Source: a virus
IMG/VR virus record: IMGVR_UViG_3300045999_010827
Span: 1-32,954 of that record
Direction: 5' to 3' (one strand)
Length of the DNA: 32,954 nucleotides
Shown: in pieces, positions 1 through 32,954 of the stretch
Position numbering within the stretch: the stretch's first letter is position 1
Layout: each line of letters opens with the position of its first letter
The notes under the pieces: model-generated
What the model was told of the DNA's origin: nothing
Database searches by the model: none
The model's input: only the letters and a program-made list of their open reading frames with translations
Translations under genes and position numbers: made by a program

Positions 1-46
1 AAGGTGCGTCGAGGGCCAAAAGGAGACTTCCGACCCCGGGGCAGGG

Positions 47-271
47 TCAGACCTGCGGCTCGTGGCCGTAGGACCGGAGCAACTGCCTCGAAAGGGCGTT
101 GCTCTTTTCCAATTCGGCCTTGAGCTTCTTCAGCGCCTCGGTCTGGGCCTTGGACTCTTGCAGCACTTTGTAAATGCGGCTCGATATCGCCGCGACAAAG
201 AACGGCAGCAAGGCGGCCATGACCAGCGCCGCCAAGGCTATGAGCCCCACCAGTGCGCCTGCGGCTTCCAT
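47..271 (-). CDS. Small membrane protein with coiled-coil tail
   Basis: A 74-aa protein. Residues 6-29 form one long hydrophobic segment (LVGLIALAALVMAALLPFF) that should cross the membrane. Residues 36-65 are rich in K, E, L and Q with coiled-coil spacing. It starts at an ATG (269-271) and is the last visible gene of the leftward early operon. A single-span protein with a charged tail could be a holin, a spanin-like protein or a superinfection factor, but no family is recognised. A 5-bp inverted repeat (32-36 with 44-48) overlaps its stop codon, followed on the coding strand by a short T-run, and may be a weak terminator. Confidence 0.6.
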   Translation of the reverse strand: MEAAGALVGLIALAALVMAALLPFFVAAISSRIYKVLQESKAQTEALKKLKAELEKSNALSRQLLRSYGHEPQV

Positions 272-309
272 AGGATCAAGTTAGGTCTGCGGTGATCAGT
301 TGGCAAGTC

Positions 310-798
310 TTAGCCCTCCAATTCCTGCACGGTCTGAATCAGTGACCGCACCTGTGGCTCGGCCAGGAATCGCGCTTTGGGAAACGCTGGGTCCATCGGG
401 TCCACGTTGAAGCGCACCGTGATCTGGTAGGGCGGCACGTCAGCCACGCGCTCGGTCTCGGGCTTGGGTGGCGTGGGTGGCGCAAAGTTCTGAAGAACCA
501 TTTGCTTGGCTGCACTCGGATCGGCAAACAGGCTTTTCGCCTCTTTGTATTTCTTAGCGACCTTCATGCAATATCGCGCCTGCATCGGGTCCACGCCATG
601 ATCGGCCAGTCCGTCGACCCAGCCGTCAAACGCCTGGCCGAGCTCCATCTCTGCCTGTACCAAGAGCGTGCCCTCCTCGTGCATGGCCTCGATGGCCGTC
701 TTCATCTCCTTAATCGCGCCGGCCTTGGCCTGGCGGATGCGTTCTGCCAGTGCGCGCAACTGCTCCACGCTGACCCCTGTTGTTAGTTCTGTACCCAT
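310..798 (-). CDS. DUF3102-like phage protein
   Basis: A 162-aa protein. The frame is open further upstream, but the ATG at 796-798 is chosen because it overlaps the end of the preceding gene by 16 nt, and the upstream part is the shadow of that gene. The N-terminal half is helical (LRALAERIRQAKAGAIKEMKTAI), followed by GWVDGLADHGVDPMQARYCMKVAKKYKE. That layout, a helical region then a short helix-turn-helix-like stretch with an R/M-K-A-K end, resembles DUF3102 proteins found in phages and plasmids. It is likely DNA-binding and regulatory. The family assignment is from pattern only. Confidence 0.55.
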   Translation of the reverse strand: MGTELTTGVSVEQLRALAERIRQAKAGAIKEMKTAIEAMHEEGTLLVQAEMELGQAFDGWVDGLADHGVDPMQARYCMKVAKKYKEAKSLFADPSAAKQMVLQNFAPPTPPKPETERVADVPPYQITVRFNVDPMDPAFPKARFLAEPQVRSLIQTVQELEG

Positions 799-1361
799 AG
801 TTCTGCTGTCTCTTTCTGTGTTACGGTGAGATCCACCTTGGTTCTGGTCTGCCCCACGATCATCTGTCGAAGGGCGTAAACTTTGCGCGCCGCGATGCTT
901 TTCTGGCTTCGGGCAATGGTGGACGGGTTGGCCGCCTTGCGGATCTCCACGACCCGCTTGGACACGGCTGCCCGGGTGACGCCGAACTGCTTGGCGATGG
1001 CCGTCTGGGTGCGGTCCTCGTCCTTGTCCTCCATTTCGAAAGCCGCCATCCAGCACGCCACGAAATATTGCAGATCCGGGCAGGCCGACACTTCCCTGGC
1101 CTGTTGCAGGAAGCGCACAATGGCCTCCCCTTGGGCAACGCGCACGGCATCGTTGTCCGTGTTTTTGATGGCCTCGAGGAACGCCGTGGCCGCCAACTTG
1201 GCAAACAACGCCGGCATCGACTCCCCTGTCCCGCGAAACAACTCGGCCAGCCGGTCCAAGAAAACGTCCTCCGGCCTGTCGTCGTGCTCCGGCCAATAAC
1301 TCGCTTCTTTTCGGTCTGCGGGGTCGCCTCCGAGCATTTGGGCTTTGCGAATGTCAATCAT
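783..1361 (-). CDS. Helix-turn-helix protein of the early operon
   Basis: A 192-aa protein. Residues around 117-150 (RTQTAIAKQFGVTRAAVSKRVVEIRK) read as a classical helix-turn-helix like that of sigma-factor region 4 or Trp-repressor-type regulators. A basic helix follows (SQKSIAARKVYALRQ). The acidic N-terminal part has no recognised domain. The start ATG overlaps the upstream stop (1358-1361, ATGA), so the two are translationally coupled. Likely a DNA-binding regulator, perhaps for the switch to late transcription, since it sits near the end of the early operon. That role is inference from position. Confidence 0.6.
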   Translation of the reverse strand: MIDIRKAQMLGGDPADRKEASYWPEHDDRPEDVFLDRLAELFRGTGESMPALFAKLAATAFLEAIKNTDNDAVRVAQGEAIVRFLQQAREVSACPDLQYFVACWMAAFEMEDKDEDRTQTAIAKQFGVTRAAVSKRVVEIRKAANPSTIARSQKSIAARKVYALRQMIVGQTRTKVDLTVTQKETAELWVQN

Positions 1362-1552
1362 GCTGCCTCCTTAATTGCGCGCAAATGGCGCAGGTCACGT
1401 TTTTCCAGCCAACTAATAGCCACACCGCCATTTCCCACCTCGGCCACCTCTACGGCATTGTCGGAAATGACGCCGTTGTCCTGCAGTTCGTTCATCACAG
1501 CCACCTCGTTGAGGCCCCGGGCGGCGATGTAGCTGCGGAGACTTTCGCTCAC
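1358..1552 (-). CDS. Hypothetical 64-aa protein
   Basis: A short protein joined to both neighbours by 4-nt ATGA overlaps (1358-1361 and 1549-1552), which is the main evidence that it is real. The sequence begins MSESLRSYIAARGLNEVAVMNELQ, a compact helical start, with a central strand-like VEVAEVGNGGVAISWLEK and a basic end. No family is recognised. It may be a small DNA-binding or partner protein of the adjacent replication-initiator-like gene. Confidence 0.55.
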   Translation of the reverse strand: MSESLRSYIAARGLNEVAVMNELQDNGVISDNAVEVAEVGNGGVAISWLEKRDLRHLRAIKEAA

Positions 1553-2421
1553 GCCGCCACCTCCTGCCCAGCCAACTGCCGGCGCATCGCCGTGATTCCG
1601 GCCTTAAGCTCGCCTATCTTCTTGGCCACCTCAGGCTTCAGCCGCCGATCCCAGGGCGTCTCCTCGTCGGCCGCCTCTTTATTGCGCGGGTCGCCCTGGA
1701 GCCGGCTGATCTCAGACTTGGCCGCCTCGATCCGCTTCTCGAGGTGCCAAACCCCCTCCGCCGGCTTCGGGCTGCCGTTGTGGCCGTTCACCTGCCCGTT
1801 GCCGAATTGCTTCGGGCTGCGGTTGCTCTGCCACTTGCGCCAGAATCCCGACAAGTCATGCGGCATCGAGCGCACGGGTCGGCCCTTGCCGTCCATCCAG
1901 CCTGCGCCCTCGCGGTCATCATGGTAGGCGCGGCACACGTCCTCGGGGATGCTGGCGCGTCTGCCGGCCTCGACGACCTCATCAAGCCCGAACCCCACCC
2001 CGCCCCTTACTGTGCTATCTATACTCTTCTCTTCTCTTCTCTGGTAACGCTCTTGTAACGCTGGGAGCGTTACAGAATCTCCCCGCGTTTTCTCGACCCG
2101 ATTCTTCGTAAGTGCCCTCTTCTTAGCTGTTTGGCCGTTGTGACGGTCAAAGTGCGGGAAGGACAGGGCGCCCTCGCGGCCTTCCAACCAGCCCACCTTT
2201 CGCATCGCCTCGGCGAAACCCGGTGTGGTCGTGATGCGGTCCAGCACATTTGTTGTAACGCTCACAGCGTTACAATCTGCGACATGCTGATCGGCCCACG
2301 ACCAGACCTTCCAAAGCCTGCCGACCACAGCAAGCTCGTCCATCCCCAGCGCCGCCGCCATCTGGAACACGGCGGGGTCCGTGTCCAGATTGCAGCGCAT
2401 TTTGATCCAGTCGCCGGCCAT
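1549..2421 (-). CDS. Phage replication initiator-like protein (O/DnaD type)
   Basis: A 290-aa protein. The N-terminus (MAGDWIKMRCNLDTDPAVFQ, then LGMDELAVVGRLWKVWSWADQH) matches the pattern of phage replisome-organiser proteins, whose first ~110 residues form a winged helix that binds the phage origin. A polar linker (residues ~110-215) follows, with a Trp-rich stretch (LSGFWRKWQ), then a charged, probably coiled-coil C-terminus (LEKRIEAAKSEISRLQ). No DnaB or DnaC-type helicase gene is visible, so it presumably recruits the host helicase. Position among recombination and regulatory genes supports this. The exact subfamily is uncertain. Confidence 0.6.
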   Translation of the reverse strand: MAGDWIKMRCNLDTDPAVFQMAAALGMDELAVVGRLWKVWSWADQHVADCNAVSVTTNVLDRITTTPGFAEAMRKVGWLEGREGALSFPHFDRHNGQTAKKRALTKNRVEKTRGDSVTLPALQERYQRREEKSIDSTVRGGVGFGLDEVVEAGRRASIPEDVCRAYHDDREGAGWMDGKGRPVRSMPHDLSGFWRKWQSNRSPKQFGNGQVNGHNGSPKPAEGVWHLEKRIEAAKSEISRLQGDPRNKEAADEETPWDRRLKPEVAKKIGELKAGITAMRRQLAGQEVAA

Positions 2422-2422
2422 T

Positions 2423-2926
2423 TTAAGCGGCCTTCTTTGTTTCCAGCGTTAGCATTGCTTTTTTCAAAGTAGGAACTCGCCGGGCAAACAACGCCGCGCG
2501 CACGGCCAGCTTTTCCAGCATTGACTCGTGCTTGCGCCTTTCGGTGTCGGTCAACACATCGATACGCGTATTTGTCCCAAGAATGACCCCTTTTGCCAAA
2601 GCGCGTGCCGCGTCGGTTTGCAAATTCTCCATCACGCGCGCATTGGCGGCGGCTGGCACAATCTCAAACCGCTCGCCTTTGGCGCCCCTGCCGCTCAAGT
2701 AAAACCCATCCTCGAGCAACTTGGTGCGGATGCGAGACATGTCCAGCCCGAAACGCATTGTGTCGCGCTCGCACTTCAGCCGCTCCTCAAAGTAAGAGGT
2801 CGGCCAGCTTGTGCCGTAGTCAACGCCCTGCGTCATCATGTCTTCGAGACACGTTTTCCATTCCGGCATCCGAACAACGTCGAACGCCATTTCAACTGCT
2901 TCGCTGTGTGTATTTTCTTCGCTCAT
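2423..2926 (-). CDS. Hypothetical early protein, possible winged helix
   Basis: A 167-aa protein directly downstream of the pentamer-repeat tract. A helical N-terminus is followed by FGLDMSRIRTKLLEDGFYLSGRGAKGERFEIVP, which looks like a recognition helix followed by a beta wing. A long charged helical tail comes last (DTERRKHESMLEKLAVRAALFARR). The layout resembles an unnamed phage family with an RGxGY-type wing, seen next to recombination genes, but I recognise it only loosely. The start ATG (2924-2926) has no Shine-Dalgarno sequence and is preceded by an A/C-rich leader (ACAAATAC). A role in reading the adjacent repeats is possible but unproven. Confidence 0.5.
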   Translation of the reverse strand: MSEENTHSEAVEMAFDVVRMPEWKTCLEDMMTQGVDYGTSWPTSYFEERLKCERDTMRFGLDMSRIRTKLLEDGFYLSGRGAKGERFEIVPAAANARVMENLQTDAARALAKGVILGTNTRIDVLTDTERRKHESMLEKLAVRAALFARRVPTLKKAMLTLETKKAA

Positions 2927-2965
2927 GTATTTGTTTTTCTATGGTTGTTTTCCTCTCAAAACTTC

Positions 2966-2981
2966 CCCGCGCCCTTGCGGG
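2966..2981 (-). terminator. Hairpin at the downstream edge of the repeat tract
   Basis: Inverted repeat CCCGC (2966-2970) with GCGGG (2977-2981) around a 6-nt loop. On the minus strand it is followed by a short run containing GTTTTG. It could be a weak intrinsic terminator or attenuator between the repeats and the next gene; the U-run is interrupted, so this is tentative. Confidence 0.3.
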
Positions 2982-2995
2982 CGGAGGTGTAGTTG

Positions 2996-3080
2996 CCCTT
3001 CCGAGCCGAGGCTTGCCCCGCCCCGCTTTGGCTTGCCTGACCGGACGTCGCCACGCTGCGCCACGCCGTGCCGCACCAAA
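2996..3080. repeat. Pentamer array A (CCnnn, 17 units)
   Basis: Read in steps of five from 2996, nearly every unit starts with C or CC: ccctt, ccgag, ccgag, gcttg, and so on through ccgca and ccaaa. On the minus (coding) strand this is nnnGG every 5 nt. A G in the fifth plus-strand position is also common. No fixed core longer than the dinucleotide is conserved, so it is a periodic signal and not an ordinary tandem repeat. It lies between two early genes and is not plausible as protein, since a 5-nt period scrambles the reading frame. Confidence 0.75.
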
Positions 3081-3124
3081 CTTCGACGCTCTCGTTGAAA
3101 GCGCCGTGTGTTTGCTGAGACTCG

Positions 3125-3195
3125 CCAGAGCATGCCTGACCTGACCCCGCCCGACCCGCGCCACGCCACGCTGCGCCAGAGCATGCCGGACCTCA
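3125..3195. repeat. Pentamer array B (CCnnn, 14 units) with an internal direct repeat
   Basis: This continues the CCnnn periodicity. From 3156 to 3195 the units are in the same 5-nt register as array A (positions ending in 1 or 6). From 3125 to about 3155 the register is shifted by one. The two ends carry near-identical copies of a 20-nt stretch, 3125-3144 and 3176-3195 (18 of 20 positions equal, containing CCAGAGCATGCC), so part of the array arose by duplication. Confidence 0.7.
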
Positions 3196-3198
3196 CTG

Positions 3199-3222
3199 CT
3201 ACCGGGGCCAAGGCCCCGGTAG
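3199..3222. other. Perfect GC-rich hairpin between pentamer arrays B and C
   Basis: CTACCGGGGC (3199-3208) is perfectly complementary to GCCCCGGTAG (3213-3222) around the 4-nt loop CAAG. It sits exactly in the gap separating array B from array C. There is no U-run on either side, so it is not a standard intrinsic terminator. It may be an extruded structure, a protein-binding palindrome or a processing site. Confidence 0.7.
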
Positions 3223-3231
3223 TGTGTGAAG

Positions 3232-3301
3232 CCGAGCCAATCCAAGCCATTGCTTGCCGCACATCGCCATGCGACGCCGCGCACTGGCATGGCCCGCCGC
3301 A
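3232..3301. repeat. Pentamer array C (CCnnn, 14 units)
   Basis: Fourteen units starting ccgag, ccaat, ccaag, ccatt and ending ccgca. The register (positions ending in 2 or 7) is offset by one from array A. The array stops about 20 nt short of the end of the upstream RAMP-like gene. Together arrays A-C hold about 46 units over roughly 300 nt, and this is the only long non-coding tract inside the early operon. Confidence 0.7.
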
Positions 3302-3322
3302 AAACTTTATCGGCGTGTATTG

Positions 3323-3901
3323 TCATTCCACTTCCACAAGAAACCGCCCAAACTTCGGACGCCAATCGCCAAGGCCAATTACCGCACCAGCATCAATCAT
3401 CGCCTTTTCCAGCGCGCGGGCATTGACGAGGCTTTCGTCAAACTCGAGCGTGAAGCTCAAGCTCCATCCTGTCGGAATCATCGGTCGAATGCGGATGATG
3501 CGCGACTGTTGCACTTTCACGCCCTTACGAAGGGTGAAGCGCGGATCGGCCAACATCTTCTCGCGGTCTTTTGGCCCGTCGTATTTGACGGGCACTTGCA
3601 ATTCCGTGCAGAAAACTCCGGCTTGCACGTCTTTGCCTATGCGCGATTTCTGCGCCCCAAGCTGAATGCAACGCTCGATGTTGTCGCTCGGAATGACAAC
3701 GCCTTCCGCGTCATCCCAATACAAGCCGCCCTCCCATTCAAGGCGGTCCCGTTCTTCGTAGTCGTGGTCTGTTAGCTTTTTCGACCCCTTTGACGTAATG
3801 GATTTGATCCGCCTCGTGTATTCGTTGGTCGGGTCAGCCAGCAGCCCGTTGTGCATGATAAGCGGGCGAATGCCCGTCCATGTTGTCTTTAGTGTTTTCA
3901 T
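3323..3901 (-). CDS. RAMP-like phage protein of unknown function
   Basis: A 192-aa protein. It opens with a strand-rich segment ending LIMHN (14-18). A conserved-looking centre carries GGLYWDDAEGVVIPSDNIERC (58-78) and AGVFC (94-98). It ends with VIGLGDWRPKFGRF (174-187). I recognise this as a widespread uncharacterised phage family. The C-terminal glycine- and arginine-rich loop (GxGDxRPxFGRF) resembles the G-rich loop of RAMP proteins such as Cas5/Cas6/Cas7, and nucleic-acid binding is a reasonable inference. The start ATG is preceded by GAAACACAC and not by a Shine-Dalgarno site. It lies next to the pentamer arrays. Confidence 0.6.
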   Translation of the reverse strand: MKTLKTTWTGIRPLIMHNGLLADPTNEYTRRIKSITSKGSKKLTDHDYEERDRLEWEGGLYWDDAEGVVIPSDNIERCIQLGAQKSRIGKDVQAGVFCTELQVPVKYDGPKDREKMLADPRFTLRKGVKVQQSRIIRIRPMIPTGWSLSFTLEFDESLVNARALEKAMIDAGAVIGLGDWRPKFGRFLVEVE

Positions 3902-3934
3902 GTGTGTGTTTCTTGGTTTCGCCCGTAGGCAAAG

Positions 3935-4135
3935 TCATGCGGCGGCTTCCCGGCTCCAATTCGCCACGATCTCATCCCGCCGCCGACGCGCCTCCTCGAG
4001 CTCGTTAGTCTTGAGGTTCGCCGCCACCCGCGGGTGCTTGTAGACCGGGTCGTAAGGCGTCCACCGCAGCCAATAGGTGCCGTTGTTGTTCCAGATCCAG
4101 CGGTCTGGGTTCGGTTGCCAGCGGTTGCGTTTCAT
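3935..4135 (-). CDS. Small AP2/arm-type DNA-binding-like protein
   Basis: A 66-aa protein starting at the ATG 4133-4135, which overlaps the upstream stop (ATGA). The pattern YWLRWTPYDPVYKHPRVAANLKTNELEEARRRRDEIV resembles the N-terminal arm-site-binding domain of tyrosine recombinases: a three-stranded sheet followed by a helix that begins with the T/K-x-x-EEARRRRDE signature. Here it stands alone without a catalytic domain. It could act as an architectural or excisionase-like DNA-binding protein. The similarity is by pattern only. Confidence 0.5.
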   Translation of the reverse strand: MKRNRWQPNPDRWIWNNNGTYWLRWTPYDPVYKHPRVAANLKTNELEEARRRRDEIVANWSREAAA

Positions 4136-4437
4136 TCCGGCACCTCCGGCAGTTCCATCCAATGCGTCACCACGCTGTCGATCTCGTCGCTCGTGTGGGC
4201 GTTGGTCCACACGTCGTTCCAGTAAACCGCAATGAAATGCGCCTCTAAGTCCGTGGCCAGCACGCAACGAGCATTGCCCGGCAGTTCCTTGTCGGCGGGT
4301 ATCCACGGGCTAATCTGCGCGCACTGCCATTTTCTCGCCGCCTCAGCCTGCTCAAGCACTTTGTGCAATGGCGGCTGCGGGCGCTTTGCCAGCGCCTCGC
4401 GGGCGGCCAAGTCGTCGGGGTGTGGTAGCGTCCTCAT
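4132..4437 (-). CDS. DUF551-domain protein
   Basis: A 101-aa protein. Its second half has the DUF551 layout: SPWIPADKELPGNARCVLAT, then a strand with AHFIAVYWNDVWT, and VTHWMELPEVPE at the end. DUF551 is common in phage early regions and has no known biochemical role. The N-terminal 35 residues are a helical extension. It is joined to both neighbours by 4-nt overlaps (4132-4135 and 4434-4437). Confidence 0.75.
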   Translation of the reverse strand: MRTLPHPDDLAAREALAKRPQPPLHKVLEQAEAARKWQCAQISPWIPADKELPGNARCVLATDLEAHFIAVYWNDVWTNAHTSDEIDSVVTHWMELPEVPE

Positions 4438-4739
4438 AGCGAATACTCCGCCACCCGTTTCCCGCTCCGCGTCTCAACGGTGCGCTCCTGGATCTGCCAT
4501 CCCTCCCGGCGCAACTCGTGGATGCGGGCGGCCAAGCGGAAGCACTGGAATCTCTCCAGCGCCTCGATGGCCGTCAGGCGGTTGCCTGCGCGTAGGTGCG
4601 CGAGGATGCGCCCTGCTTGCGTCGGCTTGCTGTGCCGCTGCTCGGCTTCGTCGGCCTCGGCCACGTTGGTGGCGCGCGCCGTCACGTAAAACGCCGGCTC
4701 GTCCCCGCCATACGGCGAAAAGAAGTCCGCTTGCACCAT
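4434..4739 (-). CDS. HTH_39-type winged-helix protein
   Basis: A 101-aa protein. The frame is open to 4826, but the ATG at 4737-4739 is preferred because the preceding gene ends at 4742. The C-terminal half (TQAGRILAHLRAGNRLTAIEALERFQCFRLAARIHELRREGWQI, then a beta wing ending RVAEYSL) fits the HTH_39 winged-helix family found in phages. Likely a DNA-binding accessory or regulatory protein. Confidence 0.7.
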   Translation of the reverse strand: MVQADFFSPYGGDEPAFYVTARATNVAEADEAEQRHSKPTQAGRILAHLRAGNRLTAIEALERFQCFRLAARIHELRREGWQIQERTVETRSGKRVAEYSL

Positions 4740-4741
4740 GC

Positions 4742-5020
4742 TCACGCGGCACCCCCCTTCAGCGGCGGCCACACTCCGGTGCCGTCGCAGACGTGGCAGA
4801 AGTTTGTCGGCAGGTAGCCGCGCCACTGCGTTTCCGAGCCGTCATAGGTCGGGTCGGTGTAGCGTTGTTCCGTGCCGATACTGCCGGTTCCGCCGCACTC
4901 TTCGCAGAGTTGCTTTCCCTTCGGCGCGACGACGTTCTTGCTGGCCCAGTCTTCATACCAGCGAGCGAAAGAGCCGCCGAACTCGTCGAGCGGGTTTTCT
5001 GTGAGTGTTTCCGCGCTCAT
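4742..5020 (-). CDS. Small zinc-binding protein with two CxxCxGxG motifs
   Basis: A 92-aa protein starting at ATG 5018-5020; a TTG two codons upstream is also possible. It carries CEECGGTG and CHVCDGTG about 35 residues apart, the CxxCxGxG motif of the DnaJ zinc-binding region. One pair of motifs should form one zinc site. DnaJ-like cysteine proteins in phages are otherwise uncharacterised. It sits just after the SSB-like gene with a 2-nt gap and may help nucleoprotein handling, which is inference. Confidence 0.6.
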   Translation of the reverse strand: MSAETLTENPLDEFGGSFARWYEDWASKNVVAPKGKQLCEECGGTGSIGTEQRYTDPTYDGSETQWRGYLPTNFCHVCDGTGVWPPLKGGAA

Positions 5021-5022
5021 GC

Positions 5023-5304
5023 TCAAAACGGGATATCGTCGTCGGCTTGAGTGTCCTCGACCGCGGCCTTCACCGGCGCCGCGGCCTTCTTCTCCATGTG
5101 CTTCCAGTTGCCGATGATCGGCCCGCGCTCGCCCGCATCGCGCTTTTCCTTGCTGATGCCCTGCGTGATGTAGCCGTCGTCGCCGTATTGGCTCTGCCCG
5201 TCGCGGTTTTCCCAGAGGATCGCGTCGAGATAGATGCCCTTCTTGCCCTGGTAAAGGTCCGCCTTGCTGATTTTTTGAACGTCAATTTTGAGTTGGATTG
5301 CCAT
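5023..5304 (-). CDS. SSB-like single-strand-binding protein with acidic tail
   Basis: A 93-aa protein. The N-terminal 70 residues (MAIQLKIDVQKISKADLYQG, KKGIYLDAILWENRDG) look like a small OB-fold. A flexible Ala-rich linker follows and the protein ends in DDDIPF, the acidic tip by which SSB proteins recruit RecO, PriA, exonuclease I and other partners. It lies directly after the ERF annealing gene, as expected for a phage recombination set. The start ATG is preceded by AACACACATT without a Shine-Dalgarno site. Confidence 0.7.
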   Translation of the reverse strand: MAIQLKIDVQKISKADLYQGKKGIYLDAILWENRDGQSQYGDDGYITQGISKEKRDAGERGPIIGNWKHMEKKAAAPVKAAVEDTQADDDIPF

Positions 5305-5336
5305 AATGTGTGTTGGGTTGGTTGTTGGTGGGTTGG

Positions 5337-5879
5337 TTAAAACGGGATGCGGTCATCGTCGGCCTCGACGGGTTTGGCTTTGCTCGGACGTTCCGCGGGA
5401 AACTCGTCCGTGGGCCGCGGCGTTGCTTTGGCTCGGTGCGAAAGCGGCCACTTCGCCGGCCGATCCGCGGGCCTCGAAGCCGCGTTGCCGTCGTCGTCCT
5501 CCGGCGCGAGGCCGAGGGCCGTCTGCAAGTGGTAGCGGCGCGCGTAAGTGATCGCGCTGCCGTAGCCTTGTGCGTCGTTCTTCGTGCACGGCACAAAGAG
5601 CCGTCCGAAAGACATCTCCTCGCCGCTCTCGTGCACCAGCACGGTTTCCACTTCGACGCCCTGAGCGTCGGTCGCGTGCGTGCGCTGCGTCAGCGCGATC
5701 CCGTTGTCGTTGAGCGCCTCGACCACTGCCTCGACGCAGGCCGACAAGTCGGCGTAGCGGCTCTTGAAGTGCGGGTTCTGGCTACTCTTGAGCGCCGGCC
5801 CGAAAGCCTTCTGGGCCTTGACCAAGGCGGCGCTGATCTGCTTGCGTGTGCTTGACACGCTTTCTGGGTTTGTCTCCAT
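5337..5879 (-). CDS. erf: ERF-family single-strand annealing protein
   Basis: A 180-aa protein with the ERF superfamily pattern: ISAALVKAQKAFGPALKSSQ, HFKSRYADLSACVEAVV, a strand region around VLVHESGEEMSF and YGSAITYARRYHLQTALGL (about 105-123). ERF proteins anneal single-stranded DNA during phage recombination and genome circularisation. The C-terminus is a disordered Pro/Ala/Lys linker ending ADDDRIPF, an SSB-type acidic tip like that of the neighbouring SSB-like protein. The start has an ACACACCAA leader and no clear Shine-Dalgarno site. Confidence 0.88.
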   Translation of the reverse strand: METNPESVSSTRKQISAALVKAQKAFGPALKSSQNPHFKSRYADLSACVEAVVEALNDNGIALTQRTHATDAQGVEVETVLVHESGEEMSFGRLFVPCTKNDAQGYGSAITYARRYHLQTALGLAPEDDDGNAASRPADRPAKWPLSHRAKATPRPTDEFPAERPSKAKPVEADDDRIPF

Positions 5880-5934
5880 TTGGTGTGTTCACTTCCGCGT
5901 CCGGGCTGCAACCTGGGCGCGGTCTTTTTTGGGG

Positions 5935-6498
5935 TTAAGCGGGCGGTCCTCCGTTGGTGGTTGACCGTCCGAAAATCTGATCCCAGCCGTAAACCGCCAC
6001 GGCCAGCGCCGCCCACTCGTGCGACTTGATGCCGTAGGTCGGGCCTTGGTTCTTCTTCGTCCCCTGCGGCCCGAGTCGGTCAAGCAACGCCTGCCGCACG
6101 TTGCCGTCCTTGGCCCGCGGCGAATTGCACAGGTGCAGTTTGATGTCCTTACGAAAAACCAACTCGACCTCGCCACCGGAGCTTTTCGCCACCTGCACGC
6201 ACCGGCCGATAAACACGCACGTTTGGAAAACGCTCGCCCCGACCGCCATGCCGTAGGACGCGATCATCTCGCAAAAAATGTGCTGCCGCGACCACAGCGG
6301 ATGCCCGAGCAGGTGCTCGTTGTCCCAGATCCCGTGCTGCACGATCTCGCGGCCGTCGAACATCGCAAACGCCGACTGGTCCGTGCCCGGATCGACGCCC
6401 ACCACCACGCGGTCAACGCTCTCGGCGCAGTCGCCGCAGTCGGTCATGTCGTGGAAAATGGACTGGCCGCATTTGCAGTAGTGGATTTCGCGGCTCAT
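5935..6498 (-). CDS. RuvC-like Holliday junction resolvase with zinc ribbon
   Basis: A 187-aa protein. An N-terminal zinc-ribbon-like module (C8, C10, C21, C24) is followed by an RNase H-fold core: VVVGVDPGTDQSAFAMFDG with catalytic-type D36, an acidic E77 in FCEMIA, and a final helix KSHEWAALAVAVYGWD where H160-E161 occupy the usual HxxD acidic site. KDIKLHLCNSPRAKDGNVRQALLDRLG is typical of phage RuvC-like nucleases. It should cut branched DNA before packaging. The zinc ribbon at the start is an added feature. Confidence 0.8.
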   Translation of the reverse strand: MSREIHYCKCGQSIFHDMTDCGDCAESVDRVVVGVDPGTDQSAFAMFDGREIVQHGIWDNEHLLGHPLWSRQHIFCEMIASYGMAVGASVFQTCVFIGRCVQVAKSSGGEVELVFRKDIKLHLCNSPRAKDGNVRQALLDRLGPQGTKKNQGPTYGIKSHEWAALAVAVYGWDQIFGRSTTNGGPPA

Positions 6499-7043
6499 GG
6501 CTTCGCCTCCAAAGTGGTGCGAAGGCTCAGGTCGCTCGGGCGCCCGTGTTCGCCAAATGGCGAAGGAACGGCTGCGTTTGTCCCGCCCTCAATGACCCCC
6601 GCAAATTCTTTTTGCAGCCGATTAAACTCACGCACAGCTTCGCGTTCGTTTGTAAACCCGCCCTCCGGGTCGTCGTATAAAAGCGCCGGTTCCAAGTAGC
6701 AGACTGCTGCGTGCAGCTTCTCCGCGCACTGGCGCCATTCGTCGCGCTCCCTGGCCACCCGCGCCCACGATGTCGCTTTAACCGCAACGCGCAAACCATC
6801 GCCCCTTAAAATTACCTGCTCCTCCCGCAGTAACGCCACCTCGGCGCGCAGTTCCTCGGCCTCCTGCTCAAGGCGAATGATCGATGCGGCCATGGAATCC
6901 TCCATCGTCCACGCCGGCCCGAAGCCCACCGCGCCCACCGTCAGGGGATGCGCGGGGCCGGGATTAGCGGCACTCCCCAAAGTGCCACCGGCCCCGCTAT
7001 CTCCTCCCATCGGAGACACCGCTTGTGCATTGCACAAATTCAT
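6495..7043 (-). CDS. Hypothetical coiled-coil protein
   Basis: A 182-aa protein coupled by ATGA overlaps to both neighbours (6495-6498, 7040-7043). The first 45 residues are Gly/Pro/Ala-rich and look disordered. Residues ~50-85 (IIRLEQEAEELRAEVALLREEQ) form a clear coiled coil, followed by a second charged helical region (RERDEWRQCAEKLHAAV). No enzymatic motif is visible. Confidence 0.55.
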   Translation of the reverse strand: MNLCNAQAVSPMGGDSGAGGTLGSAANPGPAHPLTVGAVGFGPAWTMEDSMAASIIRLEQEAEELRAEVALLREEQVILRGDGLRVAVKATSWARVARERDEWRQCAEKLHAAVCYLEPALLYDDPEGGFTNEREAVREFNRLQKEFAGVIEGGTNAAVPSPFGEHGRPSDLSLRTTLEAKP

Positions 7044-7294
7044 AGTTCCAAAGCCTCCAGTTCCGCCCGCCGCGCCTTGGCAATGATCGCGTCCGCGTCA
7101 TCCGCCCAAGACTGCAACTGCTTCCGCATCGCCACGTTCTCCTTGGTCACCAGCTGCGCGGCCTCAAAGCAAAGTTCGGCCTCCCTTTCGGCCGCCACGC
7201 GGCGCGCGCGTTCCGCGGCCAACTCCTCGCGCAGCGATCCGATTTCCGCGTCCTTGAGGCGCACGAAATCCTCCATTTCCATCTCGTGACTCAT
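7040..7294 (-). CDS. Hypothetical coiled-coil protein, 84 aa
   Basis: Starts at ATG 7292-7294, which overlaps the stop of the upstream gene; the longer open frame is a shadow. The whole protein (MSHEMEMEDFVRLKDAEIGS, LREELAAERARRVAAERE) is one long charged helix with heptad spacing. Its composition matches the preceding coiled-coil gene, so the two may form a hetero-oligomer. Function unknown. Confidence 0.55.
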   Translation of the reverse strand: MSHEMEMEDFVRLKDAEIGSLREELAAERARRVAAEREAELCFEAAQLVTKENVAMRKQLQSWADDADAIIAKARRAELEALEL

Positions 7295-7716
7295 TTGCCG
7301 AGCCCTCCGTGGTTCTTCAGCACCGACCAAAAAATCTCCCGCGCCGGAAGTCGGCACCCTATCCACTCGCAGAACTCCTGCGCGTCATCAGATTGGAACC
7401 ATCCGACAAGCTCCTTGTGATCATTCGGCCCCTTGCACGCGCCGATGTTGTGCGGGATGCGATCGTAAGAATACTGGGGCCCTTTGGTCGTCCACTTGAT
7501 CCGCCGCTTCACCGTCTTCGGCCACGGGAGGCACTTGCCCTGCTGGGTGACTATCCCGAAGCGAGCAAACAACTTCAAATCGTCCACCGCCTGCTCGAGG
7601 ATCGCCCACGCCAGCAATTCCCACGGAGAACGCTCCGGGCTTTTGCTGTTGTTCGAGAGCGCCGGCCGCCCGTTGTGCGACGAGGCGCAGTAGGAACTGT
7701 CGAGGTCGGCAATCAT
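7291..7716 (-). CDS. Hypothetical early protein, 141 aa
   Basis: Joined by ATGA overlaps to both neighbours. A Ser/Asn-rich N-terminus is followed by SPWELLAWAILEQAVDDLKLFARFG, a basic middle (KTVKRRIKW), and a C-terminal segment ELVGWFQSDDAQEFCEWIGCRLPAREIFWSVLK. The last part resembles a small helical module (SDD..EFCEW.G) seen in several phage early proteins, with no assigned role. Confidence 0.55.
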   Translation of the reverse strand: MIADLDSSYCASSHNGRPALSNNSKSPERSPWELLAWAILEQAVDDLKLFARFGIVTQQGKCLPWPKTVKRRIKWTTKGPQYSYDRIPHNIGACKGPNDHKELVGWFQSDDAQEFCEWIGCRLPAREIFWSVLKNHGGLGK

Positions 7717-7820
7717 CGCGCGCCCCTTGCGAAAAATTCCACCAGCACGACCAGCCCGACGGCCAGCGCCGTCAGCAGCAGCATCGCGGCAATCGCGTTG
7801 TCCGGGGGGTCGGTTCTCAT
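7713..7820 (-). CDS. 35-aa membrane peptide
   Basis: A very short gene. It is supported by 4-nt overlaps on both sides (ATGA at 7713-7716 and at 7817-7820). The peptide MRTDPPDNAIAAMLLLTALA continues as a hydrophobic helix (VGLVVLVEFF) and ends RGAR, so it is a single-pass membrane peptide with a positive cytoplasmic end. Role unknown. Confidence 0.5.
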   Translation of the reverse strand: MRTDPPDNAIAAMLLLTALAVGLVVLVEFFARGAR

Positions 7821-7987
7821 CGCGCCAGCCTCCGGCGAAGGTCGGCCAAGGCTTTGACTACGCGCTCCCGCAGCTTCGGCCCGCGGCCTTGGTCGAGCCG
7901 GTCGAGCGCGCGGCCAAGGATCATCGGCGGGATGCAGGGTTGCCAGCCGAGGTTGTCGGATAGCTTCATGCGCGGGTCGATGCTCAC
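7817..7987 (-). CDS. Hypothetical 56-aa basic protein
   Basis: Starts at GTG 7985-7987, overlapping the upstream stop as GTGA, and ends in an ATGA overlap with the next gene. An internal ATG at 7969 is the alternative start. The sequence MKLSDNLGWQPCIPPMILGR, then ALDRLDQGRGPKLRERVVKAL, is a helical basic protein with no recognised family. Support comes mainly from the overlap pattern on both ends. Confidence 0.5.
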   Translation of the reverse strand: MSIDPRMKLSDNLGWQPCIPPMILGRALDRLDQGRGPKLRERVVKALADLRRRLAR

Positions 7988-8139
7988 GCTGGCACCTCCA
8001 TTTTAAGGCGCTTCGGCAAGCACGGCTTGCACGGCCGGTTGGTGCATTTGGTGCCACGCTCGGCCTTGACGCGCGCGTAACGCGGGCGGTCTGCGGCCTT
8101 GCTCTGGACCCAGTGGTAAAACGGGTTTGCCTTGATCAC
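7984..8139 (-). CDS. Hypothetical 51-aa Cys-containing basic protein
   Basis: Starts at GTG 8137-8139 inside a GTGA overlap with the upstream gene. The protein is very basic and has a CTNRPCKPC motif (three Cys in nine residues) near the C-terminus that could hold a metal or bind nucleic acid. No known family. Confidence 0.5.
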   Translation of the reverse strand: MIKANPFYHWVQSKAADRPRYARVKAERGTKCTNRPCKPCLPKRLKMEVPA

Positions 8140-8378
8140 GCCCGCACCACCTTCCGTGCCGCTTTGCGCCGGCACTTTGCTGACTTCGGTTTGCGGCTGT
8201 TCTCGTAGGCGACAACGTCCTTGGCGTGCTCGCGGAGAATGCCGTTGATGCGCGTATTGGCCAGCGCGCGCTCCGAGGCGGTGGCCTCGTTGCTGCCGAG
8301 CTCGTATCCAGACAGCCAGACCAGGGCGACGAGGCCGAGGCCGGCCGTGGCGAGGAGGATGATTGTTAATGTGTCCAT
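8136..8378 (-). CDS. Small membrane protein with basic tail
   Basis: An 80-aa protein. Residues 4-24 (LTIILLATAGLGLVALVWLSG) form an N-terminal membrane anchor. The rest is soluble and ends in a strongly basic tail (KPKSAKCRRKAARKVVRA). Its start lies within the last codons of the upstream HTH gene. The leader is ACAAACACCCTC, lacking a Shine-Dalgarno core. It could be an inner-membrane lysogeny or exclusion factor; no homology is recognised. Confidence 0.55.
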   Translation of the reverse strand: MDTLTIILLATAGLGLVALVWLSGYELGSNEATASERALANTRINGILREHAKDVVAYENSRKPKSAKCRRKAARKVVRA

Positions 8379-8545
8379 GAGGGTGTTTGTTTTTTGCTCT
8401 CGATGAGACGCTGGACATCGGCGATGTCGTAGCGGGTGCCGTGCGCCGAGAGCCGGACGCGCGGCAGAAGATTTTTCACGCGGTTGCGCGAGATTCGCAG
8501 CAGGCCCGCGGCTTCCTTTTCGGTGATGAGTTGCGGGGCGGTCAT
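8366..8545 (-). CDS. Excisionase/MerR-type HTH protein
   Basis: A 59-aa protein. The sequence LITEKEAAGLLRISRNRVKN, then a short wing and GTRYDIADVQRLIESKK, is the HTH_17 (excisionase-type winged helix) pattern. Such proteins bend att DNA to favour excision or act as small regulators. It is the second gene of the leftward operon, a usual place for xis, and overlaps the preceding ribbon-helix-helix gene by 4 nt and the next gene by 13 nt. Confidence 0.65.
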   Translation of the reverse strand: MTAPQLITEKEAAGLLRISRNRVKNLLPRVRLSAHGTRYDIADVQRLIESKKQTPSWTH

Positions 8546-8712
8546 CGTGTCACTTTGTGGCCGTGTTGGGACACATTACGTTGCAAAAAAACTCGCAGCG
8601 CCGTGCGAACAACGTGGGAAACCGGGACGCACTCACGGTGGGCAATTTTGCGGAGCGCGTTAAACATCGAAGGCGAAATGCGGGCCTTCACGCTTTCTGT
8701 CATCTCGTCCAT
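8542..8712 (-). CDS. Ribbon-helix-helix (Arc/CopG-like) regulator, leftward
   Basis: A 56-aa protein, first gene of the early operon. The pattern SVKARISPSMFNALRKIAHR, then VPVSHVVRTALRVFL, is a beta strand followed by two helices, as in Arc/Mnt/CopG repressors that bind DNA as dimers through the strand. The frame is open to 8733, but the ATG at 8710-8712 is chosen because the operator-like repeats begin right upstream of it. It faces a second ribbon-helix-helix gene across the intergenic region. Confidence 0.7.
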   Translation of the reverse strand: MDEMTESVKARISPSMFNALRKIAHRECVPVSHVVRTALRVFLQRNVSQHGHKVTR

Positions 8713-8813
8713 GTGGGGCACAATGGGACACAATGGGCCATGGGGTCAAGACCTTATTTCAATTTTTTTGACTTTCTTTCGGCGCGGCCGGAACGTGGTA
8801 CAAAGGACCACAA
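8713..8813. promoter_or_regulatory. Divergent operator/promoter region between two RHH genes
   Basis: Three tandem ~10-nt repeats start at 8715, 8725 and 8735 (ggggcacaat, gggacacaat, gggccatggg), with a further TGGGACACA at 8567. A minus-strand TTGACC (8744-8749) lies 18 nt before CATTGT within these repeats, a plausible promoter for the left operon. A plus-strand TTGACT (8768-8773) could serve the right operon, although no good -10 follows. An inverted repeat GTGGT/ACCAC (8795-8811) lies just before the rightward ATG. This is the likely lysogeny switch. Confidence 0.5.
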
Positions 8814-9029
8814 ATGAGCAACAACTTGGACATCGAATTGAAGGTCAGGATTAGCGAGGCCATGAGCCGGCAGATCGACACCGTCGTGGCGGCCCGCCCC
8901 GAGGGAGTCAACCGCAGCGACATCGTCCGCGAAGCCATTGCCGGGCTGTTAGCAGACCAACTTCACCAGTCGGGCAAGGACGATCTTGGCAAGGCCGCGC
9001 GCCGCGTAAAACGCGCTTTCGGTAAGTAG
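8814..9029 (+). CDS. Ribbon-helix-helix regulator, rightward
   Basis: A 71-aa protein. NLDIELKVRISEAMSRQIDT, then VNRSDIVREAIAGLLADQL, is the strand-helix-helix of Arc/CopG/NikR-type regulators, followed by a basic tail (KAARRVKRAFGK). It is preceded by AAGGA at a good distance from ATG. It precedes integrase on the same strand and diverges from another RHH gene, so it is the best candidate for the prophage repressor or its antagonist. Confidence 0.7.
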   Translation: MSNNLDIELKVRISEAMSRQIDTVVAARPEGVNRSDIVREAIAGLLADQLHQSGKDDLGKAARRVKRAFGK

Positions 9030-9121
9030 CTTTATAAATTCCATAGGGGGTATTGATATCTTGATACCTAAGACATCCGTAGTTCTACCCCCCCCCCCCC
9101 CCGCAAATCAATAATTAGCAC
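9030..9121 (+). promoter_or_regulatory. Integrase leader with 15-nt C homopolymer
   Basis: A 92-bp gap between the RHH regulator and integrase. It holds a TTGATA hexamer at 9061, AT-rich short repeats (TTGATATC, TTGATAC) around 9053-9067, and an uninterrupted run of 15 C (9088-9102) about 20 nt before the integrase ATG. No Shine-Dalgarno sequence is visible. The C-run could vary in length and tune expression, or be affected by sequencing error. Confidence 0.4.
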
Positions 9122-10186
9122 ATGAGAAGCGAGACGGTAAAAGTGGGCAACACTTCCACCCGCCTCTGGCTCGGCGCCGACGGCCGTTGGAAATGGCATT
9201 GCTACATCGCCGGGCGGCGCGTCCTCAAATCCTCGAACGACCTCCACAAAGCCCGCGCCAAGGCCAAGGCCCAACTCACCGGCCTGCGAGACGGCAAAGC
9301 GGCTCTCGCCACCCTGTCGGCCTCCGACCTGTCCGAGTTTGTCGCATGGCGCGTCGCCCGCATCGAGTCGCCGGCCGTCGCCGAGGCCGTGGTGAAATAC
9401 CTGGCGCACTTGGCCAGCCGCAAAGTGCAGGAGACGCGCATCATCCAGAGCGACCTTGAGAAATTCGCCGCCGCGCACCGCGGGCGCCTGTCCGAAGTGA
9501 CCGGCGAGCAGGTCGGCGCCTACCTCGAGGGACTCGCCGTCGGCCCGCGGAGATACAACAATGTCCGCTCCTGCCTCGTCAGTTTCTTCCGCTGGGCCCG
9601 GACCACCGGCCTCGTGCCCGACGGGCTCACGGCGCCCGAGCGCACGCATACGAAGGTCTTGTCCGCATCGGCCGTCACCATCTACACGCCGCAGCAATTC
9701 CGCGCCCTGCTGGCCGTAGCGCCGCCGGAATGGCGCCTTGGCATTGCCATCGGCGGGCTGGCAGGCCTCCGCACCGAAGAGATCGCCGGCCTGCGGTGGG
9801 AGGACATCAAGCTCGGCCGCAAACTCATCGAGGTCCGCGCTGAGATTTGCAAGACCCGCAAGCGGCGGTTGGTCCCCATCGTGCCCGCCCTGGCCAAAGT
9901 CATCCGCGCCAGCGAGCCGGCCGACTACGACATGGTCGTGCCGCGGGAGCGCATCGACAACGCCGTGAAGCGCATCCGCAAAGCCGGTGGGCTATGGATC
10001 AAGAACGGCCTCCGGCACAGCTTCGGCAGCTACCGCACCACCGCGGTCAAAAGCGTCGGCCAAGTCGCCCTGGAGATGGGCAACAGCGAGGCTATGGTCA
10101 GGAAGCACTATCTCGAAATTGTGGACAGCAAGGCCGCCCGGGACTGGTTCGATAGTGGTTCGATTTCGCTAAAAAAAGCAGATTAA
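9122..10186 (+). CDS. int: Tyrosine-family site-specific integrase
   Basis: A 354-aa protein. Residues ~1-60 form an arm-binding-like domain, ~65-170 a SAM-like core-binding domain, and ~185-345 the catalytic domain. Catalytic positions: R217 in AGLRTEEIAGLRWED, a Lys in KTRKRR (~244-248), NGLRHSFGSY (N295, R298), MGNSEAMVRKHY with N321 and nucleophile Y330. Asn replaces both usual His residues (HxxR and GH). This NGLRHS form occurs in an integrase group that I associate with Verrucomicrobiota. It inserts and excises the phage genome at an att site. Downstream repeats may be its arm sites. Confidence 0.93.
   Translation: MRSETVKVGNTSTRLWLGADGRWKWHCYIAGRRVLKSSNDLHKARAKAKAQLTGLRDGKAALATLSASDLSEFVAWRVARIESPAVAEAVVKYLAHLASRKVQETRIIQSDLEKFAAAHRGRLSEVTGEQVGAYLEGLAVGPRRYNNVRSCLVSFFRWARTTGLVPDGLTAPERTHTKVLSASAVTIYTPQQFRALLAVAPPEWRLGIAIGGLAGLRTEEIAGLRWEDIKLGRKLIEVRAEICKTRKRRLVPIVPALAKVIRASEPADYDMVVPRERIDNAVKRIRKAGGLWIKNGLRHSFGSYRTTAVKSVGQVALEMGNSEAMVRKHYLEIVDSKAARDWFDSGSISLKKAD
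10145..10166 (+). repeat. Att-region direct repeat, copy 1 (inside int 3' end)
   Basis: A 22-nt stretch that recurs exactly at 10299-10320. Internally it contains GGTTCGAT twice, separated by AGT. This copy overlaps the last codons of integrase. It is followed by gattaacaga (10181-10190). Direct repeats flanking a short gap next to int are typical of arm-type integrase sites around attP. Confidence 0.6.
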
Positions 10187-10336
10187 CAGAGTGCCGGCGG
10201 AGGGGGTCGAATTTACCGCACCCGTGCAATTTGAAAAAAAGTAGGGCCGACTTGTGCAGGAATTTGCGAAAACTGGCCGATTAACAGATTGCAAATTGTG
10301 GTTCGATAGTGGTTCGATTTTCGGGGCAAATTGACC
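10187..10336. other. Candidate attP region downstream of integrase
   Basis: Non-coding. It carries a second gattaacaga (10279-10288) and the second copy of the 22-nt repeat (10299-10320). The order is mirrored relative to copy 1, with gattaacaga now before the 22-mer. The AT-richer segment 10220-10300 between them could hold the crossover core. No full tRNA or tmRNA end is visible here, so the core itself is not defined. Confidence 0.4.
10299..10320 (+). repeat. Att-region direct repeat, copy 2
   Basis: Exact second copy of the 22-nt sequence at 10145-10166, 154 nt further on. It again contains two GGTTCGAT units spaced by AGT, giving four such octamers in the region, a plausible set of integrase arm-binding sites. 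Confidence 0.6.
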
Positions 10337-10372
10337 GGACACATTCTGTCCTCTGACGGACACCGTTTGTCC
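10337..10372. promoter_or_regulatory. Two phased GGACA-N5/6-TGTCC palindromes
   Basis: GGACA (10337-10341) with TGTCC (10347-10351), and GGACA (10358-10362) with TGTCC (10368-10372). The two 15-nt palindromes are exactly 21 nt apart, two helical turns, so two dimers could bind on one DNA face. They lie about 40 nt upstream of the metallophosphatase start and look like an operator pair. Confidence 0.5.
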
Positions 10373-10412
10373 GCGTCATAGTTCCACGCCTTGACACCCG
10401 CCGCGCGGTTGC

Positions 10413-11228
10413 GTGGCAAAGAAAACCTCTCGCCCTCGTCTCCTGGTCGTCGTCTCCGACCTGCATTGCGGCTCATCGGTCGGCCTCATGCCCCCAGACT
10501 CCGAGATCATCGGCGGCAACACGATCTGCTTCGGCTCCAATCATCACCAACGCTGGCTCTGGGACTGCTGGCAGGACGCCCTCGCCCAGGTGGCCAAGCT
10601 CGCGGGCAATGATCCCCTTGCCTTGCTGGTGAATGGCGATGCCACCGAAGGCATCCACCACCGCAGCCCGGAGGTCGTGGCCTCACTCATCGAGCATCAT
10701 TGCCAGATGGCGGCGACGGCGCTCAAGCCCTGGGCGGATCGGGCGGTAAAGACCTTCGTCACCCGCGGGACCGAGTGCCATACGCATGACGTGGAGAGCT
10801 ACCTGGCCCGCCTGCTCGGCGCCGAGGATGGCAAGGCCCGCGACAAGTGGCTGCTGGAGATTGCAGGGTGCCGCATCGACGCGGCCCACCATATCGGCGC
10901 CACGTCCCGCACTTACCTCGAGGCATCGCTGCTCTCGATCGTGCTTGGCAATGCCCGCCTTAACGCCGTCCGCGCCGGCCATCCGGCGGCCCAAGTATTC
11001 CTGCGGGCGCACCGGCACTGTGGCGGCGTTTACTCGGACGGCTCGGCGCTGATGGCCGTGACGGGCGGCTGGCAGTTCCTCACGCGGCACGGGCACAAAG
11101 TCGTCGGCGATGCGATCCCGCGGCCGTCGGTGCTGGTCTTGGATTGGCGCGACAAACCGGATGGGTCCCTGCCTACGCCGCACCACATCTTTTTCAACCC
11201 GCCCGCCCCTGAGGTCACCAAGCTATGA
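10413..11228 (+). CDS. Calcineurin-like metallophosphatase of phage type
   Basis: A 271-aa protein starting at GTG 10413, with TTGACA 22 nt upstream. It contains metallophosphatase motifs in order: VVSDLHCGS (D16, H18), LVNGDATEG (D76), VTRGTECHTHD in place of GNHD/E (119-125), DAAHHIG (H159/H160) and RAHRHCGG (H200, H202). The family uses two metal ions to hydrolyse phosphomonoesters or phosphodiesters. In phages the substrate may be DNA ends or a nucleotide signal; it is not known here. It overlaps the next gene by 4 nt. Confidence 0.8.
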   Translation: MAKKTSRPRLLVVVSDLHCGSSVGLMPPDSEIIGGNTICFGSNHHQRWLWDCWQDALAQVAKLAGNDPLALLVNGDATEGIHHRSPEVVASLIEHHCQMAATALKPWADRAVKTFVTRGTECHTHDVESYLARLLGAEDGKARDKWLLEIAGCRIDAAHHIGATSRTYLEASLLSIVLGNARLNAVRAGHPAAQVFLRAHRHCGGVYSDGSALMAVTGGWQFLTRHGHKVVGDAIPRPSVLVLDWRDKPDGSLPTPHHIFFNPPAPEVTKL

Positions 11229-11485
11229 AAAAGGACAAACTCACCGCCGAGCAGATCGAGGCGTCCGCCTGGGCCGCCGCCCTCGCCACCCCCGACACCC
11301 CTGACGAAGTCCCTCCGGGTTGGTTCACCGCGGCGCAGTTGTCGGAAAAAGTCGGCATGTCCTACGACTGGGCCGGTCGCCGCGTCGGCGCACTGGTCAA
11401 AGCGGGGAAGGTCGAGGTCAAAAAATTCCGCATCCCATCCGGGCAGCGCGGGATTTACCCGGTCGCTCACTATCGGCTCAAATAG
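11225..11485 (+). CDS. Small winged-helix DNA-binding protein
   Basis: An 86-aa protein in an ATGA overlap with the metallophosphatase. GWFTAAQLSEKVGMSYDWAG, then RRVGALVKAGKVEVKKF and GIYPVAHYRL, reads as helix-turn-helix plus beta wing. It is probably a regulator or accessory factor of this three-gene plus-strand cassette. Confidence 0.6.
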   Translation: MKKDKLTAEQIEASAWAAALATPDTPDEVPPGWFTAAQLSEKVGMSYDWAGRRVGALVKAGKVEVKKFRIPSGQRGIYPVAHYRLK

Positions 11486-11487
11486 CT

Positions 11488-11907
11488 ATGCGCTACACGA
11501 TCCGCCGCGAGCCGACTCCCGTGGCGGTGCTTCCGCTGGATCAAGAGTGCTTCCCCTCCGACGCACCCCCCACCCTTGAAAACTCGCTGTGGTGGGTCGT
11601 GTGGCGCGGCACGGAGCCGGTGGGCTACGCGGGCCTGCGGGTCTGCCAGACTTCATGCAACGCAGGACTTGGATTCCTGTCCCGCGCGGGCGTGGTGCGG
11701 GCGCATCGCGGCCAAGGGTTGCAGCGTCGGCTGATCCGGGCGCGGGAGGCCGAGGCGAGGGCGCTCAGTTTGGTTGAGCTTGTGACGTATGTCGCGCACT
11801 GGAATTGCCCGAGCATCAACAGTCTCGTGGCCTGCGGCTACCGCTTCTACCGGCCCGCGACGAAGTGGGGCGGGGCTGCGGCGGTGTATTTAAGAAAGCG
11901 ACTTTGA
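11488..11907 (+). CDS. GNAT-family N-acetyltransferase
   Basis: A 139-aa protein starting at ATG 11488, 2 nt after the upstream stop; the longer open frame is a shadow. WWVVWRGTEPVGYAGLR and the acetyl-CoA-binding motif A region GVVRAHRGQGLQRRLI are diagnostic of GNAT enzymes. The C-terminal VTYVAHWNCPSINSLVACGY fits motif B (xxN..S...L...G). Substrate unknown. Phage GNAT proteins may acetylate host proteins, tRNA or DNA bases (Mom), but nothing here selects among these. Confidence 0.8.
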   Translation: MRYTIRREPTPVAVLPLDQECFPSDAPPTLENSLWWVVWRGTEPVGYAGLRVCQTSCNAGLGFLSRAGVVRAHRGQGLQRRLIRAREAEARALSLVELVTYVAHWNCPSINSLVACGYRFYRPATKWGGAAAVYLRKRL

Positions 11908-11943
11908 TCGACACGTCGCGGCAACATGTCGATAGCATCGACA
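11908..11943. other. TGTCGAT/ATCGACA inverted repeat with extra half-site
   Basis: TGTCGAT (11927-11933) and ATCGACA (11937-11943) are perfect inverted repeats around AGC. A third half-site TCGACA is at 11908-11913. They lie in the convergent gap between the GNAT gene and the endolysin. Without a U-run they look more like an operator or small stem than a terminator. The rest of the 116-bp gap (11944-12023) holds no gene that I can support. Confidence 0.4.
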
Positions 11944-12023
11944 AGTTGGAGCGGGGCCGGGTGTTGAACCCGCAAGTCCGCCTTGGATACACCATACGGT
12001 GCTCGGTGCGGCACCCCGCCAAA

Positions 12024-12632
12024 TTAGCCCTGCCAGTCCGCGTTTTTGCCGCGGACATCGACGTGGACAAAGGTCTTGTAACGCCCAATGCCGCCACGGA
12101 ATAGGCCCTCTCGACGCATTTCAGTCAGGATGCGATGCAGGGTGGCCGGTGAGCCCGAGAGATCGAGTGCCCCGCCTTTCATATGGATGCTGTTGCTGGC
12201 TGAACCGGGCAGGGCTCGGTTGTAGGCTGGGCTCCGGTAGGCCGAGTTGATCCGCAGCGGACGGCCGATCCGGTGCCGCGCCTCGTCGGCGACTTTGGTC
12301 ACGGCCAGCAGGGATGGCCAGAGACTGCGCGGCGGGTCGGTGTTGAGTTGCAGCTTGGCGTCCCGTGCGCCCCGGAAAAACACTTCGTCGGCGTCGAAAT
12401 AGCGGACGCCGTGCTGGTCGAGGAGTTGCTGAAAGTCAGCCTTTGCGCCGGTGAACTTTTTCGCGCTTGCTTGCTTCTTTTTGGAGCCGATCGGTGGCGG
12501 CAACAAGGACTTCTCCAAGGTCACTGGCAGACAATTTTCGCACAAGGGCGAGGGCGATTGCGCGCCGATCTTCTGAAGGCCAGCCAGAAATTGAACGAAT
12601 GAGTTCTTGAACCATGTAGTAAATGCTTTCAT
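12024..12632 (-). CDS. Endolysin, peptidase M15 (D-Ala-D-Ala type)
   Basis: A 202-aa protein. The C-terminal half carries the M15 zinc-peptidase signature: LRINSAYRSPAYNRAL, SIHMKGGALDLSG (H150, D157) and FVHVDVRG (H190, with D192). This fold cleaves peptidoglycan stem peptides at the cell wall. Residues 1-60 are a separate, partly hydrophobic then basic segment with no signal peptide that I can support, so export probably depends on the holin. It is last in the late operon, after holin- and lipoprotein-like genes. Confidence 0.85.
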   Translation of the reverse strand: MKAFTTWFKNSFVQFLAGLQKIGAQSPSPLCENCLPVTLEKSLLPPPIGSKKKQASAKKFTGAKADFQQLLDQHGVRYFDADEVFFRGARDAKLQLNTDPPRSLWPSLLAVTKVADEARHRIGRPLRINSAYRSPAYNRALPGSASNSIHMKGGALDLSGSPATLHRILTEMRREGLFRGGIGRYKTFVHVDVRGKNADWQG

Positions 12633-12638
12633 GCCGAG

Positions 12639-12815
12639 TTAAAATTCCACCTTGCCCCTCACCCCGATGAACTTCAGCCCCTTGCGACCAATTCGGAGCA
12701 CGGGCTGAATCGAAGTGAGTAAGCGTGTAAGGAGGCCCCGCGTGTCAGATGGCGCGGGGCGCGTAAAGATGGCGCGCAGCATTTCGCTGTTGATCGTGAC
12801 CGGGCGGCGACTCAC
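12639..12815 (-). CDS. Small basic protein of the lysis region
   Basis: A 58-aa protein starting at GTG 12813-12815, overlapping the stop of the lipoprotein gene (GTGA). The sequence MSRRPVTINSEMLRAIFTRP, then LLTRLLTSIQPVLRIGRK, is basic with an amphipathic helix. It lies between lipoprotein and endolysin. It could be a lysis regulator or structural peptide; no family recognised. Confidence 0.5.
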   Translation of the reverse strand: MSRRPVTINSEMLRAIFTRPAPSDTRGLLTRLLTSIQPVLRIGRKGLKFIGVRGKVEF

Positions 12816-13036
12816 TCGGGCAGCACGATCTTCTCGGCGTCGATGGCGGCATCCTTCTCCTGCTTGCCCCAAGGCTTCCAGAAAAGGACATACCAAATCT
12901 GCTTATCGAAGTCGGCCCCGCCGCTTAACTGCCACCCCGTCTTGGCCAGCGGCACGCCGCCATTGTCGAGGTCGAGCGGCACCGACGCGCAGCCGGTGGC
13001 GAGCAGGGCCGCGAGGATGCAGGCGAGCCGCGTCAT
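12812..13036 (-). CDS. Phage lipoprotein (possible outer spanin)
   Basis: A 74-aa protein starting at ATG 13034-13036, inside an ATGA overlap. MTRLACILAALLATGCASVP is a lipoprotein signal peptide with lipobox LATGC, giving lipidated Cys16. The mature part has a Trp-rich segment (DKQIWYVLFWKPWGKQ). A short lipoprotein just after a holin-like gene suggests an outer-spanin role at the outer membrane. No Rz-like inner partner is evident, so this remains inference. Confidence 0.65.
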   Translation of the reverse strand: MTRLACILAALLATGCASVPLDLDNGGVPLAKTGWQLSGGADFDKQIWYVLFWKPWGKQEKDAAIDAEKIVLPE

Positions 13037-13206
13037 CGGTCGCGGCGGAACACTTCCCAGAGGCCGACAGCGGCGACAACGGTGGCGGCGATGGCGCTCC
13101 ACTGCTCCGGATCGAGCTTCCACCCGGCAGCAGCGGCGAGGGCGGCGAGGCCAGCCCAAGTGGATTTCTCCTTCAATTTTCCCAACGCAGTCGAGAGCAA
13201 GTTCAT
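13033..13206 (-). CDS. Holin-like small membrane protein
   Basis: A 57-aa protein: MNLLSTALGKLKEKSTWAGL, then AALAAAAGWKLDPEQWSAIA and ATVVAAVGLWEVFRRDR. Two hydrophobic segments (about 17-29 and 38-51) are separated by a short polar turn with WKLDPEQW, and the tail is basic. This matches small holins of the type found upstream of endolysin genes. The start has TTGACA 19 nt upstream. First gene of the lysis set. Confidence 0.65.
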   Translation of the reverse strand: MNLLSTALGKLKEKSTWAGLAALAAAAGWKLDPEQWSAIAATVVAAVGLWEVFRRDR

Positions 13207-13225
13207 GCCCTCGCCGGGGTGTCAA

Positions 13226-13244
13226 AGTATCGTTATGCGATACT
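13226..13244 (-). terminator. Hairpin between tail and lysis genes
   Basis: AGTATCG (13226-13232) pairs with CGATACT (13238-13244) around TTATG. On the minus strand it is followed by TTTG. A 7-bp stem with a very short U-run could be a leaky terminator or an mRNA-processing stem separating structural from lysis genes. Confidence 0.4.
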
Positions 13245-13257
13245 AAGGCCGCGCGAC

Positions 13258-13689
13258 TTACGACTGAAGCGAGGCCACAGCCTCGGCCGATGCCTGCTCG
13301 AAGGTCGCCTGCGGCTGGCCGTAGCTCGCGGCAGGCGCAGGCGTCGGGTTCATCGCCCACGCGAGCATGACGGCTTCGAGCCAGGTCTTCGCGGCGGTCA
13401 TGGCGGGGCCGAGCGGTTTGCCTGCTTGCAGGAGGGCCATTTCAAGGCGTTGCAGGGCGGCGATCTGGTAGGCGGAAAAGTATGCGGAGACGGCTTCTTC
13501 GGCGGTCATTGTTGCCACAGGCGGCACCACCCATTCGCCATCTTGCCAGACCGCATCCGCTGACGGCGCTTCGGGCTGCACGGCCCAATCGTCTGCCTTG
13601 GGATTGCCAGCGGCCACCCAAGCGGCCATTTGCTCGCCAAGGTCGCGGACATCGCTGGGGTCGGAAATGCGGCAGTAGAGATTAGGCAT
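13258..13689 (-). CDS. Hypothetical tail-associated protein
   Basis: A 143-aa protein after the lectin-like fibre gene, overlapping it by 8 nt. The N-terminal half (MPNLYCRISDPSDVRDLGEQ, then WQDGEWVVPP) is compact with a Trp-rich strand. The C-terminal half is Ala-rich and helical (MTAEEAVSAYFSAYQIAALQ). It may be a small tail or fibre-assembly factor by position. Confidence 0.5.
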   Translation of the reverse strand: MPNLYCRISDPSDVRDLGEQMAAWVAAGNPKADDWAVQPEAPSADAVWQDGEWVVPPVATMTAEEAVSAYFSAYQIAALQRLEMALLQAGKPLGPAMTAAKTWLEAVMLAWAMNPTPAPAASYGQPQATFEQASAEAVASLQS

Positions 13690-14311
13690 AAACTCGCGGA
13701 TGGTTGGCGACTGTCGCCGTGTTGTTATTCGTGATGGTCAAGCCGCCTTTGTAGTCGATGAGATCGCGGACGAGCGGGGCGTAGAAAACAAGCGACTGCG
13801 GACGCACCTTGTCGCAGGTCATGCCGTCTGCGAGGGAGGCGATTTCGGCAGAGGTGAGGGCGGCTGTCCAAACTCCTGCTTCTGCAATCATACCGTCCCA
13901 AAACAGACCAAATGAACCACTGTTTCGTGCGCCGATTGCTGGCTGGTCTAAATCGTTTAGTGTTGAACTTCCCGTGTTAGTCCCTGCGCTAACGCCGTTC
14001 ACAAAAAGCTGACGGGATGAAGTGGAAGAAAACACGCCGCAAATGTGCCGCGTTTCTACGGATGTTAAAATTCCACTGCTGGCTTGTTGTGATACTGCGC
14101 CAACCGATTGCGCGGCAAAAATGTTGTCTGCCGTGCGGAAAATGACTTGCCTATGAAATGGCGTTGCGGTTCGGCCAAATGACAATATAGCACGGTTCAC
14201 TCCCGTGCCGTTAAACCTGCAAAACGCGGCAAGGGTTAATGGATAGGCTGAAGTGGCGGTGCTGGTCGCCGTCAAATACTGACTGCTCGCTGCTTCAAAT
14301 TCGTAAGCCAT
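13682..14311 (-). CDS. Laminin-G/concanavalin-like lectin tail protein
   Basis: A 209-aa protein with a LamG-like beta-sandwich pattern: MAYEFEAASSQYLTATSTAT, LTLAAFCRFNG, a central RQLFVNGVSAGTNTGS, and GSFGLFWDGMIAEAGVWTAALTSAEIASL near the end. Such domains bind carbohydrate and form tips of phage fibres. Last of a run of fibre genes, joined to the upstream gene by TAATG. Probable receptor-binding protein. Confidence 0.7.
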   Translation of the reverse strand: MAYEFEAASSQYLTATSTATSAYPLTLAAFCRFNGTGVNRAILSFGRTATPFHRQVIFRTADNIFAAQSVGAVSQQASSGILTSVETRHICGVFSSTSSRQLFVNGVSAGTNTGSSTLNDLDQPAIGARNSGSFGLFWDGMIAEAGVWTAALTSAEIASLADGMTCDKVRPQSLVFYAPLVRDLIDYKGGLTITNNNTATVANHPRVYA

Positions 14312-15237
14312 TACGCCGCGCTCCTTACCTCGCAGATGTAGAGTTCACAGTCGCCGCTGAGGGTGTCGGCGTTATTAGTCGGCTTACGGGTCACCTTGAG
14401 CCTAAACCCATCGCCCGCCGTCACGCTGTCGATAGTTGTGAGGGTGATTTCGGTGACTGTTAGAATACCCGATGTGCCGCTGGTGCTCGCGGTCGCCGAG
14501 GCCACCGTGTCGAACGAGTCGCTGTCCAGATCGGTGGTCATGCGCTCAAGCTGCACATCCCAGCGGACATCGCCCGATGTCGCCGTGGTCGCTGCCCAAT
14601 GGAGGCGGATTTTGAGGCCGCTGCCGAGGGATGCACCTTCTGGGATGATGCCAACGAACACGGCGGACTCGTCGGTGGTGTCGTCGAAGTCGAGGCAAAC
14701 AGCCGAGTTGCGGGTGTCGAGGGTGGCGAAGGCAGTGGCGGGCGGTTGGTTGTGTTCGGCGGTGAAGGCGGCGTAGGTCTTGGTGCCGCCCGCCGCTGGC
14801 GTGAAATACTCCAGCCCCGTCGCCCCCGAGTTGACGCGCAACTGCTGACTCGCCGTTCCGAGCGCAAGCCGCGCTGGCGCTCCGCTGGTGCCGCCGACGA
14901 CGATATCGCCTGCGGTGGTCATGGGGTTTAGGGCGAGGGTGCCGTCCGCGTTGGGGAATAAAATGTTTCGGCCTGCCGTTAAGTTGGACGTATCAAACTC
15001 GGCCGAGCCGGTGTCGCCGTAGAGCTTCAGCGCATAGTCGCTGACCTCAAGGCCGACCTGCCCGGCGACTTCGTCGTAAAGTGCGGCTGCATTGCCGTTG
15101 GTTGCGAGGTCGGTGATTTCGGCTGCGGTGTGGGTGTGGCTGGCTGGGGCCGCGGAGATGTCGGCGGGGGCGAGGGCCACCTCGAGGAAGCCGCCGCTGG
15201 CCAGTTCCTTTAGTGCAACGATGTCGTTTTCGGCCAT
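14311..15237 (-). CDS. Tail fibre protein with SHTHTAAEITDL motif
   Basis: A 308-aa protein. ASHTHTAAEITDLATNGN is a motif common in tail fibres of many phages. The middle (AEFDTSNLTAGRNILFPNAD, then GTLALNPMTTAGDIVVGG) is typical of repetitive fibre shafts. The C-terminal ~130 residues form a separate beta-rich domain with paired short Ser/Thr-rich strands. Thr/Ala/Ser-rich composition fits a secreted-like structural protein. Confidence 0.72.
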   Translation of the reverse strand: MAENDIVALKELASGGFLEVALAPADISAAPASHTHTAAEITDLATNGNAAALYDEVAGQVGLEVSDYALKLYGDTGSAEFDTSNLTAGRNILFPNADGTLALNPMTTAGDIVVGGTSGAPARLALGTASQQLRVNSGATGLEYFTPAAGGTKTYAAFTAEHNQPPATAFATLDTRNSAVCLDFDDTTDESAVFVGIIPEGASLGSGLKIRLHWAATTATSGDVRWDVQLERMTTDLDSDSFDTVASATASTSGTSGILTVTEITLTTIDSVTAGDGFRLKVTRKPTNNADTLSGDCELYICEVRSAA

Positions 15238-15240
15238 AAA

Positions 15241-16173
15241 TTAAGTCCAGTCGTTTTTCGTGAATGAGCTTGGCGCGGAAATGGTGGCCGTGAGGTCGAC
15301 GATCGGCGCCCCTACTCCGCCGGTTGCGGCAATTTGGAAGGTGTTGGCCGTGTGGTTGCGAACATAGTAAAGCGTGTCGACGCTGATGCCGCCGACCGAG
15401 GCTGTGCCGCCGTTGAGTAGGGTGAAGCGGATGCGCTGTCCGGTGGTGAATCCGTGAGCGGTGGAAGTGAATGTGTCCGTTGAGGCGTTGCCGGTGACCG
15501 AGCGCGTTGTGGCGATCGCGCCCTCGGACAAGAGGACGCGCCGCCAGCGGTTGGCGGCAAAGCAGAAGTAGAGGTGCCCGGAGTTCGCAAAAACAAATTG
15601 CCCTGGCACTCCGGGGGAATACGGGTAAGGCGTGAGCGAGGAGTCTACGCTTTGCAGCGCAGGCAGTCGGCCGGTGTCGTCGGTGAGCGTGTAGGTGCGG
15701 TTGCCGGAAAGGTCGGCGGCGGAAAACTCGGCCGTCTCGCCGCCGGTTGGGTCGGTGAGCTTGAGCGTGCCGGTGTTGATCGTTGCGCCGTCGGCCGCGA
15801 ACGTGGCGATGGTGGTCAGGGTGCCCGTGCTGCCCGCTCCGTAGATGCGTGCCTGCGCCGCTCCGCCGACGACGGTGCCGAGCAGTCCGACGGCCGACGA
15901 GCCGCCTGCGGTCGGGCACTGCACTTGCAGGCCGAGCGCGCCGCTGATGTTTGTTGTGCTGGCCGCTTCGAGGGAGGTAACGCGGGACGACCATTCGGTG
16001 TCGTAGTCGGTCGCGCTGACCTTGCGGAGCATCTGGCCTGCGGTGCCGCCAGCCGGTGCTCCGCCGCCCTCGCCCGCCGGGCCTTGCGGGCCTGCGGGGC
16101 CTTGCGGGCCGCGCTCGATGATCTTGACGACATCGGTGCTGCTCGAGGTCTGGATGGTGATGGTGTCGGCCAT
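15241..16173 (-). CDS. Collagen-like tail fibre protein
   Basis: A 310-aa protein. Residues 22-35 hold Gly-X-Y repeats (GPQGPAGPQGPAGEGG), a short collagen-like triple helix that trimerises fibres. A coiled region and fibre-type repeats follow (LKLTDPTGGETAEFSAADLSG, NRTYTLTDDTGRLPAL), then a C-terminal beta domain (GHLYFCFAANRWRRVLLSEG, GFTTGQRIRF). The spacing to the next gene is 3 nt. Confidence 0.75.
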   Translation of the reverse strand: MADTITIQTSSSTDVVKIIERGPQGPAGPQGPAGEGGGAPAGGTAGQMLRKVSATDYDTEWSSRVTSLEAASTTNISGALGLQVQCPTAGGSSAVGLLGTVVGGAAQARIYGAGSTGTLTTIATFAADGATINTGTLKLTDPTGGETAEFSAADLSGNRTYTLTDDTGRLPALQSVDSSLTPYPYSPGVPGQFVFANSGHLYFCFAANRWRRVLLSEGAIATTRSVTGNASTDTFTSTAHGFTTGQRIRFTLLNGGTASVGGISVDTLYYVRNHTANTFQIAATGGVGAPIVDLTATISAPSSFTKNDWT

Positions 16174-16176
16174 GGG

Positions 16177-16545
16177 TCAGCGGGTCATTTCGCGCGACAC
16201 GACGGCATTGCCTTCCATGAGTCGGCGGACGACGCCGGAGGGGTTGACCACTTCAAGGTCGTAGAGGTAGGTGGCGGCTGTGATGGCGGCGCTGCTGATG
16301 GCGGAATAGGAAAGGCCGATGACGCCGGTCGAAAGCGCGGTCATGGTGCTGGTCGCGGTGGAGAGCGAAACCGTCGGGCTGGCGGCTTCAGCTGTGGCCC
16401 GCAGCATCATGCGAGCGGTCCAGCCGGTGAGGTTGACGGGATCGCCGTCGGCCTCCCAAAGAAACTCGGTGTCCCACGTCTGGCCTTGGGGAAGCGCCAG
16501 ATCAACTTGAGCGGGTTGCTTGCCTTGAAGTCCGCAGGTGCTCAT
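16177..16545 (-). CDS. Phage tail protein of the Ig-like/BppU-N type
   Basis: A 122-aa protein. VDLALPQGQTWDTEFLWEAD, GDPVNLTGWTARMMLR, then TGVIGLSYSAISSAAITAAT and YLYDLEVVNPSGVVRRLMEG fit a common tail/fibre-adaptor family with a beta-sandwich fold found next to fibre genes. It probably attaches the fibre to the tail tip. Confidence 0.65.
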   Translation of the reverse strand: MSTCGLQGKQPAQVDLALPQGQTWDTEFLWEADGDPVNLTGWTARMMLRATAEAASPTVSLSTATSTMTALSTGVIGLSYSAISSAAITAATYLYDLEVVNPSGVVRRLMEGNAVVSREMTR

Positions 16546-16727
16546 TTGTTTCGTTCGCGCCAGGACTTACGCAGGGCCAAGAGGCCGATCAGCAAACCGC
16601 AGCCGAGGGTGCCGAGGCGCATGGTGGATTCGAGGTGCGGCAAAAGGCTGACGACGACCGAGCCCAGGCTGGCCGTTGAGGCGATCAGCGGGCGGGTGAT
16701 AAAATCGGCGGCGGTGTGGAGGCTCAT
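16542..16727 (-). CDS. 61-aa two-span membrane protein (holin-like)
   Basis: Starts at ATG 16725-16727, 1 nt after the stop of the upstream gene. Two hydrophobic stretches (about 17-31 SLGSVVVSLLPHL and 38-51 RLGTLGCGLLIGLLAL) and a basic tail (RKSWRERNK) give a holin-like hairpin topology. It lies within the fibre genes, well before the lysis set. It could be a second holin or an antiholin. Confidence 0.5.
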   Translation of the reverse strand: MSLHTAADFITRPLIASTASLGSVVVSLLPHLESTMRLGTLGCGLLIGLLALRKSWRERNK

Positions 16728-16728
16728 A

Positions 16729-17685
16729 CTAAATGATGTCGGCGGAAAGGGTGGCGGTGGATTGGAAAGTCTGGCGCTTGGTGGCGTTGCTGATCTCGAC
16801 TTCCATGAACACGTCGGTTGTGCCTGCGGCGACGAGGGCGGTGATGGCGGCGGTGTTGAGGTTGAGCGTGCCGAGAAGGCCGGGAGCGCCGAGGATCGTG
16901 CTCGCCGTGATGGCAACCGTGGGCATGTCGGCTCCGGCGTAGGCTCCGCCGTAGGTGAGGCGGTAGTCGTCGGGCGTGCCGATGACCGTGATCTCTTGGG
17001 TTGTCGATCCGGCGGCCGAGGCCAGGGCGGCAGCGATCTCGGCAGGGCCGGTTCCCGCGGGGAGCGGCGCGGTGATGTAAGCGGGGGCAACGGCCGTGCC
17101 GCCACCAGAGGCCACGGACGCGGTGATGGCGGTGCCGCCTGCGGCGGAGGCGATCTTGAAGCCGTCGCGGGTGCGGTCGCGGACGAAGTAGACGCTGCCG
17201 TTGCTGAAGCCGGAAGGTGTGGAGAAGCCGGTGAGCGTGACCGATTGACCGTCGAGCAGGGCGTGATAGGCGGCGACGAAGACGGACGAGGAGACCGAGG
17301 AGACCGTGATGTTGCGGGTCGGGAGCGAGAGCGAGTAGTAGCCGGTGGCGGGTGCGGGTGACATTTGGACGCGCTGGATCTCGGTCACGCCGGAGCCTCC
17401 GGTGATGGCGACGGAGGCGGTGATCGTGACGGTCGTCGTGATGGCCGTGAACGACGTCACGGTGGTCGCCGGGGTCGTGGTTCCGAGGGCGAAGTTGGCG
17501 GTCAGGGTCGAGTAGTTGAGGTAGCGGTAGGGCGCGGAGAAGTCGCCGGTCGGCTCGAGGAAATAGAGTTCGATGTCCTCGACGTCCTCGCGGAACACGG
17601 TGAGGCCCGCGGCGGGGAGCGTGCTGGTGGGCTCGGCGACGAAGGTCCGGGAGCCGGTGTCGAGGTAGAGTTTGCGGGCCTGCAT
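16729..17685 (-). CDS. Thr/Ala-rich tail structural protein
   Basis: A 318-aa protein rich in Thr, Ser, Ala and Gly. MQARKLYLDTGSRTFVAEPT is followed by a beta-rich body with repeated patterns (YYSLSLPTRNITVSS, then VYFVRDRTRDGFKIASAAGG), and an end VFMEVEISNATKRQTFQSTA. It resembles tip or fibre proteins with Ig-like repeats. TTGACA stands 22 nt upstream of its ATG. The product is presumed to be virion structural. Confidence 0.55.
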   Translation of the reverse strand: MQARKLYLDTGSRTFVAEPTSTLPAAGLTVFREDVEDIELYFLEPTGDFSAPYRYLNYSTLTANFALGTTTPATTVTSFTAITTTVTITASVAITGGSGVTEIQRVQMSPAPATGYYSLSLPTRNITVSSVSSSVFVAAYHALLDGQSVTLTGFSTPSGFSNGSVYFVRDRTRDGFKIASAAGGTAITASVASGGGTAVAPAYITAPLPAGTGPAEIAAALASAAGSTTQEITVIGTPDDYRLTYGGAYAGADMPTVAITASTILGAPGLLGTLNLNTAAITALVAAGTTDVFMEVEISNATKRQTFQSTATLSADII

Positions 17686-17711
17686 CCTGCGGGATGACAG
17701 GTGTCAAAGGG

Positions 17712-17933
17712 TCACGCCTGGTCGGCGCGGTCGCAGCAGCCGGAGAGGCGTGGACGGTGGGCGGGATGGGTGCGGGAGGCCTTGGTGTCGGCGGCGGCTT
17801 TGGCTTCTGGGGTGTTGTCCCCTGCCCTCATGCAGTCCGCGCAGTTGCCGATCCACGGGCGTCCGCCATACCAGCCGAGAGCGCAGGTGAATTGGCCGCG
17901 GTCGCGGGTGCGGGATTGATAGGGACAGGTCAC
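17712..17933 (-). CDS. Small Cys-rich protein in the tail-tip region
   Basis: A 73-aa protein in an ATGA overlap with the preceding tail gene. Six cysteines (C3, C17, C31, C34, C66, C67), with NCADC as a CxxC pair, could form a zinc or disulfide-stabilised module. GQFTCALGWYGGRPWIGNC reads like a compact fold. Small Cys-rich proteins at this position are unusual. It may be a tail-tip plug or chaperone. Confidence 0.5.
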   Translation of the reverse strand: MTCPYQSRTRDRGQFTCALGWYGGRPWIGNCADCMRAGDNTPEAKAAADTKASRTHPAHRPRLSGCCDRADQA

Positions 17934-18610
17934 GGGGTGGTGACGGTGATGGTGGTGGAAACGGGATTGCTGCCGAGGTCGTAGGCAAATTCGGCGGCGT
18001 AGGTTCCCACGGGACTGTTCTTGTTGAGCGTGGTGCTGCTCTGGGCGGGCGCGCAGGAGTGGAAGGTGTCCTCGAAGAGCGCTGTGAAACCGTGGACGAC
18101 CCAGTTGTTTCCGTCGGCCGCGGCGAGCTCTTGGTTGTAGCTGATGTTGCCGTCGCAGCCTTCGCTGTCGGTGCCCTCGTAGGTGCAGAGGCTGGTGCGG
18201 GCGAGGCTGGCGGTGACGGTGAAGCCGAAGGCGTTGTAGGTGAGCGAGAGCGTGTCGGGAAACTCGTCCTCGATGTCGGTGGCGATGTTACTGACGAGGC
18301 AGCGGCGGGTGGTGCGAACGCCGGATTTGTAAACGGCCCAGACGCCGCTTTCGAGGAAGACACCGTTGGTGGTGTCGCCGTAGCCGAGGGTGCCGAGTGA
18401 ATAGGTCACGCCGTCGAGGACGATGGTGGGCGGGAGTTTGTCCTGGCTGATGGCGCCGTTCGGGTAAACGCCGAGGTCGAGCTCGGTGTCGAGAAGGCAG
18501 CAAGTGATCTCGGCCGCGGTGCAGCAGGTGCAACTGACGAGGCGTTCGCCATCGACCAGCTTGGTGACGGCGCGGCGGGTGCCGGATTCGTCAACGGTGG
18601 TGGCGATCAT
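17930..18610 (-). CDS. Cys-containing tail-tip protein
   Basis: A 226-aa protein. A short basic N-terminus is followed by LVSCTCCTAAEITCCLLDTE with five Cys within 13 residues, then a beta-rich body (GVTYSLGTLGYGDTTNGVFL, YNAFGFTVTASLARTSLCTY). The clustered cysteines suggest metal binding (Fe or Zn) or disulfide knots as in some tail-tip proteins. Coupled by ATGA to both neighbours. No family recognised. Confidence 0.5.
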   Translation of the reverse strand: MIATTVDESGTRRAVTKLVDGERLVSCTCCTAAEITCCLLDTELDLGVYPNGAISQDKLPPTIVLDGVTYSLGTLGYGDTTNGVFLESGVWAVYKSGVRTTRRCLVSNIATDIEDEFPDTLSLTYNAFGFTVTASLARTSLCTYEGTDSEGCDGNISYNQELAAADGNNWVVHGFTALFEDTFHSCAPAQSSTTLNKNSPVGTYAAEFAYDLGSNPVSTTITVTTP

Positions 18611-18969
18611 TCCGGGCAGTCTTGGGTTTCAACCCATTGCAGGGCGTTGTCCTTGATGCCGAGGATGTGCAGGGTGCTGCTTCTGACGGCGGCGAGTGGG
18701 GTCCACTTGGTGCCGTCCCAATAGAGGAGGTCGCCGACGTTCTCGCCGTCGGCGAAGATGCGGGTGATGCGGGTTCCGTCGGCGTCGTATTTGACCTCGT
18801 AGAGTTCGGAGTTTGTGACAGTCGAGTCGGGGGCGGCCAGGGTGCTGCGGCGGTAGTTCTCGTCGAGGTGGGTGGCTTTGATGGCCACCGGGTAGTCGTT
18901 GCTGCCGGGCTTGGGCGTGTTCTTTTTAAGCGCCTCGAAGACCCACTGGCCGTTGACGGGGTCTTTCAT
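18607..18969 (-). CDS. Hypothetical 120-aa tail protein
   Basis: Starts at ATG 18967-18969, sharing one nucleotide with the upstream stop (TAATG). The sequence MKDPVNGQWVFEALKKNTPK has a beta-rich body (SELYEVKYDADGTRITRIFA, LLYWDGTKWTPLAAV). YWDGTKWTPL is a short fibre-type motif seen in many phage tail proteins. It probably joins tip and fibre. Confidence 0.55.
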   Translation of the reverse strand: MKDPVNGQWVFEALKKNTPKPGSNDYPVAIKATHLDENYRRSTLAAPDSTVTNSELYEVKYDADGTRITRIFADGENVGDLLYWDGTKWTPLAAVRSSTLHILGIKDNALQWVETQDCPE

Positions 18970-19709
18970 TAGCTCGAGAGGCGGAAGGTGCGGGTGATGA
19001 CTTGGACGCGGGGCGTGATGTATTCGGCCGAGTCGGTGCCTTGCACGGGGGTGGTCTTTTCGTAGGGCGTGGACGGGTCGCCCGGGATAAGCCAGAGGTC
19101 GGCGTTGGCGGCGGAGGCGGAGCGCGGAGCCAGGGCAGCCAGGTCGGCGCGGTAGAAGGCCGGGAGGCTGACGGCTTGTTCCTGGCCGATGCGGACGAAG
19201 GCGAGTTGCTGGATGCGTTCGTCGTAGGTGAAATTGACCGGCAGGGTGGCGCGGCGCTGGTTGCCGGCGGGGTCGGTGACGAGCACAATGATGCTGCCGA
19301 CGCTGCCGAATCCCGAGATCACTTGCGTGCTGGCGGTGACGTAGTTGTAGGAGGACGCGCGCTTGCGGAGCTCGAGGGTCTCGCGCTGGAAGTAGCCGCG
19401 GAAGCCGGCGCGGCGGAGGCCGCCGGCGTATTCGGCGCGGATGTAGCACAGGCCATTGAGCCGCTCGACGGTGCGCGTGACCATGTAGAGGTTGTTGGTG
19501 AGGAGTTCGGCGCGGGTGATGACGGATGGCCAGATCGGCGGGGGGGCGTCGAGGTAGAAGCTGCGCGCCAACGTGTGCTGCTTGGATGCCGGGCAGACGT
19601 AGGTCAGTTGGACATTGACCAGACCCGTCACTTGCTCCTGCGCGGACTGCTGGGAGAGGACGAGGCCGGTGGAGTTCCAGGTGGCGTTGCCGATGACGGT
19701 GGAGGGCAT
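18969..19709 (-). CDS. Tail protein following the tape measure
   Basis: A 246-aa protein, first gene after the tape measure. The body is beta-rich (VNVQLTYVCPASKQHTLARS, SIIVLVTDPAGNQRRATLPV) with an aromatic central part (YIRAEYAGGLRRAGFRGYFQ). It lies in the position of distal tail proteins in siphophages, but has no clear similarity to known distal-tail or hub proteins. I could not find a large hub (gpJ/Tal-like) protein in the window. Confidence 0.55.
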   Translation of the reverse strand: MPSTVIGNATWNSTGLVLSQQSAQEQVTGLVNVQLTYVCPASKQHTLARSFYLDAPPPIWPSVITRAELLTNNLYMVTRTVERLNGLCYIRAEYAGGLRRAGFRGYFQRETLELRKRASSYNYVTASTQVISGFGSVGSIIVLVTDPAGNQRRATLPVNFTYDERIQQLAFVRIGQEQAVSLPAFYRADLAALAPRSASAANADLWLIPGDPSTPYEKTTPVQGTDSAEYITPRVQVITRTFRLSS

Positions 19710-19712
19710 GGG

Positions 19713-21497
19713 TTAGACGAGGGCGTGTTGGGGGAGTTTTTCGTCGATGGACGGCAGGTGCTCTTTGATGACTTGGAGGATCGACTCGAGCGGCGACTTT
19801 TCGGACGCGGGGGTTTTCTTTTGCGCGGATTGGCGCTGGGCTTCCTTGCGCTGGCGCTCCTCGGGCGTTTGGGCCATGTCCTCGTAGAACTTTTTGAATT
19901 GGTCTTCGGTGAGGCGCTGGCCGAAGGGGGTTTGTTTTTGGTATTCGCGGAAGGCTTCGCCGAAGTTGGAGGCGCCGAAGTCCTGCTCGAAGATGTCGCG
20001 CATGCGGGCGCCTTCCATGGCGCGGTCGCGGCGGCGGCGGGCGCGGTCCTCGGCGGCGATGGAGGAGCGGAACATGTTGCGGTCGCGCAGGGCGGCGGCT
20101 CGTTCCTCGGCCTCGCGGGCGCGGAAGTCGCCGCGCAGGGCGCCGAGGCGTTCGTTGGTGGTGGGATCGGCGGGGTCGCCGAGGGCGCCGAGGGGGCCGG
20201 CGGCGGAGGTGGTTCCTTGGCGGCGGCGTTCGGCGGCACGGGTGGCGGCGAAGTTGGCGGCGGCCTCGAAACTGCCGGTGCGCTCGAGGGCGCTTTCGAA
20301 GTCGCCCTGCTCGAGGAGCGAGGCTTCGGCGGCCTTGTCGCCGCGGAGGCGGGCTTCGATGAGGGCGGTTTCTTTTTCGATGGAGCGGAGGGCTTTCTGG
20401 CGGCTTTCTTCCTGACGGTCGAGGGCGGCCTGCTGGCGGTCGAGTTCGGCGGTCTTTTCTTTCTCGAGGGTCAGGACGCGGTCGGTGGTGTCCTCGGAGA
20501 GGACGAGTTGTTGCGCGGTGCCGCGCATGTTCTCGAGGATCTGCTTGGTGCGCTCGGCGATGAGTTGGGCGTTGCGGGCTTGGTCCTGGCCGAGGGCGCC
20601 TTCGCGGGTGAGTTGGGCGATGGCGCTGGCGCGGGCTTCGATTTCTTCCATCTCTTTGATGGTGCGCGCGGTGCCGAGGACTTCGAAGAGCGGGAGGAAG
20701 TTGCCGCGGGTGGCATTGGCCAAGCCGTCGAGGAGGCGGAAGAGGCCGTTGCTTTGGGCCAGGACGCTGCCGATGCGTTCGTTGAACTCGATGAAGAATT
20801 CGAGGGCGCCGGCCAGGGAGACTTTGACGTTGTTGCCGAGGCGGGTCAGCCGGTCATTGGCGGCCTCGATCTTGCGGACGACGTCATCGCTGGCCACGGA
20901 GACGCCTTCCATCTCGGCGCGGAGGGCGGCGGTGTTGTCGATCAGGGGGATCATCTGGCCGGCGGCCCGGGTGCCCATGAGCTCGATGATCTGGTTGGTG
21001 GCGTCGGCGTCGCCGCGGGCGCGGTTGAAGGCTTCGGAAAGGAGGATGAGTTGCTGGTCGAGGCCGGCGTTTTTGAAGGTTTCGGCGGAAAGGCCGGCGC
21101 GCTGGAAGGCTTCGGCCATGGCGGCGTTGCCGGTGGCGGCGTCGCTGGCGGCGACGGAGAGCTTGGTGAGGACGCGGGCCACGGTGTCGATGCTGGTTCC
21201 GGCGAGGTCGGCGGCCACGGCAACGCGCTGGATTTCCTCGGCGGAGGCGCCGAAGCGGGTGGCGACTTTGGCGACCTGGTCGAAGTCGTTCATGAGCGAC
21301 TTGAGGCCGGCCAAGGCCATGCCGCCGGCGAGGAGGCCGGAGATTTCGCGCATGGCGCCGGACATTTTGGCGCCCATTTCCTTGGTGCGTTGCTCGATCT
21401 GCCGGGCGGACTTGTCCAACTCGGACGGCATCTCGCGGACAGCCTTTTTGTATTCGCTGTTATCCGCGCCGAATTTCCAGATGGAGCCGAAGGCCAT
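19713..21497 (-). CDS. Tape measure protein
   Basis: A 594-aa protein. MAFGSIWKFGADNSEYKKAV resembles the N-terminus of tape measure proteins; a hydrophobic segment follows (SGLLAGGMALAGL), then long helical repeats (VATRFGASAEEIQRVAVAAD, VVRKIEAANDRLTRLGNNVK), a coiled coil (EKTAELDRQQAALDRQEESR) and a Q/K/R-rich C-terminus. The length sets tail length; at about 1.5 Angstrom per residue, the rule for this family, it predicts a tail near 90 nm. The upstream stop lies within TTGACA, 22 nt before its ATG. Confidence 0.85.
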   Translation of the reverse strand: MAFGSIWKFGADNSEYKKAVREMPSELDKSARQIEQRTKEMGAKMSGAMREISGLLAGGMALAGLKSLMNDFDQVAKVATRFGASAEEIQRVAVAADLAGTSIDTVARVLTKLSVAASDAATGNAAMAEAFQRAGLSAETFKNAGLDQQLILLSEAFNRARGDADATNQIIELMGTRAAGQMIPLIDNTAALRAEMEGVSVASDDVVRKIEAANDRLTRLGNNVKVSLAGALEFFIEFNERIGSVLAQSNGLFRLLDGLANATRGNFLPLFEVLGTARTIKEMEEIEARASAIAQLTREGALGQDQARNAQLIAERTKQILENMRGTAQQLVLSEDTTDRVLTLEKEKTAELDRQQAALDRQEESRQKALRSIEKETALIEARLRGDKAAEASLLEQGDFESALERTGSFEAAANFAATRAAERRRQGTTSAAGPLGALGDPADPTTNERLGALRGDFRAREAEERAAALRDRNMFRSSIAAEDRARRRRDRAMEGARMRDIFEQDFGASNFGEAFREYQKQTPFGQRLTEDQFKKFYEDMAQTPEERQRKEAQRQSAQKKTPASEKSPLESILQVIKEHLPSIDEKLPQHALV

Positions 21498-21515
21498 GAC
21501 GCTGGAAAGGCAGTG

Positions 21516-22229
21516 TCAAGAGAGGCCGAGGAGGTCGGGGTATTTCTTGGCGACGAGGTGGACCTTGCCGGCGGCCCACTGTTTCATGGACCGCTGGAAA
21601 AGGGAGATGCGTTTGCCCACGGCGCGCTGGAGGGCGGCGGCTCCCCCAGCCCAGCGGGTGCTGAGTTCGGAATAGTTCTCGCCGGAGACGGCGTAGTTGT
21701 CGTCGTCGTTGCGGCGGGCGGTCTTGACGGCCAGCGGTCGGGCGTTTTGCGCGGTGCGGACGCGGGGGTTGACCGAGAGTTTGTAGCCGAGTTGGAGGGC
21801 TTGCTCATACCAGTGTTTGGCGGCGACGCCGGCGCGCTGGATTTTGCGCTGGAGCGAGGCGGTGCGGCGGGCGCGGATCTCGGCCCACAGCCACGGAGGC
21901 AGGCGCCATTCGCGGTTGTATTTGAGGCGCGGGGCGGCCTTCGAGGCGGTGCGGCGGTTGGCGGCGCGGCCGGCGAAGTAGGCTTCGCGCCCGGGGACGA
22001 CGCCCTGGTAGGCGATGTCGTAGGTGAACCACTCCTGGTTGCCGTGGTCTTTGATGATCCTGTTGAGCGGGGCGACTTTGGTCTTGGCCACGGTGTCTTG
22101 CAGGATGGCGGCGACTTCGTTGTCGATGACGGTCTTCATGTCGTTGCCGGTCAGCGCGGCGAGCTCGCGGCAGGCAAAGGAGAAGTCGCGGAAGCCTTTG
22201 TTCCGGACGGCTTTGATTTTGACGGCCAT
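21516..22229 (-). CDS. Hypothetical 237-aa tail protein
   Basis: Lies between the G/GT chaperones and the tape measure. It is basic. The N-terminus (MAVKIKAVRNKGFRDFSFAC) is helical, with a middle rich in Arg/Lys and Trp (REWRLPPWLWAEIRARRTAS) and a C-terminus SLFQRSMKQWAAGKVHL. Siphophages rarely have a gene of this size at this position. It might be a minor tail or completion protein. CTGACA occurs 19 nt upstream of its ATG. Confidence 0.5.
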   Translation of the reverse strand: MAVKIKAVRNKGFRDFSFACRELAALTGNDMKTVIDNEVAAILQDTVAKTKVAPLNRIIKDHGNQEWFTYDIAYQGVVPGREAYFAGRAANRRTASKAAPRLKYNREWRLPPWLWAEIRARRTASLQRKIQRAGVAAKHWYEQALQLGYKLSVNPRVRTAQNARPLAVKTARRNDDDNYAVSGENYSELSTRWAGGAAALQRAVGKRISLFQRSMKQWAAGKVHLVAKKYPDLLGLS

Positions 22230-22230
22230 G

Positions 22231-22838
22231 CTACGCGGCGGGTGTCAGCGCGCCGGCCAGCAGGGCCTCGAGGTCGCGGGCACCTTGGTCGCCGGAGTCG
22301 GCCCAGCGGGGCTGATTGCCGGCGGTCAATTCGTCGTAGATCAAGAGTTGATTGATGACGGCAAGCGGAATGGTGAAAAGGGCATCATGGTAAGAAATGC
22401 CGTATTTGCTCACGCGCGCGGCCAGCGCGACCTGCCACGATGGCCGCGCTAAACTTTTGGGTCCGGATCAGAAGCGCCTTCTACGCGGATGCGGGTCGCG
22501 TCAAATTCTGCGGCTTGCCGCACACACCATTCACGAAATTGCATGATGTCCTCGTAAGACTTGTCGGCCATAAAAGCCAAGACGTGAGCGGCAAGTTGCG
22601 CGGGTTTGGTGTAAAGCAGGGTCAGTGTCGACATCGGTCGGGAGTGCAAATAGACCAAAGCCGAAATTTGGAAGAGCGAGTCGACCGGGCCTTCTTCCTG
22701 GCATGTCTGCATGAGGCGCATGTAGAGGCTTTGCGTGCTGGCGACAAGCGGCCGCAGGGTGAGGCCGCCGATGGTTTCTTCGCCGCCGAGGGCGGCTTGC
22801 TCGAGGAGGGCGGTGCGTTTTTCCGGGTCGATGTCCAT
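22231..22838 (-). CDS. Tail assembly chaperone GT (programmed -1 frameshift product)
   Basis: A 202-aa fusion. Ribosomes read the G frame from 22838, slip by -1 at the CCCAAAA heptamer (22455-22461) near the G stop, and continue in the second frame to 22231. The extension reads RPSWQVALAARVSKYGISYH, then DALFTIPLAVINQLLIYDEL, a helical domain of the type found in lambda GT, where the T part binds tape measure and G binds it along its length. The extension alone has a GTG at 22413, but frame continuity across the stop and the slip site support the fusion. Expected as a minor product. Confidence 0.75.
22416..22461 (-). promoter_or_regulatory. Programmed -1 ribosomal frameshift signal
   Basis: The slippery heptamer CCCAAAA (22455-22461) is in frame as C CCA AAA (codons GAC CCA AAA), 3 nt before the G stop codon TAG (22449-22451). 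Five nucleotides downstream, GCGCGGCC (22442-22449) pairs perfectly with GGCCGCGC (22416-22423) as an 8-bp stem with an 18-nt loop. Heptamer, short spacer and stable stem match the standard X XXY YYZ signal. Confidence 0.8.
22449..22838 (-). CDS. Tail assembly chaperone G
   Basis: A 129-aa protein. MDIDPEKRTALLEQAALGGE, LTLRPLVASTQSLYMRLMQT and DSLFQISALVYLHSRPM fit a tail assembly chaperone of the G type: a soluble helical protein before the tape measure. The C-terminus FDATRIRVEGASDPDPKV is where the frameshift occurs. Upstream of its ATG lies a 14-nt tandem repeat. Position and the frameshift into the T-like domain are the main support. Confidence 0.7.
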   Translation of the reverse strand: MDIDPEKRTALLEQAALGGEETIGGLTLRPLVASTQSLYMRLMQTCQEEGPVDSLFQISALVYLHSRPMSTLTLLYTKPAQLAAHVLAFMADKSYEDIMQFREWCVRQAAEFDATRIRVEGASDPDPKV

Positions 22839-22845
22839 GGTGGAA

Positions 22846-22873
22846 GTTTTCAGTGTTCAGTTTTCAGTGTTCA
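22846..22873. repeat. Tandem 14-nt repeat upstream of the G gene
   Basis: Two exact copies of gttttcagtgttca (22846-22859, 22860-22873). On the minus strand this reads CTGAACACTGAAAA, a sequence type that I associate with dispersed tandem repeats of Verrucomicrobiota and Planctomycetota. An adjacent TTCAG/CTGAA inverted repeat (22869-22884) partly overlaps it. Confidence 0.6.
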
Positions 22874-22885
22874 GAAAGAACTGAA

Positions 22886-23287
22886 TCACATGACGAGTTG
22901 GGCGACGTCGCGTTTGGTTTTGGCGTCGAGTTTTTCGTCGGCGAGCATGACGCCGCCGTTCGGGAGGTTGACCAGGACGAGGCGGCGGGTCTTTTTGAAG
23001 ATGACGTCGAGCAGAATCTCGCGGTTGTAGAGGGCGGCGCGGGCGCCGGGGAGATCGGGCAACTGGTCGCGCAGGGCCTCGCAGGCTTCCTGGCTGTCGA
23101 GGATGGCCTCGACGATCTGGCCGGTGGGGATGCCGCCTGCCCCGTCGCAGTTGAACCAATAGTGAACGACCTCGCGGCCTTTCTGGACGACGCGGCTGAT
23201 GGGGTCTTGTTGCCGGATCTGGACGCCGACGGTGCAAAGGCACGAGGCGACCTTCGTGTCGGTGGTGGCGTAGTAACTGGCTTGCAT
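22886..23287 (-). CDS. Hypothetical 133-aa tail-region protein
   Basis: Between the tail tube and G genes. MQASYYATTDTKVASCLCTV is followed by REVVHYWFNCDG, a helical middle, and LDVIFKKTRRLVLVNLPNGG. No family recognised. The position suggests a minor tail structural or assembly protein. Confidence 0.5.
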   Translation of the reverse strand: MQASYYATTDTKVASCLCTVGVQIRQQDPISRVVQKGREVVHYWFNCDGAGGIPTGQIVEAILDSQEACEALRDQLPDLPGARAALYNREILLDVIFKKTRRLVLVNLPNGGVMLADEKLDAKTKRDVAQLVM

Positions 23288-23303
23288 AATCTCGATCTCT
23301 GGG

Positions 23304-23318
23304 GCGCCCGGCGGGCGC
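23304..23318. other. GC hairpin in the tail tube 3' gap
   Basis: GCGCCC (23304-23309) with GGGCGC (23313-23318) around a 3-nt loop, just downstream of the tail tube gene stop. There is no U-run. It may stabilise the upstream mRNA 3' end, which would help the high expression needed for tail tube protein. Confidence 0.4.
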
Positions 23319-23323
23319 GGTGG

Positions 23324-23671
23324 TTAGAAGGCGTGGTTGGTCGCGCCGATTGTCACCTGTTGGAAGTCGTTCGGGGCCCTCGAGACTGAGACACTGTCGA
23401 CGTAGAAGGTGCCGGTGACGCCGGCCAAGCCGTTGGTGGCGTTGGCCAAGGTCACGGACGCGCCGATGGCCGGGATGGTGCTTTTGAGGTAGCCGCTCAT
23501 CGAGGCGACGCTCTTCTTGCCGTGGTAAGCCGCGGCGACAAAATCGCCGTCCTCATCGACGACCGTGGTTTTCTCGCTGTCGGAGGTTTGGGAGAAAGAC
23601 GTGAAGACGGCGACGGTCTCTGCCGATCCGCCGAAGGTGATGCTGGTGAGTCCTACGATTGTCGCTGCCAT
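23324..23671 (-). CDS. Tail tube-like protein
   Basis: A 115-aa beta-rich protein. The start ATG 23669-23671 is preferred over 23678-23680 because it places TTGACA 22 nt upstream, as at other genes here. The sequence has alternating strands (TIVGLTSITFGGSAETVAVF, GTFYVDSVSVSRAPNDFQQV) and ends in TIGATNHAF. It precedes the chaperones by one gene, the usual place of the tube protein. Its size is small for a siphophage major tail protein, so it could also be a minor one. Confidence 0.55.
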   Translation of the reverse strand: MAATIVGLTSITFGGSAETVAVFTSFSQTSDSEKTTVVDEDGDFVAAAYHGKKSVASMSGYLKSTIPAIGASVTLANATNGLAGVTGTFYVDSVSVSRAPNDFQQVTIGATNHAF

Positions 23672-23696
23672 GATAAGCATGGCGCGTTGTCAACCT

Positions 23697-23733
23697 GCGG
23701 CGCGTCGGGGACGCCGCGCCCTACCTTCGGTAG
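23697..23733. repeat. Palindromic GC repeat with CTACC/GGTAG stem (REP-like)
   Basis: On the minus strand it reads TAGGGCGCGGCGTC followed by CCCGACGCGCC. Stems: GCGTC/GACGC around GGG (23702-23714) and GGCGCG/CGCGCC (23699-23720). A CTACC/GGTAG palindrome adjoins (23721-23733). I recognise this as a common dispersed element of Verrucomicrobiota genomes. It overlaps the last codons of the upstream small gene, whose stop is in the repeat. Confidence 0.5.
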
Positions 23734-23936
23734 AGGCCGGTCTTGGTCCCCTGCTCTTGCTCGTAGCCTTCGTAGACGGCGTTTTCGATGGTGGCGGCGA
23801 TGGCTTGGTCGGCCAGGCACGCGGGCCAGCCGGTGAGCCGGATGACGCCGTCAATCGGCTCAGGGAGTCGGGTAGGCTTCGTTGACCCAGAGACGGAAGT
23901 TGATGGATCGGCGGAAGCTGCGGGTTTCGTTTTCAT
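23721..23936 (-). CDS. Possible 71-aa tail-region protein, start uncertain
   Basis: The only ATG (23934-23936) lies 77 nt inside the upstream gene in another frame. The first 30 residues are low-complexity and may be shadow. Residues ~31-71 (IRLTGWPACLADQAIAATIE, NAVYEGYEQEQG) look coded. A non-standard start (ATT or ATC) near 23855 might be used. It fills an otherwise empty 140-nt gap between tail-completion and tail tube genes. Confidence 0.35.
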   Translation of the reverse strand: MKTKPAASADPSTSVSGSTKPTRLPEPIDGVIRLTGWPACLADQAIAATIENAVYEGYEQEQGTKTGLYRR

Positions 23937-24348
23937 AGGAGACGGGGTCGAACTCGAGGCCCCAGACTTTGACCAGGTCGGTGGCGTTGAGGTTGGTGAG
24001 AAAATTGGGGCCGTCGACGGTGGCCCACAGGTCGTGCCACAATTCCTTAAAGCCGGCGGCGCCTTCGTCGTCGTCTTCGCTATCGGGCAGGCGGCGCTCG
24101 GCGCGTTCTTCGTCCGGGGTTTCGTCGGCCGAGGTGGTGAGCGTGATGGTCACGCGGGTGTTCCATGTCTGCATGCCGAGCACGAGCTCGTCGAGTTTCT
24201 CGGCGCGGATGGAGATCATCGGGAGGCTGTCTTCGTCCGACTCGTCGGCCGCGGTGATGCGGCAGGCGGCGAGGTTGCTGTCGGCGGTCAGGACGGTGTC
24301 GATGGCGCGCTCGAGGGATTCTTCCAGGCTGTAAGCGGGGGCGCTCAT
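23860..24348 (-). CDS. Tail completion/terminator-position protein
   Basis: A 162-aa protein starting at ATG 24346-24348 (ATGA overlap); the longer frame is shadow. MSAPAYSLEESLERAIDTVL, then beta strands (LPMISIRAEKLDELVLGM, TRVTITLTTSAD) and FRRSINFRLWVNEAYPTP at the end. This helix, beta-sheet, helix and strand layout resembles tail terminator proteins of siphophages that cap the tail at the head. Position supports it. Confidence 0.6.
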   Translation of the reverse strand: MSAPAYSLEESLERAIDTVLTADSNLAACRITAADESDEDSLPMISIRAEKLDELVLGMQTWNTRVTITLTTSADETPDEERAERRLPDSEDDDEGAAGFKELWHDLWATVDGPNFLTNLNATDLVKVWGLEFDPVSYENETRSFRRSINFRLWVNEAYPTP

Positions 24349-24650
24349 GGGGTGTCGGGCGATTGCAGGGTCAGGTCGATGGTGGCGGTGTCGGTGTCGA
24401 TGCCGGTGATGCGGTAGCGTCGGCCGCAGTAGGTGACGATGCCGCCGAGGCGGAAGGTGGGCGCGCCGGCTTTGAGGACGGTGGCGGTGAGGCCCCGCGC
24501 CGCTTCGAAGCCGCCCTCGCCCAGGGTGTTGCCATAGGTTTCCTCGCCGACGACGGCGAGGTAGCACCGTTCGCGGTAGGTGATCTCGTCGCGGATGGTG
24601 CCGACGGCTTCGGTGCTGGCGGCGGTGTAGGCTTGAGCGAACTGGCTCAT
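24345..24650 (-). CDS. Head-tail joining protein
   Basis: A 101-aa protein. A helical N-terminus (FAQAYTAASTEAVGTIRDEI) is followed by beta strands (TFRLGGIVTYCGRRYRITGI, DTDTATIDLTLQSP), a compact beta-sheet fold as in small head-tail connector (gpFII-type) proteins. It lies between the glycosyltransferases and the tail completion gene. Coupled by ATGA to both sides. CTGACA lies 19 nt upstream. Confidence 0.55.
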   Translation of the reverse strand: MSQFAQAYTAASTEAVGTIRDEITYRERCYLAVVGEETYGNTLGEGGFEAARGLTATVLKAGAPTFRLGGIVTYCGRRYRITGIDTDTATIDLTLQSPDTP

Positions 24651-25573
24651 GCGATGGGAGTCTTGTCAGCGGCGGCCACGAGTTGCGGGAGGATGGCAGC
24701 CGCGGTGAAGTGCTGCTGGACGAGCTCGGTGGCGCGGGTGGCAATGTCCTGGTGCTGCGGGAAGTCGAGGGAGGCGACGAAGTCGCAGAGGTCGGAGTCG
24801 GAGATGTCGGGGTCGAGGGCGAGGCGGTGGCGGCCGGCTTTGAAGTGTTCGTTCTCCGGCTCCATGGGTTGCGCTTCGACGATCAGGGCGCCGGCGGCGG
24901 CGGCTTCGTAGAGGCGGATGCCCTGGGCGCGGCCGTTCGAAGGCGGGCAGAAGACGCCGGCGTAGTTGGCGTAAAGGCACGCGACTTGATGCGCGGTGGG
25001 GATGCCCTTGGGGATCTGGATGATGTCGATGAGGCCGCGGGCTTGGAGGGCGGAGAGCATGCGGCGGCGGGTGGCGTAGATGCCCGGGCGGTATTCGGTG
25101 GTGTCGCCGACGAACGCGAGTCTTTGCTTGCGCTCGTGCAGCGGCGGCCCGGGGCGGAAGGCCATGGTGGAGACCCAGAGCGGCGAGACGGCGGCGGAGC
25201 GGCCGAGGTGGCGCATGGCCAGCGCGTCGCACTCCTGACCGCAGGCGTAGAAGTCGAAGAAGGCGGCGCTGTCTTGGAAGTTGCGGTAGGCGGTGATTGG
25301 GTTTCCGTAGCACCACTCGGTAGCGAAGCTAATGAGGGGCTTGCCCAGGGCGCGGAGGTCGGGGACTTGGGTGAAAAAGTCGGCGTATTGCGCGGGGCTG
25401 ACGAAGACGATGGCGGAGGCGTCGGATTTTTTGAGCGCGTCGTAGACGTCGGCCGCGGGGGCCATGGTCATGGGGATAGCGTTTTGCACGACGCCGAGGG
25501 CTTTGGCGTCGGCCAAGGCCAAGGCGCCGAAGCCGGGCGGCTCGTGCCAGTGGTAGAGGACGTCGATCTTCAC
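24647..25573 (-). CDS. CgeB/GT4-like glycosyltransferase
   Basis: A 308-aa protein starting at GTG 25571-25573 within a GTGA overlap. It opens with VKIDVLYHWHEPPGFGALAL, and the C-terminal domain carries RLAFVGDTTEYRPGIYATRR, ACLYANYAGVFCPPSNGRAQ and GIRLYEAAAAGALIVEAQPM, matching the CgeB-like C-terminal half (Glyco_trans_1_2) of GT-B enzymes. It probably transfers a sugar to a phage or host target. The neighbouring gene encodes a GT2 enzyme. Acceptor and sugar are unknown. Confidence 0.72.
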   Translation of the reverse strand: MKIDVLYHWHEPPGFGALALADAKALGVVQNAIPMTMAPAADVYDALKKSDASAIVFVSPAQYADFFTQVPDLRALGKPLISFATEWCYGNPITAYRNFQDSAAFFDFYACGQECDALAMRHLGRSAAVSPLWVSTMAFRPGPPLHERKQRLAFVGDTTEYRPGIYATRRRMLSALQARGLIDIIQIPKGIPTAHQVACLYANYAGVFCPPSNGRAQGIRLYEAAAAGALIVEAQPMEPENEHFKAGRHRLALDPDISDSDLCDFVASLDFPQHQDIATRATELVQQHFTAAAILPQLVAAADKTPIA

Positions 25574-26958
25574 CGCGGGCCGTGCTCGAGGCCGGCGATG
25601 GGTTGGCCGGCGGTGACGAGGTCGTCCCAATGCAGCGGGGGCGGCGCGCTGTGGTCGGTGGCGTGGACGACGAAGGCGCCGACGGCCGAGGCGGCGGGGT
25701 CGGCGGCGTGGCGGAAGCGGCCAAGGATCGGGAGGTCGGGGCTGTCGGCGGCGAGCTCGAAGATGTATTCGATGCGCTCGGCGTCGCGGGCGTTGTCGAG
25801 GAAGAGCTTGCGGACGCGGGCGGCTTGCACGGCGTGGCCGGTGGCGCGGTGGATGACGGTGATGCTGGGGGCTTTTTGCGCGGCGAGCCGGGCGCGCTCG
25901 AGGTCGTCGGCCTGCTTGTGGTCGCCGGCCATGCGGAGGTATTGCGTCCAGAGCGCCTCCCCTGCCCACCCGTAGAGGCCGTCGCGGTGGGTCCACATTT
26001 TGTCCGCGGGGCGCGGCAGGGCCATCATGGCGCGGAGGTAGGCTTCGGCGTTGAGCATGTCGCCGAGGTCGAGGTGCATGGCGCCCAAGAGGGCTAAGGC
26101 TTCGCGGCGGTTGGGCTGCGTGCGGTAGGCGCTGTGGAGTGCGGTGAGCATGGCGGCGTGCTCGGGGGTGCCGGTCTCGAGGATGTCGGGGCGGGCCATC
26201 TCGGCGATATTCAGACAGAGCTCGTAGCGTTCGGCGGGTTGGAGGTCGGGGTGTGCCAACGCTTGCTTGGCCAGGGCCATGGCTTCGTTTTTGCGGCCGG
26301 CTCCCATGTATTCGCCGTGGAGGTGGTAGATCTCAGAGAGTTTGCGCTCTTCGGGCGGGATGCTTTCAAGGATGCGAAGGTTGCGTCCGCTGCCTTGCTT
26401 GGGCTCGTCGTCAGGCAAGTGGATGACGACGGGGGCGTCGCAGCGGGCGACTTTGGCGTCGGGGGCGAGTTGGAAGTTCTCGTGGATCTTGTTGATCCAG
26501 CGTCCGCGGTCGCGGCGGACGAGGCGCTCGCGGAGGTTGTGGGCGATGCCGCGGCCGGCGACGTCGTGGTAGAGGGCGAACCCGTCGTAGTCGTCGGCGA
26601 ATTTCTCCATGAGCTCGTGGAGGGCCGAGGCGAAGTTGGGCCCCGGGGTGTCGTCGGCGTCGATCCAAAGGACCCAAGGTTTGCTGGCGAGGTCGAAGGA
26701 CCGCTGGCGGGCGGCGCCGAAGTCGTCGACGTGGGGCCAATCGTTGCCCGGGGCGTTGGCGTAGACGTCGTAGGTGGCGCCGTGCTTCTGGCAGACCTCG
26801 GCGACTTTGAGGCTCTTGGCCTCGGCGCCGGTGGCGTGGACGACGACCATTTCGCTGACGGCGGGGGCGAAGGCGGCGAGGGCGCGGTCGAGGCGCTTGG
26901 GTTCGTTGCCGACGATGACGCAAAGCGCGATCTGCTCGCGCGGGCTTTGTTTCTCCAT
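25570..26958 (-). CDS. GT2-family glycosyltransferase with TPR-like C-terminus
   Basis: A 462-aa protein. The N-terminal ~200 residues form a GT-A domain: IALCVIVGNEPKRLDRALAA, VLWIDADDTPGPN with the DxD-type motif D100-A-D102, and KIHENFQL. The C-terminal part has helical repeats (EIYHLHGEYMGAGRKNEAMA, LALLGAMHLDLGDMLNAEAY) of TPR type. GT2 enzymes use nucleotide sugars. It lies right after the capsid terminator. It may glycosylate virion proteins or host surface glycans. Confidence 0.78.
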   Translation of the reverse strand: MEKQSPREQIALCVIVGNEPKRLDRALAAFAPAVSEMVVVHATGAEAKSLKVAEVCQKHGATYDVYANAPGNDWPHVDDFGAARQRSFDLASKPWVLWIDADDTPGPNFASALHELMEKFADDYDGFALYHDVAGRGIAHNLRERLVRRDRGRWINKIHENFQLAPDAKVARCDAPVVIHLPDDEPKQGSGRNLRILESIPPEERKLSEIYHLHGEYMGAGRKNEAMALAKQALAHPDLQPAERYELCLNIAEMARPDILETGTPEHAAMLTALHSAYRTQPNRREALALLGAMHLDLGDMLNAEAYLRAMMALPRPADKMWTHRDGLYGWAGEALWTQYLRMAGDHKQADDLERARLAAQKAPSITVIHRATGHAVQAARVRKLFLDNARDAERIEYIFELAADSPDLPILGRFRHAADPAASAVGAFVVHATDHSAPPPLHWDDLVTAGQPIAGLEHGPR

Positions 26959-26978
26959 CTCGGGCGGAGGCCCTTTGT

Positions 26979-27011
26979 CAACAAACAGAAACCCCCGGCG
27001 TTTGCCGGGGG
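26979..27011 (-). terminator. Rho-independent terminator after the capsid gene
   Basis: On the minus strand GCCCCCGGC-AAAC-GCCGGGGG (26992-27011) forms an 8-bp GC stem with a 4-nt loop, followed by TTTCTGTTTGTT (26979-26990). It is the strongest terminator in the window and separates the highly expressed head genes from the glycosyltransferase and tail genes. Confidence 0.88.
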
Positions 27012-27040
27012 CTCCGTGTTGCGGTTGCCAAGAAGGCGGG

Positions 27041-27934
27041 TTAGCCGGTGATGAGCTTCGCTCCGGCCGTGATGGCGCGGCTGTGGCCGAAGACGCACTC
27101 GAAGGAGACGAAGTGGCGTCCGGTCGCAGCCGAGTAGTGGCGGCGGTAGCCGAGGGTCACGCCGCTCTGCGGATCGTTGACCACGCTGGCAGCGAGGTAT
27201 TCGCTGGGAGCCTGGGGCTCGAGGGCGCGGATGGCGACGGCGACGGCGTTCGGGTGAACAGCCATGCCCTTGAGCGTGATGCTGTTGGAGGGCAGGATGA
27301 CCGACTCGTAGACGTTCATGCCGAGCAGGCGCGGGACGCGGGCTTCGGCGATGGTGTCGCGGATACCGAACTGCGAAGCATCCAGCAAGTTGCTCTGGGA
27401 CAGGAGGCTGTCGTAGAGGGCGCTGTCGAGGATGAGCGAGCGGTCGGTGAGCGGGACTTTGTCGTCGCTGAGGGCCTTGCGGAGCGTGCGGGCGTTTGTG
27501 ATGGTGAACGCGCTCGCGCCGGTGACCGACGCGGTGTATTGCGCGGCCGAGGAGGCGGTGGTGACGAAAAGGTTGAAGACGCTGGTCAGCACGGCTTGGG
27601 CGAGAGCCTTGCCCTGCTGCGTGGCGAACTTGGTGATCTCGGCGACCGAGGACTTGGAGTATTCGGTGTCGCTGAGGCTGACGGTGACGATCTGGTGTTT
27701 GTCCACCGAGATCGAGACGTTGTTCATCGTGCCGCCGGTCGACTCGTAGGAGTTGTCGAACGTCGTCGCGCTGAGGTTGGCGATGAGCGGGACTTCAACC
27801 GTTGCGCCGCGGCGCACGACTTCGTTGGAATACGAGGTCGTGAAGACGGAGAGCGGGAGAAGGTCCGCGGTGAAGGCTTCCAGCGCGGTTTGCGCGAGGA
27901 GCTTGTCGTTGAGGGCTGAGTTGATGGTAGCCAT
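27041..27934 (-). CDS. Major capsid protein
   Basis: A 297-aa protein. The N-terminal helical arm (MATINSALNDKLLAQTALEA) is followed by a beta-rich core (VVRRGATVEVPLIANLSATT, NVSISVDKHQIVTVSLSD) and a helical A-domain-like part. GVTLGYRRHYSAATGRHFVS is near the C-terminus. The position after protease/scaffold and before a strong terminator is that of the HK97-fold major capsid protein. The start ATG (27932-27934) has no Shine-Dalgarno sequence. Confidence 0.8.
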   Translation of the reverse strand: MATINSALNDKLLAQTALEAFTADLLPLSVFTTSYSNEVVRRGATVEVPLIANLSATTFDNSYESTGGTMNNVSISVDKHQIVTVSLSDTEYSKSSVAEITKFATQQGKALAQAVLTSVFNLFVTTASSAAQYTASVTGASAFTITNARTLRKALSDDKVPLTDRSLILDSALYDSLLSQSNLLDASQFGIRDTIAEARVPRLLGMNVYESVILPSNSITLKGMAVHPNAVAVAIRALEPQAPSEYLAASVVNDPQSGVTLGYRRHYSAATGRHFVSFECVFGHSRAITAGAKLITG

Positions 27935-27940
27935 AGAATT

Positions 27941-28318
27941 TTAGGAGTAGAAGGTTTTGAGGATCGCGGCCTTGTTGGCGCGGAAGAACTGGGTGGCTTC
28001 GGGGCCTTCGAGGGCGGCGAATTTCTGGGCGGCGGTGAGCTCGGGCTCGGGAGCCACGGAAGCGGCGGCGGGCTCGAGGCCAACGGCGGCGACGATAGCG
28101 GCGGCTTGCTCGCCGGCGGTCTTGGAGTCGGCGCGCAGGGCGGTGATCTCCTCGTCGCGGGCGGCGACTTCGGCGGAGAGACGGGCGATCTCGCCTTTGA
28201 GGGTTTCGAGTTCCTTGGCCGTGTCTTCGGCGACTTGCGCTTGGGCGGCTTCGGCTTGGACTTTGGCGGCAAGATCGGCCTGGAGGGCGTCAACTTTGGC
28301 CTGGAGTTCGGCGTTCAT
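27941..28318 (-). CDS. Nested scaffold protein (internal start in the protease gene)
   Basis: A 125-aa product in the same frame as the C-terminal third of the protease gene. The ATG (28316-28318) has TGAGGATAAT in front (a GAGG Shine-Dalgarno core) and TTGACA 23 nt upstream. The sequence MNAELQAKVDALQADLAAKV, then TAKELETLKGEIARLSAEVA, is a coiled coil typical of scaffolds, ending EATQFFRANKAAILKTFYS. Lambda makes its scaffold Nu3 in the same way inside gene C. It should line the capsid interior and then be degraded. Confidence 0.7.
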   Translation of the reverse strand: MNAELQAKVDALQADLAAKVQAEAAQAQVAEDTAKELETLKGEIARLSAEVAARDEEITALRADSKTAGEQAAAIVAAVGLEPAAASVAPEPELTAAQKFAALEGPEATQFFRANKAAILKTFYS

Positions 28319-28984
28319 ATTATCCTCAAAAGAGGTGTCAACCGCCGGCTCGGCGGGCTTGTCGGTGGGAGCATTTTGTAGGCTCATTGCTTGGCGTAGC
28401 TTGTCAAAGCGGGCTCGGGCGATTTCCGGCGTGATGGATGCGGCGGCCTGATTACCGTCCTCGATCTCATCGACAAACTTTCCTTCGAGCGCCTGTTCGG
28501 CCGTCAACCACGTCTCGTCGTCCATGATGGCAACGATGTCTTCGGAGTCTTTCCCGGTGCGCTTGCGATAGGCGGCCACCATGTTCTTTTTAATTTTGTC
28601 GAGCGTATCGGCCTCGCGGCGAAGTTGATCCGCGTCGCCCATGGCGACAGTCCACGGGTTATGAATCATCATCATGGCGTTTTCGGCCATGAGTACGCGG
28701 TCCCCAGCCATGGCAATGACGGATGCCATGCTGGCCGCAAGTCCATCAACGTGAACGGTTAATCCGCCTTTGTGTCGTTTGAGGGCGTTAAAAATTGCGT
28801 TGCCGTCGATGACGGAGCCTCCGACTGAATTGATTCGGAGGTGGACGTGGTTGCCCGAGTGCTCTTTGAGTTCCGCGGCAAAGTCTTTGGCGGAGACGCC
28901 AAAAAAACCGATCTCGTCATAAATGGTAAGTTCAACTTCTTCGGAGTCGGAGGCGCGTTGAGAAAAGGCATACCAGGTCTTCAT
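27941..28984 (-). CDS. ClpP-type prohead protease with C-terminal scaffold domain
   Basis: A 347-aa protein. Residues ~15-200 form a ClpP/S49-like fold: LRINSVGGSVIDGNAIFNAL, then VDGLAASMASVIAMAG with nucleophile S85, and MIHNPWT with H108. WLTAEQALEGKFVDEIEDG provides the usual acidic region. Residues ~223-347 are a coiled-coil scaffold domain that is also made alone. The start ATG 28982-28984 overlaps the portal stop, with TTGACA 20 nt upstream. The protease cleaves capsid and scaffold parts during maturation. Confidence 0.85.
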   Translation of the reverse strand: MKTWYAFSQRASDSEEVELTIYDEIGFFGVSAKDFAAELKEHSGNHVHLRINSVGGSVIDGNAIFNALKRHKGGLTVHVDGLAASMASVIAMAGDRVLMAENAMMMIHNPWTVAMGDADQLRREADTLDKIKKNMVAAYRKRTGKDSEDIVAIMDDETWLTAEQALEGKFVDEIEDGNQAAASITPEIARARFDKLRQAMSLQNAPTDKPAEPAVDTSFEDNMNAELQAKVDALQADLAAKVQAEAAQAQVAEDTAKELETLKGEIARLSAEVAARDEEITALRADSKTAGEQAAAIVAAVGLEPAAASVAPEPELTAAQKFAALEGPEATQFFRANKAAILKTFYS

Positions 28985-30474
28985 TGCGCTTGCGGCGGTG
29001 TCAATGCGGTGCCGGTGTTTGTCGGCGGCGCAGGGTTGGGATTGAAGGTGGCGATGCTGTCGGCGCTGATGCCAAACTCGGCGGAGAGGTCGGCGAGATA
29101 CTTCGCTTCGACGGCGCGCTGGCGGAGTTGGTCTTTCCACTCGAGGCCGCGCTCGGAGTAGTCTTCGGCGTAGGTTCGAAGGCCGGCGCGGACGTCGTTC
29201 AAGTTGGCGGCGGCTTCGCGGCCGTAATCGACGGAGGCGGCGGCGGGACGTTGCCATTCGACGCGCCACCAGTTTTCGTTTTGCGGGAGGAGGCGGCGCT
29301 GCATACCGAGCGTGATGACGTGCGCCCAGACGCGGGAGCAGAGGCGGTCAATGAGCAGGGCTTGGCGTTGCTCGAAGGTGCGCTGGGCGCGGACGAGAAC
29401 GGCGCGGAGGGCGGCGCCACCGGCGTCGGCCGGACGGGCGGCGAACTCCCAGGGGACGCCGATGTTGAGGCAGACTTCGCGGAGGAGGACGTCACAAAAT
29501 TCGCGGAAGTTTTGTGACGGGCGGTTCGAGGTCCACGAGATGAGGTCTTCGCCGAGGCCGAGGCGGGGAATGGCGCCGCCGGCGTTGCCGAGGCTTTCGA
29601 CGGTGACTTCGCTGTTGTCCTGGGTGTTGACGCTGGCGGTGGACTCGCCGAAGAAGTCGGCGCCCTGGGGGTTGGACGACTTGATGGCGAGGGCGATGTA
29701 GGAGGAAATTTTTAGCGCCATCTTCTCAAAGCTGACGGCGTCGGAGACATCGCGGAGGTGATTGATGGACGGGGCGAGCGGGGTGACGTAGCGGAGCTCG
29801 TCGCCTTGGCTGGCTTCGCCGACGTGGATGAGTTGCTGCGCGGGGATGTCTTCGAAACGCTGGGCGGCGTCCATGCCGTCGCCGATCAGGTGGCGGTAGA
29901 AGATGGGGCGGAGTTGGTCGTTAACCACCACGCCGTCGATGATGTTCTGGCCGCCTTCGCGGGCGAGCGGGTTGCTGGGTTCGTAGATCGAACTGCGGGC
30001 GTCGCCGATGCGGTGGGCGAGGATGAGTTGCAGCGCGGGGTAGCCAGTGCTCTGCGCGGTGGCGCGGAAGAAAACTTCGCCGTCGCGGTCGATGGCGACG
30101 GAGGCGATGCGCTGCATTTCGCGCCAGGTGTAGCGGCCTTGGATGTCGGCCACGCGGGACCATTGGTCGAAGAAGGTTTCGGCGGCGTTGTCCCACGCTT
30201 CGTCGCCGCTGCGGGCTTGGGGGCGGATGCCGGTGCCGGTGGCGTAGCGGGCTTTCTCGCTGATGAGGCCGCGGACGAAGGGCATGTTGTTGTAGACCCA
30301 GCGGGAGAGTTTCATCAGGCGCTCGCGGTCGGCGCCGGAGACGTCGATGTGGCTGTCGACGGCGGTGGCGTTGTAGGGAAAGCGGCGCTGGATGGAGGGG
30401 CGCGCGGCGTCGTAGCTCTGGGCCTTCGGGCTGAAGGCGCGGGTCACGAGTTTCCAGCGGTCGGCAAGTTTCAT
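28981..30474 (-). CDS. Portal protein (lambda gpB family)
   Basis: A 497-aa protein starting at ATG 30472-30474 (ATGA). YDAARPSIQRRFPYNATAVD, RWVYNNMPFVRGLISEKARY and ASVAIDRDGEVFFRATA match the lambda-type portal. YITLAIKS-like and AIPRLGLGEDLISWTSNRPS, CLNIGVPWEFAARPADAGGA continue the pattern to the end. It forms the dodecameric DNA channel at one capsid vertex and docks terminase. The length is typical for the family. Confidence 0.9.
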   Translation of the reverse strand: MKLADRWKLVTRAFSPKAQSYDAARPSIQRRFPYNATAVDSHIDVSGADRERLMKLSRWVYNNMPFVRGLISEKARYATGTGIRPQARSGDEAWDNAAETFFDQWSRVADIQGRYTWREMQRIASVAIDRDGEVFFRATAQSTGYPALQLILAHRIGDARSSIYEPSNPLAREGGQNIIDGVVVNDQLRPIFYRHLIGDGMDAAQRFEDIPAQQLIHVGEASQGDELRYVTPLAPSINHLRDVSDAVSFEKMALKISSYIALAIKSSNPQGADFFGESTASVNTQDNSEVTVESLGNAGGAIPRLGLGEDLISWTSNRPSQNFREFCDVLLREVCLNIGVPWEFAARPADAGGAALRAVLVRAQRTFEQRQALLIDRLCSRVWAHVITLGMQRRLLPQNENWWRVEWQRPAAASVDYGREAAANLNDVRAGLRTYAEDYSERGLEWKDQLRQRAVEAKYLADLSAEFGISADSIATFNPNPAPPTNTGTALTPPQAQ

Positions 30475-30791
30475 GTGAGCGGGTAGTTGAAGGCGGCGAT
30501 GGTGGTCTTGTTCGTCTTGCGGGTGAGCCAGAGCTCGAGGTCGGCAGCGGAGAGGTCTTTGATTTGCTTCCACGCGTAGAAGGCGAGCTCGGCCACCGTG
30601 CCGGCGGTCTGGTCGGGCGGGAGGCTGTAGCTGTAGGACTTGCCGCCCATGCTGGCGGAGACCAAGACGCGGCCGCCTTCTTTGGCCACGGTAAAGTTGT
30701 TGGCGGCGATGGTCTCGAGGGCGGCAACGGTTTTCAGCGCGTCCTTGTTGTTGGCCACCCAAACACTGAAGACAAAGGAGCGCGGAGACAT
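30471..30791 (-). CDS. Hypothetical head protein in the gpW position
   Basis: A 106-aa protein between terminase and portal, where lambda has the gpW connector. MSPRSFVFSVWVANNKDALK, GGRVLVSASMGGKSYSYSLP and then LAFYAWKQIKDLSAADLELW. A beta-hairpin core between helices is plausible. It is longer than gpW (68 aa) and not recognisably similar. The start ATG has TTGACA 21 nt upstream, which includes the terminase stop. Confidence 0.5.
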   Translation of the reverse strand: MSPRSFVFSVWVANNKDALKTVAALETIAANNFTVAKEGGRVLVSASMGGKSYSYSLPPDQTAGTVAELAFYAWKQIKDLSAADLELWLTRKTNKTTIAAFNYPLT

Positions 30792-30808
30792 GCTTCCCCG
30801 CGGCGGTG

Positions 30809-32584
30809 TCAATCGGCGGGCGGGTCGTCGAGGCGGGGCTTGATGATGTTGCCGTATTCGGCGAGGGCGAGGATCATGAGCTCGCAGTCGAGGAGGTGGT
30901 TCGGGCGGCGGCCGATTTGTTTCCAGAGGTAGGTCTCGCGGCCGGTGAGCGGGGAGCGTTTGACGACTTTGCGGTGGGCGTCGAGGTGGGCTTTGTATTC
31001 TTCGCTGGCGTCGGCGGCGACGGTCCAGGCCGGGCCTTTGCCGCCGCGGAGCCACTCGAGGACGTCTTGGGCGGCGGGTGAACTGAAAAGCATGAGGAAG
31101 TAGCCGCGGCGGTAGGGCTTGATGACGGAGATGGCTTTGCGGAGAGTCTTGCCGAATTTCACGCCGTAGCCTTCGGCGCGGTCTTCGCCTTTGGCGGGGA
31201 TGTAGCGGTTGCGGAGGCAGACATCGAGGACTTCGTCGGTGCGGAAGCCGGAGTCGACGACGACGAGTTTGGCCATGGTGCCGCCGATGTTGCGTTGCTG
31301 GTCGAGGCCGAGTTCCTGGACTTTAAACTCGAGGTCGGCCCAGGTGGTGAGGCGGCCTTCGTCGATGAGTTGGCTGCTGCCGTCTTTGGCGAAGGCGCGG
31401 CAGGCGAAATAGAAACAGTCTTGCTGGACATCGACGGCCATGATGCGGGCGGTCCCCTCCTCCGGCGCGGCGCGCAGATGGTATTCGCCGATGGTGAGCG
31501 GGCGGCTTTCGTCGGTCATGGCGTCTTCCCAAGGCTCGGCGAGGATGCTGTTGACGAAGTCTTGGAGCCCCATGAGGGAGGATTTGTCCTGGAGGAATTT
31601 GACGGCGAGGGCGCCGAAGCTGCGGCGGACGGAGTAGAGGGCGGAGAGGTGGTAGCTGCGGTGGCCCGGGAGGGCGTTGGCGTTCTCGGCTCGCCATTCG
31701 CCGCCGCGGAGCATTTTGGTCTTGAGCGCGTCGGTGAGGTGGCCGGCGCAGTGCGGGCACTCGAGGCGGGCGGTCTCGCGGACGCGCTTGAGATCCCAAG
31801 TGCCGTCGTCGAGCTTGGCGTCGTCGTCCCATTTCATCATCGGCCACGCGAGGAGGGTCATGGCGGAGCAGTGCGGGCACGGGAGCCAGAAGCGGCGTTG
31901 GTCGCCTTCGAGCCAGGCTTTCCAGATCGAGCCTTCCTGGGTGGTCGGGGTGCTCGTCATGACGATGAGGTGCATCGGGAAGGACGCGACACGCTGGACG
32001 GCAAGCTGTACGGCGGCGGCTTCCTGCTTGGTTTTGGTTTTGTATTTGTCGACCTCGTCCAAACAGAGGAGCGAGATGGAGCGGCCGGCGAGGTTGCCGG
32101 GGGAGTTCGAGCCGATGAACCAGAGGTGCATGCGGGCGAACGCTTGGTCGAGGTTTTTGAATTTGTCTTTGTTGCGGGGGAGTTGGGCGCGCAGGACTTC
32201 GTTGTCGTCGATCATGACTTGCCAGCGGGACTCGCTGAAGGATTGGGCGTTGGTTTGCGTGTCGAGCACCCAGAGCGCGGGGGCCGGTGCGCGGACCAGG
32301 CGGTAAGCCATGCCGACTTGGATGGCGGTCGACTTGGCCACCTGGGCCCCGCAGAGGAGCGCCATCGAGCGGACGCCGCTGGCCGGGTGGAAGCAGTCGA
32401 GCCACTCGCGCATGTAGGGGTAACTGCGAACGCGGAACGGCCCGGGCGATGAGGTGAAGCGGGAGGAGAAAGAGAGGTTGGCCTCGGCCCACTCGGTGAC
32501 GGACTGCCGCGGGTGTGGCACCCATTGCTGGCGCCACATGGCCAGCGCCTTTTCGCGGCTGTCAGGAATCCACTCGCAGCGCAT
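30809..32584 (-). CDS. terL: Terminase large subunit (GpA family)
   Basis: A 591-aa protein starting at ATG 32582-32584, overlapping the small subunit by 23 nt. ATPase motifs: GAQVAKS (79-85, Walker A) and SLLCLDEVDK (Walker B D176-E177). A zinc ribbon-like pair CPHC (236-239) and CPHC (276-279) follows. RNase H-type nuclease acidic residues: D385 in MAVDVQ and D444 in VVVDSG. This is the motor that cuts and packages DNA. The GpA family fits lambda-type cos packaging. Confidence 0.92.
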   Translation of the reverse strand: MRCEWIPDSREKALAMWRQQWVPHPRQSVTEWAEANLSFSSRFTSSPGPFRVRSYPYMREWLDCFHPASGVRSMALLCGAQVAKSTAIQVGMAYRLVRAPAPALWVLDTQTNAQSFSESRWQVMIDDNEVLRAQLPRNKDKFKNLDQAFARMHLWFIGSNSPGNLAGRSISLLCLDEVDKYKTKTKQEAAAVQLAVQRVASFPMHLIVMTSTPTTQEGSIWKAWLEGDQRRFWLPCPHCSAMTLLAWPMMKWDDDAKLDDGTWDLKRVRETARLECPHCAGHLTDALKTKMLRGGEWRAENANALPGHRSYHLSALYSVRRSFGALAVKFLQDKSSLMGLQDFVNSILAEPWEDAMTDESRPLTIGEYHLRAAPEEGTARIMAVDVQQDCFYFACRAFAKDGSSQLIDEGRLTTWADLEFKVQELGLDQQRNIGGTMAKLVVVDSGFRTDEVLDVCLRNRYIPAKGEDRAEGYGVKFGKTLRKAISVIKPYRRGYFLMLFSSPAAQDVLEWLRGGKGPAWTVAADASEEYKAHLDAHRKVVKRSPLTGRETYLWKQIGRRPNHLLDCELMILALAEYGNIIKPRLDDPPAD

Positions 32585-32954
32585 GGCCGGTATTGCTGAG
32601 GGTCGAGAAGACTTGCTCGAGGTAGTCGGCCACAGCGTCGCGGGCGAGCTCGGGGTCGTGTGGGTTGGCCGCCATGGCAATGGCGCCGGGCATGGCCTCG
32701 AGGAGGGCGCGGAGTTTGCCGACTTCCTCGGCAATGACGGTTTGCACCTGGTCGCGGTGCATGAGGTTTTGGGCCTCCTGCTCGGAGCGGACCAGGTCGC
32801 GCTTGCGGATCTCGTGGGCCTCCTCGGCGTCCTTTACCGTGCGGCTGGCGGCCGAGCGTTCTTGGATCGTGCTGGCGTTCTCGAAGTCTTTGACCGCGAT
32901 CCGGCGGAGCTTGTCGGTCACGGCCAGGTCGTCGGGCAGATCCGGCAGGGCGGA
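32562..32954 (-). CDS. terS: Terminase small subunit (partial, cut by window edge)
   Basis: At least 130 residues; the frame is open to the window end, so the start is outside. The visible part is helical and charged (ENASTIQERSAASRTVKDAE, EAHEIRKRDLVRSEQEAQNL) with a C-terminal domain (LRALLEAMPGAIAMAANPHD, DAVADYLEQVFSTL) of the Nu1-like small subunit. The N-terminal HTH that recognises cos is probably missing. A GTG at 32919-32921 is an internal alternative start but has no Shine-Dalgarno site. Confidence 0.65.
   Translation of the reverse strand, partial: SALPDLPDDLAVTDKLRRIAVKDFENASTIQERSAASRTVKDAEEAHEIRKRDLVRSEQEAQNLMHRDQVQTVIAEEVGKLRALLEAMPGAIAMAANPHDPELARDAVADYLEQVFSTLSNTGHALRVDS

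Follow-up and report, generated by a model that had tools for sequence, protein, structure and literature searches.

The non-coding tract at positions 2996-3301 of the IMG/VR virus record IMGVR_UViG_3300045999_010827 (analysed over its whole 32,954 nucleotides, here called the window) very probably codes for three VIPR guide RNAs, termed vrRNAs. The name VIPR stands for Viral Interference Programmable Repeat; the system was described in a preprint of April-June 2026 as a combination of a RAMP protein (Vipr; small, with a single RRM-like core, a glycine-rich loop and a thumb), an accessory vap and vrRNAs, which consist of 9-16 YNNGG repeats followed by an invariant structured tail (PMC13142463). 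The vrRNA-Vipr complex recognises double-stranded DNA through pairing of the NN letters, between which one target base, in most cases a codon's wobble position, is passed over, and it represses competing phages; expression, the RNA-protein complex, the skip rule and repression have been demonstrated for SUSP1 and P. fulva (PMC13142463). Seven types have been distinguished, the SUSP1 system, with its DNA-binding accessory vap1, being type II, and VIPR, distantly related to CRISPR, has been proposed to predate it (PMC13142463). A preliminary description of the tract, made from the sequence, knew of no named element like it, a statement now overtaken by that preprint. VIPR is known from this one preprint, on which our assignment leans, and the window is a new example with a different tail design. 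The present analysis shows the array pattern, the RNA structure of the tails, the predicted fold of the adjacent protein, the accessory gene paired with it and the occurrence of these elements together across phages.

Pentamer arrays and their structured tails

On the minus (coding) strand of 2996-3301, the autocorrelation of GG at lag 5 was 21 against 7.25 expected (z 5.6), a value reached in 0/2000 dinucleotide shuffles, with harmonics at lag 10 (z 5.4) and lag 15 (z 3.4) and values at or below expectation at lags 6-9. The 5-nt period of the preliminary description was thus borne out, the coordinates of its three blocks match the segments of our array detector, and its count of about 46 pentamers compares with the 47 units parsed here (14 + 16 + 17 in three arrays). 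It had also stated that the period and not a sequence is conserved; the period and the variable other positions stood, but the repeat unit is GGYNN, in which NN is free and GGY itself is kept, as 564 arrays from related loci also indicate. Exact GGY occurs in 29/47 units of the window (62%). The one-nucleotide offsets of register between blocks were seen again, and they are accounted for by the borders between three separate RNAs together with one 1-nt shift in the middle array, at about 3157.

Scoring of such units over the whole window returned four segments on the minus strand, the best at 32.7, and a single weak one on the plus strand (12.4), so that GGYNN-type arrays are, save for the latter, confined to the tract. 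The maxima of the controls were 17.9 in 60 whole-window shuffles and 18.8 in 2000 tract shuffles. The array at 2995-3077 is the only one whose unit score by itself clearly beats chance, and the other two do not exceed the shuffle maxima; the case for arrays A and B is made by the autocorrelation of the tract as a whole, by their tails and by the relatives. Each array is followed by a structured stem-loop 3' tail, and as a tail follows every block, the element extends to about 2956, past the left border first given to it. The parts are as follows.

3231..3298, minus strand: repeat part of vrRNA A, 14 units with 7 exact GGY, the most degenerate array (unit parse)
3191..3230, minus strand: 3' tail of vrRNA A, UUCAC/GUGAG outer stem, ACA/CA internal loop and 10-bp inner hairpin (fold and covariation)
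3114..3192, minus strand: repeat part of vrRNA B, 16 units (7 + 9) with an extra G at about 3157 (parse partly by hand)
3077..3113, minus strand: 3' tail of vrRNA B, CAAAC/GUUUG outer stem, ACA/AA internal loop and inner hairpin (fold and covariation)
2995..3077, minus strand: repeat part of vrRNA C, 17 units with 11 exact GGY, top score 32.7
2956..2994, minus strand: 3' tail of vrRNA C, weaker outer stem, UACA/AA loop and inner hairpin with a GCAA loop (alignment to the clade consensus)

Tail A folds at -30.8 kcal/mol (z -5.9 against shuffles) and tail B at z -4.2, the fold of tail C being weaker (z -1.7). An outer stem, an ACA/NA internal loop and an inner hairpin are common to 19 tails from the window and its nearest relatives, in which 95.4% of the cells expected to pair do so, compared with 72.1% in shuffles, and 63 cells are changed on both sides, compared with 21.0. 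When the pairing was slid by 1-3 columns, the signal was lost, with at most 21 double-changed cells. The array tails are RNA-level structure kept via compensatory base changes, which supports the RNA-level signal that had been listed among the early options for the tract. No Rfam family matched the tract, and in the loci of seven relatives no match rose above chance.

The preliminary description had set the tract apart from iterons, CRISPRs and microsatellites, and this distinction is supported. A class 1 CRISPR-Cas locus was rejected, as the tract holds no repeat-spacer array and the remaining operon genes serve phage replication and recombination; a microsatellite was ruled out because the variation falls on the wrong letters.

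Vipr, its accessory gene and their relatives

The tract lies in a minus-strand operon that runs from a resolvase homologue and ERF to vipr, the tract, a vap-like gene and a replication initiation homologue. The genes considered here are listed in this order, with the integrase last.

5935-6498, minus strand: Holliday-junction resolvase homologue, same operon
5337-5879, minus strand: ERF, same operon, upstream of the tract
5023-5304, minus strand: small protein gene, same operon, upstream of the tract
3323..3901, minus strand: vipr gene, 192 aa, phrog_4652 (E 9.5e-52), RAMP family by predicted fold
2423..2926, minus strand: vap-like accessory gene, 167 aa, predicted winged-helix-like fold with long helices
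1549-2421, minus strand: replication initiation homologue, same operon, downstream of the tract
9122-10186: integrase, phrog_1 (E 2.1e-28)

The 192-aa product is a RAMP by predicted fold. Its AlphaFold2 model (pLDDT 89) has as top Foldseek matches Csm3/Cas7 proteins of type III CRISPR (E 4.9e-05), with which it aligns over 151 residues (VIA-align, Z 10.6, rmsd 3.0), and a C-terminal Gly-rich GLGDWRPKFGRF region is conserved across the Vipr family. The protein is 34% identical to the Vipr of SUSP1 (ALH47069) over 192 residues, and its predicted role is to bind the guide RNA as a coat; the adjacent RAMP-like protein, named early on as a possible binder of the tract, is the right partner by prediction. 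The 167-aa product is a probable DNA-binding protein, judging from its model (pLDDT 83), whose best Foldseek matches are MarR-type winged helices, all weak (E 0.04 and above). A homologue of its gene follows vipr, and any intervening arrays, in most IMG/VR loci, and its relation to the SUSP1 accessory family, phrog_5926, is remote, established via one relative (E 2.6e-4) and a weak profile match. Pfam has no family for the vipr or the vap-like product, and PADLOC called no system in the window. The integrase suggests that the phage is probably temperate. Downstream of it, a 271-aa protein (10413-11228, plus strand) has no PHROG or PADLOC match and by eye looks like a metallophosphoesterase, with SDLHCG and NGD motifs.

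In sum, Vipr homology, a predicted RAMP fold with a Gly-rich region and an adjacent vap-like gene are all present, as are the repeats (14, 16 and 17 GGYNN units) and a conserved tail structure (19 tails). As a positive control, the same array detector was applied to SUSP1, in which the vipr-vap pair lies at KT454805.2 28031-29061, and it found one array upstream and three downstream of the pair, which are the four vrRNAs sequenced in PMC13142463. The window system is probably type II-like, to go by phrog_4652, which is common to its Vipr and the SUSP1 group, the link of vap to SUSP1 being weak.

Of the 129 phage records matched by the 192-aa protein, most are Felix-like phages of enterobacteria and some are phages of Mycobacterium, Gordonia and Pseudomonas; 34 relatives of Vipr were found in IMG/VR. 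When these related phages were searched for the same period, as had been suggested at the outset, GGYNN arrays, with a stem-loop after them, were found directly before or after vipr in 33/34 IMG/VR loci, the remaining one (L030) having degenerate traces only, and in these 33 loci GGY always lies on the strand of the vipr gene. Among the 564 arrays, position 1 is G in 94.5%, position 2 is G in 93.7% and position 3 is C or T in 95%, whereas positions 4-5 are mixed in composition. The Y letter is mostly C in G+C-rich phages and mostly T in the enterobacterial phages wV8 and SUSP1. In mycobacteriophage LittleE, the vipr-vap pair and its arrays make up an oppositely oriented cassette amid tail genes, which indicates that the tract is independent of recombination genes, and in Escherichia phage wV8 the arrays lie between DNA ligase and hypothetical genes. 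Guides are swapped between phages as whole modules; for example, the second and third guides after vipr are common to L013 and L027, while the first differs.

Several further observations were made in the relatives. Clusters of at least eight arrays each occur on both sides of the accessory gene in L004 (4577-6182) and L009 (4573-5857), with near-identical tails (AACAACACTCCCC...GGGGAGAAGATTT) that represent a second tail subtype. In wV8, the annotated 58-nt direct repeats DR_4 (2759-2816 and 4152-4209) occupy the same positions as the ends and tails of two GGYNN arrays, which explains an annotated and previously unaccounted-for repeat of a Felix-like phage. The tails between the arrays of LittleE (4140-4520) resemble tRNA acceptor/T-arm minihelices, with GTTCGATTC and GGTTCGAGTCC inside the closing stem, and might recruit tRNA-processing enzymes; ARAGORN and Rfam made no call on them.

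Guide code, proposed mechanism and alternatives

In 431 arrays, the composition of NN correlated with that of codon positions 1-2 (r 0.61) and not with positions 2-3 (r 0.03) or 3-1 (r -0.29), a likeness expected if the wobble base is skipped, of which purine bias could mimic a part. The guides within loci also sort into sense-like and antisense-like ones beyond shuffles, 7/500 of which reach the observed spread. Both results bear on the skip rule indirectly. The decoded readings of window guides A, B and C contain no TA or TG dinucleotide (B parsed by hand), and under a one-base skip the target of guide C reads GCNACNGTNGCNGTNGANCCNCANAANAANGGNGGNAANTCNTCNAG.

Exact scans of viral_contigs with the 10-NN skip pattern gave 0 matches for guides A, B and C and 0 for two guides of the L012 clade, and with as many as 3 mismatches allowed, guide C had 0 matches in 338 genomes from the phylum to which an Opitutia bacterium belongs. 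A mismatch-tolerant comparison of 351 arrays with 2.8 Mb of the relatives' loci, on both strands, gave three weak matches at skip 1 and one to three at control skips, which amounts to no signal. Decoded peptides had no match in PHROGs, where a positive control likewise failed to match, so that this negative is uninformative. As the scans were exact or limited to 338 genomes, and the rivals may be unsequenced, the missing targets count only weakly against targeting.

The last array after vipr in L012, L018, L021 and L024 has homologous guides that differ by single-NN changes, with conservative decoded changes (YDTGDRDTPVTSVRL, YITGDRDTPLSSVRL), as though they followed variation in a single target protein; an exact search with their common core found no target. 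In seven Rhizobiales genomes (L164-L170), the antisense skip reading of the single guide directly after vipr gives variants of S/F-T-G-V/T/I-I/L-S-G-T-P-T, including a TCN/AGN serine switch. This motif resembles the He_PIG Ig-like domain, and an example peptide scores against PF05345; as no site for it was found in the genomes themselves or in 81 genomes of one genus, the reading is no more than a hint.

On the model of the published systems, the operon transcript would carry, after the vipr coding region, three (GGYNN)n modules, each with a structured tail, and these would be set free as RNAs some 108-122 nt long. On these RNAs, protomers of Vipr may line up, probably one per pentamer, with GGY held and NN left free to pair with double-stranded DNA as NNxNNxNN, where the one skipped target base would mostly be the codon wobble base. 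Once bound, the complex would keep a rival phage, prophage or satellite from being transcribed, and the adjacent winged-helix-like vap protein may assist repression. For the window phage, we infer processing, coating, DNA recognition, repression and the role in phage rivalry from PMC13142463.

A serious, if unlikely, possibility is that the VIPR guide cluster of the tract worked in the past and is now in decay, with vipr and vap intact and the guides out of use. The fidelity of GGY, 62% in the window, is 0.73-1.0 in the close relatives L001-L009, array B has its register shift, tail C folds weakly, and the scans run found no target for the window guides. The low share of exact GGY and the shift in array B suggest that one or more guides may be decaying or that the scaffold is tolerant. 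On the other hand, the tail architecture of the clade is retained in all three tails, vipr and the vap-like gene are both intact open frames, and the decoded readings lack TA and TG; moreover, the SUSP1 arrays, which are shown to be expressed, likewise carry several non-GGY units, AGT, TGT and GTT among them, and the wV8 arrays are partly degenerate too.

The remaining explanations depart from a guide function altogether. The period of 5 and the invariant triplet recall TRAP sites, and the arrays lie inside the operon between vipr and vap, so the tract might be an RNA decoy or autoregulatory leader that titrates Vipr or a host RNA-binding protein and targets no DNA. We consider this very improbable, as the number of modules varies, whole modules are exchanged between near-identical phages, NN obeys codon-position statistics, and programmable DNA binding has been demonstrated for the SUSP1 homologue (PMC13142463). 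The preliminary description had thought of a DNA loading, origin or recombination site, which would be read every 5 nt by the ERF annealing protein or the SSB-like protein; ERF and the small protein are encoded upstream in the operon and a replication initiation homologue downstream. However, the arrays go with the RAMP gene and not with ERF, as LittleE and wV8 show, tail base pairs are kept by compensatory changes as in an RNA, and GGY is always on the vipr coding strand, which leaves such a site extremely improbable. A functionless low-complexity or slippage-derived repeat would suit a G+C-rich tract of imperfect units within a G+C-rich genome; yet NN, which slippage would copy, varies while GGY stays, the tails covary, and unrelated phages, among them those of Escherichia, Mycobacterium and Gordonia as well as environmental ones, have the pattern next to the same gene, which refutes such an origin and leaves its likelihood negligible.

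Relation to known systems and significance

Taken as a VIPR system, the window shares with SUSP1 a homologous Vipr, a downstream accessory gene, GGYNN arrays, a structured 3' tail and a phage-borne location. All three of its arrays lie between vipr and vap, whereas SUSP1 has one before and three after the pair, and its Y letter is mostly C, that of SUSP1 mostly T. In the window tail, two helices with an ACA/NA internal loop form a hairpin in which no pseudoknot was seen, while a pseudoknot has been reported for SUSP1 (PMC13142463); in addition, the accessory proteins are only remotely similar and the window has more non-GGY units. It is rather unlikely, in our judgement, that the clade constitutes a distinct VIPR variant, marked by pseudoknot-free two-helix ACA/NA tails, exchangeable modules, a divergent accessory and loose GGY, with either a relaxed Vipr code or a skip rule that departs in detail from the published one.

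The Vipr model shares its fold with Csm3/Cas7 along its length (Z 10.6), together with the Gly-rich loop, and in both cases a protein filament would read a guide RNA at a fixed period, although the window operon has no CRISPR repeats or other cas genes. Type III CRISPR uses a period of 6 with fully variable spacers, whereas VIPR has a period of 5 with an invariant GGY. In the trp leader of Bacillus, the multimeric protein TRAP binds NAG triplets of RNA about every 5 nt, a spacing similar to that of the tract, but the protein, the triplet and the role are different, and the spacers of TRAP sites are not known to carry targeting information. TIGR-Tas likewise comprises phage-associated short-guide arrays other than CRISPR, with a different effector family and array design.

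The arrays of the window were found independently, from raw sequence and in a different lineage, and with their tail covariation and codon-like NN they back the reported logic of VIPR. More than 500 further GGYNN arrays are now at hand on which this logic can be tested. The tails of the window provide a second architecture to set beside the published pseudoknot of SUSP1, and its arrays are a case for the tolerance of non-GGY units.
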